Of a DNA stretch of 64,000 nucleotides, positions 1 through 64,000 are shown one piece after another; within the stretch, counting starts at the first letter, position 1, and each line of letters opens with the position of its first letter. The stretch is taken from positions 1,054,001 through 1,118,000 of the forward strand of contig NZ_CP139035.1 in assembly GCF_029854705.2 (NCBI RefSeq), read 5' to 3'. Both the position numbers and the translations under genes were made by a program. Source of the DNA: Akkermansia sp. N21116. Its GTDB lineage: Bacteria; Verrucomicrobiota; Verrucomicrobiia; Verrucomicrobiales; Akkermansiaceae. The notes beneath the pieces were generated by a model, which saw only the letters and a list, made by a program, of their open reading frames with translations, ran no database searches and was not told the origin of the DNA.

Positions 1-1
1 A

Positions 2-130
2 AAAAAATTAAATAAAATAACGATTCAAATTGTAGATTACCCTAAAAATGAATATATTAGTTATGATTATATAAATATGATTACTCCGGCAAAAGAAACA
101 TCGCGTTTCAATTCGTATATAATTAAATAA
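2..130 (+). CDS. C-terminal end of an unidentified protein (cut by window edge)
   Basis: An open frame enters from the left window edge and reaches a TAA at 128-130, leaving 42 codons that end SYIIK. The composition is AT-rich like the genes that follow, with ordinary lysine, isoleucine and tyrosine codons. No domain can be recognised from so short a tail, and there is no start codon in view. It could also be chance open sequence, because stop codons in the other frames are only moderately frequent here. Confidence 0.3.
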   Translation, partial: KKLNKITIQIVDYPKNEYISYDYINMITPAKETSRFNSYIIK

Positions 131-496
131 TTAAAAAGTTAATTAAATTCTCTATTTCAATTATTTATTGGAAAATAATATATCGAAATTTTTTGTGATA
201 TATCCCTAGTTCGAAGTTGTGTGTTCCCGGTCGTCAATTAGTTAATATGAAGAAATTGTATTACAAACATCACAAACTGATACAGACATTAGAATTTCGC
301 AATGTCATTCGTATTGTATAGAATGCTCCAGAAGGAATGTCGTTTGAAACAAAATTGAGGACAGTTCAGAAATTGCATCGTAAAATAATAGATGGTGAAG
401 ACATATTGATACAACCCAGACAACAAGTGATTCGTTGAGCATTATGTCTTGTAGAATATCCTATTTACAGCATTAAAAATATTTATTGAAGTAAGA
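131..496. other. AT-rich intergenic stretch with a possible gene remnant
   Basis: No convincing complete gene is seen in these 366 bases. A frame open from 322 to 438, with an ATG at 337, would encode 33 residues ending QQVIR. Its content resembles real coding sequence more than random AT-rich DNA, so it may be a decayed gene fragment. A second short frame at 247-321 encodes about 24 residues. Neither has a recognisable domain or ribosome binding site. Confidence 0.3.
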
Positions 497-919
497 GTGA
501 CAAAAATAAATTCCCAATTGCTGGTTATATTGTTGGTATCCTGTTACAATAACGACGTTGTTCTCGACAAGGAAATCAAGACGAAAATATCTACTATTGA
601 TGTGAGTAAGATAGAATCATTGAATGATATTTTGGATAAGCTCAATATCAATTCTGCATTTTCATTCTGTGGCGAACGAGGAAATCGTGAAATCTTCCAA
701 CTTGAAAATAATGGATTGGTGATCGATTTAATACCCAGAGAACCACAACCTATCATCCCTTCCAATATAGATAATCTTCTGGCAGACAATAAATTGACGG
801 CAGGTAAGAAATCTTGTGAATCAAGGTATGAATATAAAAAATGTCGCAACGAATACCGAGGTGTTAATATTTACAGTCATGGAATACTAATGGCTACGAA
901 ACATATTTCTTTAAATTAA
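497..919 (+). CDS. small putative lipoprotein, unknown function
   Basis: A 140-residue protein starting at a GTG. The N-terminus has a short hydrophobic stretch followed by LLVSC at residues 12-16, which fits a lipobox with Cys16 as the lipidated residue, although the positively charged n-region is short. The rest is hydrophilic and contains several cysteines (around residues 58, 107 and 116). No known domain was recognised. It lies 16 bases before the Sel1-repeat gene on the same strand and shares its AT-rich composition, so the two may be co-transcribed. The GTG start has no clear ribosome binding site, so the exact start is uncertain. Confidence 0.5.
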   Translation: MTKINSQLLVILLVSCYNNDVVLDKEIKTKISTIDVSKIESLNDILDKLNINSAFSFCGERGNREIFQLENNGLVIDLIPREPQPIIPSNIDNLLADNKLTAGKKSCESRYEYKKCRNEYRGVNIYSHGILMATKHISLN

Positions 920-935
920 TGAAAAATAAATCCAT

Positions 936-2069
936 ATGAAAAATAGTTTGCAATCATGCATACATAAAGTATTATTTATAATATATTGTTGTATTTCGAC
1001 GGCATTAGCATTTTGGGTCCCTCCGGAGTCATTTGAGGATCTTGTGAATAGTTCGGAACTCATTATTACGGCAAAAGTTGGTCGTGTGCACATTGAAGAG
1101 AATAACAGCTACGTTCTATTAGAACCCATTGATGTATTATATGGTATCAATATACCGGAAATTCGGTTGGGAATTACTATTCCAGAAGTTTATTGTCCTA
1201 TTATTTGCTACAATGCTGGAAGAAAATATTATAATGGTGACGGGATCATAAAATACAAAGATCTCAAGAATGAGAGTTGCTACATTATTGAAGAAGATAA
1301 AAAATATTTATTTTTTCTTGAAATTTCGCGATGGCCTCAATCACCGTCATTTGGACTTTTAGACAAAGTTGAAGATTTTCCCCGCTCTTTTCTTCCATCT
1401 AATCCATCACTGGATTGTGTAATAGCTCGTCTTGAGGGAGATAAAATTATCAATTGGCCCTTTTCCATTGAGGGAAAAGTTATCGCTGACGATAACCTAC
1501 AATATCCGCCATTGGATTTTCAGGAAGTGAAAAGACAACTTATGTTGACTATTGATAAACAACATAAAAATGCTTTGGAAATGGCGAAAATGGGTGACCA
1601 GAGGGCTCAATATTTGATGTTTTATTATTCGGCCATGGGTGTAGGAATGAAACGCGACTTGCAACAAGCGTACTATTGGATGAACAAAACACCTTATGAC
1701 CCTTATCTTAAAGCTCAAATGGAAGAAATTAGAGAAACTCCGGAAGGGAATGAAAAAGCAATCAGTTACTACAAAGAGTTAGCCGATGATAATAATCTTC
1801 TCGCTCAATATCATTTAGCAAGGGCCTACTATGAAGGGAAAATGCTTCCACGAGATGATCGGAAATCTTTTGAATGGCTTTATTCGGCAGCACTTCGAGA
1901 ATTACCTGCTGCTCAATTAAAATTATCGGCCTATTATGCCCACGGAATAGGGACAAAAATTAATCTCATTCATTCCTGGCGTTGGCGCCTACGCGCCATG
2001 AAAAATGATTATCTTCCAGCCCTATATATGCCTTATCCGGCCTATGAATTATCCTCATTTAAAAATTAA
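936..2069 (+). CDS. exported Sel1-like repeat protein
   Basis: A 377-residue protein with a signal peptide (basic start, hydrophobic residues about 12-26, likely cleavage near ALA-FW). The middle (residues about 30-190) is unrecognised. The C-terminal half carries Sel1-like/TPR-type repeats: around 213-245 (AKMGDQRAQYLMFYYSAMGV), 285-320 (AQYHLARAYYEG) and 325-355 (AQLKLSAYYAHGIGT). Sel1 repeats form alpha-alpha hairpins that scaffold protein interactions, often in exported or membrane-associated regulators. The gene follows the small lipoprotein and is AT-rich relative to the core of the window. Its partners are unknown. The family call rests on repeat pattern alone but is fairly clear. Confidence 0.75.
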   Translation: MKNSLQSCIHKVLFIIYCCISTALAFWVPPESFEDLVNSSELIITAKVGRVHIEENNSYVLLEPIDVLYGINIPEIRLGITIPEVYCPIICYNAGRKYYNGDGIIKYKDLKNESCYIIEEDKKYLFFLEISRWPQSPSFGLLDKVEDFPRSFLPSNPSLDCVIARLEGDKIINWPFSIEGKVIADDNLQYPPLDFQEVKRQLMLTIDKQHKNALEMAKMGDQRAQYLMFYYSAMGVGMKRDLQQAYYWMNKTPYDPYLKAQMEEIRETPEGNEKAISYYKELADDNNLLAQYHLARAYYEGKMLPRDDRKSFEWLYSAALRELPAAQLKLSAYYAHGIGTKINLIHSWRWRLRAMKNDYLPALYMPYPAYELSSFKN

Positions 2070-2173
2070 TATAATATAAAAAGGTCAGGAAATTACGGTT
2101 GCATATTCCAAATTAATAATGACTAGAAAAAATAAAGTGTGTTAACACTCAACATTTTTATTATGTTGATACA

Positions 2174-2278
2174 ATGAGTAGTAAAAGATATATTACAGTA
2201 TTTGTTTCTTGTGCCTTCCTGCTTGTAAAGTCTTACGTCGATAAAACGATCATAGTATCTCACACAGAATCAATTGAT
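2174..2278 (+). repeat. direct repeat, copy 1 of a duplicated gene leader
   Basis: This 105-base segment is about 87% identical to 3022-3126, in the same orientation and 848 bases apart. Homology starts at the ATG and ends sharply after codon 35. About 11 of the 14 differences change an amino acid, which is unusual for two copies of a conserved signal peptide. Confidence 0.75.
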
Positions 2279-2368
2279 GAAATGGAATGCATCGCTTGTG
2301 ATGATTCAATTGTTTTATGTGTATTAAAGAAATTTCGCTGTCTATGGTTTAAATTTATATTTTACTAA
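2174..2368 (+). pseudogene. truncated copy of the leader of the gene at 3022
   Basis: The first 35 codons match the first 35 codons of the gene at 3022-4005 (26 of 35 residues and about 91 of 105 bases identical by hand alignment), including the signal peptide and the shared segment IIVSHTESID. After codon 35 the two diverge abruptly and this frame stops after 64 residues. It is probably the 5' remnant of a duplicated gene, although a short secreted peptide that kept only the leader cannot be excluded. The next frame begins at 2371 in a different reading phase. Confidence 0.6.
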
Positions 2369-2370
2369 AT

Positions 2371-2823
2371 ATGTTTTTAGCATTATATTCATGTCTTAGT
2401 GTTCTTGGTCTGTCTATCAATAATGACCTCGTTTCGGTTAATTCATCAAATGATTTTTCTGTTTGTGTGTATTGTGAAAAATTTGATTCAGGAGACTTAA
2501 TAAAATATGTAAAACAGCGATTTGTATTAAGAGATAATAAAATAAAGCACTATTCGACAATATTTATATTTTATTATAAAGGTTGCAATTCTGGAGTAAC
2601 TGAAATATTTGTGCAAAAAAATGAATATGGAAATCATATCATACAGTGGGATTATTCCAAAGCCAAGAGTGTTAGAACGACTACAACAGAAACTAGTCCA
2701 TGGCCATGTGGAGTCAATTTCTATACCTATGATAAAATTAAATCCATTTTAGAGGCACAATTCATTTATCGGACTAAATGGTATTTTATAAATAGTTTAA
2801 AAAGTTTTTGTGAAAATTATTGA
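2371..2823 (+). CDS. putative exported protein, unknown function
   Basis: A 150-residue protein starting at ATG 2371 with a hydrophobic N-terminus (residues about 2-17) that could be a signal peptide. The remainder is rich in Tyr, Lys, Ser and Cys (Cys at about 32, 35, 68 and 110), suggesting a small disulphide-containing or beta-rich extracytoplasmic protein. No known domain was recognised. It starts 2 bases after the stop of the truncated leader copy, in a different frame, so it might be the displaced body of that gene after a frameshift. Its sequence does not resemble the body of the gene at 3022. Confidence 0.45.
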   Translation: MFLALYSCLSVLGLSINNDLVSVNSSNDFSVCVYCEKFDSGDLIKYVKQRFVLRDNKIKHYSTIFIFYYKGCNSGVTEIFVQKNEYGNHIIQWDYSKAKSVRTTTTETSPWPCGVNFYTYDKIKSILEAQFIYRTKWYFINSLKSFCENY

Positions 2824-3021
2824 ATTTGATGGAATTGTTAAAATCTAATCGAAAGATAAATTCCCAATATTGTATTACAAGCATTGGATGAAGTTTTATG
2901 AATATTCCAAATGATGATATATCTGAAGATTTAAAGCATGAATATATTTGTAATTCAGGATGAATTTCATTTTTAATAGAATCATTATGAGTAAAGTGGA
3001 GAATTTCGTAGGTTTGTTAAA

Positions 3022-3126
3022 ATGAGTAGTAAAATATATATTAAAATATTTGTTTTTTGTGTCTTCTCGCTTACAAAATCTTACGCCGATAAGGCGATCA
3101 TAGTATCTCACACAGAATCGATTGAT
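3022..3126 (+). repeat. direct repeat, copy 2 of a duplicated gene leader
   Basis: Partner of 2174-2278. It encodes the signal peptide and the first mature residues of the intact gene at 3022-4005. The boundary of similarity falls inside the coding sequence, not at a gene end. Confidence 0.75.
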
Positions 3127-4005
3127 TCATTTGGTGATGACAAGGTAGCTATGATTTCCCGTGAAAACAGGAAGAGAGAATTTGAAGAAAGAGTTATTGC
3201 GTATGAAGAAAAGATTCCGCATGAATTGGGAAGACAATTTGATCGCATACCTGATGGAAAAGAAGATTATTATCCACTAATGCCGAAGGAAGATCGTGTT
3301 TTTTGGATTGACGTTTTCAAAAACTATACAAATTATAGTTTGAATGAAAAGCCGACTAGACCGACATTTCTTTGCGACAAGGTTTCGGAAACAAATGTTT
3401 GGAAAGCGTTCCTGTATTCACAATTTCCCGACTTGGATCTATGTCTTTATCTAAAACGTGGAGACAGTCCCATTCCTGTCTTCGTGATACTCAATCAAGG
3501 TCATATTATCAGCCTTCATTCTGATCAATTCAATAAATCCGGGATGAGAGGCAATCTGGATTCAATAGACTATGCAATTAGTCAAGGAGGTGATTTTTTT
3601 AAAACATGGCTAAAGCACTTCAAAGATTCTCTCCATACAAAAAAACTGGATGACAGGACATACATGAAAATAATGGAGGTGTTTTCAAAAATAATTTCTC
3701 AAAGTCGAGAGGCTGATGATCTGCATTATGCGACAGATCTCTATCAGACAGACATCAACATGATTCGCCATTTTAATCACCTCGGATCACGCCCCGTTTT
3801 CAATCAGAACATTCAAATATTCATCCAGGGTAAAACAGGAAATTGTGAATACAGCATGGCGGAGCTCTACTTGGATAATGAACTTCCTAAAATTATTTTA
3901 TTTTTCATATACGATCTATCAAACCAAAAAATGGATTATGATTATCTGGAAGACAAGTATTTCAAGCCCATGGGTATTCGGATCAAGAACAATGAAGTAG
4001 AATAG
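3022..4005 (+). CDS. exported protein, unknown function
   Basis: A 327-residue protein with a probable signal peptide (MSSK start, hydrophobic residues about 6-18, cleavage near SYA-DK). The mature part is charged and mixed alpha/beta in character with no transmembrane segment. Residues about 45-60 are strongly charged and may form a helix. No known domain, catalytic motif or repeat was recognised. The first 35 codons are duplicated at 2174-2278. It is AT-rich like its neighbours, and the next gene is convergent on the minus strand 18 bases away. It could belong to a lineage-specific family of surface or periplasmic proteins, but the sequence gives no function. Confidence 0.6.
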   Translation: MSSKIYIKIFVFCVFSLTKSYADKAIIVSHTESIDSFGDDKVAMISRENRKREFEERVIAYEEKIPHELGRQFDRIPDGKEDYYPLMPKEDRVFWIDVFKNYTNYSLNEKPTRPTFLCDKVSETNVWKAFLYSQFPDLDLCLYLKRGDSPIPVFVILNQGHIISLHSDQFNKSGMRGNLDSIDYAISQGGDFFKTWLKHFKDSLHTKKLDDRTYMKIMEVFSKIISQSREADDLHYATDLYQTDINMIRHFNHLGSRPVFNQNIQIFIQGKTGNCEYSMAELYLDNELPKIILFFIYDLSNQKMDYDYLEDKYFKPMGIRIKNNEVE

Positions 4006-4023
4006 TTCAAATCATATCTAGTC

Positions 4024-4494
4024 CTATTCCTCAGAGGCTGGCATCTTGGTACATCTTTTTTGCGGTATGCCCATCAACAAGGCGAATTCACAATCTGTCT
4101 CAAAACGTTGGTGGCAGTTCCTGCATTCGATTTCCAATTTTTCTTCTTCGGACATATCGAAATTATTATTTTTTGTATAATAGTAATAGGTATGTCTGTT
4201 GCCGCACAATGGGCAAGGTATTGACGTCATTTTTCTTGTACGGTACAATATCAGCGGTATGCCGCATAGAACGATGAATCCCATGATGATATACTCCATG
4301 GAAACCCATTGGTTCTTCAGAGATACGATTGTTACAAGGATGGCGAGGATAAACGATGTGAAAGCAAGTATAATTGTTTTCCAAAAGACAGTGCGAATAT
4401 ATTCATAGCACGGAATAATCAATGGATTTTTTTCGCACGTGTATTTTCCGGAAAATCTACCATTCATCAGATCGTTTAATTTCCTTTTTCCCAT
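4024..4494 (-). CDS. membrane protein with C-terminal zinc ribbon
   Basis: A 156-residue protein from ATG 4494; an in-frame TTG at 4551 would add 19 residues. Two transmembrane helices lie at about residues 36-60 and 67-85, followed by CPLCG near residue 95 and CRNCHQ near residue 128, a four-cysteine zinc ribbon. The ATG is preferred because a TATACA hexamer ends 5 bases upstream, matching the promoter layout of other genes here. Two helices plus a soluble zinc ribbon suggest a small inner-membrane protein with a cytoplasmic metal-binding domain. Its role is unknown. It faces the island genes tail to tail. Confidence 0.55.
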   Translation of the reverse strand: MGKRKLNDLMNGRFSGKYTCEKNPLIIPCYEYIRTVFWKTIILAFTSFILAILVTIVSLKNQWVSMEYIIMGFIVLCGIPLILYRTRKMTSIPCPLCGNRHTYYYYTKNNNFDMSEEEKLEIECRNCHQRFETDCEFALLMGIPQKRCTKMPASEE

Positions 4495-4893
4495 GGTTGT
4501 GTATAGTCGATTTTTAGATTCTATCCCATGAACAGATGTATTGATAGTCAACGATCCAAATGGGCTGAATTCTTCCGAATAAGTACGCGGAAGTAACTTT
4601 TGTACATGCTAGCTCATGATACAGCAGGCTCAATACCAAAGTGTAGCTGCCCGACTCTTGTTGGCTCTTTGGATACTAGAGGTGAGCTCTGTAATCGTGG
4701 TTTACTGGCTGTTGTAGGAGGCTCCCCATGCGAGGCCGGCAAGAAGGGAAAACCTGTTGGTCAGTGTGAGGCTGGTCTGCCTGTTGATGTTGTGCGTCTT
4801 GCGTTGTTCGGTAGTATGAATAGGAGAAGCTGCCCCATGGGGATGAGGCAGCTTCTGTTGTGAGGGGTGGGTGTTTGTGGGACGTGGGCAGGA
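4495..4893. other. boundary between the AT-rich island and the GC-rich core
   Basis: No gene is confidently assigned. Base composition switches from AT-rich to GC-rich near 4600. A plus-strand frame at 4600-4863 is open for 87 residues with Gly, Cys and Arg-rich content, but has no recognised domain and overlaps the hairpin behind the GH89 gene. It may be a remnant of an inserted or lost gene. Confidence 0.3.
4825..4856 (-). terminator. hairpin downstream of the GH89 gene
   Basis: A perfect 10-bp inverted repeat (AGAAGCTGCC and GGCAGCTTCT) flanks a 12-base loop, 37 bases beyond the GH89 stop codon. A strong T-run is not present after the stem on the minus strand, so it may be a weak terminator or an RNA-stabilising 3' hairpin. 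Confidence 0.5.
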
Positions 4894-7227
4894 TCAGGAT
4901 ACTTTGGCTTCGCCGAGGTTTTCGTTTCTGGGGCCTTTGTCGGTGTTGGGCAGAGGGACATTGCCGTATTCCTTGGCGAGTTCCTTGTATTTGCCGAACA
5001 AGCGCCGGACGGTTTCGAGCTCGTCGCCCTGGATGACCGGGGTTCTGGCTTTGCCGGGGGTCTTGACGAAGTTTTCTTCCCATTGGGCGAGTTCCTTGTA
5101 GAAACCATTGGCTCTCCAGGCTTCGCGTCCGTGAACCATGGGGAGTTTATCCTCGTTGTAGTCGGTACCGTCGTCGAGGTGTTTCCGGAGCATATCGTAG
5201 AACATCTGCCAGCGGTGCCGGTAGAAACCTTCGATCAGGCCGCTCCATTCGCGCCAGCTGTAGTCGAAGATGATGGGATCCCCGGCGGTGCCTTCACCCC
5301 AGGAAGTGACTAGGGATGTCGCATCACGTTCCAGAAGTTCCTTTTCCTGCGGAGTAGTGCCCCAGGCGGTGGCTTCCGTAAGCCAGCGATCGAAGTTGAA
5401 TTCGCGGCGCGTGCGCAGAAGGGTATCCGTGTCGGACAAGAGTTCGAGGAAGCGCGTCGAGTGCTTGACGAATTCGGCTTTATCTTTGTTCTTAAAGGCT
5501 TCTGCGGCTTTGGCATGGATGGCCTGCCCGAGGTTGGATTGGATCTGGCGCTGGACGTCGACGATGTCGAAGAGGTAGGGTTTGGAGTTCTTCATCTTGT
5601 CGGCATCCTTCAGGAGGTTTTCCTGGGCACGATAGAGCAATTCGGTGGGGTAGGGGATATGGAATCCGGCGTTAGGGCCTGACTTTTTGGGTTTGAGCGC
5701 CGGACGGGCGGCGATGATGGAGCTGTTTTCCGTGCCGTTGGTTCCCTTGCGGTAGGGGCCTTCGAGCAGAAGCATCCATGCTTCTTCCGCGGCTGGGGAT
5801 TGGGTGCCGTAACGGCGTTCCGCATAGTCTTTCAGCCATGTTTTGAGATCGACTGCGTCCTCGTGGAGAGGCATTTCGAAAGTCAGATCGTAATAGACCG
5901 GGTTTTGTTCGATTCCTTCCATGAAGAGACCGGAACCGCAGGCGTTGGGGGCTTCCTTGCGGGCCTGGGCGTATTGATTGGAGGCGATGAGGGGGAGGTC
6001 TCCGTGCATGTTGATACGCCCGCCGAAGTTGTGGAGGTTGCCGGCGATGAAGGGGTGCCCCCAGAAATTCTGATGTTGTTTGCGTTTGGAGCCGTTGAGG
6101 TCGAGCATGATGAGGTTGTTGACCGGGACAGCGTCGACGATGGGCTTGTACATGCTCCAGCATTGCATGGCCCAGACGGAGCCGGGGTGGAAGGACTGAA
6201 AGAGTTCGTGAATGGCCTTGCCGACGGCGGGCAGGTATTCCGGGGTATGGACGGGAGGACTGCTTTCATGGAAGGGGTCGGCGGCATAGACGCCGTGGGC
6301 TCCGAAAAGTTTTTTCTGTTCTTCCAGGAAGGTGCGTCCGATCTGGGCGAAAAGCGGATCCAGGGGATCGAGCTGGGCGGCACCGGGGAATCCGCACCAT
6401 CTGCCCTGGAGGCTGATTTTGGCTTCCGGATATTTGTCCTTGAGTTCGCGGGGGACGAAGCCGGTGAACCCTTGCTGGATAGGTTGCATGCCAAGTTCCA
6501 GCTGGCGTTCCATGATCTGTTTTCCGAGGGTGATGTGGCTGTCGATCCAGGACTTGGGCAGGGGCCCTCCTACTCCCTGAAGGTTTTGCATCCATTGCCA
6601 GGCGAAGTGTCCGGGGCCGGAAAGGAAGCGGCGGGCTTCCTCATCGGAGAACTTGAACTTGAGGAGGGTGTTGTACCACACGGCTTCCAGTCCCACAGGA
6701 GACAGCGGCATGTTGATGCCGTTCATCGCCATGAAGTCGAGTTCTCGCTCCCAGCGTTTCCAGTCCCACCAGGCGGCGGAGTAGCTGACGGTGCAGTAAT
6801 TGAGGTAGGCGCGGAACTTCTGGTCGATGACCTTGCGTTCTTTTTTGTCGGGAAGAGGGAGGGTTTGGGGCAGGTTCAATTGATCTCCGAACCAGGAGAA
6901 GTGTCCTTTGGCCGTATATTTGATGTATTGGTTGAATGCCATGGCCAGCGAGACGGGGTTATTGCCCCTCAGGACGATTTTGCCGTCACGGGTATCGATT
7001 TCAAATACATCCCGATCCTGATCCCGGGGGATGATCTCCAGTGTGAATTGCCCGGAATATCCCGGCAGAACACGGTTGATTAGTTCTGTGGCTACACGGA
7101 TTTGATGGTCTGCCGTGACGGGTTGCGATGGAGATGCCGCGGCATGCAGCTCTTCCTGTGCTTCCACAAAGGGGGACAAGGCGAGCAATGCCAGTGGCAT
7201 TAGGGAACAAAGAAAAGGAATTTTCAT
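4894..7227 (-). CDS. secreted alpha-N-acetylglucosaminidase, GH89
   Basis: A 777-residue GH89 (NAGLU family) enzyme, which removes terminal alpha-linked N-acetylglucosamine, for example from gastric mucin O-glycans or heparan-type chains. The start is ATG 7227, giving a signal peptide (MKIPFLCSLMPLALLALSPF). A longer frame upstream lacks export features. An N-terminal beta domain (about 45-130) precedes the TIM-barrel domain (AAWWDWKRWERELDFMAMNG near 151-170) and a helical C-terminal domain. Glu321 in DPFHES and Glu437 in MEGIEQNP align by motif with the two catalytic glutamates of the family. Length is normal for GH89. It is divergent from folC. Confidence 0.93.
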   Translation of the reverse strand: MKIPFLCSLMPLALLALSPFVEAQEELHAAASPSQPVTADHQIRVATELINRVLPGYSGQFTLEIIPRDQDRDVFEIDTRDGKIVLRGNNPVSLAMAFNQYIKYTAKGHFSWFGDQLNLPQTLPLPDKKERKVIDQKFRAYLNYCTVSYSAAWWDWKRWERELDFMAMNGINMPLSPVGLEAVWYNTLLKFKFSDEEARRFLSGPGHFAWQWMQNLQGVGGPLPKSWIDSHITLGKQIMERQLELGMQPIQQGFTGFVPRELKDKYPEAKISLQGRWCGFPGAAQLDPLDPLFAQIGRTFLEEQKKLFGAHGVYAADPFHESSPPVHTPEYLPAVGKAIHELFQSFHPGSVWAMQCWSMYKPIVDAVPVNNLIMLDLNGSKRKQHQNFWGHPFIAGNLHNFGGRINMHGDLPLIASNQYAQARKEAPNACGSGLFMEGIEQNPVYYDLTFEMPLHEDAVDLKTWLKDYAERRYGTQSPAAEEAWMLLLEGPYRKGTNGTENSSIIAARPALKPKKSGPNAGFHIPYPTELLYRAQENLLKDADKMKNSKPYLFDIVDVQRQIQSNLGQAIHAKAAEAFKNKDKAEFVKHSTRFLELLSDTDTLLRTRREFNFDRWLTEATAWGTTPQEKELLERDATSLVTSWGEGTAGDPIIFDYSWREWSGLIEGFYRHRWQMFYDMLRKHLDDGTDYNEDKLPMVHGREAWRANGFYKELAQWEENFVKTPGKARTPVIQGDELETVRRLFGKYKELAKEYGNVPLPNTDKGPRNENLGEAKVS

Positions 7228-7409
7228 ATCGTACAGGATACGCATACAATTGGGGGATCTTTCTAAAAATTGGTAGTTTGTGAAGAGAAAAGCATCTAGG
7301 GAGAATCGGAATACTCCATGGTTCGTTCCTGGCGAGAGCCCGGAAGTCCTTTTTCTGGAAGCTTTCCTCCCTGCCGGCTGGGAAAGGCGGGGGCTGGCGG
7401 CAGTTATGA

Positions 7410-7437
7410 TTGCGTCCCGGAAAAAATGAATTATAGA
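7410..7437 (+). promoter_or_regulatory. predicted folC promoter (near-leaderless)
   Basis: TTGCGT at 7410-7415, a 16-base spacer, and TATAGA at 7432-7437. Only 7 bases separate the -10 hexamer from ATG 7445, so transcription would begin at or next to the start codon. No Shine-Dalgarno sequence is visible. Confidence 0.5.
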
Positions 7438-7444
7438 TGAGCGC

Positions 7445-8662
7445 ATGAATTTGAAGTCGGCACTGGACTGGTTGTACTCGACGCAGTTGTTCGGAATCAA
7501 GCTGGGGCTTGAGGGTACCCGCAGGCTGTTGGAGGCAGCGGACGCCTATCCGTCGGAGGATGTGTGCGTCGTACATGTGGCAGGAACCAATGGCAAGGGA
7601 TCTGTCTGTGCCATGCTGGAGGCTTTGGGGAGGAGTTCGGGCTTGAAGACTGGGATGTTTACGTCTCCTCATTTAGTAGATTTCAGGGAAAGAATCCGGG
7701 TGAACGGAGTCATGATTCCCGAGGATGCGTTGCTGAGGCTTTTGGTGGAGGTGCGGGATTTGGTGGCGGAGTGGGATCCTCATCCGACGTTTTTCGAATT
7801 GGCTCTGGCTGTTGCGTTGAAATACTTCAAGGAATGCGGAGTTAAGTTTCTGGTTTTGGAAACAGGCCTGGGGGGGCGCCTGGATGCGACGAATGCCGTT
7901 CCCAAGGATCTGGCCGTGCTGGCTCCCATCGGCATGGATCACCAGCAGTACCTCGGCGATACGCTGGAATTGATTGCTGCGGAGAAAGCCGGAATCATTA
8001 CCGCAGGGCGGCCTGTTGTTTCCGCCGTTCAGGAACCGGAGGTTGCCGGCGTGATTGCCCGCCGCGCGGCGGAACTGGGCTCTCCTCTGGCCATTGCCGG
8101 GCATACGGATGGGGTTCCCCAGCCTTCTTTACCCGGTGCCCACCAGAGGAGGAATGCCGCCCTGGCTCTCCTGGCGATGAAAACGCTCCATCTTCTGCCT
8201 TCCCGTAGTGTGGCGGAGGCGGCGTTGTCCTCCTTGTCCTGGCCGGGTAGATTTCAGGAACTGGAAGGAGGACTCATGGTGCTGGATGGCGCCCACAATC
8301 CGCATGCCGCCCGGGTGCTTGCAGAGACCTGGAGGGAGCGTTTCGGCGATGACAAGGCTGCTCTTGTGTTTGCCGCATCCGCAGACAAGAACATTCACGG
8401 TGTTCTGGAACTGATTGCTCCTTTGGCAGGAGAATGGCACCTGGTCCCGTGTACGTCACCCAGGATTTTGGGAGTGGGCGACATGAAATGCCTGGTTGAG
8501 GCCTTTTCGTCGGTTCCGGTTGTCTGCCATGACAGTCTTGAAACCGGTTTGAAGGCCGCCCGGAACAGTGGATGCCGCGTCCTGGTGACGGGGTCCCTGT
8601 TTTTACTGGGTGATGTCCTGGGGCTGTTCGCCGGGGAAGGCCGCAGAGCGACTGTTCAATGA
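7445..8662 (+). CDS. folC: bifunctional folylpolyglutamate synthase / dihydrofolate synthase
   Basis: A 405-residue Mur-ligase-like ATP-dependent enzyme that joins L-glutamate to dihydropteroate and extends the glutamate tail of folates in the cytoplasm. The P-loop GTNGKGS is at residues 47-53, followed by the family segment TSPHLVDFRERI (about 74-85) and LETGLGGRLDATN (about 138-150). The C-terminal Mur ligase domain contains LDGAHNPHAA near 280. Length is normal. The ATG at 7445 is supported by the adjacent predicted promoter. It is divergent from the GH89 gene and convergent with the thioredoxin-fold gene. Confidence 0.93.
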   Translation: MNLKSALDWLYSTQLFGIKLGLEGTRRLLEAADAYPSEDVCVVHVAGTNGKGSVCAMLEALGRSSGLKTGMFTSPHLVDFRERIRVNGVMIPEDALLRLLVEVRDLVAEWDPHPTFFELALAVALKYFKECGVKFLVLETGLGGRLDATNAVPKDLAVLAPIGMDHQQYLGDTLELIAAEKAGIITAGRPVVSAVQEPEVAGVIARRAAELGSPLAIAGHTDGVPQPSLPGAHQRRNAALALLAMKTLHLLPSRSVAEAALSSLSWPGRFQELEGGLMVLDGAHNPHAARVLAETWRERFGDDKAALVFAASADKNIHGVLELIAPLAGEWHLVPCTSPRILGVGDMKCLVEAFSSVPVVCHDSLETGLKAARNSGCRVLVTGSLFLLGDVLGLFAGEGRRATVQ

Positions 8663-8669
8663 TTCCCCT

Positions 8670-8706
8670 TCTCCCCCCGGATTTTTACGGGAAAAACAGG
8701 GGGAGA
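8670..8706. terminator. possible bidirectional terminator between convergent genes
   Basis: An 8-bp inverted repeat (TCTCCCCC and GGGGGAGA) surrounds a 21-base loop between the folC stop and the stop of the convergent thioredoxin-fold gene. A short A-rich run follows on the plus strand but no clear T-run, so this is a weak call. Confidence 0.3.
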
Positions 8707-8739
8707 GGAAAAAGCTTCGATGGGGTGACGCCGGAAGGT

Positions 8740-9741
8740 TTATTTATCTTCCTTTGCTTCTTCCGGCACGATCAGGGGAGAAAGGAGCTGTTTGAGCTGC
8801 CCGGCAATTTTTTGCGTGATTTCATCCGGGGACTGTTCCAGTTTTTCAACGGCATCTATCAGGGATTTGACTTCGCTCTGCTGGGGCTTTTTCTTCTGTT
8901 CCAAGGCTTCAATCTTCTTTTTGATGCCGAGGAGGCGGGGGATGTCCTTGTTGGCTTTGAGGGCGGTTATTTGCTCGTCAAATTCCTTGACGGACGGAAC
9001 GGCCTTTTTCAGCCGCAGCATCATGGGAAGGGCGTTGAGCGGGTCTTCTCCGAAGACTTCTTCAATGGAGGCTTTTTCGTTGTCAAGCCATGCATCGTAT
9101 GTACTGCAAACTTTTTGGGCTTCTTCATCATCCTGCTTATTGCGCAGTGGTTTGATTTTGGCTTCGATGTTGGTACCGTCGGAGACGAGATCCTTGGCAA
9201 GTGCCTTGTATTTGTCGAGTTCAAGCCCGTCCAGGATCGGGGTTCCCTTGCCGACGTTGCGGAGTTCTTTTTTGATCAGGTCATACAGTTCGCCGGGGTA
9301 TCCCTGGGCGACGACTTTGCCATTGGCTCCGACGAGGACGGCAAAGGGCAAGCCTCCGGGACAACGAGCTTCCGGCAGGGAGACGAACTGGTACACCGGA
9401 AAGGTCACTTTAGACTTTTTCAGGAAAGGTTCGATTTTATCCGATGGCCTTTGACTGTGGCTGGCTACAATGACAAGCCCTTTGGATTTATACTGGTCGT
9501 ACAATTTAACGAGGTGGGGGAAACTGGCGATGCACGGCGGGCAGTTGATACCCCAGTATTCGAAGAAAACGACTTTTCCTTTCAGGTCGGAAGCCTTGAT
9601 TTTCGGTCCGTACAGGTGTGCGGAGGCGGGGAATTGGGGGAATGTGACTTTAACTCCCTTGGGGTGTTCCAGCCCGGATGATATTTCGATGGAAGCCATG
9701 CCGAGGACAATGGCCGCTGCAATAGAAAAGAAGCATTTCAT
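8740..9741 (-). CDS. exported TlpA-like thioredoxin-fold protein
   Basis: A 333-residue protein with a signal peptide (hydrophobic residues about 4-17) and a thioredoxin/TlpA domain at about 45-150. The redox pair is Cys67-Pro-Pro-Cys70, and GGLPFAVLVG near 130 carries the expected cis-proline. Members usually reduce or isomerise disulphides, or transfer electrons outside the cytoplasm. The C-terminal half (about 170-333) is highly charged and helical, with likely coiled coil at about 270-325, an extension not found in simple TlpA proteins and possibly a partner-binding module. It ends close to folC (convergent). A near-consensus promoter lies just before the start. Confidence 0.8.
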   Translation of the reverse strand: MKCFFSIAAAIVLGMASIEISSGLEHPKGVKVTFPQFPASAHLYGPKIKASDLKGKVVFFEYWGINCPPCIASFPHLVKLYDQYKSKGLVIVASHSQRPSDKIEPFLKKSKVTFPVYQFVSLPEARCPGGLPFAVLVGANGKVVAQGYPGELYDLIKKELRNVGKGTPILDGLELDKYKALAKDLVSDGTNIEAKIKPLRNKQDDEEAQKVCSTYDAWLDNEKASIEEVFGEDPLNALPMMLRLKKAVPSVKEFDEQITALKANKDIPRLLGIKKKIEALEQKKKPQQSEVKSLIDAVEKLEQSPDEITQKIAGQLKQLLSPLIVPEEAKEDK

Positions 9742-9747
9742 ACTGGC

Positions 9748-9775
9748 AACTTAGATGATGGAGGTGAATTGTCAA
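9748..9775 (-). promoter_or_regulatory. predicted promoter of the thioredoxin-fold gene
   Basis: On the minus strand, a perfect TTGACA (9770-9775), a 16-base spacer and TAAGTT (9748-9753), followed by only 6 bases before ATG 9741. This is the clearest -35 box in the window and implies a leaderless or near-leaderless transcript. Confidence 0.55.
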
Positions 9776-9836
9776 GAGACTCGCTAAAATTCATTCCTAC
9801 CGGGTTAATGCTTTGACGGTGCGGATTTCCCGGAAA

Positions 9837-11087
9837 TCATCTGACGACAGGCCATACGATGCCGACAGGGTCAAAGGGAGCTACTTGTCCTTTGATTGTC
9901 GCGGGATCGGGAAGAGAGTAATTTGTCCTGAATAACGGGAAGATGGGAGAACCGTATTTTTGATCTTTATGCACGACGGGGGCATCTACTTCTTCGATCA
10001 TCAGGGATTCACCGAACTGACCTCCATTATCGCCCAGAAGGATCTGGATAGGGTAGGTTTTTCCGGCTTCTACAGTGAAGACGACTCCAGCCGCATATCC
10101 CCCCGTGTTTTGGTTCCAGTGTTCTGTGTTTTCGTATTTATACAGAGTAACGGGAGGGACATTGATTTTGGATTGCCTGAGTTTCCTGACCAGGACTTCA
10201 TCGGCTCCCTTGACATTTTGCAGGGCATCGTGCCAGGCTTTTCCAACGGCATAACTCTGGTTGATGGAGACTTGAGACCATCCAAAGTCAAAAACGTTTT
10301 TCCCGTTGAAGTTGACGACGAGAACATCGTCTGCGGCTCCCACAAACCGGAATTTGCCGGACTTGGGGGCGACGACATTACCTTTGTACACGGCTGCCCA
10401 GAAGCTTCCCTGGACGCGGTCGCCACATTGATAGGCTTTGGGGGCATCTTCCGATGGGGAATTCGGGATATAGAACTGGGATGCGTAGAGCTTCGTTGGA
10501 GATTTGAAGTATTTGTTGAGGATGGATCTGTTCCAGTTTTTGATGAATTGATTGAAGACATTGATGTATTCCGCATAGGTCATGTTCGTACTTTTCCCTG
10601 CGGGGGTTTGCTTTAAATCGTAGAACGTTCCCTCCAGAGCGCTGCCTCCCGGTTGGTCGGAGCCGAATCCGGTTCCTCCCTCCCCGAGATCTTCTCCGAC
10701 TCCGGCACCGAAATCTACTCCCAGTTCCAGGCTTTGCCCAAGATCGGAAATGTCCGGGGTTTCCAGGTCAACCGAAGCGATGGCGACATCGCTGACGGCA
10801 TTGGATGTGATGATGCTGGCGTGGTTTTGGACGGAGGCGGTGGGGCGTGTTGTGATGCGTTCCGGCGTTACTGGGGAATCCTGGGGCGGGGCATCCGTAT
10901 TGTTGGCGACATAGGCCACGATTTCCGGTTTTTCCGTTTTTGAGACAACGATGACAGCGGTGTACAGAAGGAGTCCGGCCAGAGCCGTTGACAAAATGGC
11001 TGTTGCCAACGCGGCCAGGAAGTTGCGCGTCTTGGCTTTCTGGAGAGCCTTGTCGGCTTCATCGGTCATTCCAATATGAAGGCTCAT
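9837..11087 (-). CDS. membrane-anchored protein with PA14-like C-terminal domain
   Basis: A 416-residue protein with a charged cytoplasmic N-terminus, one transmembrane helix at about residues 24-50, a Pro/Thr-rich then Gly-rich linker (about 60-150), and a globular C-terminal domain. The segment GKFRFVGAADDVLVVNFNGK near 235-255 and the later Gly/Tyr-rich part resemble PA14 domains, which bind carbohydrates on cell-surface proteins. The architecture suggests an inner-membrane anchor presenting a sugar-binding domain to the periplasm through a flexible linker. The specific partner is unknown. The gene is monocistronic and divergent from the U32 gene. Confidence 0.6.
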   Translation of the reverse strand: MSLHIGMTDEADKALQKAKTRNFLAALATAILSTALAGLLLYTAVIVVSKTEKPEIVAYVANNTDAPPQDSPVTPERITTRPTASVQNHASIITSNAVSDVAIASVDLETPDISDLGQSLELGVDFGAGVGEDLGEGGTGFGSDQPGGSALEGTFYDLKQTPAGKSTNMTYAEYINVFNQFIKNWNRSILNKYFKSPTKLYASQFYIPNSPSEDAPKAYQCGDRVQGSFWAAVYKGNVVAPKSGKFRFVGAADDVLVVNFNGKNVFDFGWSQVSINQSYAVGKAWHDALQNVKGADEVLVRKLRQSKINVPPVTLYKYENTEHWNQNTGGYAAGVVFTVEAGKTYPIQILLGDNGGQFGESLMIEEVDAPVVHKDQKYGSPIFPLFRTNYSLPDPATIKGQVAPFDPVGIVWPVVR

Positions 11088-11290
11088 TGGTGTTGAGGGA
11101 GTGGGGAGAAGGGCGTTTCAACCATGAAATCGGATGGGGTATCTATCCATCAGCATGGATCATGATTAAAATATGATCCTGGATAAAGTGATTCAATGTG
11201 AAATGGTTATTATTTGTTCTTTAACTCGATTCTAACGATTTTCCCGTTTGATTCTGTGGGTGGGTGTATTTTTTCGGTCTGGTTTTGCCC

Positions 11291-11320
11291 TTGACGGGAG
11301 ATGGTCTCTTGGCGAGTGTA
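11291..11320 (+). promoter_or_regulatory. possible promoter of the U32 gene
   Basis: TTGACG at 11291-11296 and a weak -10 (AGTGTA at 11315-11320) after 18 bases, with 5 bases before ATG 11326. The -35 is good but the -10 is poor. The layout is the one seen at other genes in the window. Confidence 0.3.
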
Positions 11321-11325
11321 CGGAC

Positions 11326-13824
11326 ATGAAGCCCGATCCGTCCTGTTGCCCTCCTTTGTCCCGAGGCGATTTGAGCCCGGAATTGTTGGCTCCTGCCGGA
11401 AACTGGGAGTGTGCCCGTGCGGCCGTGTGCAATGGGGCGGACGCCATCTATTTCGGTCTGGAGCAATTCAATGCCCGTCTGCGGGCCGACAATTTTACGC
11501 TGGAGGATCTCCCCGGGCTGATGAACTATTTGCACGGGCATGGAGTCAAGGGATTTGTGACGATGAATACGCTGGTGTTTACGGGGGAGATGCCGGCCGC
11601 GTTTTCCTATCTGGCATCTCTGAACGATGCAGGAGTGGATGGAGTAATCGTCCAGGACATGGGATTGGCCCGTATCCTGACTCTCTGGAAGCGGGAGCGT
11701 CCTGAAGTGGCATTGGAATTGCATGCATCGACTCAGATGACATTGTCGTCGCCGGATGGCATTCGTTTCACGGAACGATTTTTGGATTTGGAGCGTGCCG
11801 TTCTGGCACGGGAGTTAAGCTTGAAGGATATCGAATGTTGTGCCCGGGAATCGTCCGTGCCGCTGGAGGTTTTTGTCCATGGAGCGTTATGTGTGTCGTA
11901 TTCCGGCCAATGCCTGACGTCGGAGAGCCTCGGCCAGCGAAGCGCCAACAGGGGAGAATGCGCTCAAGCGTGCCGCCTTCCCTATGCTTTGGTTGTAGAC
12001 GGACGGCTGAAACCTATGGGTGAGAGACGATACTTGCTGAGCCCTCAGGATTTGTGCGCTCTGGACGATATACCGGAGCTTGTACGCATGGGAGTGAAAA
12101 GCTACAAGATCGAAGGCCGGCTCAAGAGTCCGGAGTATGTAGCTGCCGTGACATCGGCCTATCGTAAGGCTTTGGATGCTGCAGTAGGAGGAATGGAGGC
12201 GGATTCCCTCGTGACGGATGCGGACCGGTATGCGTTGCAGATGGTGTTTTCCCGAGGTTTTTCCCATGGATGGCTTCATGGTTCCGACCACCCGACGCTG
12301 ACGCACGGGCGGCACGGCAAGAAACGCGGGGCTTTTGTGGGTGTTGTATCGGGGGGCGGCAATGGCTGGGTAGATGTCAATTTGGAGGGAAATGTCCCCC
12401 TGGCTCCCGGTGATGGCTTTGTGTTTGATGCCGGAGAAGACCGTAATGAAGAACAGGGCGGCCGTATCTGGAAAGTGCAGAGGAACCGCTTGTTTTTCCA
12501 TGGCAAGGCAAGCCGGGTGGACTGGACGCGCGTGCGTCCCGGGCAGAAGGTTTGGAAGACGGATGATCCGGCGTTGAACACCCGTCTGCGTCAGTCATGG
12601 GTGCATGAACGCGCGGAGGGAACCGTCCCTCTGGAATTGCATTGTACCGGGAGAGTCGGGGAACCTTTGGTTGTGAATTGCCCGGCGTGGGGTGTTTCCG
12701 TCCGGACGGATGTTGCTCTGGTGCCCGCAGTCAATCGTCCGTTGACTTCCTCTACACTTCGGGAACAACTGGGAAGGCTGGGTGGTTCCGGCTTCATACT
12801 CAGGGCTTGTACGGTGGATTTGCCGGAAGGATTGATGCTTCCCCTGAGCTCATTGAACAAGGCCCGCCGGGATTTGGTAGAACAATTGAACAGACTGGAT
12901 AAACCCGTCCAAAGGGCTTCTTCTCCTTTTTCCATACCGGAAATCATGGTCAAAACGCGTGTATGTCCGGAGACGGCACCGGCGGAACTTTCCGTTTTAT
13001 GCCGGCGTGAAGAACAGGTCGAACCCTGCCTCCGGAGCAGCATCAAGACTCTGTATCTGGATTATGAGGATATGAGGAGGTATGGAGATTCTCTGGAGAA
13101 GATTCGGTCCATGGCTCCGGATGTTTCCGTATTCCTGGCTACTCCCCGTATCCAGAAACCGAAGGAGGAAGGGTACTTCAAGCTGATGGAGCGTCAGGCT
13201 CCGGACGGGATTTTGATCCGCAATTGGGGAGCTGCGGAATATTTCCATGATTCGGGGTTGAGGCTTGTAGGGGATTTTTCCCTCAATGTCGCCAATCCGT
13301 GGTCGGCTGATGTGTTGCTGGAATTTGGACGGTTTGAGAGATTGACAATTTCCTATGATTTAAATGCGTCGCAGGTACTCGACCTCCTTGCCGGGATGCC
13401 AGGAGACAGGCTGGAGTTGACGCTTCACCAGCATATGCCCATGTTCCATATGGAGCATTGCGTATTTTGTACTTTCCTGTCCGGCGGCGGCCATAATGAC
13501 AGGGACTGCGGGCGGCCATGCGAACGCTACAGTGTCCATTTGAAGGACAGGGTGGGACAGTTGCATCCCCTGTTTGCCGATACGGGGTGCCGCAATACCT
13601 TGTTCAACGGACGGGCTCAGACCGGGGCGTGTTTTTTCCCGGCTTTCCGGGATGCCGGGCTTGTGCATTACCGGGTTGAATTGCTGGACGATTCTCCCCG
13701 CAAGGCGTCTTTGTTACTCCGGGAATACGGGCGTTTGATTTCCGGCGAGGTTGCAGCGTCGTCTCTGGCTTCCTCTCTGGACTTGTTGGAACAGCTCGGC
13801 ACGACTGTCGGTACGCTGGCCTGA
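11326..13824 (+). CDS. U32 family protein, RlhA-type (23S rRNA C2501 hydroxylation)
   Basis: An 832-residue peptidase-U32-family protein. The signature EVFVHGALCVSYSGQCLTS is at 181-199, with further cysteines at 212 and 216 in the NRGECAQACR segment. Long members with the DUF3656-type extension, such as E. coli RlhA, are required for 5-hydroxycytidine formation at position 2501 of 23S rRNA; shorter ones (TrhP) act on tRNA U34. This length fits the RlhA type. A second cysteine group lies near 705-735 (HCVFC, DCGRPC). ATG 11326 was chosen over an upstream frame because the U32 domain begins right after it and a promoter-like sequence precedes it. The gene is convergent with the M28 peptidase gene. 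Confidence 0.8.
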   Translation: MKPDPSCCPPLSRGDLSPELLAPAGNWECARAAVCNGADAIYFGLEQFNARLRADNFTLEDLPGLMNYLHGHGVKGFVTMNTLVFTGEMPAAFSYLASLNDAGVDGVIVQDMGLARILTLWKRERPEVALELHASTQMTLSSPDGIRFTERFLDLERAVLARELSLKDIECCARESSVPLEVFVHGALCVSYSGQCLTSESLGQRSANRGECAQACRLPYALVVDGRLKPMGERRYLLSPQDLCALDDIPELVRMGVKSYKIEGRLKSPEYVAAVTSAYRKALDAAVGGMEADSLVTDADRYALQMVFSRGFSHGWLHGSDHPTLTHGRHGKKRGAFVGVVSGGGNGWVDVNLEGNVPLAPGDGFVFDAGEDRNEEQGGRIWKVQRNRLFFHGKASRVDWTRVRPGQKVWKTDDPALNTRLRQSWVHERAEGTVPLELHCTGRVGEPLVVNCPAWGVSVRTDVALVPAVNRPLTSSTLREQLGRLGGSGFILRACTVDLPEGLMLPLSSLNKARRDLVEQLNRLDKPVQRASSPFSIPEIMVKTRVCPETAPAELSVLCRREEQVEPCLRSSIKTLYLDYEDMRRYGDSLEKIRSMAPDVSVFLATPRIQKPKEEGYFKLMERQAPDGILIRNWGAAEYFHDSGLRLVGDFSLNVANPWSADVLLEFGRFERLTISYDLNASQVLDLLAGMPGDRLELTLHQHMPMFHMEHCVFCTFLSGGGHNDRDCGRPCERYSVHLKDRVGQLHPLFADTGCRNTLFNGRAQTGACFFPAFRDAGLVHYRVELLDDSPRKASLLLREYGRLISGEVAASSLASSLDLLEQLGTTVGTLA

Positions 13825-13831
13825 ATGGAAC

Positions 13832-14911
13832 CTAAAATGCTGTTGATTCGGGATTGAGCAACCGTGCTGTCATGCGTGCCAGGCCGTCGACAACTTCGGC
13901 GAATTCACGATAATCCAGCTTTTCTGCCCTATCGCTCGTTTCATGGTAGTCGTCGCACCGCAGAAAGGCCGTATCCGTGACGGCGAATGAGGGAATGCCT
14001 TCTTTCATGTATGACCAGTCATCTGACCAGGCGACGGCCTTGGTATAGTACGGAAAGGATACGGCACGGACCGGAAATCGGCATTCGCTTGTAAAAATCT
14101 CTGAGCAGGATCGGGAGAAATCCTTTCCCGTGTTGGTGGACATAAAAGCCACATAGTCGCAACGGTCCGGGAGTCCCGCCAATCCGGCTACGACGGCACT
14201 GGCCCGTTTTTTGTTGACCCTGGGGGAGTAGCATCCCAGCGTTTCCGGCGTGAACATGCCCATGATATGTTCCTTGCCTGGATTTTTTGCAATGCTCCGG
14301 GCATGGACTCGGGAACCCATGGCATCGGTTTGGAAGAAAGGGGCCTCTTCGTTGGCGTAAAGAACGAAGATGATTCCGTGTTGTGTAGGAAGATGGCGGA
14401 AGATCCGAGCCAGTTCCAAAACGGTGGCAACTCCCGAACCGTTATCATTGGCTCCCGGCGTCCCGGTTTTGGCAGGGATGACCGGACCGTGGGAATTCCA
14501 TGTTTCCATCCCGGCCCGGGTATCGTAGTGGGCTCCGATAATAAGCCAGGGAGCATTCGGGGTTGTACCGGGTTTCCGCACTTCAATGTTGTATGCGGTC
14601 TTTCCGGCAGCTGAACCGAAGCTGGTTTTTCGAGGGACGGATACGGGTTGGAAGACAGGGGTATAACCCATGGTTTGCAACTCGTGTCTGATGTAATCGA
14701 CAACCATCTTCATGTTATCCTCCCGGTAGAGGTTGCGTTCTCCGATTGTTGTGGCGAGTATGGTCACATGGCGTTTTAAATGAGCCTGGATGGAAACCGT
14801 ATCCGGAATGCTGCCCGTTCCATGGGGCTGGCGGAGCTGAGTACACATTGTCAACGATAAGCTGACGAGACCGAATATTCCCACCAACACCAGAAACAGT
14901 TTCCTTATCAT
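13832..14911 (-). CDS. M28 family zinc aminopeptidase, probable lipoprotein
   Basis: A 359-residue exported metallopeptidase. The N-terminus MIRKLFLVLVGIFG... leads to LTMC, a plausible lipobox with Cys at about residue 23. M28 zinc-ligand and catalytic motifs appear in order: GAHYDTRAG (His, Asp), ANDNGSG (Asp), ANEEAPFF (Glu-Glu), and HETSD near the C-terminus (His). The family uses two zinc ions to release N-terminal amino acids from peptides. The start at ATG 14911 is preferred over an upstream codon because it gives a clean signal sequence and sits 7 bases behind a predicted -10 box. It is convergent with the U32 gene. Confidence 0.88.
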   Translation of the reverse strand: MIRKLFLVLVGIFGLVSLSLTMCTQLRQPHGTGSIPDTVSIQAHLKRHVTILATTIGERNLYREDNMKMVVDYIRHELQTMGYTPVFQPVSVPRKTSFGSAAGKTAYNIEVRKPGTTPNAPWLIIGAHYDTRAGMETWNSHGPVIPAKTGTPGANDNGSGVATVLELARIFRHLPTQHGIIFVLYANEEAPFFQTDAMGSRVHARSIAKNPGKEHIMGMFTPETLGCYSPRVNKKRASAVVAGLAGLPDRCDYVAFMSTNTGKDFSRSCSEIFTSECRFPVRAVSFPYYTKAVAWSDDWSYMKEGIPSFAVTDTAFLRCDDYHETSDRAEKLDYREFAEVVDGLARMTARLLNPESTAF

Positions 14912-14918
14912 TTTAGTT

Positions 14919-14947
14919 CTCTTAACAAGAAATCTCAGGCCAGGCAA
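14919..14947 (-). promoter_or_regulatory. predicted promoter of the M28 peptidase gene
   Basis: On the minus strand, TTGCCT (14942-14947), 17 bases, TAAGAG (14919-14924), then 7 bases to ATG 14911. No Shine-Dalgarno sequence is present, consistent with near-leaderless initiation. Confidence 0.45.
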
Positions 14948-15063
14948 TTGAAAACAAGGCTTGAGTTGTTGGCTCGTTCTGAGGTCCCCTGCTTGTATCG
15001 AGCAGGGTTTCCGGAAGTGACGCCCCCTCGCTCCAGCATTGCATGGGGAAAATATTCTTCCCT

Positions 15064-15092
15064 TTGAAAGATCTTTTCTCTATATCTGGCAT
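15064..15092 (+). promoter_or_regulatory. possible promoter of the toxin-antitoxin-miaA group
   Basis: TTGAAA (15064-15069), 17 bases, TGGCAT (15087-15092), then 6 bases to ATG 15099. The -10 is weak, but the geometry matches the other near-leaderless promoters here. Confidence 0.35.
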
Positions 15093-15098
15093 AAGTAA

Positions 15099-15377
15099 AT
15101 GGAACTGGATTTGAGACAATTAGTGTTTGACCCGACCCGGTATAAACCGAGGGAAATTGAGGAATGCCTGGAAGATCCGTTTGGCATTCGCCTGTTGCCT
15201 GATGAGGTGGAATGGACGGCAGAGGCCCGGTACTTTTGTCTGGGGCGTACATTGGAGGGACGAGGGTTGTTTCTTGTATTCTGGAGTGACGGTAAAATTG
15301 CCCGTATTGTTTCCGTCCGGGATATGACGGATGGGGAATCCATGTACTACAATCGTAAATACGCGACGCTCAACTGA
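15099..15377 (+). CDS. BrnT-like type II toxin
   Basis: A 92-residue protein. The central and C-terminal segment (about 45-90: ARYFCLGRTLEGRGLFLVFW, then IARIVSVRDM and a terminal YYNRK) fits the BrnT/RelE-fold ribonuclease toxin family, where the core beta sheet is followed by Arg-rich strands. BrnT toxins cleave mRNA and are neutralised by a DNA-binding antitoxin encoded downstream. The N-terminal helix region retains only a loose match (DPTRYKPREIEECLEDP), so it may be a divergent or weakened member. A CopG-type antitoxin gene follows after 38 bases, the order typical of brnT-brnA. Family assignment is by motif reading only. Confidence 0.7.
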   Translation: MELDLRQLVFDPTRYKPREIEECLEDPFGIRLLPDEVEWTAEARYFCLGRTLEGRGLFLVFWSDGKIARIVSVRDMTDGESMYYNRKYATLN

Positions 15378-15415
15378 ACGGTTTAACGGTCTTTTTCTTA
15401 CTTGATTAATTATTT

Positions 15416-15709
15416 ATGGATATTCTTTCTTCTTGGCAGCAGGTTCCCGTTTTTTCATCTCCCCAGGAGGAGGCCCGGTTTTGGGAAGAACATGAATTGG
15501 CTCCCCGATTGATGGAAGCTGCCCTGTTGTCCAGTGACGGCAGGGAGTCCAGTTCCATTACACTCAGGTTCGATCCCCGCATGCTGGCCCGCATCAAACG
15601 CGTAGCAAGAAGCCGGTATCTGAACTACCAGAGCATGATGAAGCAATGGTTGGCAGAGCGCCTGGATGAAGAGGCACGCATAGAAATCCCTGAGAATAAT
15701 CATGAATGA
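15416..15709 (+). CDS. CopG/BrnA-like antitoxin
   Basis: A 97-residue protein with the two-part layout of CopG-type antitoxins. The N-terminal region (about 10-30) contains FSSPQEEARFWEEHEL, typical of antitoxins of this class. A ribbon-helix-helix segment follows at about 45-80 (ITLRFDPRMLARIKRVARSR, then YQSMMKQWLAERL). Such proteins bind their own promoter as dimers and neutralise the cognate toxin through an N- or C-terminal tail. The stop codon overlaps the start of miaA by 8 bases, so translation of the two is probably coupled. It lies directly behind the BrnT-like toxin. Confidence 0.78.
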   Translation: MDILSSWQQVPVFSSPQEEARFWEEHELAPRLMEAALLSSDGRESSSITLRFDPRMLARIKRVARSRYLNYQSMMKQWLAERLDEEARIEIPENNHE

Positions 15710-16622
15710 TGCCTTGCGCCTCATCTTCATAACGGGCACGACCGCTTCGGGAAAATCAGCCCTGGCATTGGAATTGGCTCGGCTGCTGGATGCCGAGATC
15801 GTGAGTGCCGATGCCTATCAGGTGTATCGCGGCATGTCTGTTCTAACGGCGGCTCCAACTGCGGAAGACAAGAAGAAAGTGCCTCACCACATGGTGGAGT
15901 TCCTCGATCCTTCGGAGTCTTGGGATGCTTCCTCTCATTACCGGCGGGCCATGGAGTGTATTCGAGACATTCATGAACGGGGGAAGAGGGCGATTGTGGT
16001 CGGAGGATCCGGGCTTTACTTGAAATTCCTGTCACACGGTATTTCCGATGCTCCTCCTGCGGATGAGATGCTCCGCAAGGGGTTTGCCTCCCGCGAATTG
16101 GCGGATTTGGTTGACGAATTGAAGCGGCGCGATCCCGAAGGCGCTGCTATGACCAGTCTGGAAAACAGACGGTATGTTGAGAGGAATTTGGAAATTGTGA
16201 TTTTGGGAGGCAAGCCTCTCCGGTTTTGGAAAGAGAACTGGCAACGTCCTCCTGCCGGTCCCGGTTATGTAATTTCACGAGAGCCCGAGGATTTGGAACA
16301 TCGTATCCAGGAACGAACCCGGCAAATGTTTGCAGAAGGAGCGGTGGATGAAGCTGCCGCGCTGGGTTCTTGTTCCTTGACGGCGGAGCGTACGCTGGGG
16401 CTACCGCAAATCCGTGAATTATTGCGTGGGAACATGGGGATTGAAGAATGCATCCAGGCTGTTGTCCTGGCTACCCGGCAATATGCCAAACGGCAAAGGA
16501 CCTGGTTGAGGCGTGAGACATGGTTGCAGAAACTGTTTGCATCCGAAAATTCTTCTTCCTTTAGCCTTGCGGCTGACGTAAAATACCTCCTAGAAAGCTT
16601 TATTCGGAATGGCGGTAGTTGA
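15702..16622 (+). CDS. miaA: tRNA dimethylallyltransferase
   Basis: A 306-residue enzyme that transfers a dimethylallyl group to N6 of adenosine-37 in tRNAs reading UNN codons. The P-loop GTTASGKS is at residues 12-19. SADAYQVYRGM (about 35-45), DPSESWDAS, GGSGLYLKFL (about 103-112) and the later QYAKRQRTWLRR (about 266-277) are family motifs. Length is normal. The ATG overlaps the end of the antitoxin gene by 8 bases, so this essentially housekeeping gene sits third in an operon with a toxin-antitoxin pair. A hairpin with a T-run follows. Confidence 0.93.
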   Translation: MNDALRLIFITGTTASGKSALALELARLLDAEIVSADAYQVYRGMSVLTAAPTAEDKKKVPHHMVEFLDPSESWDASSHYRRAMECIRDIHERGKRAIVVGGSGLYLKFLSHGISDAPPADEMLRKGFASRELADLVDELKRRDPEGAAMTSLENRRYVERNLEIVILGGKPLRFWKENWQRPPAGPGYVISREPEDLEHRIQERTRQMFAEGAVDEAAALGSCSLTAERTLGLPQIRELLRGNMGIEECIQAVVLATRQYAKRQRTWLRRETWLQKLFASENSSSFSLAADVKYLLESFIRNGGS

Positions 16623-16623
16623 G

Positions 16624-16654
16624 GAACTGCGCCATCAGTTCTTAAGGCTTTTTT
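16624..16654 (+). terminator. probable terminator after miaA
   Basis: A short stem (GAACTG and CAGTTC, 6 bp, 6-base loop) is followed after 7 bases by six T residues. The stem is short, so termination efficiency is uncertain. Confidence 0.4.
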
Positions 16655-16681
16655 GAAAGAGCTATTTTACATACCAATATT

Positions 16682-17584
16682 ATGGAAAACTCGAAAAGAA
16701 GACCAAATTCCGGACCGTATTTGATTGTCATTGCCCTTCTGGCTTTGGCCTTGGTTATCTGTATTGTCCTTATCGTCCGCAAAGATGCTGATACTGTGGC
16801 TGCTCCGTCTGTTCCTACCGCTTCGGCAACGCAGTCCCAGACACCGGCCTTGCCTGGCGCCACTACCGCTTCTGCGAATGCTCCGGCTGCTTCCGGTACT
16901 GCAACCGGACAGCAACAGCAGACAATTGATCCGGAATCCGTTCTCGGTAGAGTAGCTCTGGCGGTGAATGGTTACTATTCCGCCAAAACTCCTCAGGAAA
17001 AGGCCAAGTTCGTGCTGGAAGCCGATACGATGCTTCCAAAAATGGAAAAGTATTACGAAGAGCATACTATCAAAAATCCTGGTGCCAAATCGGTGGAACC
17101 TCCTACGGCATTTGCCCTCGGCGGTTTGTCCTACTGGCGCACTCGGGTGCTCCTGAATGATGGTACCGTCGGCTTTGTTGCGATGCGTATCATTGACAAG
17201 GAGCCCAAGATCGACTGGGAAAGCGAGGTGCGTTATTGTTCCTTCGACTGGGACAAGTGGCTTGCCGACAAGAGTAAGGAAGCCGGAGATTTCCGTGTGT
17301 ATGCTGTGGTCGACAAAGAGTACAAGGCTCCCTTTAACGATAATACCCACTACCTTTGCCTCAAGGTGAAGACAATGGACTCCGACAAGACCATGTTTGC
17401 CTATCTGGATTTGACCGACTTTGATCAGCGCGAGTTTGCCCGCCAGTTGATAGAATCTGGTAACAACCCCATCGAATGTGTTCTGACGCTTCAGCAGGTT
17501 GATTCCAAAGAGAGCGATTCTCCGGTCGCCAAAGTGCTGAAGGTTGTGAGTCCGTCCTGGGTGATTCCCTACGGAGGGATGTAA
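16682..17584 (+). CDS. membrane-anchored extracytoplasmic protein, unknown function
   Basis: A 300-residue protein with a basic N-terminus, one transmembrane helix at about residues 14-34, an Ala/Thr/Pro/Ser-rich linker (about 40-80, ending in a Gln run) and a folded domain from about 85 to 300. The domain has alternating helical (KTPQEKAKFVLEADTMLPKM) and beta-rich stretches with several Trp residues, ending near VVSPSWVIPYGGM. No known family was recognised. It probably anchors in the inner membrane and exposes its domain to the periplasm. It sits between miaA and mnmA, but its sequence gives no hint of a role in tRNA modification. Confidence 0.6.
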   Translation: MENSKRRPNSGPYLIVIALLALALVICIVLIVRKDADTVAAPSVPTASATQSQTPALPGATTASANAPAASGTATGQQQQTIDPESVLGRVALAVNGYYSAKTPQEKAKFVLEADTMLPKMEKYYEEHTIKNPGAKSVEPPTAFALGGLSYWRTRVLLNDGTVGFVAMRIIDKEPKIDWESEVRYCSFDWDKWLADKSKEAGDFRVYAVVDKEYKAPFNDNTHYLCLKVKTMDSDKTMFAYLDLTDFDQREFARQLIESGNNPIECVLTLQQVDSKESDSPVAKVLKVVSPSWVIPYGGM

Positions 17585-17604
17585 TCCATGTATTTTTTTC
17601 AAAA

Positions 17605-17611
17605 AAGGAGG
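17605..17611 (+). promoter_or_regulatory. strong Shine-Dalgarno site of mnmA
   Basis: AAGGAGG lies 8 bases before GTG 17620 and decides this start. It is one of only two obvious Shine-Dalgarno sequences noticed in the window, which stands out because most genes here lack one. Confidence 0.75.
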
Positions 17612-17619
17612 TCCCCAAG

Positions 17620-18696
17620 GTGTCAAGAATCCTGGTAGGTCTCTCCGGCGGAGTCGATAGCTCCGTAGCCGCGGCCCTGCTCAAAGAGCAGGGCCACGAT
17701 GTTGTCGGGGCTTACATGAAAAACTGGGTGAACTCCGAGGAAATTCCCGGAGAATGCCCTTGGGAGAGCGATATCGAAGATGCTCTTGCCGTGGCGCGTA
17801 CACTCGGCATTGAATTTCGCATCGTCGATTTAGTGGACGAATATCGTTCCCGTATCGTCAATTATCTGATTGAAGGCTACCGGGCGGGTTATACTCCCAA
17901 TCCGGATGTTTTGTGCAATCGGGAAATGAAGTTCGGGGTCTTTCTGGACTATGCTCTCGAACAGGGCTTTGAAATGATAGGGACCGGTCATTATGCCCGC
18001 CGTGCCGTCCGTTCCGACGGCAGGGTTGATTTGCTGCGCGGTCGGGATCCCAACAAGGATCAATCCTACTTCCTTTCTTTGATGCGTCCGGAGCAGATTG
18101 AACGGGCCTGCCTCCCCTTGGGAGATCTCCTCAAGCCTCAGGTGCGGGAACTGGCCCTCAAGTACGGTCTGCCGACTGCCCGCAAGAAGGACAGCCAGGG
18201 CATTTGCTTCATTGGCCAGGTGAAGATGAGCGACTTCCTGCAACACTATGTGCCGGACAAGCCCGGCGACATTGTCGATACGCAGGGCAAGAAGATGGGG
18301 CGCCATCGCGGGCTCCATTTGTTCACGATTGGCCAGCGCAAGGGCCATGGCGTTGCTTCACCCAGGGAAGGCGTGGCCTATGTTGTCGTGGGGAAGGATG
18401 TCGCCAACAATCGCCTGATTGTCGGCTACGAAGACGTAGCCACGCAGGGATTGTACGCGCGGAAGGCCATCGTCAGCGGCATCGAAAACACGCGGGAGCC
18501 TCTGCCCGGACGCGTTCTTGCCCAGCCGAGATACCGCGCCAAAGCCGAACCCTGCACTTGCGTGTACATCGGAGAAGGCCGTGTAGAATTGACCTTTGAC
18601 CACCCGTTGCGAGCCCTTGCCATTGGACAGGTATGCGCCTTCTACGACGGAGGCCGCGTACTGGGCGGTGGTTTCTTTGAATCCGTAGAATCCTGA
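17620..18696 (+). CDS. mnmA: tRNA-specific 2-thiouridylase
   Basis: A 358-residue cytoplasmic enzyme that makes the 2-thio group of U34 in tRNAs for Lys, Glu and Gln. The PP-loop SGGVDSS is at 9-15. The catalytic cysteines are Cys99 (in DVLCNREMKFG) and Cys196 (in DSQGICFIG), matching the two cysteines of E. coli MnmA. GTGHYARR (about 121-128) and the C-terminal beta-barrel segment are also present. The start is GTG 17620 with a strong ribosome binding site. mnmE follows 3 bases later, so the two U34-modification genes are probably co-translated. Confidence 0.95.
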   Translation: MSRILVGLSGGVDSSVAAALLKEQGHDVVGAYMKNWVNSEEIPGECPWESDIEDALAVARTLGIEFRIVDLVDEYRSRIVNYLIEGYRAGYTPNPDVLCNREMKFGVFLDYALEQGFEMIGTGHYARRAVRSDGRVDLLRGRDPNKDQSYFLSLMRPEQIERACLPLGDLLKPQVRELALKYGLPTARKKDSQGICFIGQVKMSDFLQHYVPDKPGDIVDTQGKKMGRHRGLHLFTIGQRKGHGVASPREGVAYVVVGKDVANNRLIVGYEDVATQGLYARKAIVSGIENTREPLPGRVLAQPRYRAKAEPCTCVYIGEGRVELTFDHPLRALAIGQVCAFYDGGRVLGGGFFESVES

Positions 18697-18699
18697 ATC

Positions 18700-20043
18700 A
18701 TGATCGGAGAATCGACGATTGCCTCACTGGCAAGCCCCGTTGGGCAGGGAGCCCTGTCCGTGATCCGCATGAGCGGAGGCGATAGCCTTGCCGTATTGCG
18801 CCGCTGTGCCCGCCTGCCGGAACAGGTGGAAGCCCGCCGCGTGATGCTGACGGATATTCGCGATGAACAGGGCGATTCTATCGATCAGGTGCTGGCCGTC
18901 TGGTTTCGTGGGCCTGCCAGTTACACCGGAGAAGACCTCGTTGAAATCTCCTGCCACGGCGGCATGCTGGTAACGCGCCGCGTGCTGGAACGCCTGTACT
19001 CCTGTGGAGCCATTCCCGCCGAACCGGGAGAATTCACCCGCCGTGCCTTCATGAACGGCAAGATGGATCTTACGCAGGCGGAAGCCGTCATGGATGTAAT
19101 CTCCGCCGGGAGTGACCTGGCCCTCAAGGCGGCTCGCGAGCAGTTGGATGGAGCCATCGGGCTCGCTGCTACAGCGATGATGGACAAATTGATCCACGTG
19201 ACCGCCCACGTCGAAGCCTACATCGACTTCCCGGACGAAGATATATCCCCCGATACCGTTGATTCCCTGACGGGCAGCCTGAAGGAAATCCGCGAAGGCA
19301 TGGAACGCCTGCTCCGCACCGCCGATCAGGGGCGGCTTTTCCGTGAAGGAGTCCGCACTGCCATCGTCGGCGAACCGAATGTCGGCAAATCCAGCCTCTT
19401 GAATGCCCTGCTGGGCTACGAACGCGCCATCGTCAGCGATGTGCCGGGGACAACGCGCGACACCGTCGAAGAATCCATTCAGGTCGGCGGCCTTGCCCTG
19501 CGGCTCATCGACACCGCTGGCGTCCGCGAATCCACCGACGCCATCGAACGCGCCGGTATCGAGCGCACGGGACGCGCCGTGTCTGGGGCAGATTTGATTC
19601 TGGAAGTCGTCGATTCCTCCCGTCCTGCAAGCACAGCTGATATCGTGCAAGGCGGAGAAGGCATCCCCCGCATCCTCGTCCTCAACAAGTGCGACCTTCC
19701 GGAAGATCCGGCATGGTCCGGCGTGCCGGGCGTCCGTTTCTCCTGCACCTCCGGCATGGGCCGCGACGACTTGGAACAAGCCCTCTGGCAAGCCTTCGCC
19801 GACCGTTTCCCATCATCTGAAGGCGCAGGCCTGGCCTCCATCAATGCCCGCCACCAAAGCGCCCTGAAACGCAGTGCCGAAGCCCTCGCCCGCGCCGAAT
19901 CCTCCCTGTTGGCCGGAGACAGCCCCGAATTCACAGCCGTCGAACTGCGCGATGCCCTCGATTCCCTCGGCGAACTTACTGGTCGCGTCGATACCGAAGA
20001 TATCCTAGGCGCCATTTTCTCCTCCTTCTGCATCGGGAAGTGA
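18700..20043 (+). CDS. mnmE: tRNA modification GTPase MnmE
   Basis: A 447-residue GTPase that, with MnmG, installs the (carboxymethyl)aminomethyl group at C5 of wobble uridine. An N-terminal tetrahydrofolate-binding domain (about 1-120) precedes a helical domain that contains an inserted G domain: G1 GEPNVGKS at 224-231, DVPGTTRD around 247-254, G3 DTAG at 271-274 and NKCD near 328. The protein ends with the catalytic CIGK motif at 444-447. Length is normal. It directly follows mnmA. Downstream DNA is AT-rich and non-coding, so it is the last gene of this group. Confidence 0.96.
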   Translation: MIGESTIASLASPVGQGALSVIRMSGGDSLAVLRRCARLPEQVEARRVMLTDIRDEQGDSIDQVLAVWFRGPASYTGEDLVEISCHGGMLVTRRVLERLYSCGAIPAEPGEFTRRAFMNGKMDLTQAEAVMDVISAGSDLALKAAREQLDGAIGLAATAMMDKLIHVTAHVEAYIDFPDEDISPDTVDSLTGSLKEIREGMERLLRTADQGRLFREGVRTAIVGEPNVGKSSLLNALLGYERAIVSDVPGTTRDTVEESIQVGGLALRLIDTAGVRESTDAIERAGIERTGRAVSGADLILEVVDSSRPASTADIVQGGEGIPRILVLNKCDLPEDPAWSGVPGVRFSCTSGMGRDDLEQALWQAFADRFPSSEGAGLASINARHQSALKRSAEALARAESSLLAGDSPEFTAVELRDALDSLGELTGRVDTEDILGAIFSSFCIGK

Positions 20044-20320
20044 TCCATTATCACCCTTCTGTCTCGCTACAATAACAACTTCCTATCGTGTGCCTTGGTG
20101 TGTAAGCTTGTTTATAATGAAGATGGATAGGATAATAAGAAGACATAGAAGAAAAAGGATTCAAGTAAACGCGATTAGCAATACACGAGGATGTTTAGGT
20201 AAAGTTAAGTACTGCACTTTTCGCAAAATATATTCAGCTTCAGAAGTGAGACATTAACACGATAGTGCCAATAATGCTAGTAGCTTTTTCATCGCTTAAA
20301 GATTAGAAAATTAATAATAT
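20044..20320. other. AT-rich junction upstream of the nuclease-helicase gene
   Basis: 277 bases without a gene. The composition changes from GC-rich mnmE to AT-rich sequence within a few tens of bases, consistent with the edge of an acquired segment. A TATAAT-like hexamer occurs near 20117 but without a convincing -35 box. No inverted repeats or tRNA-like attachment site were seen. Confidence 0.35.
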
Positions 20321-22342
20321 ATGCGTCACTACTACCACAATACAATAACAGCATTCCTTAATCAACCGCTTGATGCGATTTGGTTACAATTGACTGCTGT
20401 TGGGCGTGGAGATTTGCTCAATACTCAAAAGCAAGCCTGGGCGGAGCAGATAAAAATACTTAAAACGCATCTTACCGGATTCACAGGTGATATATTCTTT
20501 GAATATTCAATTCCTCGTATGGGGAAACGTATCGACGCCGTGCTGCTGATTGATGGGATTGTGTTTGTGGTGGAATTTAAGGTTGGATCCGAGGAGTTTA
20601 CTGGGGCAGATATTAATCAGGTTTGGGACTATGCACTCGATTTGAAATACTTTCACGAGGAGAGTCATCACCTACCAATTATTCCGATTCTTGTTTCTAC
20701 AAATGCTAAGGAGAACGATATTTTACTCTTTCAGTATGATGACCAAATAGTACGTCCAATATTGAGTAATGGCGACAATATAGCAACCATTATTCGACAG
20801 TCGCAATTGGTTTTCCCTCCGACATACATAGACAACTATTTGTGGAGTATTAGTCGTTATGCACCAACGCCAACAATTATTGAGGCAGCACAGGCTCTCT
20901 ATAAAAACCACTCAGTGAAGGATATTTCACGCTCCGATGCAGATAATCTCACTGATACGAGTGATTATATTTTTAAGGTAATTGAGCGGGCTAAGGCCGA
21001 ACATAATAAGGTTATATGCTTTGTTACGGGGGTGCCCGGAGCAGGCAAAACACTTGTTGGGCTCAACATATCGACTCAAAGTGCAAGTAAAGAGGGTGTA
21101 AATGCGGTCTATCTGTCGGGTAATGGCCCATTAGTGAAAATTTTGGTTGAGGCATTGACTCGTGATAAGATTCGTCAACTCAAAGAGAAAGGTGAGAAGT
21201 GTACAAAAAAAGAGGTAGAGCAAGAGGTAAAATCTTTTATTCAGAATGTCCACCACTTCCGTGATGCTTGTTTGGAGGGTACAATTATTAAGAATGGTGA
21301 GATTGTTGCCGATTTGGAGTATTTTCGGAGCGAGAAAAATAGAGATAAATCATACGCTCCGATTGACCACATAGCGATTTTCGATGAGGCGCAACGTGCT
21401 TGGACCAAAGATATGACGGCTGACTTTATGCGCCGTAAAAAGAATCGTCTGGGCTTCCCATATTCCGAGCCGGAGTTCTTGATTTCGTGTATGGATCGCC
21501 ACAAAGATTGGGCGTTGATTGTTTGCCTTGTTGGTGGCGGTCAGGAGATCAACACAGGTGAGGCAGGTATTAGCGAGTGGATAGCATCAATAAATAATCA
21601 CTTCAAAGATTGGCACGTGCATATCTCTTCACGTTTGACGGACAAAGAGTATGCGGAAGGCGAATCGTTGAATCTACTTGCTGATCATCCAAATGTATAT
21701 ATAACTGATGAACTACATCTAGCCGTTTCGCTACGCAGTTTTAGAGCCGAAAAGCTATCGCTGTTTGTACATCAGCTTTTGGATATGGACAAGGAGGGGG
21801 CTTCGGAGACACTCAAAGAGCTAACTAAATATCCGATAGTGTTGACACGTGATGTCAAAAAAGCCAAACGATGGATCAAGGAGCGTGCTCGAGGAAATGA
21901 ACGTTATGGTATTATCGTTTCGTCACAGGCTTATCGTTTGCGGCCATTGGCAATTGATGTACGTGTGAAGCCTGATCCTGTGCACTGGTTCCTATCTGAT
22001 AGAGAAGACATCCGTTCATCATATTGCATGGAAGATGTTGTAACGGAATTTGATATTCAAGGTTTGGAATTGGACTATACTTGTGTCGTATGGGACGGAG
22101 ATTTTCGCTTTAAGCATGGTGATTGGGGGACATATTCATTTGTGGGTAACAAATGGCAAAATATTAAGAAAGAGGATCGCAAGATGTACCTAAAGAATGC
22201 CTATCGAGTTCTGCTGACTCGTGCTCGGCAAGGGATGGTTATCGTAGTGCCACATGGCGATCTGGAAGATCACACGCGCAAACCAGAATATTACGACTCG
22301 ACGTATAAATACTTGAAATCAATAGGATTAGAAGAAATTTAA
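20321..22342 (+). CDS. PD-(D/E)XK nuclease fused to DUF2075-type SF1 helicase
   Basis: A 673-residue two-domain protein. The N-terminal part has the order Asp72 (RIDAVL), then Glu85-Phe-Lys87 (VVEFKVG), fitting a PD-(D/E)XK nuclease core at about 60-130. The C-terminal part is a superfamily-1 helicase-like ATPase: Walker A GVPGAGKT at 237-244, Walker B FDEAQ at 354-358, a motif-V-like EFDIQGLELDYTCVVW near 595-610, and motif-VI-like LLTRARQG near 635. Such proteins act on DNA or RNA and several relatives are candidate phage-defence factors, but the role here is inferred. The AT-rich codon use and AT-rich flanks, unlike both neighbours, indicate horizontal acquisition. Confidence 0.82.
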   Translation: MRHYYHNTITAFLNQPLDAIWLQLTAVGRGDLLNTQKQAWAEQIKILKTHLTGFTGDIFFEYSIPRMGKRIDAVLLIDGIVFVVEFKVGSEEFTGADINQVWDYALDLKYFHEESHHLPIIPILVSTNAKENDILLFQYDDQIVRPILSNGDNIATIIRQSQLVFPPTYIDNYLWSISRYAPTPTIIEAAQALYKNHSVKDISRSDADNLTDTSDYIFKVIERAKAEHNKVICFVTGVPGAGKTLVGLNISTQSASKEGVNAVYLSGNGPLVKILVEALTRDKIRQLKEKGEKCTKKEVEQEVKSFIQNVHHFRDACLEGTIIKNGEIVADLEYFRSEKNRDKSYAPIDHIAIFDEAQRAWTKDMTADFMRRKKNRLGFPYSEPEFLISCMDRHKDWALIVCLVGGGQEINTGEAGISEWIASINNHFKDWHVHISSRLTDKEYAEGESLNLLADHPNVYITDELHLAVSLRSFRAEKLSLFVHQLLDMDKEGASETLKELTKYPIVLTRDVKKAKRWIKERARGNERYGIIVSSQAYRLRPLAIDVRVKPDPVHWFLSDREDIRSSYCMEDVVTEFDIQGLELDYTCVVWDGDFRFKHGDWGTYSFVGNKWQNIKKEDRKMYLKNAYRVLLTRARQGMVIVVPHGDLEDHTRKPEYYDSTYKYLKSIGLEEI

Positions 22343-22346
22343 TTTC

Positions 22347-22364
22347 ATCGATTGTATAGACAAG
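22347..22364 (+). repeat. short direct repeat, copy 1
   Basis: An 18-base element (starting ATCGATTGTA and ending ACAAG) repeated at 22379-22396 with 16 of 18 bases identical and 14 bases between the copies. It begins 4 bases after the stop of the nuclease-helicase gene. It could be a protein-binding site or a trace of the insertion. Confidence 0.5.
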
Positions 22365-22378
22365 CGAACTTAAAAAAT

Positions 22379-22396
22379 ATCGATTGTAAAAACAAG
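22379..22396 (+). repeat. short direct repeat, copy 2
   Basis: Second copy of the element at 22347-22364, differing at positions 11 and 13 of the unit. It lies in AT-rich non-coding DNA between the nuclease-helicase and PNPOx genes. Confidence 0.5.
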
Positions 22397-22509
22397 ATTT
22401 TTCTAATTCGATAACTTACTGTTAAATGCCAATTTTTTTTATGGTCGACAAACTATACACCAATTCGTGGTTGCCATGAGTTGGTGAGAACTGTTACCCT
22501 CATCCCATT

Positions 22510-23181
22510 ATGAATATTGAAGAAAAGGCGGTTCAGATCGTTGCGGCGGCTCAGATTATTACGGTGGCATCTATTGACGAAAATGGCTATCCGCGTCCGG
22601 TTGCCATGGTGAAACTGAAGGTTGAGGATGGAGCGATTTATGTGTCAACGGGAGCCAGTTCTGCAAAAACGGCTCACTTCAAGGCTAATCCCAAGGCCGG
22701 GATTTCGATTGTGCATGGCGGCGACAGTATCGTTTATACGGGCAGGATGGAGATTGTGGCGGATGAGGCTGTGAAGCGTTCGCTTTGGGGGGACTGGATG
22801 CTTGAGCATTTCCCCCGTGGTGTGGAAGATCCTGAGTATTGCGTGCTTAAATTTACGCCGGAAGCAACGACGTACTGGATTGATAATGTGTTTATGAAGG
22901 GGCAGAAGTATTTGAATCTGTTCTGCCAGAGTTGCGGAATGCCCATGCATTCTGCCGACCAGTTCGGAACGGATAAAGACAGTTCCGCCAATCGGGACTA
23001 TTGCTGCTATTGCTACAAAGACGGAGAGTTTGTGCAGGATTGTTCCATGGAAGGCATGATCGAACATTGCATCAAGTATCTTGATGAGTTTAACGCTTCC
23101 AGTGGTACTCAACTCTCAAAAGACGAGGCTATTGCTGAAATGAGAAAGTATTTTCCGCGGCTGAAAAGATGGGCAAAGTAA
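22510..23181 (+). CDS. PNPOx-fold flavin-binding protein with zinc ribbon
   Basis: A 223-residue protein. Residues about 5-128 form a split-barrel domain of the pyridoxamine 5'-phosphate oxidase-like family (VASIDENGYPRPVAM, then YVSTGASSAKTAHF and GISIVHG), which usually binds FMN or a related cofactor. Residues about 138-200 add a putative zinc ribbon: Cys139 and Cys142 (CQSCGMPM), and cysteines at 165, 166 and 168 (CCYCYKDGEF). The C-terminal helix ends MRKYFPRLKRW. The zinc ribbon is also found as a separate domain in other proteins, so this is a domain fusion. The substrate is unknown. The gene returns to core-like GC content after the AT-rich block. Confidence 0.78.
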   Translation: MNIEEKAVQIVAAAQIITVASIDENGYPRPVAMVKLKVEDGAIYVSTGASSAKTAHFKANPKAGISIVHGGDSIVYTGRMEIVADEAVKRSLWGDWMLEHFPRGVEDPEYCVLKFTPEATTYWIDNVFMKGQKYLNLFCQSCGMPMHSADQFGTDKDSSANRDYCCYCYKDGEFVQDCSMEGMIEHCIKYLDEFNASSGTQLSKDEAIAEMRKYFPRLKRWAK

Positions 23182-23208
23182 ACAGTAGCTATTGAAATAT
23201 GGAGATGA

Positions 23209-24360
23209 TCAGATTTTGATGTAGATCTTCCTTTTGTCCATCCAGGCGAGAATGAGCCACTTGATGAGGAAGGTGGCGAGAGAGAGGATGGGCCATTTCA
23301 TTGCGGGCCAGATATCGGCAATGCCGATGAATAGATGGTTGGCGATGGAGTTGAAGTTGACAAGAGACTGGGCCAGGTAGATGAAGAGGGCGTTCATGCC
23401 GACGACTTTGAAGGGGTAGGCTAGTTTGTGCCATTTCAGGATGTCGAAGAGGAAATAGGCTGTGGCGAAGGCAAGAAGGCTCCAGCCGCTGGCGATTAGG
23501 TCGAAGCTGGAAGACCAGATGGATTTGATCGCCGGGTAGAAGCTCCAATGCATGGCGTAACCGGCGATCAGGCAGACGGCTCCGGCTCCGAGGAGGCTCC
23601 ATGCTTTCTTACCGGGCTTTGCTGAGGAGTTGACCAGGAAGTTGCCTACGAGGTAGCCACCCAGGGCTACGGCGATGGCGGAGACAATGCACAGGATGCC
23701 TTCGGGATCCATGACTCCGCCGTGGAGGGAGCCGGGAAGAATAGCCCGGTCGATGATGGCGTTGATGCTTCCTTCGCGGTCAAGGGTGCCTATGTTGAGT
23801 TGGAGGCAACCGATGAGGACGAGGATGCCGGCGAGAATGCCTGCAAGCCACGGTATTTTTTTCACCCACAGGGCAAGGAGTCCGGCGCATGCTCCGGCAA
23901 TGCCGATGAGGCCGAGGACGGAGGCAAATCTCCAGTCTGAACAGGGAAGTTCAAGAGGACCGTTGACGATGATGCCGAGACAGGCCAGGATGAGGGCACG
24001 TTTGATGAGGTGCCATGAGGCCTTTTTTCGCGAGGCTCCGTTTTGGTGCATTTTCCGGATGGAGAAGGCCATGGAGATGCCGGATATGAATAGGAATAGT
24101 GGGAAAATCAGGTCGTAGGCATGGATACCCTCCCAGTGGCAGTGCCGGAATTGCGTAGCCAATGTAGTCATGGCGGAGGCTCCGTGAAAAACGGGGGCCA
24201 ATGCGTGCACAATGGCGTCCAGACCGATGATGCACATCATGTCGAGTCCGCGTAAGGCATCTAGTGAAAGAAGACGTTGTTGACTGGATGTCTGTTGCGT
24301 ATTTTTGTCGTTCATGCCGGCGTGGAGTTTTCTATCGGAGAGCGGAATAGAGGAGGACAT
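23209..24360 (-). CDS. NagX-like / heparan-alpha-glucosaminide N-acetyltransferase family membrane protein
   Basis: A 383-residue polytopic protein with about ten transmembrane helices. The N-terminal motif SLDALRGLDMMCIIG (about 33-47) and the following His/Asp-containing loop (HCHWEGIHAYDLIFP, about 78-92) are typical of the HGSNAT/NagX (DUF5009-like) family, whose eukaryotic member acetylates terminal glucosamine of heparan sulfate across the lysosomal membrane. Bacterial members are thought to act on amino sugars. Start ATG 24360 is uncertain; an ATG at 24315 is also possible. It begins 13 bases after the six-hairpin glycosidase gene, so the two form an operon. Confidence 0.75.
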   Translation of the reverse strand: MSSSIPLSDRKLHAGMNDKNTQQTSSQQRLLSLDALRGLDMMCIIGLDAIVHALAPVFHGASAMTTLATQFRHCHWEGIHAYDLIFPLFLFISGISMAFSIRKMHQNGASRKKASWHLIKRALILACLGIIVNGPLELPCSDWRFASVLGLIGIAGACAGLLALWVKKIPWLAGILAGILVLIGCLQLNIGTLDREGSINAIIDRAILPGSLHGGVMDPEGILCIVSAIAVALGGYLVGNFLVNSSAKPGKKAWSLLGAGAVCLIAGYAMHWSFYPAIKSIWSSSFDLIASGWSLLAFATAYFLFDILKWHKLAYPFKVVGMNALFIYLAQSLVNFNSIANHLFIGIADIWPAMKWPILSLATFLIKWLILAWMDKRKIYIKI

Positions 24361-24373
24361 CGTGTGTAATGTC

Positions 24374-26365
24374 CTAGGGGAGGGTGATGGAGTGAGGGAT
24401 TCCTTCCTTCCTGGTTTGATCGTAGAGACTGGTACCGTTCATATCTGAAACAAGAACTCGGATGCCGTCCTTGGTGCGTTCCAGAGCGATATTGAAGGAT
24501 GAGCCGAAGGCTTTGATGTTGCTCAATGCAGCTTTATTCCAGGTTTTGGGCAGGCGAGGCAGGGAGGAGAAACTCCGGAATCCTGTCGGAGTTATGCCGA
24601 AGAGTCCTTCCGTAAAGATACGGCAGTAGAGGCCGCTTTCCGCGGAGAGGTGGCTTTGGTTGGCTTCCGGCCAAGCCTCAATGGCGTAGGGAACGTGTTT
24701 ACCGAGAAGTCGTTCGCGCGAATAGTCGAGGAGTTTGGGCAGAGCCCGATCCTGTAGGCCGACGGCGAAAATCCCTCGGAACGCGTATAGGGCGGAGCGA
24801 TCCCAGTAGGTTGTGGTGCCGGAGGCGGTCAGCATGCCGTTGCCGAACCAGAGGCGCGGGGAGAAGAGGGCATCGACAGTTGCCTCGGCTCTGTCATCCA
24901 TGCCGATGACGAGAGGCATGCAGATCCAACTTCGTAGAACATCGTTTGTCTCGTAGTATTTGTAGGTTGCAAATCCTTCTACGGTATCTTCAAAGTATTT
25001 TTTGATGGCTTGTTTGAGTTCGGCTGCTTCCCGGTTGTATTCTTCCGGTTTGGGAGAGGATGGGGCGATGGCTTTCCAAAGGTTGGCTGCGGTGATGAGG
25101 GCGTCGTAGTAGAGGATATTGGTGCAAAGGTTGGCCTTGCCGCTGGGAAAACGGCCTTCCAGTTCGTCGCTGTCGGAAGTAACGACTCCTTCCGGTGTTT
25201 TATGGCGGCGGCAGTATTCCAGGCTCCAGTCGATTAGGGGGAGGAGTTCCTTCCCCCAGCCTTTGTTGCCGGAAGCCAGGGCGAACCTGGACGCTCCATA
25301 GGCGAGCATAGCCTGGTCTCCACGGTCTCCGGCTCCGTTCCAAGTGCCGTCTCCCTCGGCGATGATGGAGGAGGGAATGCTTTTGAATTCCGGATTCATG
25401 TATTGAGCGAACATGCGGTAGCACGTCATGGCGCTTTCATTGCCTAGCATATTGCCCAGAAAGGGGAAGAACGGGTTGACGTATTCCGCTTGATCGTTGG
25501 TCCAGATGGCGGCCAGAAATTTGTTATATCCTCCGGGACCGTGCATGAGGCCGCCGCGTGTGCTGAAGATACTCTCCGTGGCACGGATTTTGGCAAATTG
25601 AAACATGCCGTCAAGGATGGGTTCCGGAGTCTTGAGGACGAGGGATTTTCTCATTTCATCCAGGAAAGCGCGGCGGGCGGCCAGTTCCGATTCGGGATTG
25701 TCGCAGTAGGGGGCTTCTTCTGCCAGTCGTGCCGCCCGAACCAGTGTGTAGATGCGTTTCCCTCCGGGCGCCAGAGTGAACTCTCCTTCTCCCAGGAGGG
25801 ATTCTTCAACTTTGTAAATGCCGCGTGTTCCCGGTTGACTGTCCTGGGATTTACGCCAGGCAGGGATGCTGAGGAGGATGTTGCGGTTGGTCGTGTTACG
25901 CAATTCGATGATCTCAATGACGGCGGGAGCGGAAGAAGCGGGGAGAATTGTGCGTGTCGAAGCAATACCTTCCGGATGGCTGGATGTGACGGAAAAGATA
26001 CCGTCGATACGCGTTTGGCTGACTTTGCCGGGACTGAGTGTTTTGCCGTCAATGAGCGGACGCGCCTCCGGAGCTTCCTTGAATCGCATATTGAAGGAAG
26101 CATGCGTGTTGTTGGGAATGGTTCGGAGCATAGGCCAGCGGATCCATTGAACGGAATTGAACGAACCGTCTTCTCCGACAGACCATTCCAGAATGAGATC
26201 GACAGACCTGCCGGACATGGCAAAGTGGTCTTTTCGACCGGGTTCCGGTGCGAGGCTTATAGAGTCTCCGTCGAGCGTCCACTGGGAAGGAGCGGATTCT
26301 GCCTGTGCCGGAAGCAAAAGGGTGCAAGAGGTGATGATGGCAAGGACGGATGGGAAAAATTTCAT
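24374..26365 (-). CDS. exported six-hairpin glycosidase-like protein
   Basis: A 663-residue protein with a signal peptide (MKFFPSVLAIITSCTLLLPAQA). An N-terminal beta-rich region (about 25-215) leads into an (alpha/alpha)6-barrel domain, indicated by repeated helical segments with aromatic clusters: GGLMHGPGGYNKFLAAIWTNDQAEYVNPF near 270-298, GAGDRGDQAMLAY near 345, and AIEAWPEANQSHLSAESGLY near 560-580. The arrangement resembles glycoside hydrolase clans of the six-hairpin type, but the exact family and catalytic acid could not be fixed by eye. Co-transcription with the NagX-like gene suggests action on an amino-sugar-containing glycan. Confidence 0.6.
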   Translation of the reverse strand: MKFFPSVLAIITSCTLLLPAQAESAPSQWTLDGDSISLAPEPGRKDHFAMSGRSVDLILEWSVGEDGSFNSVQWIRWPMLRTIPNNTHASFNMRFKEAPEARPLIDGKTLSPGKVSQTRIDGIFSVTSSHPEGIASTRTILPASSAPAVIEIIELRNTTNRNILLSIPAWRKSQDSQPGTRGIYKVEESLLGEGEFTLAPGGKRIYTLVRAARLAEEAPYCDNPESELAARRAFLDEMRKSLVLKTPEPILDGMFQFAKIRATESIFSTRGGLMHGPGGYNKFLAAIWTNDQAEYVNPFFPFLGNMLGNESAMTCYRMFAQYMNPEFKSIPSSIIAEGDGTWNGAGDRGDQAMLAYGASRFALASGNKGWGKELLPLIDWSLEYCRRHKTPEGVVTSDSDELEGRFPSGKANLCTNILYYDALITAANLWKAIAPSSPKPEEYNREAAELKQAIKKYFEDTVEGFATYKYYETNDVLRSWICMPLVIGMDDRAEATVDALFSPRLWFGNGMLTASGTTTYWDRSALYAFRGIFAVGLQDRALPKLLDYSRERLLGKHVPYAIEAWPEANQSHLSAESGLYCRIFTEGLFGITPTGFRSFSSLPRLPKTWNKAALSNIKAFGSSFNIALERTKDGIRVLVSDMNGTSLYDQTRKEGIPHSITLP

Positions 26366-26475
26366 AGTTACGGCGGGGTTCCAGAGAAGGGTAAAATGTA
26401 AGTAATAATACGTACATTCACCGTGGTACCTTGCAAGATACCGTAACTTTATACGGGTAATTTTTTAAAGGAAGT

Positions 26476-26748
26476 TTACCGGCTTGCGATATATTCCGGA
26501 TGGCGTTTCAGCCATATGGCTGCATAGGAACAGGAACCGTAGGGAAGAAGTCCTTGATCCAGGGCATAGTCGTATGCCGCTTTAACGAGGTCGGCGGCGA
26601 TGCCCCTGCCTTCCAGGGGGGGAGGAACCAATGTGTGGACAATGTCCAGATAGCCATGGCCGATTTCGTATTCCACGAAGGCAGTGGTATCTTCCTGATG
26701 GAGCTCGAATCGATGGCGGGAAGGAATATGGATGATGTCTGTGTTCAT
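26476..26748 (-). CDS. small GNAT-family N-acetyltransferase
   Basis: A 90-residue stand-alone acetyltransferase of the short YjdJ-like class. It has the characteristic VPPPLEGRGIAADLVKAAYDYA segment, in which GRGIA forms the acetyl-CoA pyrophosphate loop (about 46-60), then a C-terminal SYAAIWLKRHPEY motif (about 70-86). Substrates of this class are generally unknown. It is separated by 36 bases from the upstream ACT-domain gene and could be co-transcribed with it and argD. Confidence 0.85.
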   Translation of the reverse strand: MNTDIIHIPSRHRFELHQEDTTAFVEYEIGHGYLDIVHTLVPPPLEGRGIAADLVKAAYDYALDQGLLPYGSCSYAAIWLKRHPEYIASR

Positions 26749-26784
26749 GGGTCAATGTTTATTCTTGAACGGCCTTTCAGACAT

Positions 26785-27246
26785 TCAGCGGGAAAGATCT
26801 TCCTGGTAGAGGACTCGGATACCGCTTGTATTAAGCGTGGAACGGGCGAAGACGGGGTCTTCTACATGGATGGCAACCATGGAAGTTCCGTCCCTGAAGG
26901 GGAGTAAAGGATAGAGGAAATCGACGTTTGTTTCCGCCCGGAACAGGGATTCGAGGCAGTTACGGAGATCGATTGCTCCCCGGCGGAGAGCCACGACAAT
27001 CATTTCGCAGGAGGTGAAACCGATTCCACGTTCCAGAAACAGGGCAACGGCATGTTCCGGATCGCTGAGGATCATGCGGATGATCGTGACTTCCTGGCTG
27101 TCTACCGTGCTGCATCCCAGGCAGAGGATACCGTGGGATTCCAGCAGGCAGAGCAGGGCGGAAAACGTGCCAGCCCTGTTGTCGAGCATGACTGAGAACT
27201 GGCGGACGGGATTTCCGGGGAGTTGAACCATAGGATCGTCAATCAT
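26785..27246 (-). CDS. tandem ACT-domain protein
   Basis: A 153-residue cytoplasmic protein composed of two ACT-like regulatory domains. The first (about 14-80) contains FSVMLDNRAGTFSALLCLLESHGI, the classic beta-strand, turn and helix that bind amino acids. The second (about 85-150) is more divergent. ACT domains usually sense amino acids and control enzyme activity. It is 30 bases downstream of argD on the same strand, so it may modulate arginine or related amino acid metabolism, though that is inference from context. Confidence 0.75.
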   Translation of the reverse strand: MIDDPMVQLPGNPVRQFSVMLDNRAGTFSALLCLLESHGILCLGCSTVDSQEVTIIRMILSDPEHAVALFLERGIGFTSCEMIVVALRRGAIDLRNCLESLFRAETNVDFLYPLLPFRDGTSMVAIHVEDPVFARSTLNTSGIRVLYQEDLSR

Positions 27247-27276
27247 GGAGGGTTGGGGCGTTGAGTTTAGATGAGA

Positions 27277-28533
27277 TCAGATACCGAATTGTTTGAGTGT
27301 TCTCCGGATGATGGATAGAGCTTGCTCCACTTCGTCGTCGGTGACGTTGAGAGGCGGTAGAAGGCGTACGGTACTGGGACCGGCCGGAACGGAGAGGAGT
27401 CCTTCTTTTCGCAAGGCTTCGACAACGATGGCCGCAGGTGTTTTGCCTTCTTCGGCGGGGATAATATCCGTGTTCAAGCCGATGCCGATGAGTAGTCCGA
27501 GCCCCCGGCTTTCCGTGATAATGGGCAAGTTCCAGGATTCGATTTCATGGCGGATTTCATCTCCGAGCTTTTTAGCCCGTTCGGGCAGGTTTTGCCCGAT
27601 GATTTCTTTCAGCACGGTAAGAGCCACCGTGGAACAAAGGGGATTGCCTCCATAAGTGGAACCATGGGAACCGGGATCCATGATGGAGGAGAGTTCCGTG
27701 CCTTTTCCGTCCATGATGCGGTCACTGATCCAGAATGCGCCGATGGGGACACCCCCCCCAAGAGCCTTGGCCCAGGAGACTCCGTCCGGTCGGACATCGG
27801 GGTTGACGGCCCGCCAAGCCATGATGTCTCCGCAGCGTCCGAAGCCGCACTGGACTTCGTCTATGAGTAGGAGCAGGTCATGTTCCCGGCAGAGGTCGGA
27901 AATCCCTTCGAGGAACTCGGGGGTGCAAGGGTTGACTCCGCCTTCTCCCTGGACGGGTTCCAGCAGGATGGCGACGGTTTCCTTGCGGATGGCATTGCGG
28001 GCGGCTTCGAGATCGTTGAAGGGCAGGTAGCGGAAACCGGCGAGCATCGGGTCGAATTCCTTCTGGATTTTTGCTTGTCCAGTTGCCGCCATGCTGCCGA
28101 GAGTCCTCCCGTGGAAGGATTGGTGGAAGGTGAGGACCTCATACCGGGGCGAGCCGTCGTCCGCAGGTTTGCGATGGCCATACCGGCGTGCAGTTTTGAT
28201 TAGTCCGTCGTTGGCTTCGGCGCCGCTGTTGGAAAAGAAGACCTTGCCCGGAGTTTGCGTGCACTTGTTGACAATGAATTCAGCGAGATCGGCCTGCTGG
28301 GGGATACGGTAGAGGTTAGAACAGTGAACGAGGGTTTCAGCCTGTTTTTGAAGGGCTTTTGTGACACTTGGGTAGCAATGCCCCAGGGCGCAGACAGCGA
28401 TCCCGGCACAAAAATCAAGATAGCATTTGCCCTCACTGTCCCAAAGTCGGGAGCCTTCTCCGCGAACGATGGACATGGGAAATCTCCCATAGCTGTGCAA
28501 TACGTACTTGTCGAATTTTTCTTCAGTGTTCAT
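27277..28533 (-). CDS. argD: acetylornithine / succinyldiaminopimelate-type aminotransferase
   Basis: A 418-residue class-III PLP aminotransferase. Landmarks are SEGKCYLDFCAGIAVCALGH (about 28-47), SNSGAEANDGLIKTARRY (about 99-116), EPVQGEGGVN (about 193-202), LLIDEVQCGFGRCG (about 221-234) with the PLP-contacting Asp, and WAKALGGGVPIGAF (about 254-267) with the Schiff-base lysine. The family converts N-acetylglutamate semialdehyde to N-acetylornithine in arginine synthesis and may also serve lysine synthesis. Length is normal. It heads a possible operon with the ACT and GNAT genes. Other class-III aminotransferases are similar, so the substrate is likely but not certain. Confidence 0.85.
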   Translation of the reverse strand: MNTEEKFDKYVLHSYGRFPMSIVRGEGSRLWDSEGKCYLDFCAGIAVCALGHCYPSVTKALQKQAETLVHCSNLYRIPQQADLAEFIVNKCTQTPGKVFFSNSGAEANDGLIKTARRYGHRKPADDGSPRYEVLTFHQSFHGRTLGSMAATGQAKIQKEFDPMLAGFRYLPFNDLEAARNAIRKETVAILLEPVQGEGGVNPCTPEFLEGISDLCREHDLLLLIDEVQCGFGRCGDIMAWRAVNPDVRPDGVSWAKALGGGVPIGAFWISDRIMDGKGTELSSIMDPGSHGSTYGGNPLCSTVALTVLKEIIGQNLPERAKKLGDEIRHEIESWNLPIITESRGLGLLIGIGLNTDIIPAEEGKTPAAIVVEALRKEGLLSVPAGPSTVRLLPPLNVTDDEVEQALSIIRRTLKQFGI

Positions 28534-28600
28534 AGGATCGATTAGAGTTCGTTAGGTTCAAGGAGGGATGAAGGTCCTGAATGTTGTGTAAAATCAAAAG

Positions 28601-28897
28601 TTAGAACCTTTCAATGCGAAAGTGGGTCAGTGAGGCATCGGGCATGGCTGGATGACGGACGATATCGTCAATGAGGCGAGCCAGGCGGGATTCAGTTGCC
28701 AGCTGCCTCAGATATTGTGACAGGGCCGTTTCCGGACCTTGGACGAACATGCGAACGGTGCCGTCGGGTTCATTGCGTACCCAGCCGCTGATTTCCGGGA
28801 ATGAACGCGCTATCTCATACGAGGTGTAGCGGAATCCTACTCCTTGAACGATTCCATGGAAGACAATTTCCAAAGCCTGGATTGATCCATCGCTCAT
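28601..28897 (-). CDS. acyP: acylphosphatase
   Basis: A 98-residue enzyme that hydrolyses carboxyl-phosphate bonds. The signature HGIVQGVGFRYTS (about 13-25), with the phosphate-binding Arg22, and GWVRNEPDGTVRMFVQG (about 37-53), with the catalytic Asn41, are both intact. The length is typical of the family. Its ATG overlaps the stop of the upstream EEP hydrolase gene by 4 bases (ATGA), so the two are translationally coupled. Confidence 0.93.
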   Translation of the reverse strand: MSDGSIQALEIVFHGIVQGVGFRYTSYEIARSFPEISGWVRNEPDGTVRMFVQGPETALSQYLRQLATESRLARLIDDIVRHPAMPDASLTHFRIERF

Positions 28898-29667
28898 GGC
28901 TGGGTGTGGGAAAGAGTGGCCTTGACGAGTACGGGACGGTGATCCGATGCCACGGGTTCGGTGATGACTTCTGTCGATTCGACCTTGCAGGTTACGTCTT
29001 TGTGGGTAAAGCAGCAGATGTAGTCGATAAGCTCTTTAGGGGCGTTGGCCGGGAAGGAAGGAACCTCTGTGGAATTGAGGATCGTGAAGTGGCGGGTGAG
29101 TTCTTTTCCTTGGGGCGAGCCGGGGTGCAGATTCAGGTCTCCCGAGAAAATGACGGGTTTGTCGTACGTTGCCGCTTCGCGGGCTATTATCTGGAGTGAC
29201 GTGCTCTGATCTTCCGGCGTCAGGGATAGGTGCGTGGCAAACTGGACGAAGTCTTTGAATTCCAAGATGAGCAGAACGCGTTTCTCTTCACGTCCAGGCA
29301 GCGGGATGCGCCGTACGCCTTGCGGTTGTTCCTTGGAAAGAACGCCGATGCCGTAGGCTCCTCCCTGGTAATCGATGGCTTTGGCGTAGGTGGGATGCAA
29401 ACCGGTTTGTTCCGCCAATTCCTGCAGAAAGTCCCGTTGACCGTTCCTCTGTGTTTTGCAATCCAGTTCCTGAATGGCAATGACGTCGGGATTGGCCTTT
29501 TTGATTGTTTCGGCAATACGGGAGGGTTCCGTTTTGTTGTCGAGTCCCCGGCAATTCCGGATATTATAGCTCATCAGGGAGACGACGGATGAAGAGGCTT
29601 CCGCATAAGCCCCGGTTAAAAAAAGACCGGTGATCAGGGCAAGAATGGGAACAATTGCTTTTTTCAT
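28894..29667 (-). CDS. exported endonuclease/exonuclease/phosphatase-family protein
   Basis: A 257-residue protein with a signal peptide (MKKAIVPILALITGLFLTGAYA). The EEP fold is indicated by MSYNIRNCRG (about 31-40), VIAIQELDCK with the metal-binding Glu (about 58-67), THLSLTPEDQ (about 149-158), FSGDLNLHPGSP with Asp and Asn (about 177-188), and the terminal ASDHRPVLVKA with the Asp-His pair. Family members are metal-dependent phosphodiesterases acting on nucleic acids, inositol lipids or other phosphoesters; the substrate is unknown. ATG 29667 was chosen because it gives the signal peptide. The stop overlaps the start of acyP. Confidence 0.82.
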   Translation of the reverse strand: MKKAIVPILALITGLFLTGAYAEASSSVVSLMSYNIRNCRGLDNKTEPSRIAETIKKANPDVIAIQELDCKTQRNGQRDFLQELAEQTGLHPTYAKAIDYQGGAYGIGVLSKEQPQGVRRIPLPGREEKRVLLILEFKDFVQFATHLSLTPEDQSTSLQIIAREAATYDKPVIFSGDLNLHPGSPQGKELTRHFTILNSTEVPSFPANAPKELIDYICCFTHKDVTCKVESTEVITEPVASDHRPVLVKATLSHTQP

Positions 29668-29726
29668 GGAAACTGGGCATTTATCATAGACTTTTTTTAG
29701 CAGAATACAGCCCAAAATTTATACTT

Positions 29727-29754
29727 TTGACGATTTAAGACGTTTTCTTATGAC
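29727..29754 (+). promoter_or_regulatory. predicted promoter of the MFS transporter gene
   Basis: TTGACG (29727-29732), 16 bases, TATGAC (29749-29754), then 10 bases to ATG 29765. The ATG at 29750 lies inside the -10 hexamer and cannot be the start of a transcript from this promoter, which supports ATG 29765. Confidence 0.5.
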
Positions 29755-29764
29755 TAAGGGTGTC

Positions 29765-31015
29765 ATGATGGCGGAATTCGCATTTGCTGAGGTTGATGCG
29801 TCAGAGTACTTTGCCCCGCACCGTTTCATGAAATCTTTGATCCACCAAGTTGTGCTGCTTTTGGCGGGGCTGTTGTTTCTGACAACTGTTTTTGCGACGC
29901 TGAACACGATTGTTCCTCTATGGCTATCGCATGATTCCATTCCGACCTGGCTGATCGGTATGGTAAGCGCTTCGTTTTTTGTTGGCAACTTGGCGGGGAC
30001 GCTGCTTGCTGGGGAGATGATACCCCGGATGGGCTACAAGACCAGTTTTGTGATTTCCTGTCTCCTTTGCTTGGGGTCGACGGCGTGCCTCATTCCCGTT
30101 GGCGGTCTGGCCGGCTGGATGTCAGTCCGCTTTATTGCGGGCATTAGCTGTGCTTTGGTATGGGTTGTTGTAGAAAGCGCGTTGCTCCGGTTGGGGACAA
30201 ACAGCACGCGGGGAGGTCTTCTGGCCGCTTACATGGTGGTTTACTATATAGCTACGGTATTGGGACAGTTGCTGGTAACGGTACTGCCTGACGACCGGAT
30301 GCGGGCGTCTTTGTGGATCGTTGCGATTGGAGTTGCTTCCCTGTTACCTATCGTGGTGTTGCGCTGCGGTCCTCCGGATCCTCCGAGGCCTTTCGCTACG
30401 ATATGGGCGATGCTTTTTCGCAAGCGTCCTCGCCTGAGTGTACTGGGAAGCGTTATTTCCGGTATTGTTCTGGGTTCGATCTACGGATTGATGCCGCTCT
30501 TTCTCGTCCACAAAGGGATGTCCAACACGTGGGTCGGATACTGGATGGCGTTGCTGATTGGTGCCGGCATTGTCGGACAATGGCCTTTCGGGCGCATGGC
30601 TGACGTCAAGGGCAGGTACTATGTGTTGAAATTGCAATCCTGGTTGATTATTGCGGCGTGCCTTCTTTTGGCCCTGGACATCTGGCTGGGGGTAGCGCTG
30701 GTCATCCTTGGATGTGCGAGTTTTTCCCTTTATCCGGTAACGCTGACTCTTGGTTGCGACCGTCTTCCCAAGGAATACCTTGTGCCGATGAATCAGACCT
30801 TGTTGCTGAGTTTCACGGTGGGAAGCCTTGCCGGTCCGATGGGGACGTCATCCATGATGGAGCAGTTTTCCGATGCTATGATGCCGGTTTGCATGGCTGT
30901 GATGGCAGGATTGTATCTGATGATCCTGATTGTCCATGGGCGTCGGCAGGGAAGACCGGCTTTGCCGGCCCGGTTCAAGGGGATTTGGATGAAACGCCGT
31001 CATGGGATGCCATAA
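29765..31015 (+). CDS. major facilitator superfamily transporter
   Basis: A 416-residue inner-membrane transporter with about twelve hydrophobic helices in two halves. The loop between helices 2 and 3 carries GEMIPRMGYKTSF, the MFS motif-A equivalent, and the second half contains a matching GRMADVKGRYYVL near 276-288. The overall pattern resembles YcaD-type exporters of unknown substrate. ATG 29765 is favoured over 29750 by the upstream promoter geometry. The gene is divergent from the EEP/acyP operon and convergent with rpsF. No substrate can be named. Confidence 0.82.
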   Translation: MMAEFAFAEVDASEYFAPHRFMKSLIHQVVLLLAGLLFLTTVFATLNTIVPLWLSHDSIPTWLIGMVSASFFVGNLAGTLLAGEMIPRMGYKTSFVISCLLCLGSTACLIPVGGLAGWMSVRFIAGISCALVWVVVESALLRLGTNSTRGGLLAAYMVVYYIATVLGQLLVTVLPDDRMRASLWIVAIGVASLLPIVVLRCGPPDPPRPFATIWAMLFRKRPRLSVLGSVISGIVLGSIYGLMPLFLVHKGMSNTWVGYWMALLIGAGIVGQWPFGRMADVKGRYYVLKLQSWLIIAACLLLALDIWLGVALVILGCASFSLYPVTLTLGCDRLPKEYLVPMNQTLLLSFTVGSLAGPMGTSSMMEQFSDAMMPVCMAVMAGLYLMILIVHGRRQGRPALPARFKGIWMKRRHGMP

Positions 31016-31118
31016 GGCAGGGGAGATACTGCCAGCTATGGTGGTGCGTGGTACTTATATTTACTCCGGACGGATACCTGTAATTTGGGGAATTGAAACG
31101 CCGCGTGTTTGTAAACGA

Positions 31119-31153
31119 GAAAAACCGTTCTGCGGACAAACCACAGAACGGTT
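31119..31153 (-). terminator. rho-independent terminator of rpsF
   Basis: On the minus strand, a perfect 10-bp stem (AACCGTTCTG and CAGAACGGTT, 11-base loop) is followed by a run of five T residues, 49 bases beyond the rpsF stop codon. This is a classical intrinsic terminator. Confidence 0.8.
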
Positions 31154-31201
31154 AAAAAGCTAGGCTTGGCAAGGCGCCTCGGCAGGGTCTCGCCCTGAAA
31201 A

Positions 31202-31483
31202 TCAGAGAGCCTTGTAGTACTGAAGATGGACGACAGGATTGATGCGGAGGTGTTCGCGGATGGGGCGAATGGCAGAGGGCTCGGCATCGAAGGTATAGGT
31301 GACGTACTGACCGGCCTTGAGGTGGTCGGACTCGTAAGCGAATTCGCGGCGGCCAACATTCTGGGTATCGGTGATTTGAGCCCCCAGGGAAGTCATTTCG
31401 CTGGCGATGTTCTTGATAAGTTCTTCAACCGGGAGTTCGGATCCCTTCATATTGAAAACGATAAGAGCTTCGTACTTTCTCAT
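31202..31483 (-). CDS. rpsF: 30S ribosomal protein S6
   Basis: A 93-residue ribosomal protein that binds S18 and 16S rRNA in the platform of the small subunit. The N-terminal KYEALIVFNMKG (about 3-14) and the central GRREFAYESDHLKAGQYVTYTF (about 44-65) are typical. The start is ATG 31483; an upstream extension has no S6 similarity. The usual partners ssb, rpsR and rplI are not adjacent, so here rpsF is a single-gene unit with its own terminator. Confidence 0.9.
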   Translation of the reverse strand: MRKYEALIVFNMKGSELPVEELIKNIASEMTSLGAQITDTQNVGRREFAYESDHLKAGQYVTYTFDAEPSAIRPIREHLRINPVVHLQYYKAL

Positions 31484-31623
31484 GATATTGTCGTTGTAAA
31501 ATGATACGTGCAGATTCAAGCGCGTCTTGCGGTCGCGCAGGATGCACTTATTCAGGCGATAAGGCAAGCCCGTTTTTAAAAAATTTGACTGAAATACGCC
31601 GAAACAGCAAAGTTTTTAGAGGA

Positions 31624-32901
31624 TTAGAGTGCCTTGAGGGCGATTTCGGCCGCACGGCAGGTGGCGTCGATGTCTTCTTCCGTATGGGCAAGGGAGATGA
31701 ATCCTGTCTCGTAAGGGGAAGGGGCCATGTAGATCCCTTGTTCGAGCATGTTCCAGAAGTACTTTTTGTACATGGCTTTGTCGGCCATCATGGCATCCTG
31801 AAGGTTCAGGACGGGTCTGTCGGTGAAAAAGAGGCAGAACATGGAGCCGGAACGATGGAAGGTGAAAGAACGTCCGGCTACCTGCATGGCTTTCTTGAAA
31901 CCTGCTTCAAGCCTGGCTCCCAGTTGTTCCAGGCGCACATATCCGTCCGTGCGTTCCAGTTCGTGGAGCTGGGCCAGCCCGGCGGCCATGGCGACAGGAT
32001 TACCGGCGAGCGTTCCTGCCTGGTACACGGGGCCGAGTGGGGAAATGCAGTCCATGATGTCCGCTCGGCCTCCGAAGGCGCCGACGGGAAGCCCTCCGCC
32101 GATGACTTTGCCCATGCAGGTGAGATCGGGCGTGATTCCGTGGATTTGCTGGGCTCCGCCGGGGGCGACGCGGAAGCCGGTCATCACCTCGTCGAAAATG
32201 AGAACGGTACCGTATTCTTCCGTGATCGTACGGAGGAATTCCAGAAATCCATGTCGAGGCAGGTAGAAACCTGCGTTACCCGGGAAGGGTTCGACGATGA
32301 TGGCGGCAATGTCGTCGCCGTACCGGACAAAGGCGTCTCGGACGGCCTCCCGGTCATTGTAGGGAACTGTGAGGGTCAACTGTGCGAACTCGCGAGGGAC
32401 ACCGGCGCTGTCGGGCTCGCCGAAGGTGAGGGCGCCGGAACCGGCGGAAACCAGAAGGGAATCGACATGCCCATGGTAGCAACCTTCGAATTTGAGAATT
32501 TTACGGCGTCCGGTATAGCCGCGTGCCAGACGGATGGCAGACATGGTTGCTTCAGTCCCGCTATTGACCATGCGTACTTTTTTGACAGAGGGGAACCAGC
32601 GGGTAACGGTCTCCGCCATATCCACTTCGATGGGAGTGGGGATACCGTAGCCCAATCCGCGATCGACAGCTTGGTGGACGGCGTCGAGGACGGCTTGAGG
32701 AGCATGGCCCAAAATGGCCGGTCCCCAGGTGCCCACGTAATCAATGAGATCCCGTCCATCGGCATCCGTGATGCGGGATCCTTTTGCGGAGCGTACGAAA
32801 AACGGATCTCCGTCTACATTGCGGAAAGCGCGGACAGGAGAATTGACGCCGCCGGGAATGACGGCTTTGGCGCGTTGGAAAAGCTGAGCGGAATGGGTCA
32901 T
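31624..32901 (-). CDS. hemL: glutamate-1-semialdehyde 2,1-aminomutase
   Basis: A 425-residue PLP enzyme that makes 5-aminolevulinate from glutamate-1-semialdehyde in tetrapyrrole synthesis. Landmarks are PGGVNSPVRAFRNVDGDP (about 16-33), VNSGTEATMSAIRLARGYTGR (about 112-132), FEGCYHGHVDSLL (about 138-150), LIFDEVMTGFRVA (about 234-246) and CMGKVIGGGLPVGAFGG with PLP Lys265. The start is ATG 32901; an upstream extension is unrelated. Its presence indicates the C5 (glutamyl-tRNA) route. Confidence 0.95.
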   Translation of the reverse strand: MTHSAQLFQRAKAVIPGGVNSPVRAFRNVDGDPFFVRSAKGSRITDADGRDLIDYVGTWGPAILGHAPQAVLDAVHQAVDRGLGYGIPTPIEVDMAETVTRWFPSVKKVRMVNSGTEATMSAIRLARGYTGRRKILKFEGCYHGHVDSLLVSAGSGALTFGEPDSAGVPREFAQLTLTVPYNDREAVRDAFVRYGDDIAAIIVEPFPGNAGFYLPRHGFLEFLRTITEEYGTVLIFDEVMTGFRVAPGGAQQIHGITPDLTCMGKVIGGGLPVGAFGGRADIMDCISPLGPVYQAGTLAGNPVAMAAGLAQLHELERTDGYVRLEQLGARLEAGFKKAMQVAGRSFTFHRSGSMFCLFFTDRPVLNLQDAMMADKAMYKKYFWNMLEQGIYMAPSPYETGFISLAHTEEDIDATCRAAEIALKAL

Positions 32902-32996
32902 GGCAGTGAAAAGAAGATTCCCGAGAAGGGTGAAAGGAATGGGCGAGGCAGTCAAGAACGATTCCCTTCTCTGTGGAAAGGAAGCATATTTCAGTT

Positions 32997-33323
32997 TTAC
33001 TGACGGATGGAGATGCCGATCATGGAGAGGGGGCGGTCGGTCCGGTTCCAAATGGAGTGAGGGATGTGCCCCGGTACGGTGAAAGACGAATTCTGGACGA
33101 CGATGGTTTCCTTCCCGTCCAAGAGGATGGTGGCTGTGCCGTCAACAACGATGAACAGGTGGGAGTGGAGGTGTGTATGCGGCGTATGGGGGCCTCCTCC
33201 CCCGGGTGAAATATAGGCAATAGCTCCGTCAATGATCTCCCCCTGTTCTCCGAAAAGTCTCTTGGCCAGGAAATGGATGTGGTCGGGCGGTGTTGTGTAG
33301 GTTGCCGGATTGTCACTCATCAT
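32997..33323 (-). CDS. small cupin-domain protein
   Basis: A 108-residue single-domain cupin. The metal-binding motif 1 is visible as HTPHTHLHSHLFIVVDG (about 46-62), rich in histidines, and motif 2 as FTVPGHIPHSIWN (about 82-94). The cupin barrel can hold a metal and act as a dioxygenase, isomerase or sensor; no specific function is evident. It lies 95 bases upstream of hemL on the same strand and behind the rpsU terminator, so it may share a transcript with hemL. Confidence 0.82.
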   Translation of the reverse strand: MMSDNPATYTTPPDHIHFLAKRLFGEQGEIIDGAIAYISPGGGGPHTPHTHLHSHLFIVVDGTATILLDGKETIVVQNSSFTVPGHIPHSIWNRTDRPLSMIGISIRQ

Positions 33324-33359
33324 ATTGACGACAAAGATGGATTTATAGAGGCGGAGACA

Positions 33360-33398
33360 AAAAACAGAACGAGGACACCGCCGAAACGGTATCCTCGT
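33360..33398 (-). terminator. rho-independent terminator of rpsU
   Basis: On the minus strand, an 11-bp stem with one mismatch (ACGAGGATACC and GGTGTCCTCGT, 8-base loop) is followed by a T-rich run, 49 bases beyond the rpsU stop. It separates rpsU from the cupin gene. Confidence 0.75.
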
Positions 33399-33446
33399 AA
33401 AATTTTTGCCTGTAAGGCGGGATGGTTCTCCCGACCAGAGTCGGAT

Positions 33447-33692
33447 TTAACCTTCGATGGGGGTGGTAGGAGCTTCGGATTCGGCGGGGGCTTCTTCGCG
33501 ATTGCTGAAGCGCCATTTCACTTTGTAACGCTTGGCAGCGGAACGGGCCTTGCGGCGTTTTTCATCCATAGGGGTTTCAAAAGCACGACGGCGGCGCATC
33601 TCGTCAAGAATGCCTTCAACGTCGAGCTTGGTCTTGAGGCGCTTGAGAGCGCGATCGATAGGTTCTCCTTTTCTTACGGTAACTTCACGCAT
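33447..33692 (-). CDS. rpsU: 30S ribosomal protein S21
   Basis: An 81-residue S21 protein. The core VRKGEPIDRALKRLKTKLD (about 6-24) and GILDEMRRRRAFETP (about 27-41) are characteristic, followed by KRRKARSAAKRYK. A C-terminal tail rich in Glu, Pro and Ala (about 63-81) extends beyond the usual 60-70 residues. S21 contributes to initiation and, in some bacteria, to reading mRNAs without a strong Shine-Dalgarno sequence. The gene itself has a Shine-Dalgarno sequence and its own terminator. Confidence 0.92.
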   Translation of the reverse strand: MREVTVRKGEPIDRALKRLKTKLDVEGILDEMRRRRAFETPMDEKRRKARSAAKRYKVKWRFSNREEAPAESEAPTTPIEG

Positions 33693-33700
33693 GATTAGTT

Positions 33701-33708
33701 CTTCCTTT
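33701..33708 (-). promoter_or_regulatory. Shine-Dalgarno site of rpsU
   Basis: On the minus strand, AAAGGAAG lies 8 bases before ATG 33692. It is the second clear ribosome binding site noticed, after that of mnmA. Confidence 0.55.
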
Positions 33709-33791
33709 TACTGATTGGTCGGGAATGGACGAACCGCATATCCTTTTCTGGTTCGTTGGTCAAGTTTTTTATGCTGTTGTGATGTAAATTT

Positions 33792-34874
33792 TTATAAGGC
33801 TGCGACGGCAGTCGGAGCGTATCCCAGGACTTCCAATTGCCAGTTAAGCAAGGCTTTTTTTCCGTTGTCTTCATTGTCCGCCATGGCTTCCAGGATGGAG
33901 CGCGAGGCGATGAAGGACGGCTCGATATCAAGTTTTTCAGCAACGGCGTTGCGTTTGGCGATCAAGCGTTCCAGGCGGGCGTCGAATTGTTCGCATTTCT
34001 GGCGTCGGGGGGCAAAGATTCGCTGCGGGTATTCATCCTCGTCGAGGAGGTAAAACTTTTGAACGGCGTCGATGAAGCGGGCTCTCCTGTGGCTGTGGAA
34101 GCGGGGGTGTGGCTGGACGGGGCTTTGATTCTGGAGTTCCTGGCTCCAGCGGATCAGGTCGGCGTTTGAGCAGACCATGAAGCTGGGTTTGTCCCAGACG
34201 GAGGCTTCCGCATCGCGCCACTGCCAGAGTTCGCGCAGAGCGGCGAGACCGCGACGGTTGAGTTTTCCGCATCCCTGGATGCGCCAGGGTTCCGGGTTGC
34301 CGCTTTTGAAGCGTTCCAAAGCACGATCCATATCGTGGCGGCATGTTTCCAAAAACCATTCGTAGCGTCCTTTTGCCTGAAGGGCTGCAGTGAGCTTGCC
34401 TGCCATGTCGAGCATGTAGTTGACGTCGTTGAGGGCGTAATCGAGCATGTTCTGGGGGAGCGGACGTTTGCCCCAGTCGGCTTTTTGCGAGGACTTGCTG
34501 AGTTTGACGTTGTAAAAATGTTCCACGAGGGCGGCAAGGCCGAACTGGCGGAAACCGAGCAGCCGGGCTGCAGTCTGGGTATCCAGGATCATGGCTGGAA
34601 GCGTGTTCCAGGCCTGGAGAAAGAGAGACATGTCGTAGTCGGCTCCATGCATCCAGACGGTAGTTTCCTTCAGCCAGTTGGAGAAGGGAAGCATGTCTTC
34701 GATCGATAGGGGGTCGATCATACACGAGTAGGAACTGTCCGCATACTGAATCAGGCAGAGTTTCTCGTGATAGCGATGGAGGCTGTCAGCCTCAAGGTCA
34801 AGAGCCACCTTGCCGTCAGGCTGCTGGAGGGCTCGTTCTTTCCATTCTAATAGCGCTTCCTTGTCAACGATCAT
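33792..34874 (-). CDS. rnd: ribonuclease D-like 3'-5' exonuclease with HRDC domain
   Basis: A 360-residue DEDD-family exoribonuclease. The first motif Asp26 and Glu28 (ALDLEADS), GADYDMSLF near 77-85, and LNDVNYMLDM near 148-157 with the final Asp and Tyr give the DEDDy order. The HRDC domain is at about 200-260 (RGLAALRELWQWRDAEAS), with a helical C-terminal region after it. RNase D trims tRNA 3' ends and matures small RNAs. ATG 34874 is the first true ATG; a TTG codon 24 bases upstream is less likely. The symbol follows domain order rather than any search. Confidence 0.85.
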   Translation of the reverse strand: MIVDKEALLEWKERALQQPDGKVALDLEADSLHRYHEKLCLIQYADSSYSCMIDPLSIEDMLPFSNWLKETTVWMHGADYDMSLFLQAWNTLPAMILDTQTAARLLGFRQFGLAALVEHFYNVKLSKSSQKADWGKRPLPQNMLDYALNDVNYMLDMAGKLTAALQAKGRYEWFLETCRHDMDRALERFKSGNPEPWRIQGCGKLNRRGLAALRELWQWRDAEASVWDKPSFMVCSNADLIRWSQELQNQSPVQPHPRFHSHRRARFIDAVQKFYLLDEDEYPQRIFAPRRQKCEQFDARLERLIAKRNAVAEKLDIEPSFIASRSILEAMADNEDNGKKALLNWQLEVLGYAPTAVAAL

Positions 34875-34952
34875 TGTTCCGTACAAAGGCGCATTCAATC
34901 ACGTCCCGCCTCCATGATCAATAAGGAAATTCCCGGAAGTTGGGATGGGGTG

Positions 34953-36176
34953 TTATTCCGGGTCGAGACTTGCGGTTGCAGAGGAGAGAATGTTGCGGAT
35001 GAGCTTTTGCCGTTCATCTTTGGAGTGGGGCATTGGCTCGGGGTACGAAAATGGATCTCCCTTGTAGTTGCGCAGGGAGATGCCCCGGGCATCTCGGTCA
35101 AGGATGTAGTCGGGGTTGATGGGGATTTTTCCCCCCCCGCCGGGACCGTCGATGACATATTGCGGAACGGCGTAACCCGTTGTGTAACCGCGCAGCCGGG
35201 AAATGATATCGATGCCGGTCTGAAGGGAAGTCCTGAAATGGGAGGATCCCTTGATCAGGTCGCACTGGTAGAGATAGTAAGGCTTGACTCGGCACATCAG
35301 GAGTTTGTGGACGAGCTCCATCTGGATTTCCGGCGTGTCGTTGATGCCGCGTAGAAGGACGCTTTGGTTGCCCAGAGGGATGCCGGCATCTGCGAGCATG
35401 CCGGTTGCCCGGCGCGATTCCGCCGTCAATTCGCGCGGGTGGTTGGTGTGGATGGAGATAAACAGCGGTGCATGTTTCTTGAACATGGAACACAGGGATG
35501 GCGTAATCCTCTGGGGCAGGAAAATCGGAACGCGGGAACCGATGCGCAGAAACTCAATGTGAGGGATGGCACGAAGTTCCGTCAGGATGGCATCGAGTTT
35601 TTCTTCCGGCAAAAGGAGGGGGTCCCCTCCGGAAAGCAGGACGTCGCGTACTTGGGGAGTCCTGCGTAGATAATCCAGTGCTGCGGAAAGATCCAGAGAG
35701 AGGTGGTCGGGACCTACTCCCGAGACTCCGCGGGAACGGGTGCAGTGGCGGCAGTAGGACGCACAACGGTCAGTGACGATCATCAGGGCGCGGTCCGGAT
35801 AGCGGTGAACGAGTCCCGGTACGACCATGTCATCGTCCTCGCCGCAGGGATCCTCCATTTCAGAAGGATCGGCGATGGCTTCATCCACGCGGGGGATAAC
35901 CTGCCTCCTGATGGGGCACTCCGGATCATTCCGGTCGATGAGGGTAAAGAAGTACGGCGTAATGGACAATGCCAGGCGCGAGTGGGTGGCAAACAGGATG
36001 CCCGCACGTTCGTCGTCCGTCAGCGGCAGGAGTTCCTCCAGTTGGCGGAGGGTGCGGATGCTGTGACGCAGTTGCCATGTAGCATCATTCCACTGCACAT
36101 CGGGAACATCTGCCCAAATTCCTCTCGGAAAGGATGGGAAACGGGCCGGTTGGGGTGTGGAAGGGTCCTGCGTCAT
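34953..36176 (-). CDS. kamA: lysine 2,3-aminomutase-like radical SAM enzyme
   Basis: A 407-residue radical S-adenosylmethionine, PLP-dependent enzyme. The cluster-binding cysteines are Cys138, Cys142 and Cys145 (CASYCRHC). SGGDPLLL (about 183-190) and PGGGGKIPINP near 334-344 follow the KamA family, the Lys of GGGK being the PLP Schiff-base position. KamA interconverts lysine and beta-lysine. The C-terminus resembles LRNYKGD of KamA but lacks the cysteine-rich zinc motif of the clostridial enzyme, so it could be a simplified KamA or an EF-P beta-lysylation-type enzyme. ATG 36176 is preferred to the TTG at 36182. Confidence 0.8.
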   Translation of the reverse strand: MTQDPSTPQPARFPSFPRGIWADVPDVQWNDATWQLRHSIRTLRQLEELLPLTDDERAGILFATHSRLALSITPYFFTLIDRNDPECPIRRQVIPRVDEAIADPSEMEDPCGEDDDMVVPGLVHRYPDRALMIVTDRCASYCRHCTRSRGVSGVGPDHLSLDLSAALDYLRRTPQVRDVLLSGGDPLLLPEEKLDAILTELRAIPHIEFLRIGSRVPIFLPQRITPSLCSMFKKHAPLFISIHTNHPRELTAESRRATGMLADAGIPLGNQSVLLRGINDTPEIQMELVHKLLMCRVKPYYLYQCDLIKGSSHFRTSLQTGIDIISRLRGYTTGYAVPQYVIDGPGGGGKIPINPDYILDRDARGISLRNYKGDPFSYPEPMPHSKDERQKLIRNILSSATASLDPE

Positions 36177-36332
36177 AGGCAATTACACTGGCTATGGGTA
36201 ACGATGTCTTGTTGGTAAGTCAAATATCCGTTGCGGCTTGTTGAATTGCTGACGGGGTCTCTGGCGGAAAAAATTGCGTTCACGTTCGTATTCGGGATTG
36301 ATCATTCGTGCGGTTTCAGGCACTTAGCGGGC

Positions 36333-36662
36333 ATGGAAGACGAAATGAATGAGGTGGAACGTAACCATGGAGACCAGCCCTTGCTCCTGCTCATGCAGCA
36401 GTGGGGGCTCGACAATCACGATCTTGTGACGGCTTCCATTGAGCAGCTGACTCATAAGCAGGTGCAACGTGCCCGTCAAGGCCGCCAATTGACCCTCAAG
36501 ATGATGCAGAAGGTGACACGCGCCCTGAACGTGGCTATTTGGTCTCGTCTTTCTGCGGCTCAGAAGGAGGAGTTCATGGAATACATGCATAAGCATCTCT
36601 TCAACTATGCCAAAGGCTATGATCCGGTCTGGCAGGATCCGAACGATGAACTGAAGGGCTGA
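36333..36662 (+). CDS. small protein with possible helix-turn-helix core
   Basis: A 109-residue cytoplasmic protein from ATG 36333; a longer upstream frame looks non-coding. It is almost entirely helical. The segment LVTASIEQLTHKQVQRARQGRQLTLKMMQ is compatible with a helix-turn-helix of Cro/C1 type (about 32-60), followed by two more helices ending HKHLFNYAKGYDP. No family was recognised with confidence. It is divergent from the kamA-like gene and convergent with mazG. A DNA-binding role is only suggested. Confidence 0.5.
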   Translation: MEDEMNEVERNHGDQPLLLLMQQWGLDNHDLVTASIEQLTHKQVQRARQGRQLTLKMMQKVTRALNVAIWSRLSAAQKEEFMEYMHKHLFNYAKGYDPVWQDPNDELKG

Positions 36663-36722
36663 GTCCACTCTTTTCCATGGGGTGTCGCACGCGTTGCGGC
36701 AACCCCGAATGTTCCCGGTATT

Positions 36723-37538
36723 TCAGGAACGCAGGCTTTTCTTAACCTGTTGCCAGCAGGCTTCCATAGTGTCGAGGTCCGCCTCTCCGAGAGGCGTTCC
36801 CTGTTCGTTGAGTACATCCTCCATGAGGTTGAAGCGGGTCTCGAATTTACGATTGGTGGATGTCAGGGCGATTTCCGGATCGACACCGCGCTTGCGGCAC
36901 AGGTTGACGACTGAGAAGAGAAGGTCTCCCAGTTCTTCCTGAACGCGGGGGTCATCGTCGGGATAGGCGAGGGTTTCTTCGCTTTCGGCCAGCTCCTCCC
37001 GGATTTTAGCGATGACACCGTCGGTGTCCGGCCAGTCGAATCCGGCTTTGGCGGCTTTCTTTTGCAGCTTTTTCGCCTTCAGAAGGGAGGGAAGTCCCTT
37101 GCCGACGCTGTCGAGGAAGTGTGCTTTCTCCGCCTTGCGCTCCTGGCGCTTGATCTGGTCCCACTGCGTTAACACTCCATCCGTGTCGCGGACCTGGCTG
37201 GCGGCAAAAACGTGGGGATGGCGTCTGACGAGCTTGTCATTCAATTCACAGGCGATGTCATCCAGATCGTACAATCCGTCCTCCCGGGCGATTTGTGCGT
37301 GGAAAACCACCTGGAGAAGGACGTCTCCCAATTCTTCCCTTAGGTGATTCCAGTCACCTTGCTGGATGGCATCGACGACTTCGTAAGATTCTTCAATCAT
37401 CTCACCGATGATGGATTCGTGGGTCTGTTCCGCATCCCAGGGGCATCCTCCGGGCTCGCGTAAACGTTTCATGATGGAGCGCAGGCGTTCAAGTTGCCTG
37501 GCGGGTTCCTTGCAGGAAATCATTTCATCATCTGTCAT
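36723..37538 (-). CDS. mazG: nucleoside triphosphate pyrophosphohydrolase MazG
   Basis: A 271-residue protein with two MazG modules. The N-terminal module (about 15-115) has CPWDAEQTHESI, then EEL/EESYEV and LREELGDVLLQVVFHAQIA. The C-terminal module (about 165-250) repeats VIAKIREELAESEET and EELGDLLFSVVNLCRKRG. The EExxE and ExxD metal-binding patterns are intact in both. MazG hydrolyses nucleoside triphosphates to monophosphates and limits aberrant nucleotides or (p)ppGpp-linked stress. The start at ATG 37538 removes a long upstream extension with no MazG similarity. Confidence 0.92.
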   Translation of the reverse strand: MTDDEMISCKEPARQLERLRSIMKRLREPGGCPWDAEQTHESIIGEMIEESYEVVDAIQQGDWNHLREELGDVLLQVVFHAQIAREDGLYDLDDIACELNDKLVRRHPHVFAASQVRDTDGVLTQWDQIKRQERKAEKAHFLDSVGKGLPSLLKAKKLQKKAAKAGFDWPDTDGVIAKIREELAESEETLAYPDDDPRVQEELGDLLFSVVNLCRKRGVDPEIALTSTNRKFETRFNLMEDVLNEQGTPLGEADLDTMEACWQQVKKSLRS

Positions 37539-37625
37539 GGCGGAATGTATCCTGCCGTGAACCGTTGCCGTTGCCCAGCAAAAATTCCTCTTTACCAAAC
37601 GGCATTTGCTACGCAAAGTGTCTGC

Positions 37626-37934
37626 ATGGAAGCCCACACATGGAAAGATAGGACGGAAGACGGCGTATTTGTTTACCGTGCCTGCCACCACGCCGGGAAA
37701 TGGACGCTGGAATGTTCTCCGAAAGTCGGTCGCTCCCTGCGCGACGACGTCGAGTGGGTTCCCGTAGAAATGACCCGGGAACATTGGGAGACCCTGCGTG
37801 ATATTCTATGGCGAAAATACCAGCGCAAACGTTGTCCCTGGGAATTTATCGAGAAGATCGACAAACTTCTCGAAGACATGCCCGGCACGCACGATAGCAC
37901 CGGGATTGCTGCCGTGGAAGACGACGAATATTAG
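37626..37934 (+). CDS. conserved-looking small protein, unknown function
   Basis: A 102-residue soluble protein from ATG 37626. It contains ten aromatic residues including three Trp, with segments TLECSPKVGRSLRDDVEW (about 25-42) and REHWETLRDILWRKYQRKRC (about 48-67), and an acidic C-terminus. It appears to be a compact alpha/beta protein with no known motif. It is 17 bases upstream of comF and likely co-transcribed with it. No function can be given. Confidence 0.55.
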   Translation: MEAHTWKDRTEDGVFVYRACHHAGKWTLECSPKVGRSLRDDVEWVPVEMTREHWETLRDILWRKYQRKRCPWEFIEKIDKLLEDMPGTHDSTGIAAVEDDEY

Positions 37935-37951
37935 CTTTTCGGCAGTCTGGA

Positions 37952-38722
37952 ATGATGCCTCAGGGCGTATTCATGCAATGGGCGGACGGGATTTGGCAGG
38001 ATGTCTGCGGTTGGTTTTTTCCTTCGGTTTGTGCCATATGCGGCGACGGTCCTCTGCATCGGACGTGTCTGTGTTCTTCCTGCCGAGCTTCCCTGTCTAT
38101 GGTCGAGGCTCCGATTTGTCCTCGTTGCGGGGAGCCTCTTGCCGGGGCCGTGGGAGAGGTCGGCAACTGTCCGTATTGCGGAGGCGGCAAAGTCCACTAC
38201 GATTTTGCCAGATCCGCTTGCCTGAACAAGGATCACCTCAGGAGCCTCCTTCACGACTTCAAATACGCCGGGAAAATTCATTTTGCCGGAACCTTGGCAG
38301 GATTGATTGACGATCTATGGCACACATGCGACGACCGTCTGGCAGGGGAAGACTGGCTTTTGGTGCCTGTGCCCCTTCACCGCAGGAAATTGAAAAAACG
38401 CGGTTATAACCAGGCGGAAGAATTGGCCTTGATCTTGTCCCGCCTTCGTAAACTGCCGGTTTTGGATGCCCTGATGCGAGGGAAAGATAACGTCAGTCAG
38501 GCGAGCCTCGGCAGGAAGGAGCGCCTCCGTCACGTTCAGGAGCTCTATCACATGCGCCCGTCCGTCCTGCGCAAGGAACTCGTCAAAGACCGCGCTGTCC
38601 TCTTGATCGACGATATCATGACGACCGGGAGTACCGTGGACGTGTGTTCCCGCGTATTGAAAAAAGAAGGCCGTGCCCGTTGCGTCGGCGTCTTGACTGT
38701 TGCCCGGACGGTTAACACATGA
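37952..38722 (+). CDS. comF: ComF-family phosphoribosyltransferase-like protein
   Basis: A 256-residue protein. An N-terminal zinc-ribbon region with paired cysteines (CAICG about 21-25, CLCSSCR, CPRCGEPL and CPYCGGG, up to about residue 70) precedes a phosphoribosyltransferase domain with the PRPP motif LLIDDIMTTGST near 210-221. Family members take part in DNA uptake in competent bacteria and in related functions elsewhere; PRTase activity is not proven. It follows the small gene at 37626 and precedes the thioesterase gene by 42 bases. Confidence 0.82.
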   Translation: MMPQGVFMQWADGIWQDVCGWFFPSVCAICGDGPLHRTCLCSSCRASLSMVEAPICPRCGEPLAGAVGEVGNCPYCGGGKVHYDFARSACLNKDHLRSLLHDFKYAGKIHFAGTLAGLIDDLWHTCDDRLAGEDWLLVPVPLHRRKLKKRGYNQAEELALILSRLRKLPVLDALMRGKDNVSQASLGRKERLRHVQELYHMRPSVLRKELVKDRAVLLIDDIMTTGSTVDVCSRVLKKEGRARCVGVLTVARTVNT

Positions 38723-38764
38723 CTTTGCATTGACGCACCGGACTCTGAAGGTCATGATGAATAG

Positions 38765-39187
38765 ATGAACAGGGAACCTCTTAACCTGACGACGCGGAAT
38801 GAAGTCATGTTTTACGATACCGACTGTGGAGGGGTCGTTCACAATCTCGCCTACCTGCGCATGATCGAAGAATGCCGGACCAAGCTGGGGAGCCTTCTTG
38901 GTATGAATTACCGTGACTTGGGGGAGGAACAAACTTTTACCGTCGTTGTCCGGCATGAGATTGATTACATCCGTCCCGGAGTCATGGGAGATACCATTGA
39001 GACCAAAGGCTGGGTTAGTGCTATGGAAAAAGCGTCCTTCTGGTGCGATTTCGAGATGAGACGAACCTCCGATGGGGCTCTGCTTGTCAAAGCTCACCAG
39101 AAACTTGCCCTTGTCCGTATGCCTGCCGGACGACCGACTCGCATCCCTGCGGAATGGCGGGAAAAGTGCGGACTGATAGACGAATGA
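38765..39187 (+). CDS. hotdog-fold acyl-CoA thioesterase (YbgC/4HBT type)
   Basis: A 140-residue hotdog-fold thioesterase. The motif FYDTDCGGVVHNLAYLRMIEECR (about 16-38), with the catalytic Asp and the His/Tyr region, is diagnostic of YbgC/4-hydroxybenzoyl-CoA-type enzymes. VRHEIDYIRPGVMGDTI follows. They hydrolyse short-chain or aromatic acyl-CoA and are sometimes linked to the Tol-Pal system, whose genes are not seen here. Length is normal. It is the last gene before tRNA-Lys. Confidence 0.87.
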   Translation: MNREPLNLTTRNEVMFYDTDCGGVVHNLAYLRMIEECRTKLGSLLGMNYRDLGEEQTFTVVVRHEIDYIRPGVMGDTIETKGWVSAMEKASFWCDFEMRRTSDGALLVKAHQKLALVRMPAGRPTRIPAEWREKCGLIDE

Positions 39188-39270
39188 CCGGATTTTTTTT
39201 GGTTTGGAACAATTAATGCTTGCCAAATAGCCCATTCCGGTATTTATTTTCTCCCGCTTCTGGCACCAGT

Positions 39271-39346
39271 GCTTGGGTAGCTCAGTTGGTAGAGCAGTAG
39301 ACTTTTAATCTATTGGTCCCGGGTTCGAGTCCCGGTCCAAGTACCA
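39271..39346 (+). tRNA. tRNA-Lys (anticodon UUU)
   Basis: A 76-base tRNA gene with all four stems. The acceptor pairs 39271-39277 with 39336-39342 and ends A-CCA, with CCA encoded at 39344-39346. The D arm contains GTAGCTCAGTTGGTAGAGC; the T arm has GGTTCGAGTCC. The anticodon loop CTTTTAA is flanked by a 5-bp stem with UUU in position 34-36. It is a substrate of MnmA and MnmE encoded in this window. A terminator follows 5 bases later. Confidence 0.95.
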
Positions 39347-39351
39347 TTTAT

Positions 39352-39386
39352 AAAGCCCCGTCAGTCTAATGGCTGACGGGGCTTTT
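39352..39386 (+). terminator. rho-independent terminator of tRNA-Lys
   Basis: A perfect 13-bp stem (AAAGCCCCGTCAG and CTGACGGGGCTTT, 8-base loop) ends in four Ts. Because both strands read as a hairpin with A- and T-runs, it may also end transcription from the opposite side. Confidence 0.85.
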
Positions 39387-39455
39387 CCATTGTTGAGAAC
39401 AAGTCGTGGTCAAGCCCGGAATAGAGGGAATGCCGATTCCGAGGCAAGCCAAATC

Positions 39456-40358
39456 CTAGTCTGCGTTTTTACAATCGCTTTTGATCTTTTCCCAGGATTG
39501 GATGAGGTCGATGTAGAACTGCCTCATATTGTCTTTCCACGGAGTGGTAGTGACCTCGAACATGAAGGGCCCCTGGTAGCCGTCCTCCTGAAGTTGCCGG
39601 ATGAGGGGAACCCATTGAATGACTCCTTTGCCGGGGATCCAGTGGCGTTCGTTGATCCGGTCATAGTCGGAGATGTGGAGGGTGGCAATGCGCTTCCCCA
39701 CGACTTTTGCGTAATGTTCCTGGTTTTCTTTCAAGAGGTGGTTGACGTCGAAGCAGTTATCGATAAAAGGATTGTCTTGGAACAGTTTCGTTGCTTCTGC
39801 GGAGTCATTGATCAGGCAGGTGCGAGGGAGGCACTCGATGGCGAGGCGTACCTGATAGTCCTTTTCAACCTGGGGAGCCAGGGTTTGCAGGGTCTTCTTC
39901 AATTGGCGGAGTTTGGCTTCCCGCTTATCGGCGGGAATAGGTTCAAAACTGGGATGCAGGATAGCCTTGTGGTAAGGACCGATGCGGCGGGCCAGTTCCA
40001 GAGAGGAGATGATGTTGGAGACGCATTTCTCGAGTTTGGCCTGATCCGTTTCCGAGGGGTCGAAGTCGGGACCGAACGGAATGTGGATTGACCAGATTTT
40101 TAAACCGGCTTGTTTGGCAGCTTTCGCGTAGGTATCGATTTGTTTACGGACGGTTGCCTGGTCGTCGATGTCGCAGGGAGTCATGTCAAGTTCCAGCCAT
40201 TTGAAGCCGGCTTCCCCCGCCCAGGCAATGTTTTCTTCCAGATCCTGATTGTTTAAGGGGATAGACACGCCAGGTTCCCAGCTGGGTACGCGATCCGTTT
40301 CAGCCTGGCAGCAGAGAATGGCGGCTAGGGCAGTGATGAGTGAGCATAGAACTTTCAT
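39456..40358 (-). CDS. exported sugar phosphate isomerase/epimerase-like TIM-barrel protein
   Basis: A 300-residue protein with a signal peptide (MKVLCSLITALAAILCCQA) and an AP-endonuclease-2/xylose-isomerase-type TIM barrel. Diagnostic segments are FKWLELDM (about 52-59), IWSIHIPFG (about 89-97), RLAIECLPRTCL with a metal-ligand Glu (about 170-181), CFDVNHLL (about 205-212) and HISDYDRINERHW (about 232-244). Metal ligands Glu, Asp, His and Glu are present. Exported members in glycan-degrading bacteria are often isomerases or epimerases of unknown substrate. It lies downstream of the GH2 gene but is separated by a terminator. Confidence 0.75.
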   Translation of the reverse strand: MKVLCSLITALAAILCCQAETDRVPSWEPGVSIPLNNQDLEENIAWAGEAGFKWLELDMTPCDIDDQATVRKQIDTYAKAAKQAGLKIWSIHIPFGPDFDPSETDQAKLEKCVSNIISSLELARRIGPYHKAILHPSFEPIPADKREAKLRQLKKTLQTLAPQVEKDYQVRLAIECLPRTCLINDSAEATKLFQDNPFIDNCFDVNHLLKENQEHYAKVVGKRIATLHISDYDRINERHWIPGKGVIQWVPLIRQLQEDGYQGPFMFEVTTTPWKDNMRQFYIDLIQSWEKIKSDCKNAD

Positions 40359-40408
40359 ATGAACAGACTACGTTTGTATGTTCCAATTATTTTCACATGA
40401 ATGCAAAA

Positions 40409-40447
40409 TCCTCCCATCCAGCCTGTTTTTTCTGCCGGATGGGAGGA
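40409..40447 (-). terminator. terminator of the GH2 gene at 40470
   Basis: On the minus strand, an 11-bp stem (TCCTCCCATCC and GGATGGGAGGA, 17-base loop) is followed by ATTTTGC. It lies between the GH2 stop codon and the TIM-barrel gene, so the two are probably separate units. Confidence 0.6.
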
Positions 40448-40469
40448 AAACCCAAAAGAGGAGAAGTGT

Positions 40470-43238
40470 TTATTTGTTGTGGAAACGGCGGGTTGTTTCG
40501 TCGTTCTTCTGGTCGGCGGGTTTGATATGGGGATCTCCGAATATGGAGTCGAGCTGGGCGATGCTTAGTTCCGAGGCAGGAGAGAAACGGTCGCTGCCGA
40601 CGTATTGCCGGATGGAATGGAGTAATTGGCGCGTGGCTGGCCGTTTGTCCATGTCTTTGTCGATATCGACGCAGAAGACGAATAGTTTGCCCTTGCCGAC
40701 ATTGGCTTCGAAGGCAATACCGAGTTTCCTGTTGAATTCATAGGTATCGATGCTCTGGATGACAGGAGTCAGGGCACGGGCATCCGTGAGATCAAGGGCG
40801 TGGGCGTTGTTGAGGATATCCCACCACTGCCAGTCTGCGTACTTCTCCGTCGGGAATTCGGCGAAGGCTGGGTTGTCCTTGTGAATCAGTGTTCCGATAA
40901 TGAAGGGATCCCATCGGAACATGATTGGATTCCAGAAAAAGCTGGAGAACTTCGTCTTGCGTCCCTTGATGTCCTTGGGTACGAGAAGGACTGTTTTACC
41001 GTCGGCGAGCGCCTGCCTGGCGGAATCGTCCCAAAAGCGGGCCAGGACGAAATTATCGGCTGTTTCCTGTTTCTGTGAGGCGGGATAAACCCAGATGTCC
41101 CACGAGTTTCGCAGGCCGTCTTCGCGGTTGACATTCAGAGTATATTTGCCGGGAGCAGCCACTCCTTCCAACGGGATGGAAAGTTTACCGATGGGATCTA
41201 CCGTCGAGCAGGGCGTCTCCTTCATGTCCAGAGTGCCTTCGCGGACGGCTTTTCCGTCCTGTCCTGTGAGTTGCCAGGCAAGTTTGTTAGCTGGCAGCGG
41301 GGTATTGCCGAAGTGATAAACTTCCAGTTCCGATTCGAGCGTATCTCCCTGGGAATAGACGCGCTGGGGGATGCGGCAGAGAAGGACGCTCGGCGCACAG
41401 AATTCGCGGAATTGTTCCGGCGATATCAGCCCCTTGCTTTCCCAGAACGAGTCCAGAATGCCGACGAAAGCCGTTCCCTGGCCGGGGTAGTCGTTCAGCC
41501 CAAGCATTTGGAAGCCGCCGGATTTCGAGGAGCGCAAAAGGGCTTCCACGACTTCCTTGTATTGCAGGACGGTGTGGGCTCCCGTGGCTTCAAAGAATTC
41601 CTGTGCCTGTCCCAGCATGCCGTTGTCGGCGAGGCGTTCGCGGAAGATTTCAAAATTCCGTGGCAGGAGGACTCCCGTGTACTTTTTCATTTCGTCGAAG
41701 TTCGGGTACATACAGCGCTGTCCGGCTTCGTGGGCGATGACGGGTACGTCGAAGTCGGATTCTTTGTTGCGGTCCCACATAGTGGAAGGCTTGCCTTCGT
41801 ACACGGTGATGGAACCCTTGGGGGTGACGTGGGAGGTGTAGAACTGGTCGGATGGGACGTGCTTGCGTGCCGTGGCGACGGAATAAAGGTGGCGCGAGTC
41901 ATGAGCCTGTCCCTTTTTAATCAAGTCTTCCAAGACATTGTAATCGCCCATCAGTTCATTGCCGTTGCACATGAGGAGGAACGAGGGATGATTGCCGTAT
42001 TCGTCCAGGATGGCATATAGTTCCTTTTCGAAAAAAGCGCGGCGGTCCGGGTGCTTGCCGATATCCCTCACCCACAGAGGGAGTTCCGCTTGGAGATAGA
42101 TACCGATCTTGTCCGCGGCCTCGAATGCGGCCCGGGGCGGGCACCAGGAATGGAAGCGGGCATGATTGAGACCGTAGTCCTTAAGGGTTCGGAAAATCCT
42201 CTCCCATTCCGCCGGATCGGCGGAAGCATAACCCGTGATGGGGAAGGTAGCGTTGTCTACTGTACCGCGCAGATGGATGTCGCGCCCGTTCAATTGGACA
42301 TGATGCTTGCCCTGAGCTACTTCGCGCATGCCGAAGGTGACGGTATGGGAGTCCTTTTTGCCTTCCGGGCCATTCCAGGTAACGTCGAGGTCGTAGAGAT
42401 TGGGGTCGATGTCGTTCCAGAGCTTGACGGAATCTCCGAGAGCCACCGTTCGGGTGACTGTGGTCTGGTCGCTGTTGGCAGTCGTGACATCGAGCTCGTT
42501 GTTCGCGATACTGTGCCCGTCTTTATCCTTGACCGTGAATATAAGTTTGCCCTGTGCCTGCTCTTTGTCGGCATTGGAGAGCGTGGTATCGATGCGGATG
42601 GATTTGTCGGTGACGTTGGGGGAGACTTTAACCTTGTCGATGTGGAGTTTTTCCCGGGCGGTTAGCGAGATTTCCCCGACAATCCCGTTCCAGTTGGTCT
42701 GGGTGTTTTCCGTGACGGCATGGCTCCATGCCTGATCCATCGGATACTTCATCCTGTTGTCCATGCGGATGGTGATCGTGTGATTCCCCGGCGTGAGCTG
42801 TTTACCGAGCTTGAACCTGTTGGGCGTGCTAAGGCGGTCATCGGCTCCTGCCGGCTCCCCGTCGACATATACCTTCGTATCCCAGTGGCAACATTCCAAC
42901 GTCAGTGTGATGTCCTTGTCTTTCCATTCTTCGGGAATGAAGACTTCCTTCTGGTACCAGGCGGGACCGACGTATTCGAACTTCCTCGTCAGGCGGTCGA
43001 TGTGCCGGGCCGGATTGTCGATGCCCTTGCCTGCCTGATCCGTCGTGCCGGGAAGCTGGATCGTGTCGTTCAATTCCCGTTTGTACAGGGCGGAAACCTT
43101 GTATTGACCGTAATCGGCAATATCGAGCTGGAATTTCCAGGTACCCGACAAGTCCATTGTTGCCGGAAAGCTGGCGCCCATGGCTCCGGAAACAAAAAAG
43201 AGAGATGCCCCCATCAGGGCTGAGAGACGAGTAGACAT
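40470..43238 (-). CDS. exported GH2-family glycosidase
   Basis: A 922-residue secreted glycoside hydrolase. The signal peptide is about 1-21. A jelly-roll domain (about 28-195) and an immunoglobulin-like domain (about 198-305) precede the TIM barrel (about 310-600). Glu428, in NGNELMG after NHPSFLLM, fits the acid/base; Glu504, in VIAHEAGQ, fits the nucleophile. A long C-terminal part (about 620-922) includes a beta domain. The family covers beta-galactosidases, glucuronidases and mannosidases; this is a divergent member whose specificity cannot be read by eye. It is divergent from the GH95-like gene. Confidence 0.85.
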   Translation of the reverse strand: MSTRLSALMGASLFFVSGAMGASFPATMDLSGTWKFQLDIADYGQYKVSALYKRELNDTIQLPGTTDQAGKGIDNPARHIDRLTRKFEYVGPAWYQKEVFIPEEWKDKDITLTLECCHWDTKVYVDGEPAGADDRLSTPNRFKLGKQLTPGNHTITIRMDNRMKYPMDQAWSHAVTENTQTNWNGIVGEISLTAREKLHIDKVKVSPNVTDKSIRIDTTLSNADKEQAQGKLIFTVKDKDGHSIANNELDVTTANSDQTTVTRTVALGDSVKLWNDIDPNLYDLDVTWNGPEGKKDSHTVTFGMREVAQGKHHVQLNGRDIHLRGTVDNATFPITGYASADPAEWERIFRTLKDYGLNHARFHSWCPPRAAFEAADKIGIYLQAELPLWVRDIGKHPDRRAFFEKELYAILDEYGNHPSFLLMCNGNELMGDYNVLEDLIKKGQAHDSRHLYSVATARKHVPSDQFYTSHVTPKGSITVYEGKPSTMWDRNKESDFDVPVIAHEAGQRCMYPNFDEMKKYTGVLLPRNFEIFRERLADNGMLGQAQEFFEATGAHTVLQYKEVVEALLRSSKSGGFQMLGLNDYPGQGTAFVGILDSFWESKGLISPEQFREFCAPSVLLCRIPQRVYSQGDTLESELEVYHFGNTPLPANKLAWQLTGQDGKAVREGTLDMKETPCSTVDPIGKLSIPLEGVAAPGKYTLNVNREDGLRNSWDIWVYPASQKQETADNFVLARFWDDSARQALADGKTVLLVPKDIKGRKTKFSSFFWNPIMFRWDPFIIGTLIHKDNPAFAEFPTEKYADWQWWDILNNAHALDLTDARALTPVIQSIDTYEFNRKLGIAFEANVGKGKLFVFCVDIDKDMDKRPATRQLLHSIRQYVGSDRFSPASELSIAQLDSIFGDPHIKPADQKNDETTRRFHNK

Positions 43239-43393
43239 GATAATTCTTGTACGTGAATCCGGGTAGATATCTTACAGAAAGAAACCGAAGATTGGGTTTT
43301 ACATGGTGGAGGTGCAAAGAGGTATACGGAAGTGGAACAGGAAGAATGGAAGAAGAGTCCGTCTGGGGAATTCTCTGTTGACTTCATGGCATT

Positions 43394-43422
43394 TTGACAG
43401 TAAGTCTTACGAGTTCTTAACT
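43394..43422 (+). promoter_or_regulatory. predicted promoter of the GH95-like gene
   Basis: Perfect TTGACA (43394-43399), 17 bases, TTAACT (43417-43422), 10 bases to ATG 43433. A second overlapping pair, TTGACT about 18 bases upstream with TAAGTC, may also be used. Confidence 0.6.
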
Positions 43423-43432
43423 CTTATCTTTT

Positions 43433-45760
43433 ATGCAAATTTCTTCTATGATTTTGTTGACGGCATGCCTTTGCCTGTCTGCCGGAGCTTGTCCGTTGGC
43501 ATGGGGTGGCGATGTGTCGGCGAATGTTTCTTCTGCGGGTGAGTCCGTGTCGGTCAGGGTTGATTGGCCCTCTTATCTGGGTGCACGTGACATGGTCTGG
43601 AAAAAGGCTCCGACAGCGTGGGACAATGCTCCTTTTCTGGGGAACGGACTTGTCGGGATGCAGGTGATGCGCGATTCAAAGAATAAAAAAATGCTTAAAC
43701 TGTGCCTGGGACGCATGGATGCCCAGGAACATATGGAGATCGACGACGGCAAGGATGGTAAAAAAACGGGAGATTGGACATACCACCGCTATCGCGTGCC
43801 GATCGGGTATTTTTCCTTCGAGATGCCTGACGAAATCAAGCATTGGGACTTGAGACTGAGACTCTGGGATGCTGAACTGACCGGAACGGTGGGCACCGAT
43901 GGGGGCAAATATGCTATTCGTGCCTATGTACATGCGACGGCTCCCGTCCTGGTGATGGAAATGACGCCGGAACAAGGTGCTCCTGTCCCGGTCTGGAACT
44001 GGAATCCTTTCGGGGCGGACAGTCCGCGTATGAACAGCTGGAGTAAGAATCTCTGGAAGAAGGAAGCTCCCGATTTGGAACTTGCCCGGAAAGGTGAGGC
44101 CGTCTCCCTGGCTGGAGGCATCAAGGGTTGGCGGCAGCCTTTGAGACCGAGTGGTGAAGTGGGTACGGCTTGGAAGTTTGTCTCCGGGGCCAAGGGGAAA
44201 CAGACTTTGTATATCAGTATCGACCATTCTTTCCCGGGCAACACGGCAACCGCCGAGGCCTCTTCCTGCGTGGGGAAGGCCGTGGCAGCTCCTGCCGGTG
44301 TCCTCGAACAATTGCACAGGGATTGGTGGCACAAGTTTTACCCGGAAGCCTTCCTGTCGATTCCGGATAGTTACTGGGATTCTTTCTACTGGGCTCAGAT
44401 GTACAAAATCGGCTCGGGGATGCGAGCGAATGGTCCGGTCCTGGATTTGCAGGGGCCGTGGACGGCTTTGGAGGTCAATTCCTGGCCGGGCGTGTGGTGG
44501 AATCTCAATGTCCAGCTGACTTATTGGCCGTGCTACACGGGTAATCGATTGGAGGCGGCCAAGTCGTTATCCAATACGCTGAAGAAGTACCGCACGAATT
44601 TGATCAACAATGTCGATGAACAGTATCGATCGGATTCGGCGGGGATCCCCCGTGCTTCCGGGCCGGATGCCAGTCAGCCGACCGGGAAACCCAATGGTGG
44701 TCCCGGCTCGAAGTCCGAGGTGGGCTCTCTTGCCTGGACGTGCCACAATCTGTTCACTCAGTACCGTATGAGCATGGATGACGCCTTCCTGAAGGATGAT
44801 GTCTATCCTTTGCTGAGGCGGGCAGTCAATTACTACATCCATTTTCTGGAACAAGGGGAAGACGGTAAGCTTCACCTGCCGCCGACACTGTCGCCGGAGT
44901 ACGGTATTGCCCCGGATTGCAACTATGATCTTTCCCTGTTGCGCTGGGGGTGCCAGACTCTGATCTGGACGACGGATCGCCTGAAAATCAAGGATCCCCT
45001 TTTGCCGAAGTGGAAGGAAATTCTGGCGAATCTGACAGACTACCCGCAGAATGAAAATGGCTACATGATTGGGAAAGGCGTTCCCTTCAAGCATTCCCAT
45101 CGTCACTATTCCCACCTGTTCATGGCCTATCCTCTGCATATCGTCGATACGGATGATCCGGAGATGGCCAAGCTGGTCGATAAATCCGTCCGTCACTGGC
45201 ACAGTCTCAAAGGAGGTTTGCAGGGCTATTCCTTCTCCGGTGGGGCAAGCTTGTATGCAACTCTCGGCTGGGGGAATGACGCTTATGAGATGCTCAATGG
45301 CCTCAAACGTTTTATCCGGCCCAATACACTGTACAAGGAAACCTTCCCGGTGATTGAAACCCCGATGTCCGGAGCGGCCTCCATCCACGATATGCTGTTG
45401 CAGAGCTGGAATGGCCTTATTAACGTGTTTCCGGCTGTTCCCGATGCCTGGGGGGACGTAGCGGTGCATCATCTGAGAGCGGAAGGCTCCTTCCTCGTCA
45501 GTGCCGTCCGCAAGGATGGCAAGACTCAGTGGGTACGGGTCGTAAGCCTGGCCGGAGAACCTCTCCGTTTGCGGGTGCATATGGACGCCGCCGCCGTGTT
45601 GTCGGGGTCCGGCAGTGCTTCTTTGAAAAAGAATGCCAAGGGCGACTGGGTGGGAATCCCTGCCAAGGGTACGGAGGTTCTGCTTGCCCTTCCCGGAGTC
45701 AAGCCGATGGTTGCTCCGGTGGCGACTCCCGAAGTCCCCAAGAACTTCGGAATGAAGTAA
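43433..45760 (+). CDS. exported GH95-like glycosidase (alpha-fucosidase family)
   Basis: A 775-residue secreted enzyme with an N-terminal signal peptide. After a beta-rich domain (about 45-280), an (alpha/alpha)6 barrel shows GH95 hallmarks: WWNLNVQLTYWP with Asn357 and Asn359, and SPEYG with Glu489, which align by motif with catalytic residues of bifidobacterial alpha-1,2-L-fucosidase. HRHYSHLFMAYPLH near 560 and the C-terminal HDMLLQSWNGLINVFPA near 650 follow. GH95 includes alpha-fucosidases and alpha-galactosidases. Fucose removal from mucin would suit the setting, but specificity is inferred. Confidence 0.82.
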   Translation: MQISSMILLTACLCLSAGACPLAWGGDVSANVSSAGESVSVRVDWPSYLGARDMVWKKAPTAWDNAPFLGNGLVGMQVMRDSKNKKMLKLCLGRMDAQEHMEIDDGKDGKKTGDWTYHRYRVPIGYFSFEMPDEIKHWDLRLRLWDAELTGTVGTDGGKYAIRAYVHATAPVLVMEMTPEQGAPVPVWNWNPFGADSPRMNSWSKNLWKKEAPDLELARKGEAVSLAGGIKGWRQPLRPSGEVGTAWKFVSGAKGKQTLYISIDHSFPGNTATAEASSCVGKAVAAPAGVLEQLHRDWWHKFYPEAFLSIPDSYWDSFYWAQMYKIGSGMRANGPVLDLQGPWTALEVNSWPGVWWNLNVQLTYWPCYTGNRLEAAKSLSNTLKKYRTNLINNVDEQYRSDSAGIPRASGPDASQPTGKPNGGPGSKSEVGSLAWTCHNLFTQYRMSMDDAFLKDDVYPLLRRAVNYYIHFLEQGEDGKLHLPPTLSPEYGIAPDCNYDLSLLRWGCQTLIWTTDRLKIKDPLLPKWKEILANLTDYPQNENGYMIGKGVPFKHSHRHYSHLFMAYPLHIVDTDDPEMAKLVDKSVRHWHSLKGGLQGYSFSGGASLYATLGWGNDAYEMLNGLKRFIRPNTLYKETFPVIETPMSGAASIHDMLLQSWNGLINVFPAVPDAWGDVAVHHLRAEGSFLVSAVRKDGKTQWVRVVSLAGEPLRLRVHMDAAAVLSGSGSASLKKNAKGDWVGIPAKGTEVLLALPGVKPMVAPVATPEVPKNFGMK

Positions 45761-45770
45761 GGGAGGATTG

Positions 45771-46814
45771 CTACTTGGAGTTGGGGCTGAGAACCCTGAT
45801 CCAGTTGGAAAGATCGGCTTTCAGAAAGTATATTTTGCCGTCATAAGGGAAAAGGATGCGTTCCTCTCCCTTTTCTTTTCCCTGAGTAATTTTGAAGATG
45901 AAATAGCCGCCTGCTGGCGAGGAACGGACGTATTGTCCTTGTTGTTCGATTTGTCCGTTCTTGGTTCGTGCCACCAACTCTCCTGAATTGCTGATATCAT
46001 ACGTTAAGATATTAGAGGCGTCTTTCCATGTCCCTTTGATGAGGGAAATGGAGGCAGTGGCTTTGCCGGGCGAGGTGTTCTTTAAGGTATCAATGTAGCT
46101 TTTGATCTGGATGCAATCGTCCAATTTTCCGGAAGCGAGTGCTTGTTTTTGGATTTTCTCAAGGGCTGTAATAAATTTTGCCGTCAATGGAGCCAATACC
46201 CGTGAACATGCCATCCGGTATTGCTTTTGTGCATCGGCCAGTTTGCCGTTGATGCCGGAAGCTTGTGTGACCCCGGCCAGGGGAGTCAGTGTTTCGACGC
46301 GAGTGTCCCGATGGCAGATCTGGGCAATGGACCCTCCTTCGACGAGTAGCCATTTACGCCTGAGGTCGCCTGTGAAGATAATAAGTTCAGGGGTGGTTTT
46401 TTCGATATCTATGTGTTCGTTGATCAGGTGAAAGTCATTTCTCGTGGGCGATTTTTGATAAAACTTCCCATCGGATGATATCTTTTCCACCCATTTGCTT
46501 GGGGTTTTCAATTCGATGTCGGCCAGTGATTGCCATGCCGGTGCGGCTGTGGTGTCCAAAGGATTGTTTTTTGCTTCTTCCAACGCTTTTTTCAGAATAA
46601 TGGCATTGCTGAAATCGTTGCGGGCAATACATTCCTGCTGCAAGGAGACCAGTGTATTGAGATAAACGGTTTTAGCATCTTGTGTCCGTTGATTGCAGGC
46701 CGTTTGATAGGATTGGTACAAGCCTGCTGGAATACAGGATGGCGGGACTTGTTGCGAAAATCCATGGGGCAAACATATTGGCAGAATAAATAAAAATTTA
46801 GAAAAGAGATTCAT
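45771..46814 (-). CDS. exported protein of a three-copy unknown family, copy 1
   Basis: A 347-residue protein with a signal peptide (about 1-21). Two helical segments resemble each other: about 32-85 (YQTACNQRTQDAKTVYLNTL, then QQECIARNDFSNAIILKKAL) and about 200-250 (YRMACSRVLAPLTAKFITAL, then QKQALASGKLDDCIQIKSYI), so the protein has an internal duplication of a long helical hairpin. A central beta-rich part (about 95-180) and a C-terminal beta domain (about 265-347, ending NWIRVLSPNSK) complete it. It is one of three adjacent paralogues. No known function; probably periplasmic or surface. Confidence 0.7.
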   Translation of the reverse strand: MNLFSKFLFILPICLPHGFSQQVPPSCIPAGLYQSYQTACNQRTQDAKTVYLNTLVSLQQECIARNDFSNAIILKKALEEAKNNPLDTTAAPAWQSLADIELKTPSKWVEKISSDGKFYQKSPTRNDFHLINEHIDIEKTTPELIIFTGDLRRKWLLVEGGSIAQICHRDTRVETLTPLAGVTQASGINGKLADAQKQYRMACSRVLAPLTAKFITALEKIQKQALASGKLDDCIQIKSYIDTLKNTSPGKATASISLIKGTWKDASNILTYDISNSGELVARTKNGQIEQQGQYVRSSPAGGYFIFKITQGKEKGEERILFPYDGKIYFLKADLSNWIRVLSPNSK

Positions 46815-46821
46815 TGCTATT

Positions 46822-46850
46822 ATGTTGCTCCACGGATATCAGGTTTTCAA
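46822..46850 (-). promoter_or_regulatory. predicted promoter of paralogue copy 1
   Basis: On the minus strand, TTGAAA (46845-46850), 17 bases, CAACAT (46822-46827), then 7 bases to ATG 46814. The same layout occurs before copies 2 and 3. The -35 overlaps the inverted repeat at 46846-46871. Confidence 0.45.
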
Positions 46851-46871
46851 GAAGAAAGGTTTCTTCTTGAA
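46846..46871. repeat. perfect inverted repeat at the copy 1 promoter
   Basis: A 12-bp perfect inverted repeat (TTCAAGAAGAAA and TTTCTTCTTGAA) with a 2-base loop overlaps the -35 box of copy 1 and lies 53 bases beyond the stop of copy 2. It may be an operator or a transcript hairpin; there is no T-run to support a terminator. Confidence 0.6.
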
Positions 46872-46924
46872 TTTGATGGACTGCAAAACAAGACTTTCAT
46901 TGGATGAAGCCTGTGAAATGCCGG

Positions 46925-47968
46925 TTATTGGGCGCGGGGCTTAAGGACTCGAATCCAGTTGGAGAGGTTTCCTTTCAGAAAATATATTTTCCCGTCATAG
47001 GGGAAAAGGATGCGCTCTTCACCCTTTTCCTTGCCCTGGGTAATTTTAAAGAAGAAGTAATTGCCTGCAGGCGAGGATCGGACATATTGGCCTTGTTGTT
47101 CGACTTGTCCGCTTTTGGTTCGTACGGTCATGGTGCCGGAATCGTTGAAGTCGTAAGCCAGGATATTGGATGAATCCATCCACGCTCCTTTGAGACAGCT
47201 CGGGGAAGCGGAAGACGATCCGAGAGGAGAATTCTTCAGGGTATCGGTATATTGTTTGATTTTAATACAGTCATCCAGTTTTCCGTCGATAAGCGCTTGT
47301 TTCTGTATTTTCTCAAGGGCAGTGATGAACTTTGCCGTTAATGGTGCCGTTGCTCTGGCACATGACATTTGATACAACCGTTCTGCATCCGCCAGTTTAC
47401 TGCCGATATCGGAGGATTGAGGAGATGCGCTTAGAGGGATCAGTTTTTCGACACACGTATCGTGATGGCAGATTTGGACAACGTCCCCGTTTTCCATCTT
47501 GAGCCATTTACGACCGAGACTGCCTGCGAAGATGACGGCTTCGGGCATGCTCTTTTCCATATCCACCTTGTCGGTCGCAGAACGATATTCTTTGTCGCTG
47601 GGGGGCCTGTGGTAAAACTGTCCATCAGAAGTAATTTTGTGAAGCCATTTGGATTCCGTTTTCAATTCGATATCGACCAGGGACTTCCACATGGACGGAG
47701 GAGGGATGTCGACAGAATTGCCCGTTCCTTGTTCCAAAGCTTTTTTCAAGAGGAGGGCATTGTCAAAGTCATTGCGAATAACGCATTCCTGTTGTAATGA
47801 AGCCAGTGTATTGAGATAGACTACTCGTGCCGCTTTTGTCCGTTGATTACATGCGGTCTGGTAGGATTGGTACAAGCTATCGGGAATGCAGGAAGGAGGA
47901 GTTTGTTGGGAAAAACATGGAATCGATAATATTGCCAAAATAAAAATGAGTTTCAATAGGGGTGTCAT
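46925..47968 (-). CDS. exported protein of a three-copy unknown family, copy 2
   Basis: A 347-residue paralogue of the proteins at 45771 and 48047, with the same signal peptide position, two helical-hairpin repeats and C-terminal beta domain (KGEERILFPYDGKIYFLK near the end is almost identical in all three). The divergence is concentrated in the central segment (about 85-185). A 17-base-spaced promoter and a 16-bp palindrome lie upstream. The separate promoter of each copy suggests they are independently transcribed although tandem. Function unknown. Confidence 0.7.
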   Translation of the reverse strand: MTPLLKLIFILAILSIPCFSQQTPPSCIPDSLYQSYQTACNQRTKAARVVYLNTLASLQQECVIRNDFDNALLLKKALEQGTGNSVDIPPPSMWKSLVDIELKTESKWLHKITSDGQFYHRPPSDKEYRSATDKVDMEKSMPEAVIFAGSLGRKWLKMENGDVVQICHHDTCVEKLIPLSASPQSSDIGSKLADAERLYQMSCARATAPLTAKFITALEKIQKQALIDGKLDDCIKIKQYTDTLKNSPLGSSSASPSCLKGAWMDSSNILAYDFNDSGTMTVRTKSGQVEQQGQYVRSSPAGNYFFFKITQGKEKGEERILFPYDGKIYFLKGNLSNWIRVLKPRAQ

Positions 47969-47975
47969 TATTCCG

Positions 47976-48004
47976 ACAATGTTTCACGAGTGGTGTAATT
48001 GCAA
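47976..48004 (-). promoter_or_regulatory. predicted promoter of paralogue copy 2
   Basis: On the minus strand, TTGCAA (47999-48004), 17 bases, CATTGT (47976-47981), then 7 bases to ATG 47968. Confidence 0.45.
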
Positions 48005-48006
48005 GA

Positions 48007-48022
48007 GGAAATCATGATTTCC
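48007..48022. repeat. 16-bp palindrome adjacent to the copy 2 promoter
   Basis: A perfect palindrome (GGAAATCATGATTTCC) sits 2 bases upstream of the -35 hexamer of copy 2. It could be a regulator-binding site. It lies in the spacer between the copy 3 stop codon and the copy 2 start. Confidence 0.55.
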
Positions 48023-48046
48023 GCATATTTCATACCATGGGAACGC

Positions 48047-49093
48047 TTATTTGGAGCGAGGCTTGAGAATCCGGATCCAGTTTGAATAATCTCCTTTCAG
48101 CAAGAATATTTTTCCGTCATAGGGGAAGAGGATGCGTTCCTCTCCTTTCGCCTTACCCTGGATGATTTTAAAGAAGAAATAGTTACCGGCAAAAGAAGCG
48201 CGGACATATTGGCCTTGTTGCTCGATTTGTCCGTTTTGTGTTCGTACGATCATCGTACCGGAATTGTTGATATCGTAAAGAGTGCCGGAGGGATCCTCCC
48301 AGGCTCCTTTGAGGCGGCTTGGTGAGGCTGCCACTGTACCGGAGGAGGTTTTCCGCAAGGCGTCGATGTATTGTTTGATTTGGATACAGTCGTCCAGTTG
48401 TTCGTTGGCGAGCGCTTGTTTCTGTATTTTCTCAAGGGCAGTGATGAATTTTGCCGTTACCGGGGCTATTTCTCTGGCACATGAGATTTGGTACTGTTTT
48501 TGAGCTGTAACCAGTTTGTCGTTGATATCGGGATTTTGAGGACTATTACCCTTGGACATGGGAACCAGGTTTTCGACATGAGTGTCGCAGTGGAAGAGCT
48601 GGATAACGCTGCCGTCTTCCATGAGTAGCCATTTACGCCAGAGATTACTATTGAAAATGATGACGTCGGGCATGCTTTTTCCGGTGTCTACGGTATCCGA
48701 TGTGGTACGGTATTCTTTTTCTCCGGGGGACATTTGAATGAATTTTCCTTCAGGAGTAATTTTTTGTTTCCAGTTGGATGCCGCTTTCAATTCGACGTCG
48801 ATCATGGAAGTCCAGGAAGATCCCGATTCCGGGACGATGGGATTGTTTTTCGCCTGTTCCAGTGCTTTTTTCAAAAGGATGGCATGAGCGAAGTCATTGC
48901 GTGCGATACATTCCTGCTGTAATGAAGCGAGTGTGTTGAGATAAACCGTCCGCGCTGCTTTTGTTTTCACATGGCATGCATCCTGGTAGGCTTGGCACAA
49001 TTTAGCGGGAATACAAGCCGGCGGAGCTTGTTGGGAAAAGCAGGGAAATGTACCTACAACCGCAATTAATGCGATTTCATGCAAGTATTTCAT
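48047..49093 (-). CDS. exported protein of a three-copy unknown family, copy 3
   Basis: A 348-residue paralogue with the same architecture as copies 1 and 2: signal peptide, first helical hairpin (KLCQAYQDACHVKTKAARTV), central variable part, second helical hairpin (KQYQISCAREIAPVTAKFIT) and C-terminal beta domain. It is the most upstream of the three in transcription order. Cysteines near 27, 41 and 61 are conserved among copies and may form disulphides. It is divergent from mnmM. Function unknown. Confidence 0.7.
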   Translation of the reverse strand: MKYLHEIALIAVVGTFPCFSQQAPPACIPAKLCQAYQDACHVKTKAARTVYLNTLASLQQECIARNDFAHAILLKKALEQAKNNPIVPESGSSWTSMIDVELKAASNWKQKITPEGKFIQMSPGEKEYRTTSDTVDTGKSMPDVIIFNSNLWRKWLLMEDGSVIQLFHCDTHVENLVPMSKGNSPQNPDINDKLVTAQKQYQISCAREIAPVTAKFITALEKIQKQALANEQLDDCIQIKQYIDALRKTSSGTVAASPSRLKGAWEDPSGTLYDINNSGTMIVRTQNGQIEQQGQYVRASFAGNYFFFKIIQGKAKGEERILFPYDGKIFLLKGDYSNWIRILKPRSK

Positions 49094-49099
49094 CGTTTA

Positions 49100-49128
49100 A
49101 TAGTGCTCTACGGATTATGAAATTTCAA
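49100..49128 (-). promoter_or_regulatory. predicted promoter of paralogue copy 3
   Basis: On the minus strand, TTGAAA (49123-49128), 17 bases, CACTAT (49100-49105), then 6 bases to ATG 49093. All three copies share TTTCYTCTTGMAA around the -35, where Y is C or T and M is A or C. Confidence 0.45.
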
Positions 49129-49155
49129 GAGGAAAGCACCTCGTTATGATGCTGC

Positions 49156-49184
49156 TTGCAGGAATGGGCGGATCGTTTTACAAG
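49156..49184 (+). promoter_or_regulatory. predicted promoter of mnmM
   Basis: TTGCAG (49156-49161), 17 bases, TACAAG (49179-49184), then 5 bases to ATG 49190. The upstream GTG at 49184 overlaps the -10, which argues for ATG 49190 as the start. Confidence 0.45.
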
Positions 49185-49189
49185 TGGGC

Positions 49190-49765
49190 ATGGATACGTC
49201 AGTTTGTTCTCGGCCTCTGAATTGCGCTCAGGCGTGGATTGCAGGCATTGTACGGAAAGGAGACCGCGTTGTGGATGCAACGGCGGGGAATGGACACGAT
49301 ACACTGTTCTTGGCGCATTTGGTGGGAGAAGAGGGAAGCGTAGATGTATTCGATATCCAGCAGGAGGCTTTGACTGCTACGGAGAAACGCCTGCGAGAGG
49401 CAGGGTGCCTGTACCGGGGGGTACATTTTCATGCGGAGTCGCATGCGCGAATGCGGGAGTTCGTTGCTCCCGGGATTCGTGCGGCGATGTTTAATCTGGG
49501 TTATTTGCCCGGTGGAGACAAGAGCGTCGTCACGTGTATGGAGGATACGCTTCCGGCGCTGGAGGCGACTCGGGATTTGTTGGAGCCGGGAGGGGTTTTA
49601 ACCGTCGTCTGCTATCCCGGTCATGAAGGCGGAGATACAGAGGCATCTTGTGTTTCGGAATGGATGAAGACCCTTGACCCGCATGAATGGCGGGTGGCGG
49701 AGTTGTCCCACTGGAACGCTCCGGGGAAAGCTCCCTTTCTGCTTGCCGGGTTTCGGTTGAGGTAG
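49190..49765 (+). CDS. mnmM: SAM-dependent methyltransferase, MnmM/YtqB type
   Basis: A 191-residue class-I methyltransferase. The SAM-binding motif VDATAGNGHDTLFLA (about 27-41) and FNLGYLPGGDKS (about 102-113) match the YtqB/PF06962 family, of which the Bacillus subtilis member MnmM performs the last methylation of 5-aminomethyl-2-thiouridine at tRNA U34. The partners MnmA and MnmE are encoded 30 kb away. The start is ATG 49190 because the alternative GTG 49184 lies in the predicted -10 box. It ends 4 bases before the convergent phosphotransferase gene. Confidence 0.82.
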   Translation: MDTSVCSRPLNCAQAWIAGIVRKGDRVVDATAGNGHDTLFLAHLVGEEGSVDVFDIQQEALTATEKRLREAGCLYRGVHFHAESHARMREFVAPGIRAAMFNLGYLPGGDKSVVTCMEDTLPALEATRDLLEPGGVLTVVCYPGHEGGDTEASCVSEWMKTLDPHEWRVAELSHWNAPGKAPFLLAGFRLR

Positions 49766-49769
49766 GGTA

Positions 49770-50612
49770 TTATAGCCCGGAAAGGCTGATGTGGTGGACG
49801 GAAGGCCAATCGGGCGGCATTTCCAGAAAGTTCTGTGCTGCTGCGAGCAGGGTTGGATTCCCTGATTGGAGAGCGATTGCCGCATAGCGGATAGGATATG
49901 TGGCGAGCAGGAGGGCGATGTGTTCATCCATGCGTGGCCAGGTGTGCCCGCCATGATGGCGGTAGACATCAAGGAGCCGTTTCAGGCTTGCAGTTCCATA
50001 TCCCATGAGATGGAAGAAAAAATCTTCCCCGGGATTTCCGGTTCGGCAGGATGCCCAATCCAGGATCGCGGTGATTTCCCCGTTTTGTACCAGGATATTG
50101 CCTTCATGCAGGTCGCCGTGGATGAGGGTTGTGTACGGTGCCCACGTGTTTCCTTCCAGCAGACAGTGCGCTGTATTGGCAAGATGACCGGGCAGTGTGA
50201 AGGCAGCGTGTACGGTTTCAAGCATGGAAGCAAGAGACGTGCAGGGATCTGTGGCTTGGGGCAGCGGCAGGGAATTCGGATCCAGGTTGTGAAGCTTGGC
50301 GAGCAGACTGCCCAGTGAGGTTTCATAGGAAATCAGAGCTGAGTTGTCTTTCTGCGGGTTTGGTGGATTTCCGGGAAGAAGTGGATAGGAAAAAAGTCCG
50401 TCCGGGCTTTCCTGCAGGCAAGGGATGGCGACATCCAATTGGACAGAAAGCGAAGAAGCCAGAGAACACAGCCTTCGCAGAATAAGTCGGGTTTCGGAAG
50501 TTTCCGCGCGTTTGACGACGCGGTGCCTGTCTTTCTCAATCCATGTGGTACAGCCGGGGGCAAAAGTCGGCTGGATTTGTGCGGAGGATGACGTGGACCC
50601 GTGACGGCTCAT
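49770..50612 (-). CDS. aminoglycoside phosphotransferase-family kinase
   Basis: A 280-residue protein of the APH/choline-kinase fold. The catalytic loop IHGDLHEGNILVQNGEI followed by LDWASCRTGNPGEDFFF (about 166-198) supplies the Brenner-type HGDxxxxN and the metal-binding Asp. The N-terminal lobe is divergent, lacking an obvious Gly-rich loop. Homologues phosphorylate antibiotics, sugars, amino acids or choline; no substrate can be inferred. It follows map by 18 bases on the same strand, at the distal end of the ribosomal-protein group, so it may be an accessory cistron. Confidence 0.8.
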   Translation of the reverse strand: MSRHGSTSSSAQIQPTFAPGCTTWIEKDRHRVVKRAETSETRLILRRLCSLASSLSVQLDVAIPCLQESPDGLFSYPLLPGNPPNPQKDNSALISYETSLGSLLAKLHNLDPNSLPLPQATDPCTSLASMLETVHAAFTLPGHLANTAHCLLEGNTWAPYTTLIHGDLHEGNILVQNGEITAILDWASCRTGNPGEDFFFHLMGYGTASLKRLLDVYRHHGGHTWPRMDEHIALLLATYPIRYAAIALQSGNPTLLAAAQNFLEMPPDWPSVHHISLSGL

Positions 50613-50630
50613 GCCGGAACAGGGAGGGCG

Positions 50631-51428
50631 TTACAGGGTGATGCCGAGTTGCTCCGGAAGAGCAATCCTCGGGCGTTCCGTCAGGATGAGCGGTGCTCCG
50701 TCCGTGATGGCGATCGTATGTTCGAAATGGGCGGAAGGCTTGCCGTCTGCCGTGATGACTGTCCAGCCATCGTTCAGAATGCGGACTGATGGACGGCCCA
50801 GATTGACCATCGGTTCAATGGCGATGACCATACCGGGTTTCAAGCGCGGAGTTTTCCACGTAGGGCGGTAATTGGGGACTTGAGGCTCTTCGTGCATGCT
50901 GCGTCCGACACCGTGGCCGACGAAATCCCGGACGACGGAGAAGTGGCGGGGGCGTACAAAGGCCTCGACGGCGGCGCACACGTCAGCGAGCGGAACGCCC
51001 GGACGAGCGCAGTCAATAGCTCGGAAAAGAGATTCTTCCGTAGCGGCCAGAAGTTTGAGTACTTCGGGATCAACCATCCCAACGGGAACAGTCATGGCAT
51101 TGTCGCCAACCCAGCCGTCCACGATCGTGCCGACATCCAGGCTGACAACGTCACCGTTTTCAATGCGGCGGTCCCCGCCGATTCCATGAACGACTTCTTC
51201 GTTGACGGAGATGCAGATCTGACCGGGATAGCCGCGATAACCGAAAAAGGCATTTTTACATCCTTCCCGGCGGAAAAGTTCGGCAGCGATCTGGTCGATC
51301 TCACGCGTTGTGCGTCCCGGCTGGATCTCTGCTCCCAGGTCCATCAGGATACGTGCAGCTACTTCACCGGCTTTCTTGAGCTTGGCAACTTCGCCCGGCG
51401 ATTTGAGAATGATCTTGTGGCTGGACAT
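50631..51428 (-). CDS. map: methionine aminopeptidase, type I
   Basis: A 265-residue enzyme that removes the N-terminal methionine of nascent proteins. The dinuclear metal site is visible as DVGTIVDGWVGDNAM (two Asp), GHGVGRSMHEEPQVPNY (His) and the later Glu residues near 210 and 240. The length is that of a type Ia enzyme without the N-terminal SH3-binding extension. It follows adk in the classical secY-adk-map order. Start ATG 51428. Confidence 0.95.
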   Translation of the reverse strand: MSSHKIILKSPGEVAKLKKAGEVAARILMDLGAEIQPGRTTREIDQIAAELFRREGCKNAFFGYRGYPGQICISVNEEVVHGIGGDRRIENGDVVSLDVGTIVDGWVGDNAMTVPVGMVDPEVLKLLAATEESLFRAIDCARPGVPLADVCAAVEAFVRPRHFSVVRDFVGHGVGRSMHEEPQVPNYRPTWKTPRLKPGMVIAIEPMVNLGRPSVRILNDGWTVITADGKPSAHFEHTIAITDGAPLILTERPRIALPEQLGITL

Positions 51429-51479
51429 GAGAGGTGGAGGAGGATGGGGATTGATGGGACGGAAGCTCCGGATGCAGGA

Positions 51480-52142
51480 TCAGTCCTTGCTTTCCGCGTA
51501 GACATTCAGTTTCTCGGAAAGTTCACGGGAAACGTCGCAGGCTTCGCGTTCTTCCGTGACCGAGATTTTCACGACAAGGCCGCGGGATTCGTAGTAGCGG
51601 GCGACGGGAAGCGTCATGGATTCGAAGTCTTTCCAGCGTTTGGCGAAAGCGTCGATGTTGTCATCCTTGCGCGTTGTCATGGTTCCTCCGCACTTGGGGC
51701 AGATTTCCAAAGTACTGTTCTGAACGACAAAGTTGCAGGACGAACATTCGCGGCGCTGGAGGATGCGCTGCTCGATCAATTTGCGGGAAACATCCATCCA
51801 AACGACAACATCGATTCCCAGTCCGCGCTGGGAAAGGAAATTGTCGAGCGTTTCCGCTTGGGCAACAGTACGGGGATATCCGTCGAGGATCCAAGAGGAA
51901 TCGTCGGCATCGGCGAGCCAGGTACGAACGATGTCGTTGACAACTTCGTCAGGGACGAGCTTGGCCTGCTCCATATAGCTTTGAGCTCTCCTTCCCAAAG
52001 CCGTACAATTTTCGATTTCCCGGCGCAACAGGGCTCCCGTACTTAAAGTCTCCAGTCGGAACGTGTCGGACAGGTATCTGCCTTGAGTGCCTTTTCCCGA
52101 TGCGGGACCGCCAACCAAAATGAATCTCTTGAGTTTTTTCAT
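51480..52142 (-). CDS. adk: adenylate kinase
   Basis: A 220-residue enzyme interconverting ATP plus AMP and two ADP. The P-loop VGGPASGKGTQ is at about 10-20. The LID domain has four cysteines, CSSCNFVV and CPKCGGT (about 135-160), so it binds zinc rather than relying on the hydrogen-bonded Asp/Thr set of E. coli Adk. The invariant DGYPRT motif is present near 90. It is located between secY and map in the spc-type operon. Confidence 0.95.
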   Translation of the reverse strand: MKKLKRFILVGGPASGKGTQGRYLSDTFRLETLSTGALLRREIENCTALGRRAQSYMEQAKLVPDEVVNDIVRTWLADADDSSWILDGYPRTVAQAETLDNFLSQRGLGIDVVVWMDVSRKLIEQRILQRRECSSCNFVVQNSTLEICPKCGGTMTTRKDDNIDAFAKRWKDFESMTLPVARYYESRGLVVKISVTEEREACDVSRELSEKLNVYAESKD

Positions 52143-52193
52143 TATGAAAAGGGGGGAGTGAGGGGAGAAATCCAGGGACGGGATTGACCCATG

Positions 52194-53696
52194 TTAGAAT
52201 TTTGTAAATACGTAGGCGGCAATGGCTCCTCCCAGAAGAACGATTGCGATGACGACCCAGATGATAGTTACGGTCGTGCTGTTGGCAGCTTCGCCCGTAC
52301 CCTGCAGGTGGTTGTATTTACCGCGGATCTTACCTTTTTTAAGGAACCCGTCGTAGTTGCGCTGCAACAGAGTTGTTTCGACCTGACGCATGGCGTCAAG
52401 CAGAACACCGACGAGAATCAGAAGGCTGGTACCGCCGAAGAACTGGGCAACGATCGGGTTAAGAGCCCCGGATGCCTGAAGCATGGAGGGAACAAAGAAG
52501 ATAAGGGTCAGAAACAGGGAGCCGGCAAACGTCAATCTCTGCATTGTTTGATCCAGAAAAATGGCCGTGGGAGGGCCGGGGCGGATACCGGGGATGTAGC
52601 CGCCGTTACGCTTGAGATCTTCTGCAATCTGGGAAGGCTGGAACATGGTAGCTACCCAGAAGTAGGAGAAGAAGAAGATCATGAAGGCTGAAATGATGTA
52701 GTAGGGGTAGCCGTTCGGACTCATCCAGTTGTTGATAAGCATGGCAATCCAGCTGGAAGGCCAGATCTGCATGATCAAAAGCTGGGGCAGGGACATGATG
52801 GCCGTGGCGAAAATGACGGGCATCACGCCGGAGTAGTTCAACTTCAACGGCAGGTACTGCGTCGGGGCATTGAACATCTTGTTTCCGTTTCCGGCAACGC
52901 GCTTGGCGTACTGGACGGCAATGCGGCGCTGCGCTTGTGTAACGGTGACGACTAGTGCGATGACGACGATCAGGAAGGCAATGAGTGCTACCAGGGCCAG
53001 AGCTCCGGTGGGGTTGATTTGGTTGGGACTTGGATGGACGAGTGTTTTCCAAGCCAGGGTCAAGGCACCGGGCAGGGAGTGGATGATGTTGACGCAGATG
53101 ATCAGGGAGACACCGTTGCCGATGCCCTTTTCCGTAATCTGGTCACCGATCCACATCAGGAACATGGTGCCGGCCACAATCGTCAGAATCGTGGAAATGA
53201 CGAACATCGGTCCGGGGAACATGACCAGGTCACCGAATTTGTCAATGCCGGAGAGGAAGTTCAAACGTTCCGGGTGTTCCAGAGAGACGACGAGGAACCA
53301 CCCCTGGACGATGGCGATGCCAATGGCGATGCCGCGCGTCCACTTCGTCATTTTCTGGCGTCCGCCTTCTTCGCGCACCATCTTGCTCCATTGCGGCACG
53401 ACGGCCGTGAGGAGCTGGGTCATAATAGAGGCGGAGATGTACGGCATGATCCCCAATGCGAAAATACCGAGCTGCTGGAGGCCGCCACCGGAAAAGATCG
53501 TCAGCACGGAGGCAAGACCTCCTATGCCGCTTTCATCCGAGGACTGGTGCTCGATCCACTGCTGCAGGACTTCGACATTAACGCCGGGCAGCGGAAGATG
53601 GACACCGAGACGGACGATGATAATCATCGCCAGTGTGAACAAGATCCGGTTGCGCAGCTCCGGAACTTTCATTGAATTCGCAAATGCGGAGATCAT
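52194..53696 (-). CDS. secY: protein translocase subunit SecY
   Basis: A 500-residue polytopic protein with ten transmembrane helices, the channel of the Sec machinery. Landmarks are the N-terminal NSMKVPELRNRILFTLAMIIIVRLG, a large second periplasmic loop, and GIGNGVSLIICVN near 190. ATG 53696 was chosen because the upstream extension does not belong to SecY. The 183-base gap to rplO is long for this operon and carries a hairpin, which suggests separate control. Confidence 0.94.
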   Translation of the reverse strand: MISAFANSMKVPELRNRILFTLAMIIIVRLGVHLPLPGVNVEVLQQWIEHQSSDESGIGGLASVLTIFSGGGLQQLGIFALGIMPYISASIMTQLLTAVVPQWSKMVREEGGRQKMTKWTRGIAIGIAIVQGWFLVVSLEHPERLNFLSGIDKFGDLVMFPGPMFVISTILTIVAGTMFLMWIGDQITEKGIGNGVSLIICVNIIHSLPGALTLAWKTLVHPSPNQINPTGALALVALIAFLIVVIALVVTVTQAQRRIAVQYAKRVAGNGNKMFNAPTQYLPLKLNYSGVMPVIFATAIMSLPQLLIMQIWPSSWIAMLINNWMSPNGYPYYIISAFMIFFFSYFWVATMFQPSQIAEDLKRNGGYIPGIRPGPPTAIFLDQTMQRLTFAGSLFLTLIFFVPSMLQASGALNPIVAQFFGGTSLLILVGVLLDAMRQVETTLLQRNYDGFLKKGKIRGKYNHLQGTGEAANSTTVTIIWVVIAIVLLGGAIAAYVFTKF

Positions 53697-53824
53697 ATAT
53701 AATAGGGTATGTGAGAAAATTGACGTGCAGCTGCATCTTGCGTGAACCTCCGCAATGCCCTCAGGCAGTCTGGGCAATTGTTGACACTCCCCGGAGGGAG
53801 AAGAGGATCTTGAACGCGCATCAA

Positions 53825-53857
53825 CGAACCGGGCGGAGCTGCGTCACACCCGGTTCG
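53825..53857 (-). promoter_or_regulatory. hairpin between rplO and secY
   Basis: A perfect 9-bp stem (CGAACCGGG and CCCGGTTCG, 15-base loop) lies 22 bases after the rplO stop on the minus strand. There is no T-run, so it could be an attenuator, a processing site or a partial terminator that sets the secY level apart from the ribosomal proteins. Confidence 0.4.
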
Positions 53858-53879
53858 CGGAAGAATTTCATCACCCGGA

Positions 53880-54338
53880 TCAGGCTTCGCTCAGAACGGT
53901 GAGAGTACCACCGGCCTGGGTGACCTTTTCGCGGGCGGAAGCGCTGACGAAATCAACGGTGACGTTGAGTTTCTTGGTCAGTTCGCCATTGCCAAGAAGT
54001 TTGACGGCGTCGCAGTTCCCCTGGACGAGGCCAACGGAACGCAGCGTGTTTTCGTCGACAATTTCACCGGCTTCGAAGAACTTGTCGAGCTGGGAAACGT
54101 TGACGGCGACGATAGTGTCACGGAAACGCTTGTTGCTGAATCCCTTCTTGGGAAGACGGCGGTGAAGGGGCATCTGACCGCCTTCGAATCCCGGACGGAT
54201 GGTACCGCCGGAACGTGCTTTCTGGCCCTTGTTGCCCTTGCCGCAGGTTTTGCCGAGGCCGGAGCTTTCACCGTTGCCGAGGCGCTTTTTGCGGTGCTTG
54301 GCTCCGGGATTGGGCTTAATCGAATGAAGTTTAAGCAT
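53880..54338 (-). CDS. rplO: 50S ribosomal protein L15
   Basis: A 152-residue protein of the large subunit. The N-terminal MLKLHSIKPNPGAKHRKKRLGNGESSGLGKT and the central GFEGGQMPLHRRLPKKGF are characteristic Gly/Lys/Arg-rich segments of L15. Length is slightly above average. It is followed by secY after an unusually long gap. The usual preceding gene rpmD (L30) is absent: only 61 bases separate it from rpsE. Confidence 0.94.
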   Translation of the reverse strand: MLKLHSIKPNPGAKHRKKRLGNGESSGLGKTCGKGNKGQKARSGGTIRPGFEGGQMPLHRRLPKKGFSNKRFRDTIVAVNVSQLDKFFEAGEIVDENTLRSVGLVQGNCDAVKLLGNGELTKKLNVTVDFVSASAREKVTQAGGTLTVLSEA

Positions 54339-54399
54339 CTGTCTAAAATGATAGGTTGATGGTGAAATAGGGAGGAACCGGAGCTCCTCCCTTCAAGGA

Positions 54400-55086
54400 T
54401 TAGATGGCCTTTTCCTTCTTCAAACCGCGCTGGGAAAGAACCTGGTCGCTCGTACGCAGGGAAGCGAGGGCATTCAGGGTGGCTTTCACGACGTTGGCGT
54501 GATTGGAGGAACCGAGGGACTTGGCGATGATATCGCGGACACCGGCAGCTTCAAGGACGGCACGGACGGTGTTGCCGGCGATCAATCCGGTACCGGGGGA
54601 GGCAGGCTTCAGCAGAACTTTGCCGCCGCCGAATTCCGTGTATACTTCATGCGGGATGGTGCCGTCGACGATAGCAACAGGGCGCAGGGCACGTTTGGCG
54701 CTTTCCGTAGCTTTGCGGATGGCGTCGGCTACTTCGTTGGCCTTGCCGAATCCGTAGCCGACGCGGCCTTCCTGGTCGCCACTCACAACGAGGGCGGAGA
54801 AGGAGAAGCGACGACCACCTTTGACGACCTTGGCGCAACGGTTGATGAAGACAACCTTTTCCATGAGCTGGGGGCCTTCTTCTTCTGGAACCTCGGCTTG
54901 GGGACCACGGCGTCCGTCACGACGGGGACCGCCTTCGCGGCGGGGACCACGGGGACCGCGGGGGCCACCGGGGAAGTTACCGTTACCACGGCCACGGGGA
55001 GCTCTGGTGGAAGCGGGCTGCTGGGTTTCAGCGGGAGCGGACGCTTCGGGAGTTGCCGGTACGGAGTTTTCCGTTTCGTTATTCAT
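54400..55086 (-). CDS. rpsE: 30S ribosomal protein S5 with long Gly/Arg/Pro-rich extension
   Basis: A 228-residue protein; the usual S5 is about 165. Residues about 75-228 are the canonical S5 domain ([23 protein letters not shown], then [18 protein letters not shown]). Residues 1-74 are a low-complexity tail with acidic/Ala/Pro stretches, then repeated [11 protein letters not shown] and GRGNGN motifs, which can bind RNA. S5 is near the mRNA entry channel, so this extension could influence initiation. ATG 55086 is preceded by only 22 bases from the previous gene, and no alternative start near the S5 domain looked better. Confidence 0.94.
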
Positions 55087-55108
55087 TGTTGGGGAATCTT
55101 TCTCTCAA

Positions 55109-55471
55109 TTAGAATTTCAAACCAGCTTCACGGGCGGCGTCGGCCAAAGCCTTAACCTTGCCATGGAAGGAGAAACCACCGCGGTCGAAAACGACTTCAG
55201 TGATGTTGGCAGCCTTGGCGCGTTCGGCAACGAGGGTACCGACTTTCGTGGCGGTATCGCTGTTGGCGAGTTTAGCGGGAGAGGCGATGGAAGCATCAGC
55301 CGTTGAGGCGGAGCAGAGGGTGACGCCCTTCACGTCGTCGATGATTTGAGCATAGACGTGACGGTTGGAGAAGTGAACAGCCAAACGGGGACGGGAAGCG
55401 GTACCGGTAACCTTTCTGCGGATGCGGCGATGGATCCTTTCGCGGATGGCCTTGCGATTGATAGTACTCAT
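55109..55471 (-). CDS. rplR: 50S ribosomal protein L18
   Basis: A 120-residue 5S rRNA-binding protein. The Arg/Lys-rich N-terminus ([27 protein letters not shown]) and the C-terminal [22 protein letters not shown] are typical, and length is normal. It sits in the conserved rplF-rplR-rpsE order. Confidence 0.95.
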
Positions 55472-55503
55472 ATTCTGTGAGTTTAATGCAAATTGTTAGC
55501 GAA

Positions 55504-56043
55504 TTACTTGCCGACGCTCTTACCTTCCTTGCGGCGGATGATTTCACCGGCATAACGGACACCTTTACCCTTGTAGGGTTCCGGCGGATAGTAGGCGCGC
55601 ACTTCGGCGGCGAACTGTCCGACTACCTGCTTGTCGACACCTTCCACCTTGACCTTGGTGTTGTCGGTCACGGTGACCGTCAATCCTTGGGGAATGGGGT
55701 GGTTGATGGGGTGGGATTTACCGAGGTTGAGGTCGAGGATGTTACCCTTGACAGCGGCACGGAAACCGACGCCGATGATTTCAAGGTCCTTGACGAAGCC
55801 CTGGCTGACGCCCGTGACCATGTTGCTGATCAGGGAACGGCTGGTGCCGTGGAGGGCGCGGTGCTTGCGGCTTTCGCTCGCACGGGAAACGGTCAGTTCC
55901 GTTCCTTCAAGCGTAGCGGTGATACCTTCGGGAAGTTCCCAGGAAAGCTTTCCCTTGGGACCATCGACGTTGATGGTGGAACCGTCGATCTTCACCGTTA
56001 CCTTGTCCGGCACAATGATGGATTTTTTACCAACTCGAGACAT
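55504..56043 (-). CDS. rplF: 50S ribosomal protein L6
   Basis: A 179-residue protein of two similar alpha/beta domains. N-terminal MSRVGKKSIIVPDKV and C-terminal EPYKGKGVRYAGEIIRRKEGKSVGK are characteristic. Length is normal. It lies between rpsH and rplR with short spacers as in the spc operon. Confidence 0.95.
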   Translation of the reverse strand: MSRVGKKSIIVPDKVTVKIDGSTINVDGPKGKLSWELPEGITATLEGTELTVSRASESRKHRALHGTSRSLISNMVTGVSQGFVKDLEIIGVGFRAAVKGNILDLNLGKSHPINHPIPQGLTVTVTDNTKVKVEGVDKQVVGQFAAEVRAYYPPEPYKGKGVRYAGEIIRRKEGKSVGK

Positions 56044-56065
56044 TGTTCGTGTAAAGTTTCAGGGT

Positions 56066-56467
56066 TTACCAAACGAGGGCGATGAGTTCACCGCCGTAGT
56101 TCTGCTTGCGAGCCTGCGCACCGGTCATCATTCCGTGAGAGGTGGAGACGATGGCGATACCGAGTCCGCTGAGGACGCGGGGAACTTCAGAAGAGGCGAT
56201 GTATTGGCGGCGTCCGGGCTTGGAGCAGCGCTTGACGTCCGTAAGAACAGGTTTGCCCTGTTCCGTGAACTTCGTCTTCACCTTGATTTCTTTCTGGATG
56301 CCTTCACCTACGATTTCGTAGTTCCAGATGTAGCCTTCTTCCTTGAGGATGCGGGCGATTTCAGCCTTGATCTTCGAGAAGGGAGCGGAGAATTCCTCTT
56401 TGCGGGCGTTGCTCGCATTCTTGAGGCGGGTGAGGAAATCCGAGATGGGGTCAGTAATAACGGCCAT
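56066..56467 (-). CDS. rpsH: 30S ribosomal protein S8
   Basis: A 133-residue protein binding 16S helix 21. MAVITDPISDFLTRLKNA at the start and SSEVPRVLSGLGIAIVSTSHGMMTGAQA near the end are typical. In many bacteria rpsN (S14) lies between rplE and rpsH, but the gap here is only 35 bases, so it must be encoded elsewhere. Confidence 0.95.
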   Translation of the reverse strand: MAVITDPISDFLTRLKNASNARKEEFSAPFSKIKAEIARILKEEGYIWNYEIVGEGIQKEIKVKTKFTEQGKPVLTDVKRCSKPGRRQYIASSEVPRVLSGLGIAIVSTSHGMMTGAQARKQNYGGELIALVW

Positions 56468-56502
56468 TTGATGAAAAAAGTTAAGCGTTCGCGTTATGTT
56501 TC

Positions 56503-57060
56503 TCAGGCCTTCTTCTGTTCGCGGAAGGGCACGCCCAGTTCGCGGAGGAGATCACGACCTTCTTCGTCCGTATTGGCGGACGTCACAAAAATGATGTCGA
56601 AGCCGATCTGGCGCTTGATCTGATCCAGTTCGATTTCAGGGAAAATGGACTGGTCGGAGATACCGACGGCATAGTTGCCGCGACCGTCGAAGGACTTGGC
56701 GGAAAGGCCGCGGAAGTCGCGAATGTTCGGCGAGGTGATATTGATGAAGCGGTCCAGGAATTCCCACATGCGGGTTCCGCGCAGTGTGACGCGGGCGCCG
56801 AGGACTTCCCCTTCGCGCACTTTGAAGTTGGCGACGCTCTTGCGGGCGTAGGTCATGGCCGGCTTTTGACCGGTGATTTTGGCAATTTCATTGACGGCAT
56901 CCTCGACTGCTTGCTTGCGGTCGGGTTGTTTGCCCATGCAGGAAGTCACCACGATCTTTTCCAACTTGGGGATCTGGTGGACGTTTGCGTAGGCGTGCTT
57001 CGCTTGAAGTGCCGGAGCAACTTTTTCGCGGTAGTATGTCTGTAACGTTGGTGTACTCAT
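56503..57060 (-). CDS. rplE: 50S ribosomal protein L5
   Basis: A 185-residue protein that binds 5S rRNA and contacts the P-site tRNA. Landmarks are KIVVTSCMGKQ (about 35-45), GQKPAMTYARKSVANFKVREG (about 70-90) and FDIIFVTSANTDEEGRDLL near the C-terminus. Length is normal. It follows rplX by 63 bases. Confidence 0.95.
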   Translation of the reverse strand: MSTPTLQTYYREKVAPALQAKHAYANVHQIPKLEKIVVTSCMGKQPDRKQAVEDAVNEIAKITGQKPAMTYARKSVANFKVREGEVLGARVTLRGTRMWEFLDRFINITSPNIRDFRGLSAKSFDGRGNYAVGISDQSIFPEIELDQIKRQIGFDIIFVTSANTDEEGRDLLRELGVPFREQKKA

Positions 57061-57123
57061 TGTTTTAGCGGGTCAGCTCTAATGATCGTTTTGTTAACGG
57101 CTTAAGCGCAGGGTAGGCATTGC

Positions 57124-57351
57124 CTAGCCAACCTTCTTCACATTGGAGATATGAATTGGGGCGTCGATCTCTTGAATGCCGCCTTCGGGGTTCTGTTCGG
57201 TCGGGCGCACAGCTTTTTTGGCTTTGCGGGCGCCTTCTACGATGACAGTTCCCTTGGCTGCGTTCACCGAGAGAACGGTGCCGCGCTTGCCCTTGTGGTC
57301 GCGTCCGGCGATGATTTCTACTTCGTCGCCTTTTTTCACGTGGGTCTTCAT
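57124..57351 (-). CDS. rplX: 50S ribosomal protein L24, short form
   Basis: A 75-residue L24; many bacterial L24 proteins have about 100. The KOW motif ([22 protein letters not shown], about 4-25) and [22 protein letters not shown] are intact, but the protein ends after ISNVKKVG and lacks the C-terminal extension of E. coli-type L24. No alternative frame continues the family sequence, so this looks like a genuine short form. It is the first ribosomal gene of this truncated spc cluster. Confidence 0.92.
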
Positions 57352-57444
57352 GGTTCTGTGTATTACGCAGTTGCGTGGTTTTTGATGCCGCCAAACAATA
57401 TGGCGGGGCGCAAACCCTACTACGGCTCAGGGGTTTTCGTCAAG
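57352..57444 (-). promoter_or_regulatory. predicted promoter and leader of the rplX operon
   Basis: On the minus strand, a TTGACG hexamer (57439-57444) lies about 90 bases before ATG 57351. Two small perfect hairpins occur in the leader: CCGCCA-7 bases-TGGCGG (57388-57406) and ACGCA-2 bases-TGCGT (57365-57376). The leader could carry an autoregulatory site for a ribosomal protein, as in other spc operons. The -10 is not clear. Confidence 0.4.
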
Positions 57445-57570
57445 CCCGCATTCGTTTTTTTCAAATTTTTCCGTTTCCGGGACCCCTTGAGGCATAAAAT
57501 TTTAGATTGCGGAGGGATCGAGTATCCCTTCGTTTTCGATTGGGAATATTGCCTGAATTTCTCCGGAGCG

Positions 57571-58443
57571 TCATGCCTGGTCCCAGGGGAGTTCTGCTCC
57601 CTGCCAGCGTAGTTTGGCGCGGAGAAGCTGGCCGAAGTTGTAACCCGGCATGTGGACGAGGAGGAGTTTTTCCTCCGCTTTGCGAATGACGAGGTGTTCT
57701 CCGACATCAATGCTTTGGGTGTCGCGCCCGTCGGCAGAATATTGCATGGAATCCGCTCTTCCCCGGCGTGCCCTGGGCCGAAGGCGGATGGTTGCCTGGT
57801 CGGGAAGGACGACAGAACGGTTGGTCAGGCTGTGCGGACAGATCGGAGTCACGCAGAAAACGGAGGATTCCGGCCAGATGAGCGGACCTCCTGCGGAAAG
57901 CGAGTAGGCGGAAGAGCCTGTCGGCGTGGCTACGAGGATGCCGTCGGCGTGATAGCGGTTCAGAAGGCGGCCGTCGACTTCGGCGTCCAGATCGACCATT
58001 TTCCCGGTCTGATTTCTGGTGAGAGTGATTTCGTTGAGAGCCAGTTTGCGCTGGCTGCGGGGCTCTCCATTTTCTCCGACGGGGTAGGTTTCCAGCATGG
58101 TGCGTGCTTCCACGGAACACGTCCCGTCGGCCAGGGATTGGACCAGTGCATCGATTTCGTGAACGGAAATTGTCGTCAGGAATCCGAGGCGCCCCAGATT
58201 GACTCCGGCCATCGGGATGTCGAGCATGGCCGCCTTGGAGGCGGCGGACAGCATGGTGCCGTCTCCCCCGAATGTAATGATCAGGTCCGTTCCGGCGGCA
58301 TCTTCTTCGAAGGATTTGCGACTACGGATGGAAATGACGCGGATACTGCGGCTTTGGAAAGCCTTGCGGGCGGCTTTGATGGCTTCCGGGACACCCGGTT
58401 TGTCGGCGGGTGCGATCAAGCCGACACATTGGGGAACGAACAT
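57571..58443 (-). CDS. nadK: NAD kinase
   Basis: A 290-residue ATP-dependent NAD kinase producing NADP. The family GGDGT motif (ITFGGDGTMLSA, about 55-66), GVNLGRLGFLTT (about 78-89), LNEITLTR near 136, and ATPTGSSAYSLSAGGP (about 172-187) are in order. Length is normal. It is upstream of rplX on the same strand but 219 bases away, occupying the place where rplN and rpsQ would stand in a standard spc operon. It is divergent from ilvE. Confidence 0.94.
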   Translation of the reverse strand: MFVPQCVGLIAPADKPGVPEAIKAARKAFQSRSIRVISIRSRKSFEEDAAGTDLIITFGGDGTMLSAASKAAMLDIPMAGVNLGRLGFLTTISVHEIDALVQSLADGTCSVEARTMLETYPVGENGEPRSQRKLALNEITLTRNQTGKMVDLDAEVDGRLLNRYHADGILVATPTGSSAYSLSAGGPLIWPESSVFCVTPICPHSLTNRSVVLPDQATIRLRPRARRGRADSMQYSADGRDTQSIDVGEHLVIRKAEEKLLLVHMPGYNFGQLLRAKLRWQGAELPWDQA

Positions 58444-58631
58444 GTCTCGCTATATACACAACCAGAGGGAAAACTCAACCCCGCATTCGGCGGAATATCC
58501 GGTGAATGGTCATTTTTTCTCCTCCGGAACCGCTGAAATGTCAGGAAATAATAAGGAATCGAACTTATTCCTTTTATTTCTCGAAGTGTCGATTAAAATA
58601 CTCCGGCATTAATTTTGTTATTTCCTGCATT

Positions 58632-59501
58632 ATGAAAATTTGGCTAGACGGCAAACTGGTTGACGAAACGGAAGCGAAGCTCTCCGTGTTCGATCATGGC
58701 ACTCTTTACGGCGACGGCATTTTCGAAGGCATCCGTTTTTACAATGGCCGGGTCTTCCGTCTGGAGGATCATATCGTCCGCTTGTTTGATTCGGCCCGGT
58801 ATCTTCTTCTGGATATACCCTATGCCTTTGACGAAATCATCCACGCTACCTGCGAAACCGTAGCGGCTTCCGGTCTGTCGGACGGCTATATCCGCCTGGT
58901 GGTGACACGCGGCGTCGGCAATCTCGGGTTGAGTCCTTTCAACTGCAAGAATGCGTCGGTGTACATTATTGCCGACAAGATCGCCTTGTACGATCCCTCC
59001 GTGTATGAAAACGGATTGGCTCTCATCACCAGTTCCGTGCGCCGCAACCGTCCGGACATGGTCTGTCCGCAAGTGAAGTCGCTCAACTACCTCAATAACA
59101 TCCTGGCCAAGATGGAAGCCGTGCGGATGGGTGTTGCCGAGGCCCTCATGCTCAATGAAGCCGGCAATGTCGCCGAATGCACGGGCGACAACATTTTCAT
59201 CGTGAAAAACGGCACTGTCTTTACTCCGCCCGTGACCGACGGTGCGCTGGACGGTATTACCCGCCGCGTCGTTCTTGAAATCTGCAACGAACTCGGCATT
59301 CCCGCCGAGGAACGTACGATGAACCGTTACACCGTTACCTGCGCGGACGAATGCTTCCTGACGGGTACTGCCGCCGAATGCGTGCCGGTGACGAAGATGG
59401 ACGGTTATGTGATCGGCTCCGGCAAAATCGGTCCTGTGACGGCCCGGTTGCTGGCCCGCTTCAAGGAACTGACTGCTACGACGGGTACTCCCGTTGCATA
59501 A
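58632..59501 (+). CDS. ilvE: branched-chain amino acid aminotransferase (class IV)
   Basis: A 289-residue fold-type IV PLP aminotransferase. Landmarks are LSVFDHGTLYGDGIFEGIRFYNG (about 17-39), CPQVKSLNYLNNILAKMEA (about 147-165) with the PLP lysine, EAGNVAECTGDNIFIV (about 176-191) and ECFLTGTAAECVPVTKMDG near the C-terminus. It catalyses the last step of leucine, isoleucine and valine synthesis; D-amino-acid aminotransferase is a related alternative. ATG 58632 was chosen; an in-frame extension upstream is not family sequence. Confidence 0.88.
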   Translation: MKIWLDGKLVDETEAKLSVFDHGTLYGDGIFEGIRFYNGRVFRLEDHIVRLFDSARYLLLDIPYAFDEIIHATCETVAASGLSDGYIRLVVTRGVGNLGLSPFNCKNASVYIIADKIALYDPSVYENGLALITSSVRRNRPDMVCPQVKSLNYLNNILAKMEAVRMGVAEALMLNEAGNVAECTGDNIFIVKNGTVFTPPVTDGALDGITRRVVLEICNELGIPAEERTMNRYTVTCADECFLTGTAAECVPVTKMDGYVIGSGKIGPVTARLLARFKELTATTGTPVA

Positions 59502-59626
59502 AAAGGCTTCTTCTCTCCCTGAACCGGTCCCGGGAGCGTGTCTCCCTGACGTGCCCGTGGCCTTATTGCGAGTGGCAGTCGGTATTTGCCCGCCGATCCT
59601 GCCTCTCGCTATCCCCCCATACGACC

Positions 59627-61759
59627 ATGCACATCAGAACCACGTTCTATAAACTGCTCTCGGCAGTAGTCCTGCTTTCCGCCTGCGCCCTGGCGCGCGA
59701 GGTGTCTTCTTTCAACGACGGATGGGCCTTCAAAAAAGGCCCGTTTCCGGAATCTCTCAAGCCGGATGCCAAGGAATTGGCCGATGGCTGGGAGGCCGTC
59801 GAGATCCCGCATACCTGGAATGCCCAGGACATGCAGACCGTAAAAAACAAGTTCTACCAAGGCAACGCCTATTATAAGAAAAACTTCAACCCCGGTACCG
59901 ACCTGGACGGCAAGCGCGTCTTTCTCCGCTTCCAGGGCATCGGTTCCGTGGCGGACGTTTTTGTCAACAAGCAATTTGCCGGTAATCACAAAGGAGCCTA
60001 TTCCGCCTTTGCCGTCGAAATTACCGACCTGATCAAGCCGGGGCAGGACAACGAGATTCTCGTTAAGGCCGACAACAAGGCCCGCCCCGACGTTATTCCT
60101 GTCAACCACACTCTCTTTGGTGTGTATGGAGGCATGTATCGTCCTGTGGAATTGATCGTGACGGACAAGCTCAACATTTCCGTGCTCGATTACGCCTCTC
60201 CCGGAGTTTACCTGCGCCAGCGCAACGTTACCCCGGAATCCGCCGACGTTACCGCTAAGGTGAAGCTTGAAAACAAGTACCCGGAAGCCAAAAAAATCAC
60301 GCTCCGTACGACGATTTACGAAGCGGACGGCAAGACGGTGAAGGCTAGCAAGGAAAGTCCGGTTGAAGTGTTGCCCCAGGGCCGCCAGATCTTCGAACAA
60401 GAGTTCAAAATCGAAAAACCGCATCTCTGGCAGGGACAGGACGATCCCTATATTTACGAGGTGGTTACTCAGCTCGTCGATGGCGACAAAGTGGTCGATG
60501 AACAGACCCAGCCTCTCGGACTCCGCCACTTCGAATTAAAAGCCGGCGACGGCATGTACCTCAACGGTAAAAAAGTGCCGATGTACGGCGTGTGCCGTCA
60601 CCAGGACTGGTTTGGCCTCGGCAGTGCCCTGAAGGACGAAAACCATGATGCCGATCTCGAAGTCATCAAGGAGATCGGAGCTACGACAATCCGTTTCGCC
60701 CACTACCAGCAGGCGGAACGCATCTACTCCCAGTGCGACAAGATGGGTTTCATCATCTGGGCGGAGATCCCGTTCGTCAATACGACGACTACTCAGGAAC
60801 GCGACAATGCCAGGCAGCAGCTCACGGAGCTGATCCGCCAGAACTACAACCACCCGTCCATCTATGTCTGGGGGCTTCATAACGAAGTGTACAACCCGGC
60901 CAATTATGTACGTTCCACGACGATGGAGCTCAACGACCTTGCCAAGACGGAGGATCCGGACCGCTACACCGTTTCGGTGAATGGTTTCGGCAAGATGGAT
61001 CACGCGGTCAATCTCAATGCCGACATCCAGGGCATGAACCGTTATTTCGGCTGGTACGAAGGCCGTATCAACGGCATTGAAGCCTGGGCGGACGGTCTTG
61101 CCAAAAAATTCCCCGGCTACAAGGCCATGCTTGCGGAATACGGTGCGGAAGCCAATGTGGACCAGCATGATGAAGACACGGGAGATTTCGGCGAATTCTT
61201 CGGACAGTTCTACCCGGAGGAATTTGCGACCAAGTTCCATGAGATTCAGTGGGGAGTGATTGCCAAACACCCTTGTCTCCTGGCTTCCTATATCTGGAAC
61301 ACCTTCGACTTTGCCACGCCCGTGCAGATGCAGGGTGGTGTCCCTGCGCGCAACATGAAGGGACTAGTGACCTTCGACCGTACGATCAAGAAGGATCCCT
61401 TCTACTGGTACAAAGCCAATTGGAGCAAGGAACCCGTCCTTTACATCACCCAGCGGCGTGCGGTGGAACGCACGCACCAGAAGACGCCCGTTACCGTCTA
61501 TTCCAATGTCGGGGAGCCGGAACTCTTCGTCAACGGCAAGAAAATGGCCTCTCCGCGTCAGGGAACGACGGATGTTCATTTCATCTTCGACGACATTATA
61601 CTCCGCGAAGGCGACAACGAAATCATGGCCCGCGTTTCCAAGGACGGCAAGTCCTACGAAGACCAGTTTGTCTGGACCTACGACAAGAAAAACGAAGGTA
61701 AAATCCGCGGAGGCAAGAAAGCCAAGCAAGTCCGCGAGAAAGAACACGGCGGCCTCTAA
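59627..61759 (+). CDS. GH2-family beta-galactosidase-type glycosidase, putative lipoprotein
   Basis: A 710-residue exported glycoside hydrolase. The start at ATG 59627 gives a signal ending LLSAC (Cys20), a likely lipobox, so the enzyme may be anchored to a membrane. The sugar-binding domain (about 28-180), an immunoglobulin-like domain (about 182-300) and the TIM barrel (about 303-590) are in the GH2 order. Glu420, in GLHNEV after NHPSIYVW, fits the acid/base and Glu504, in MLAEYGAE, the nucleophile. The C-terminal tail is Lys-rich. Probably a beta-galactosidase, but specificity needs assay. A terminator follows. Confidence 0.88.
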   Translation: MHIRTTFYKLLSAVVLLSACALAREVSSFNDGWAFKKGPFPESLKPDAKELADGWEAVEIPHTWNAQDMQTVKNKFYQGNAYYKKNFNPGTDLDGKRVFLRFQGIGSVADVFVNKQFAGNHKGAYSAFAVEITDLIKPGQDNEILVKADNKARPDVIPVNHTLFGVYGGMYRPVELIVTDKLNISVLDYASPGVYLRQRNVTPESADVTAKVKLENKYPEAKKITLRTTIYEADGKTVKASKESPVEVLPQGRQIFEQEFKIEKPHLWQGQDDPYIYEVVTQLVDGDKVVDEQTQPLGLRHFELKAGDGMYLNGKKVPMYGVCRHQDWFGLGSALKDENHDADLEVIKEIGATTIRFAHYQQAERIYSQCDKMGFIIWAEIPFVNTTTTQERDNARQQLTELIRQNYNHPSIYVWGLHNEVYNPANYVRSTTMELNDLAKTEDPDRYTVSVNGFGKMDHAVNLNADIQGMNRYFGWYEGRINGIEAWADGLAKKFPGYKAMLAEYGAEANVDQHDEDTGDFGEFFGQFYPEEFATKFHEIQWGVIAKHPCLLASYIWNTFDFATPVQMQGGVPARNMKGLVTFDRTIKKDPFYWYKANWSKEPVLYITQRRAVERTHQKTPVTVYSNVGEPELFVNGKKMASPRQGTTDVHFIFDDIILREGDNEIMARVSKDGKSYEDQFVWTYDKKNEGKIRGGKKAKQVREKEHGGL

Positions 61760-61798
61760 GGCCCCAATCCTCTGACCATTTTTCGCTTTTTTTTCATT

Positions 61799-61842
61799 CT
61801 CCAGCTCGTGTTCGTTTAGCGACGCGAGCTGGAGAATTTTTT
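61799..61842 (+). terminator. rho-independent terminator of the GH2 gene at 59627
   Basis: A perfect 10-bp stem (CTCCAGCTCG and CGAGCTGGAG, 16-base loop) is followed by AA and six T residues, 40 bases after the GH2 stop. Confidence 0.85.
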
Positions 61843-61966
61843 GTGCCGGTAGACACGCGATCAATCAATTCTGGGTGATTCGATCCGGGAGAAAGAATGA
61901 ACGTTTCATCCTAATGTCCAAAATTGGAATAATCATAAAAAATGTTGCATTTTTTTATTTTTGGAT

Positions 61967-62212
61967 ATGATGACAGATGCTATGAATTACCGCTTGGTCA
62001 TGATGTGGTGTTTTGTGGGCGCCATAATACTGGGGATCGTTCAATTCGCTATGGCTGTGAGTTGTTTTATGTTGAAACCTTTCATGGCGGGAAAAGCCTC
62101 TTTGATTGAGAATGGCTTCTATGAGATCGGATCTTCCTGTCGGGGAGGTAATCCTAGTGAAAATACTGTTCATTTTCTGTTGGTAAATATTATAAATATC
62201 GCCAAGCAATGA
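61967..62212 (+). CDS. possible small membrane protein
   Basis: An 81-residue frame starting at ATG 61967 with one predicted transmembrane helix (about 8-32, MMWCFVGAIILGIVQFAMAV). No family was recognised. A minus-strand frame covers the same region, so coding status is uncertain. It lies at the start of the AT-rich island and may be a decayed or very young gene. Confidence 0.25.
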   Translation: MMTDAMNYRLVMMWCFVGAIILGIVQFAMAVSCFMLKPFMAGKASLIENGFYEIGSSCRGGNPSENTVHFLLVNIINIAKQ

Positions 62213-62256
62213 TCCGGAGTATGATGATATTATTTTTGAAGTAACTATAAAAATAG

Positions 62257-62784
62257 ATGGAGATGAAAAAAGTAATTGTATCCTTGTTGTTTCTGATAAT
62301 TTTAGTTTTATTTGTTTTGTTGCCAAGTAGTAATCATAAAACAGATATTTATCCGGCTATATCAGATAGTTGCAAAATTGTATCTTATTATGATGGAGAT
62401 GTTTTTGCCGGAGAGTTTAATGTTGCAATTTATTCGTACTTTAATGAATCAAAGAAAGAGTTTTCTCCTCCTGTATTTTTTGTTCATGGACCGTCGGAAT
62501 ATTTCTTTTCGGTCAATTCTACTTTGCCGACATCAAAAGGATATATCAAAGATAAATTTATTTTCAAATCAAGTGTTTTTGATCCTAAAATATTTCCTGT
62601 AGATGGACATCTAAAAACAGTATGTGACGATCTTGGCGGTATTTATTATACTAAAGAGTATCGTTTGGTTTATGATGTTGTTGCAAAATACGTTGATTAT
62701 GGAAAAGACAATTTATATATATCTGACTACCATATGCCGGGAATGAAGAAAATAATATTGAAATATAAAAGGAAAACAAATTAA
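62257..62784 (+). CDS. exported protein, unknown function
   Basis: A 175-residue protein from ATG 62257, or the ATG 6 bases later. The hydrophobic N-terminus (about 5-23) is a signal peptide or anchor. The mature part is rich in Tyr, Phe, Lys and Asp with probable beta strands. No domain was recognised. A TATAAA hexamer ends 5 bases before the first ATG, resembling the promoter geometry elsewhere, but a matching -35 is not clear. It is 5 bases upstream of the next gene and probably co-transcribed with it. Confidence 0.5.
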   Translation: MEMKKVIVSLLFLIILVLFVLLPSSNHKTDIYPAISDSCKIVSYYDGDVFAGEFNVAIYSYFNESKKEFSPPVFFVHGPSEYFFSVNSTLPTSKGYIKDKFIFKSSVFDPKIFPVDGHLKTVCDDLGGIYYTKEYRLVYDVVAKYVDYGKDNLYISDYHMPGMKKIILKYKRKTN

Positions 62785-62789
62785 CCGAT

Positions 62790-63428
62790 ATGAAAATATT
62801 TATTGTTTTGTATTTTATATATGCCATCGTGCTTTGTTTTGTTCTTGGAGATAATAAAATATACCCCAATGCTGAAATATGCTCTTTGCCGTCGGAAGAA
62901 GATAAGAGATTTCTCAAAAACTTGATTGCAAATAAATTTGAAACGTGCGACGGAAAAATAAATATTACAAATTTCAACATATATTATTCTTGTGATGATT
63001 GTAATTTGTCCGACATGTCTAAAGGATATATAAATTTCGACTCTTTTCTGTCGTATCAATTATCAATAAATGGAGAATCAGGTAAATGTGTGAATTATGT
63101 AGGGCCTGAAAATTATTTATCTAATCCATTTTTTATAAAAATACGTATATCTGATCATGTCGAATCGAATTTGGAAAATAATAGAATTCTAAGCGAGGAT
63201 GAAAAAATAGGAAATATATCATCGATTTCCATAGATAATATTAGAATTGATCCACAAGATTATAGAAAATGTATTGTCCGATATGTTGATGGTGTTTTAT
63301 TTTGGGAGGCTAAAGTTTTTGTTCTCTATGATTTGGATATTTTGTTTCATAAAGGTGAAGAAATGGGGAGAAGATCTATTTTTAATAGACGGGTGGAAAT
63401 AAAAATTCGCAACCGAATATCTATTTGA
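62790..63428 (+). CDS. exported protein, unknown function
   Basis: A 212-residue protein with an N-terminal hydrophobic segment (MKIFIVLYFIYAIVLCFVLG). The mature part has several cysteines (about 31, 53, 67, 70 and 99), suggesting disulphides, and a beta-rich pattern. No family was recognised. It follows the gene at 62257 by 5 bases. Similar AT-rich exported proteins occupy the opposite end of the window, but no clear sequence similarity between the two groups was seen by eye. Confidence 0.5.
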   Translation: MKIFIVLYFIYAIVLCFVLGDNKIYPNAEICSLPSEEDKRFLKNLIANKFETCDGKINITNFNIYYSCDDCNLSDMSKGYINFDSFLSYQLSINGESGKCVNYVGPENYLSNPFFIKIRISDHVESNLENNRILSEDEKIGNISSISIDNIRIDPQDYRKCIVRYVDGVLFWEAKVFVLYDLDILFHKGEEMGRRSIFNRRVEIKIRNRISI

Positions 63429-63906
63429 AATTTTATTTAAGCAATCTTAACATTTATAAACATGGGTATATTTTGCTCCATGAAAATTGTTGTATTGATT
63501 TTATGCTGAATAGTGAAGTGTAAGAAAATACCATACAGGCAGTAACAGTCGAAATAAATACTCTCCCCATAACAAGACCGTCAAATTCTAATGCCGAGAA
63601 TCGAATGGTTATGATGCCGGGAGTATGAAAACATCTTGTGTTTAGTAATATTCGGAGGTGGGTACAAGATGATGCCGTTAGCCCTTTCCTGTCTTTATAT
63701 TCGTCGATTTGTCGATGATATGTCGCTGCGGAGGAAGGCGGAAAACAATCATGTTCCAGTGGTGGAGTATGATCTGTAACCGGAAATTTGACTTTCTTCG
63801 GAAATGGTTTTGATATAATATTATTCTATTCAGGTAGAAGGACGGTTGTTTATGAGAAATAACCTCAACTTCCTTGGACAGAACATCAAAGATAAGGCGT
63901 TCTATC
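63429..63906. other. AT-rich non-coding stretch with small open frames
   Basis: No convincing gene. A plus-strand frame is open from 63615 to 63779; an ATG at 63669 with GGAGG 10 bases upstream would give a 36-residue peptide. A minus-strand frame at 63678-63908 is also open. Neither has a known domain. The region separates the AT-rich pair from the secreted gene at the right edge. Confidence 0.3.
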
Positions 63907-64000
63907 ATGGATCAATGGAAAATATTTTCGTGTTGTTTGGCTGCTGTGTGTTTGGGGGGAGTGGTTTCTCGCAGCGAGGGTGCGGAAGAACATGGGAATC
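63907..64000 (+). CDS. start of a secreted protein (cut by window edge)
   Basis: ATG 63907 opens a frame that continues to the window end. The visible 31 residues form a typical signal peptide: basic/aromatic start, hydrophobic core (about 7-20) and a likely cleavage after EGA. Codon composition is closer to the GC-rich core than to the AT-rich genes before it, so the island may end here. The rest of the protein lies outside the window. Confidence 0.6.
   Translation, partial: MDQWKIFSCCLAAVCLGGVVSRSEGAEEHGN

Follow-up and report, generated by a model that had tools for sequence, protein, structure and literature searches.

The window, by which we mean the whole stretch of 64,000 nucleotides analyzed here, contains a single open reading frame on the forward strand in the gap that runs from the stop codon of mnmE to the start of the next gene (20044-22509). 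The reading frame (20321-22342) is intact and has no internal stops. The preliminary description had placed one nuclease-helicase gene at 20044-22509; its single gene was recovered, although the range proved to be that of the full intergenic gap and the gene itself spans only 20321-22342. The features of the locus are as follows:

18700..20043, + strand: mnmE (trmE), a core gene present throughout the genus (76 of 76 genomes), with the insertion site at its 3' side
20044..20320, no strand: spacer upstream of the gene, AT-rich (34% GC)
20321..22342, + strand: nuclease-helicase gene of the PDC-S41 type, 673 aa (PADLOC PDC-S41, E 8e-275, residues 1-673)
20321..20860, + strand: predicted N-terminal PD-(D/E)XK nuclease domain, residues ~1-180 (motifs, model with pLDDT 85, structural matches)
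21008..22252, + strand: SF1 helicase, PF09848 SLFN-g3_helicase, residues 230-644 (Pfam E 9.9e-77)
22343..22509, no strand: spacer downstream of the gene, AT-rich (33% GC), in which a direct repeat of the mnmE tail was not found

Promoter-like patterns in the upstream spacer did not rise above chance. The protein matches the PADLOC PDC-S41 profile over its full length (positions 1-653 of 657), without notable difference in domain make-up, and searches of its 673 residues against NCBIfam and PHROGs returned nothing useful. By this match, the window gene is a new member of an already catalogued single-gene defence candidate. The PDC families stem from 'guilt-by-embedding' and have been described as unvalidated (PMC12988326, PMC10855318). 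Two other PDCs proved inactive when assayed in their native host (PMC12409345), which calls for caution with PDC-S41, and no functional or anti-phage assay results for PDC-S41 were found in the literature searched. An alignment of 11 homologues (49-74% identical to the window protein) revealed one peculiarity, an insertion of ~22 residues near positions 319-340 that, among the 11, is common only to a homologue from Alistipes.

Two domains had been proposed from the sequence, an N-terminal PD-(D/E)XK-like nuclease and a C-terminal SF1 helicase with DUF2075-like character, along with a profile search for both. Pfam recovered the helicase and found no match in the N-terminal part, where the assignment is instead carried by residue conservation and modeled structure. 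The nuclease motif residues E61, D72, E85-x-K87 and Q100-xxx-Y104 are invariant in 17 N-terminal domains with identities down to 25%, and in the 11-homologue alignment D103 is invariant as well, beside E61, Q100 and Y104. The residues singled out beforehand as catalytic (D72, E85, K87 and, in the helicase, K243) sit at the given positions and are likewise invariant in the 11 homologues. When an AlphaFold2 model of the N-terminal 215 residues (pLDDT 85) was compared with known structures using VIA-align, the nuclease domain matched Can2 (Z 9.1), EndoMS/NucS-type nucleases (7.8), McrC (7.7) and Hjc (6.7), with further matches to Cdn1, NucC, BsaXI and FokI. In this model, residues ~1-180 are predicted to fold as a PD-(D/E)XK nuclease, presenting the alpha-beta core and the D...(D/E)xK motif of the superfamily. 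The fold is held in common with nucleases of the McrC, Can2 and Card1 type (Z 6 to 9), but these have an AAA+ partner or a CARF sensor, whereas the window protein has a fused SF1 helicase.

The helicase assignment rests on a nearly complete match to PF09848 (259 bits versus a cut-off of 24, positions 1-353 of 354), the family formerly named DUF2075. Its motifs comprise the Walker A sequence GVPGAGKT (K243), DEAQ (355-358), GGGQE (405-409), QGLELD (580-585) and YRVLLTRAR (628-636). D355, E356, Q408, E409, Q580, G581 and E583 are invariant in the 11 homologues; R629 and R634 come close to this, the exception being the partial Alistipes row, which does not have that end. The model of the whole protein reaches a pLDDT of only 69, a moderate value, and a structure search with it matched its C-terminal part to UvrD, Dda, RecD2, Pif1 and Schlafen helicases; the helicase half is closest to SF1 helicases of the UvrD, Dda, SLFN and RecD2 type. 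The idea of a single protein combining a nuclease and an SF1 helicase is common to Nhi (nuclease-helicase immunity), but the Nhi profile matches the window protein over only 34 residues in the Walker A region (E 0.0012) and not over its full length.

Likeness to the Schlafens extends beyond the helicase. The window protein has the PF09848 helicase family in common with the group III Schlafens (SLFN5, SLFN11, SLFN14), and its full model is collinear with SLFN14 395-912 and SLFN11 404-899. In these Schlafens the helicase is preceded by a linker, which resembles the window nuclease domain in fold only (Z about 7). The nuclease domain alone matched SLFN12 387-542 (Z 7.2), SLFN14 400-554 (Z 7.0) and SLFN5 373-550 (Z 6.8), and the Schlafen linkers rank among PD-(D/E)XK nucleases in its structural list, the other recognized entries of which we take to be restriction-endonuclease-like proteins. 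The aligned SLFN12 span corresponds to the C-terminal core, given as 387-541 in the structure paper (PMC8285493), and the function of the group III linker is described as unknown in another report (PMC8789055). A term search of Schlafen structure papers, run without 'PD-(D/E)XK' and with most subscription literature outside its scope, did not find a nuclease fold named for the linker. We tentatively propose, with slightly less than even confidence, that the vertebrate Schlafen 'linker' (SWADL) is a worn-down PD-(D/E)XK nuclease, and that linker and helicase half derive from a PDC-S41-like nuclease-helicase of bacteria. If true, this would provide an origin for the long-unexplained linker domain of the human antiviral Schlafens and would tie these proteins to a bacterial DNA-degrading defence protein. 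The scores are modest, however, and a Z near 7 could reflect a common arrangement. At the sequence level, hmmsearch with the N-terminal profile found only chance matches among PDB sequences and no link to Schlafens, and the whole-protein profile produced a weak Walker-region match to SLFN5 (E 0.86). The Pfam family SLFN_GTPase-like (PF21026) matched nowhere, controls included, and is therefore uninformative.

The same resemblance could be read to mean that the window protein is itself Schlafen-like, acting on RNA (e.g. tRNA) or in infection-triggered cell death, with a nuclease domain that cuts RNA. Its helicase half does belong to a Pfam family named after the group 3 Schlafens, and human SLFN11 is the best Foldseek match of the full-length model. 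The pre-helicase domain of the window protein, however, unlike that of group III Schlafens, has the full nuclease motif set, as DNases typically do, and most of the folds nearest to it belong to DNases. Moreover, the N-terminal Schlafen core endoribonuclease domain of group III is absent, with no Pfam match to it in the 673 residues and a PD-(D/E)XK domain at the N terminus. We regard this Schlafen-like reading as distinctly unlikely.

The genomic position of the gene was analyzed by comparing the region behind mnmE across the genus, where it varies among genomes. The preliminary description had located the gene between GC-rich core genes, which holds for mnmE on the left (62% GC) and fails on the right, where the adjoining gene (22510-23181, 48% GC) is present at full length only in the window genome among the 76 and is not core. 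This right neighbour reads as Pyridoxamine-oxidase-like, with a cysteine-rich C-terminal stretch, and 9 other genomes match one part of it only. The scan for defence genes covered the genomes whose mnmE sequences are closest to that of the window; for the other congeners, the gene order behind mnmE was compared. Behind mnmE, one genome (G011) carries a DRT UG24 reverse transcriptase and a DnaG-like gene at 33-39% GC, and in a second (G075), type III methylase and restriction genes accompany a RhuM/PDC-S05 gene, an HTH gene and part of a transposase. Others have an HNH endonuclease ORF (G006, G007), an ORF of 28% GC with CBS domains (G009), a secreted PEP-CTERM-like protein (G001, G013, G047) or nothing (G008, G010, G045). 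Since the nearest genomes have different contents there, the 3' side of mnmE is, as judged from gene content, a place of cargo turnover, with putative defence modules in three genomes, the window's included. The presence of other defence modules in related genomes makes it a good place to look for more. In G011, the reverse transcriptase is fused to an HD-CE domain (L030, 4854-9958). An integrase-type insertion was considered and rejected: the mnmE tail does not recur within 12 kb, and direct repeats longer than 9 bases do not flank the gene.

Composition, distribution and phylogeny were then considered together. The window gene has a GC content of 42.3% (GC3 40%) against 62.3% (GC3 70%) for mnmE, and it ranks third in codon-use deviation among the 36 longer ORFs of the window. 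Homologues occur in 12 of the 76 genomes of the genus, and only the window genome has one at the mnmE site; those of the other 11 congeners are ~45-52% identical to the window protein and located elsewhere, six sister genomes having theirs at one common site with the same adjoining genes. Across the phylum, 45 of 288 genomes have a match, several of the copies being split or partial. The closest relative found was a gene in an Alistipes MAG (L019; 74% identity). A maximum-likelihood tree built from 45 proteins groups the window and Alistipes genes at 100/100 and places the congeners in a separate clade (99/99). Vertical inheritance within the genus is ruled out by this tree: because it joins the window gene to Alistipes, apart from the congeners, the data support horizontal acquisition from outside the genus. 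The tree does not fix a transfer from Bacteroidota, since the sister group of the window-Alistipes pair belongs to the same phylum as the window. The transfer suggested in the preliminary description, from compositional contrast, is therefore upheld by patchy presence and phylogeny as well as by GC and codon use; the presence/absence comparison it proposed yielded no other congener with the gene at this site, and the ubiquity with core-like codon use that it had named as contrary evidence was not observed. The Alistipes homologue (L019, 6001-8019) has an in-frame stop after codon 590, beyond which similarity continues to the end, indicating either a broken copy or an assembly error. Other AT-rich DNA lies at the two ends of the window: positions 1-4600 (27-38% GC) hold short hypothetical, apparently secreted ORFs, two of which, at the left end, rank first and second in codon-use deviation, and positions 62000-64000 (31-35% GC) hold short hypothetical ORFs.

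Neighbourhoods of homologues elsewhere were scanned for defence families in a selected, non-random set, which can lend support without any claim of enrichment. On one side, the Alistipes gene is flanked by type I M and S genes along with an HNH gene and a PtuA-like ATPase; an ORF on its other side matches PDC-S01 faintly. A Kaiserbacteria copy (L021) follows Gabija GajA and GajB, and two further copies (L135, L138) adjoin GmrSD-type genes. Among viral contigs, in which genes were named by eye, homologues in prophage-like contigs lie at the edge of a lysis module (L105), near an integrase-like gene (L106) and near serine-recombinase-like genes (L107), and a further copy is found beside a C5 methylase-like gene (L108). 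The family match, the variable site with its defence modules in two sister genomes, and the Gabija, type I restriction-modification and GmrSD-type neighbours indirectly support a candidate anti-phage role, in line with the plausible defence function first proposed. Against a defence reading stand the many homologues that are surrounded by ordinary genes and lack any defence neighbour (L128, L133, L137, L140, L141), the moderate quality of the full-length model, the finding of no integrase, att repeat or mobile element flanking the window gene, and the retention of the homologue in six sister genomes. This retention at a common site with the same neighbours means that a homologue may persist for long.

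DNA-degrading enzymes such as RecB, AddAB and Dna2 are built in the same way, with a PD-(D/E)XK nuclease fused to a translocating SF1 motor. We consider it fairly probable that the window gene, acquired horizontally, constitutes on its own an anti-invader system of the PDC-S41 kind, degrading foreign DNA by translocation and cutting. The SF1 helicase half would load onto foreign DNA at a free end, a fork or a single-strand stretch and travel along it, driven by ATP, while the N-terminal domain would cut the DNA being fed through, in a manner likened to that of RecB/AddAB/Dna2-type nuclease-helicases. We infer that its substrate is DNA, that it is directed at the DNA of phages or plasmids, and that some self/non-self rule would spare the host's own. 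The domain order and folds would also fit DNA end processing, so that the protein could be an accessory repair or recombination enzyme (RecB- or Dna2-like), transferred incidentally and devoid of an anti-invader role, as the likeness of its helicase half to UvrD, RecD2 and Dda and its upkeep at one site in six related species might suggest. Such a role appears unlikely in view of the very patchy presence, the decayed and split copies, the defence neighbours, the variable site and the prophage-like carriage. That carriage, together with homologues in one phage record and two Persicobacter plasmids, raises a further alternative, namely cargo that, through plasmid competition or prophage superinfection exclusion, benefits its mobile element to a greater extent than its present host; with no element left around the window gene and most homologues found being chromosomal, we judge this quite improbable. 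For the favoured anti-invader system, the window provides a copy of the PDC-S41 candidate in a gut bacterium that is clean and intact and whose acquisition is clear, and hence a good gene to test.

Two arrangements were also noted around homologues elsewhere. In L034, L039, L040, L041 and L146, the homologue is directly preceded by a small HTH gene of the XRE type (by eye), which lies near it or slightly overlaps it; a conserved two-gene unit was considered on this basis and rejected, the HTH gene being upstream of several homologues and absent in the window. In L020 (4610-10209), the homologue belongs to a gene run with a MazG-like gene and a HIT-like gene (both by eye) and a second helicase with matches to Nhi and to the C-terminal part of PDC-S41, and this run is possibly a larger unit.
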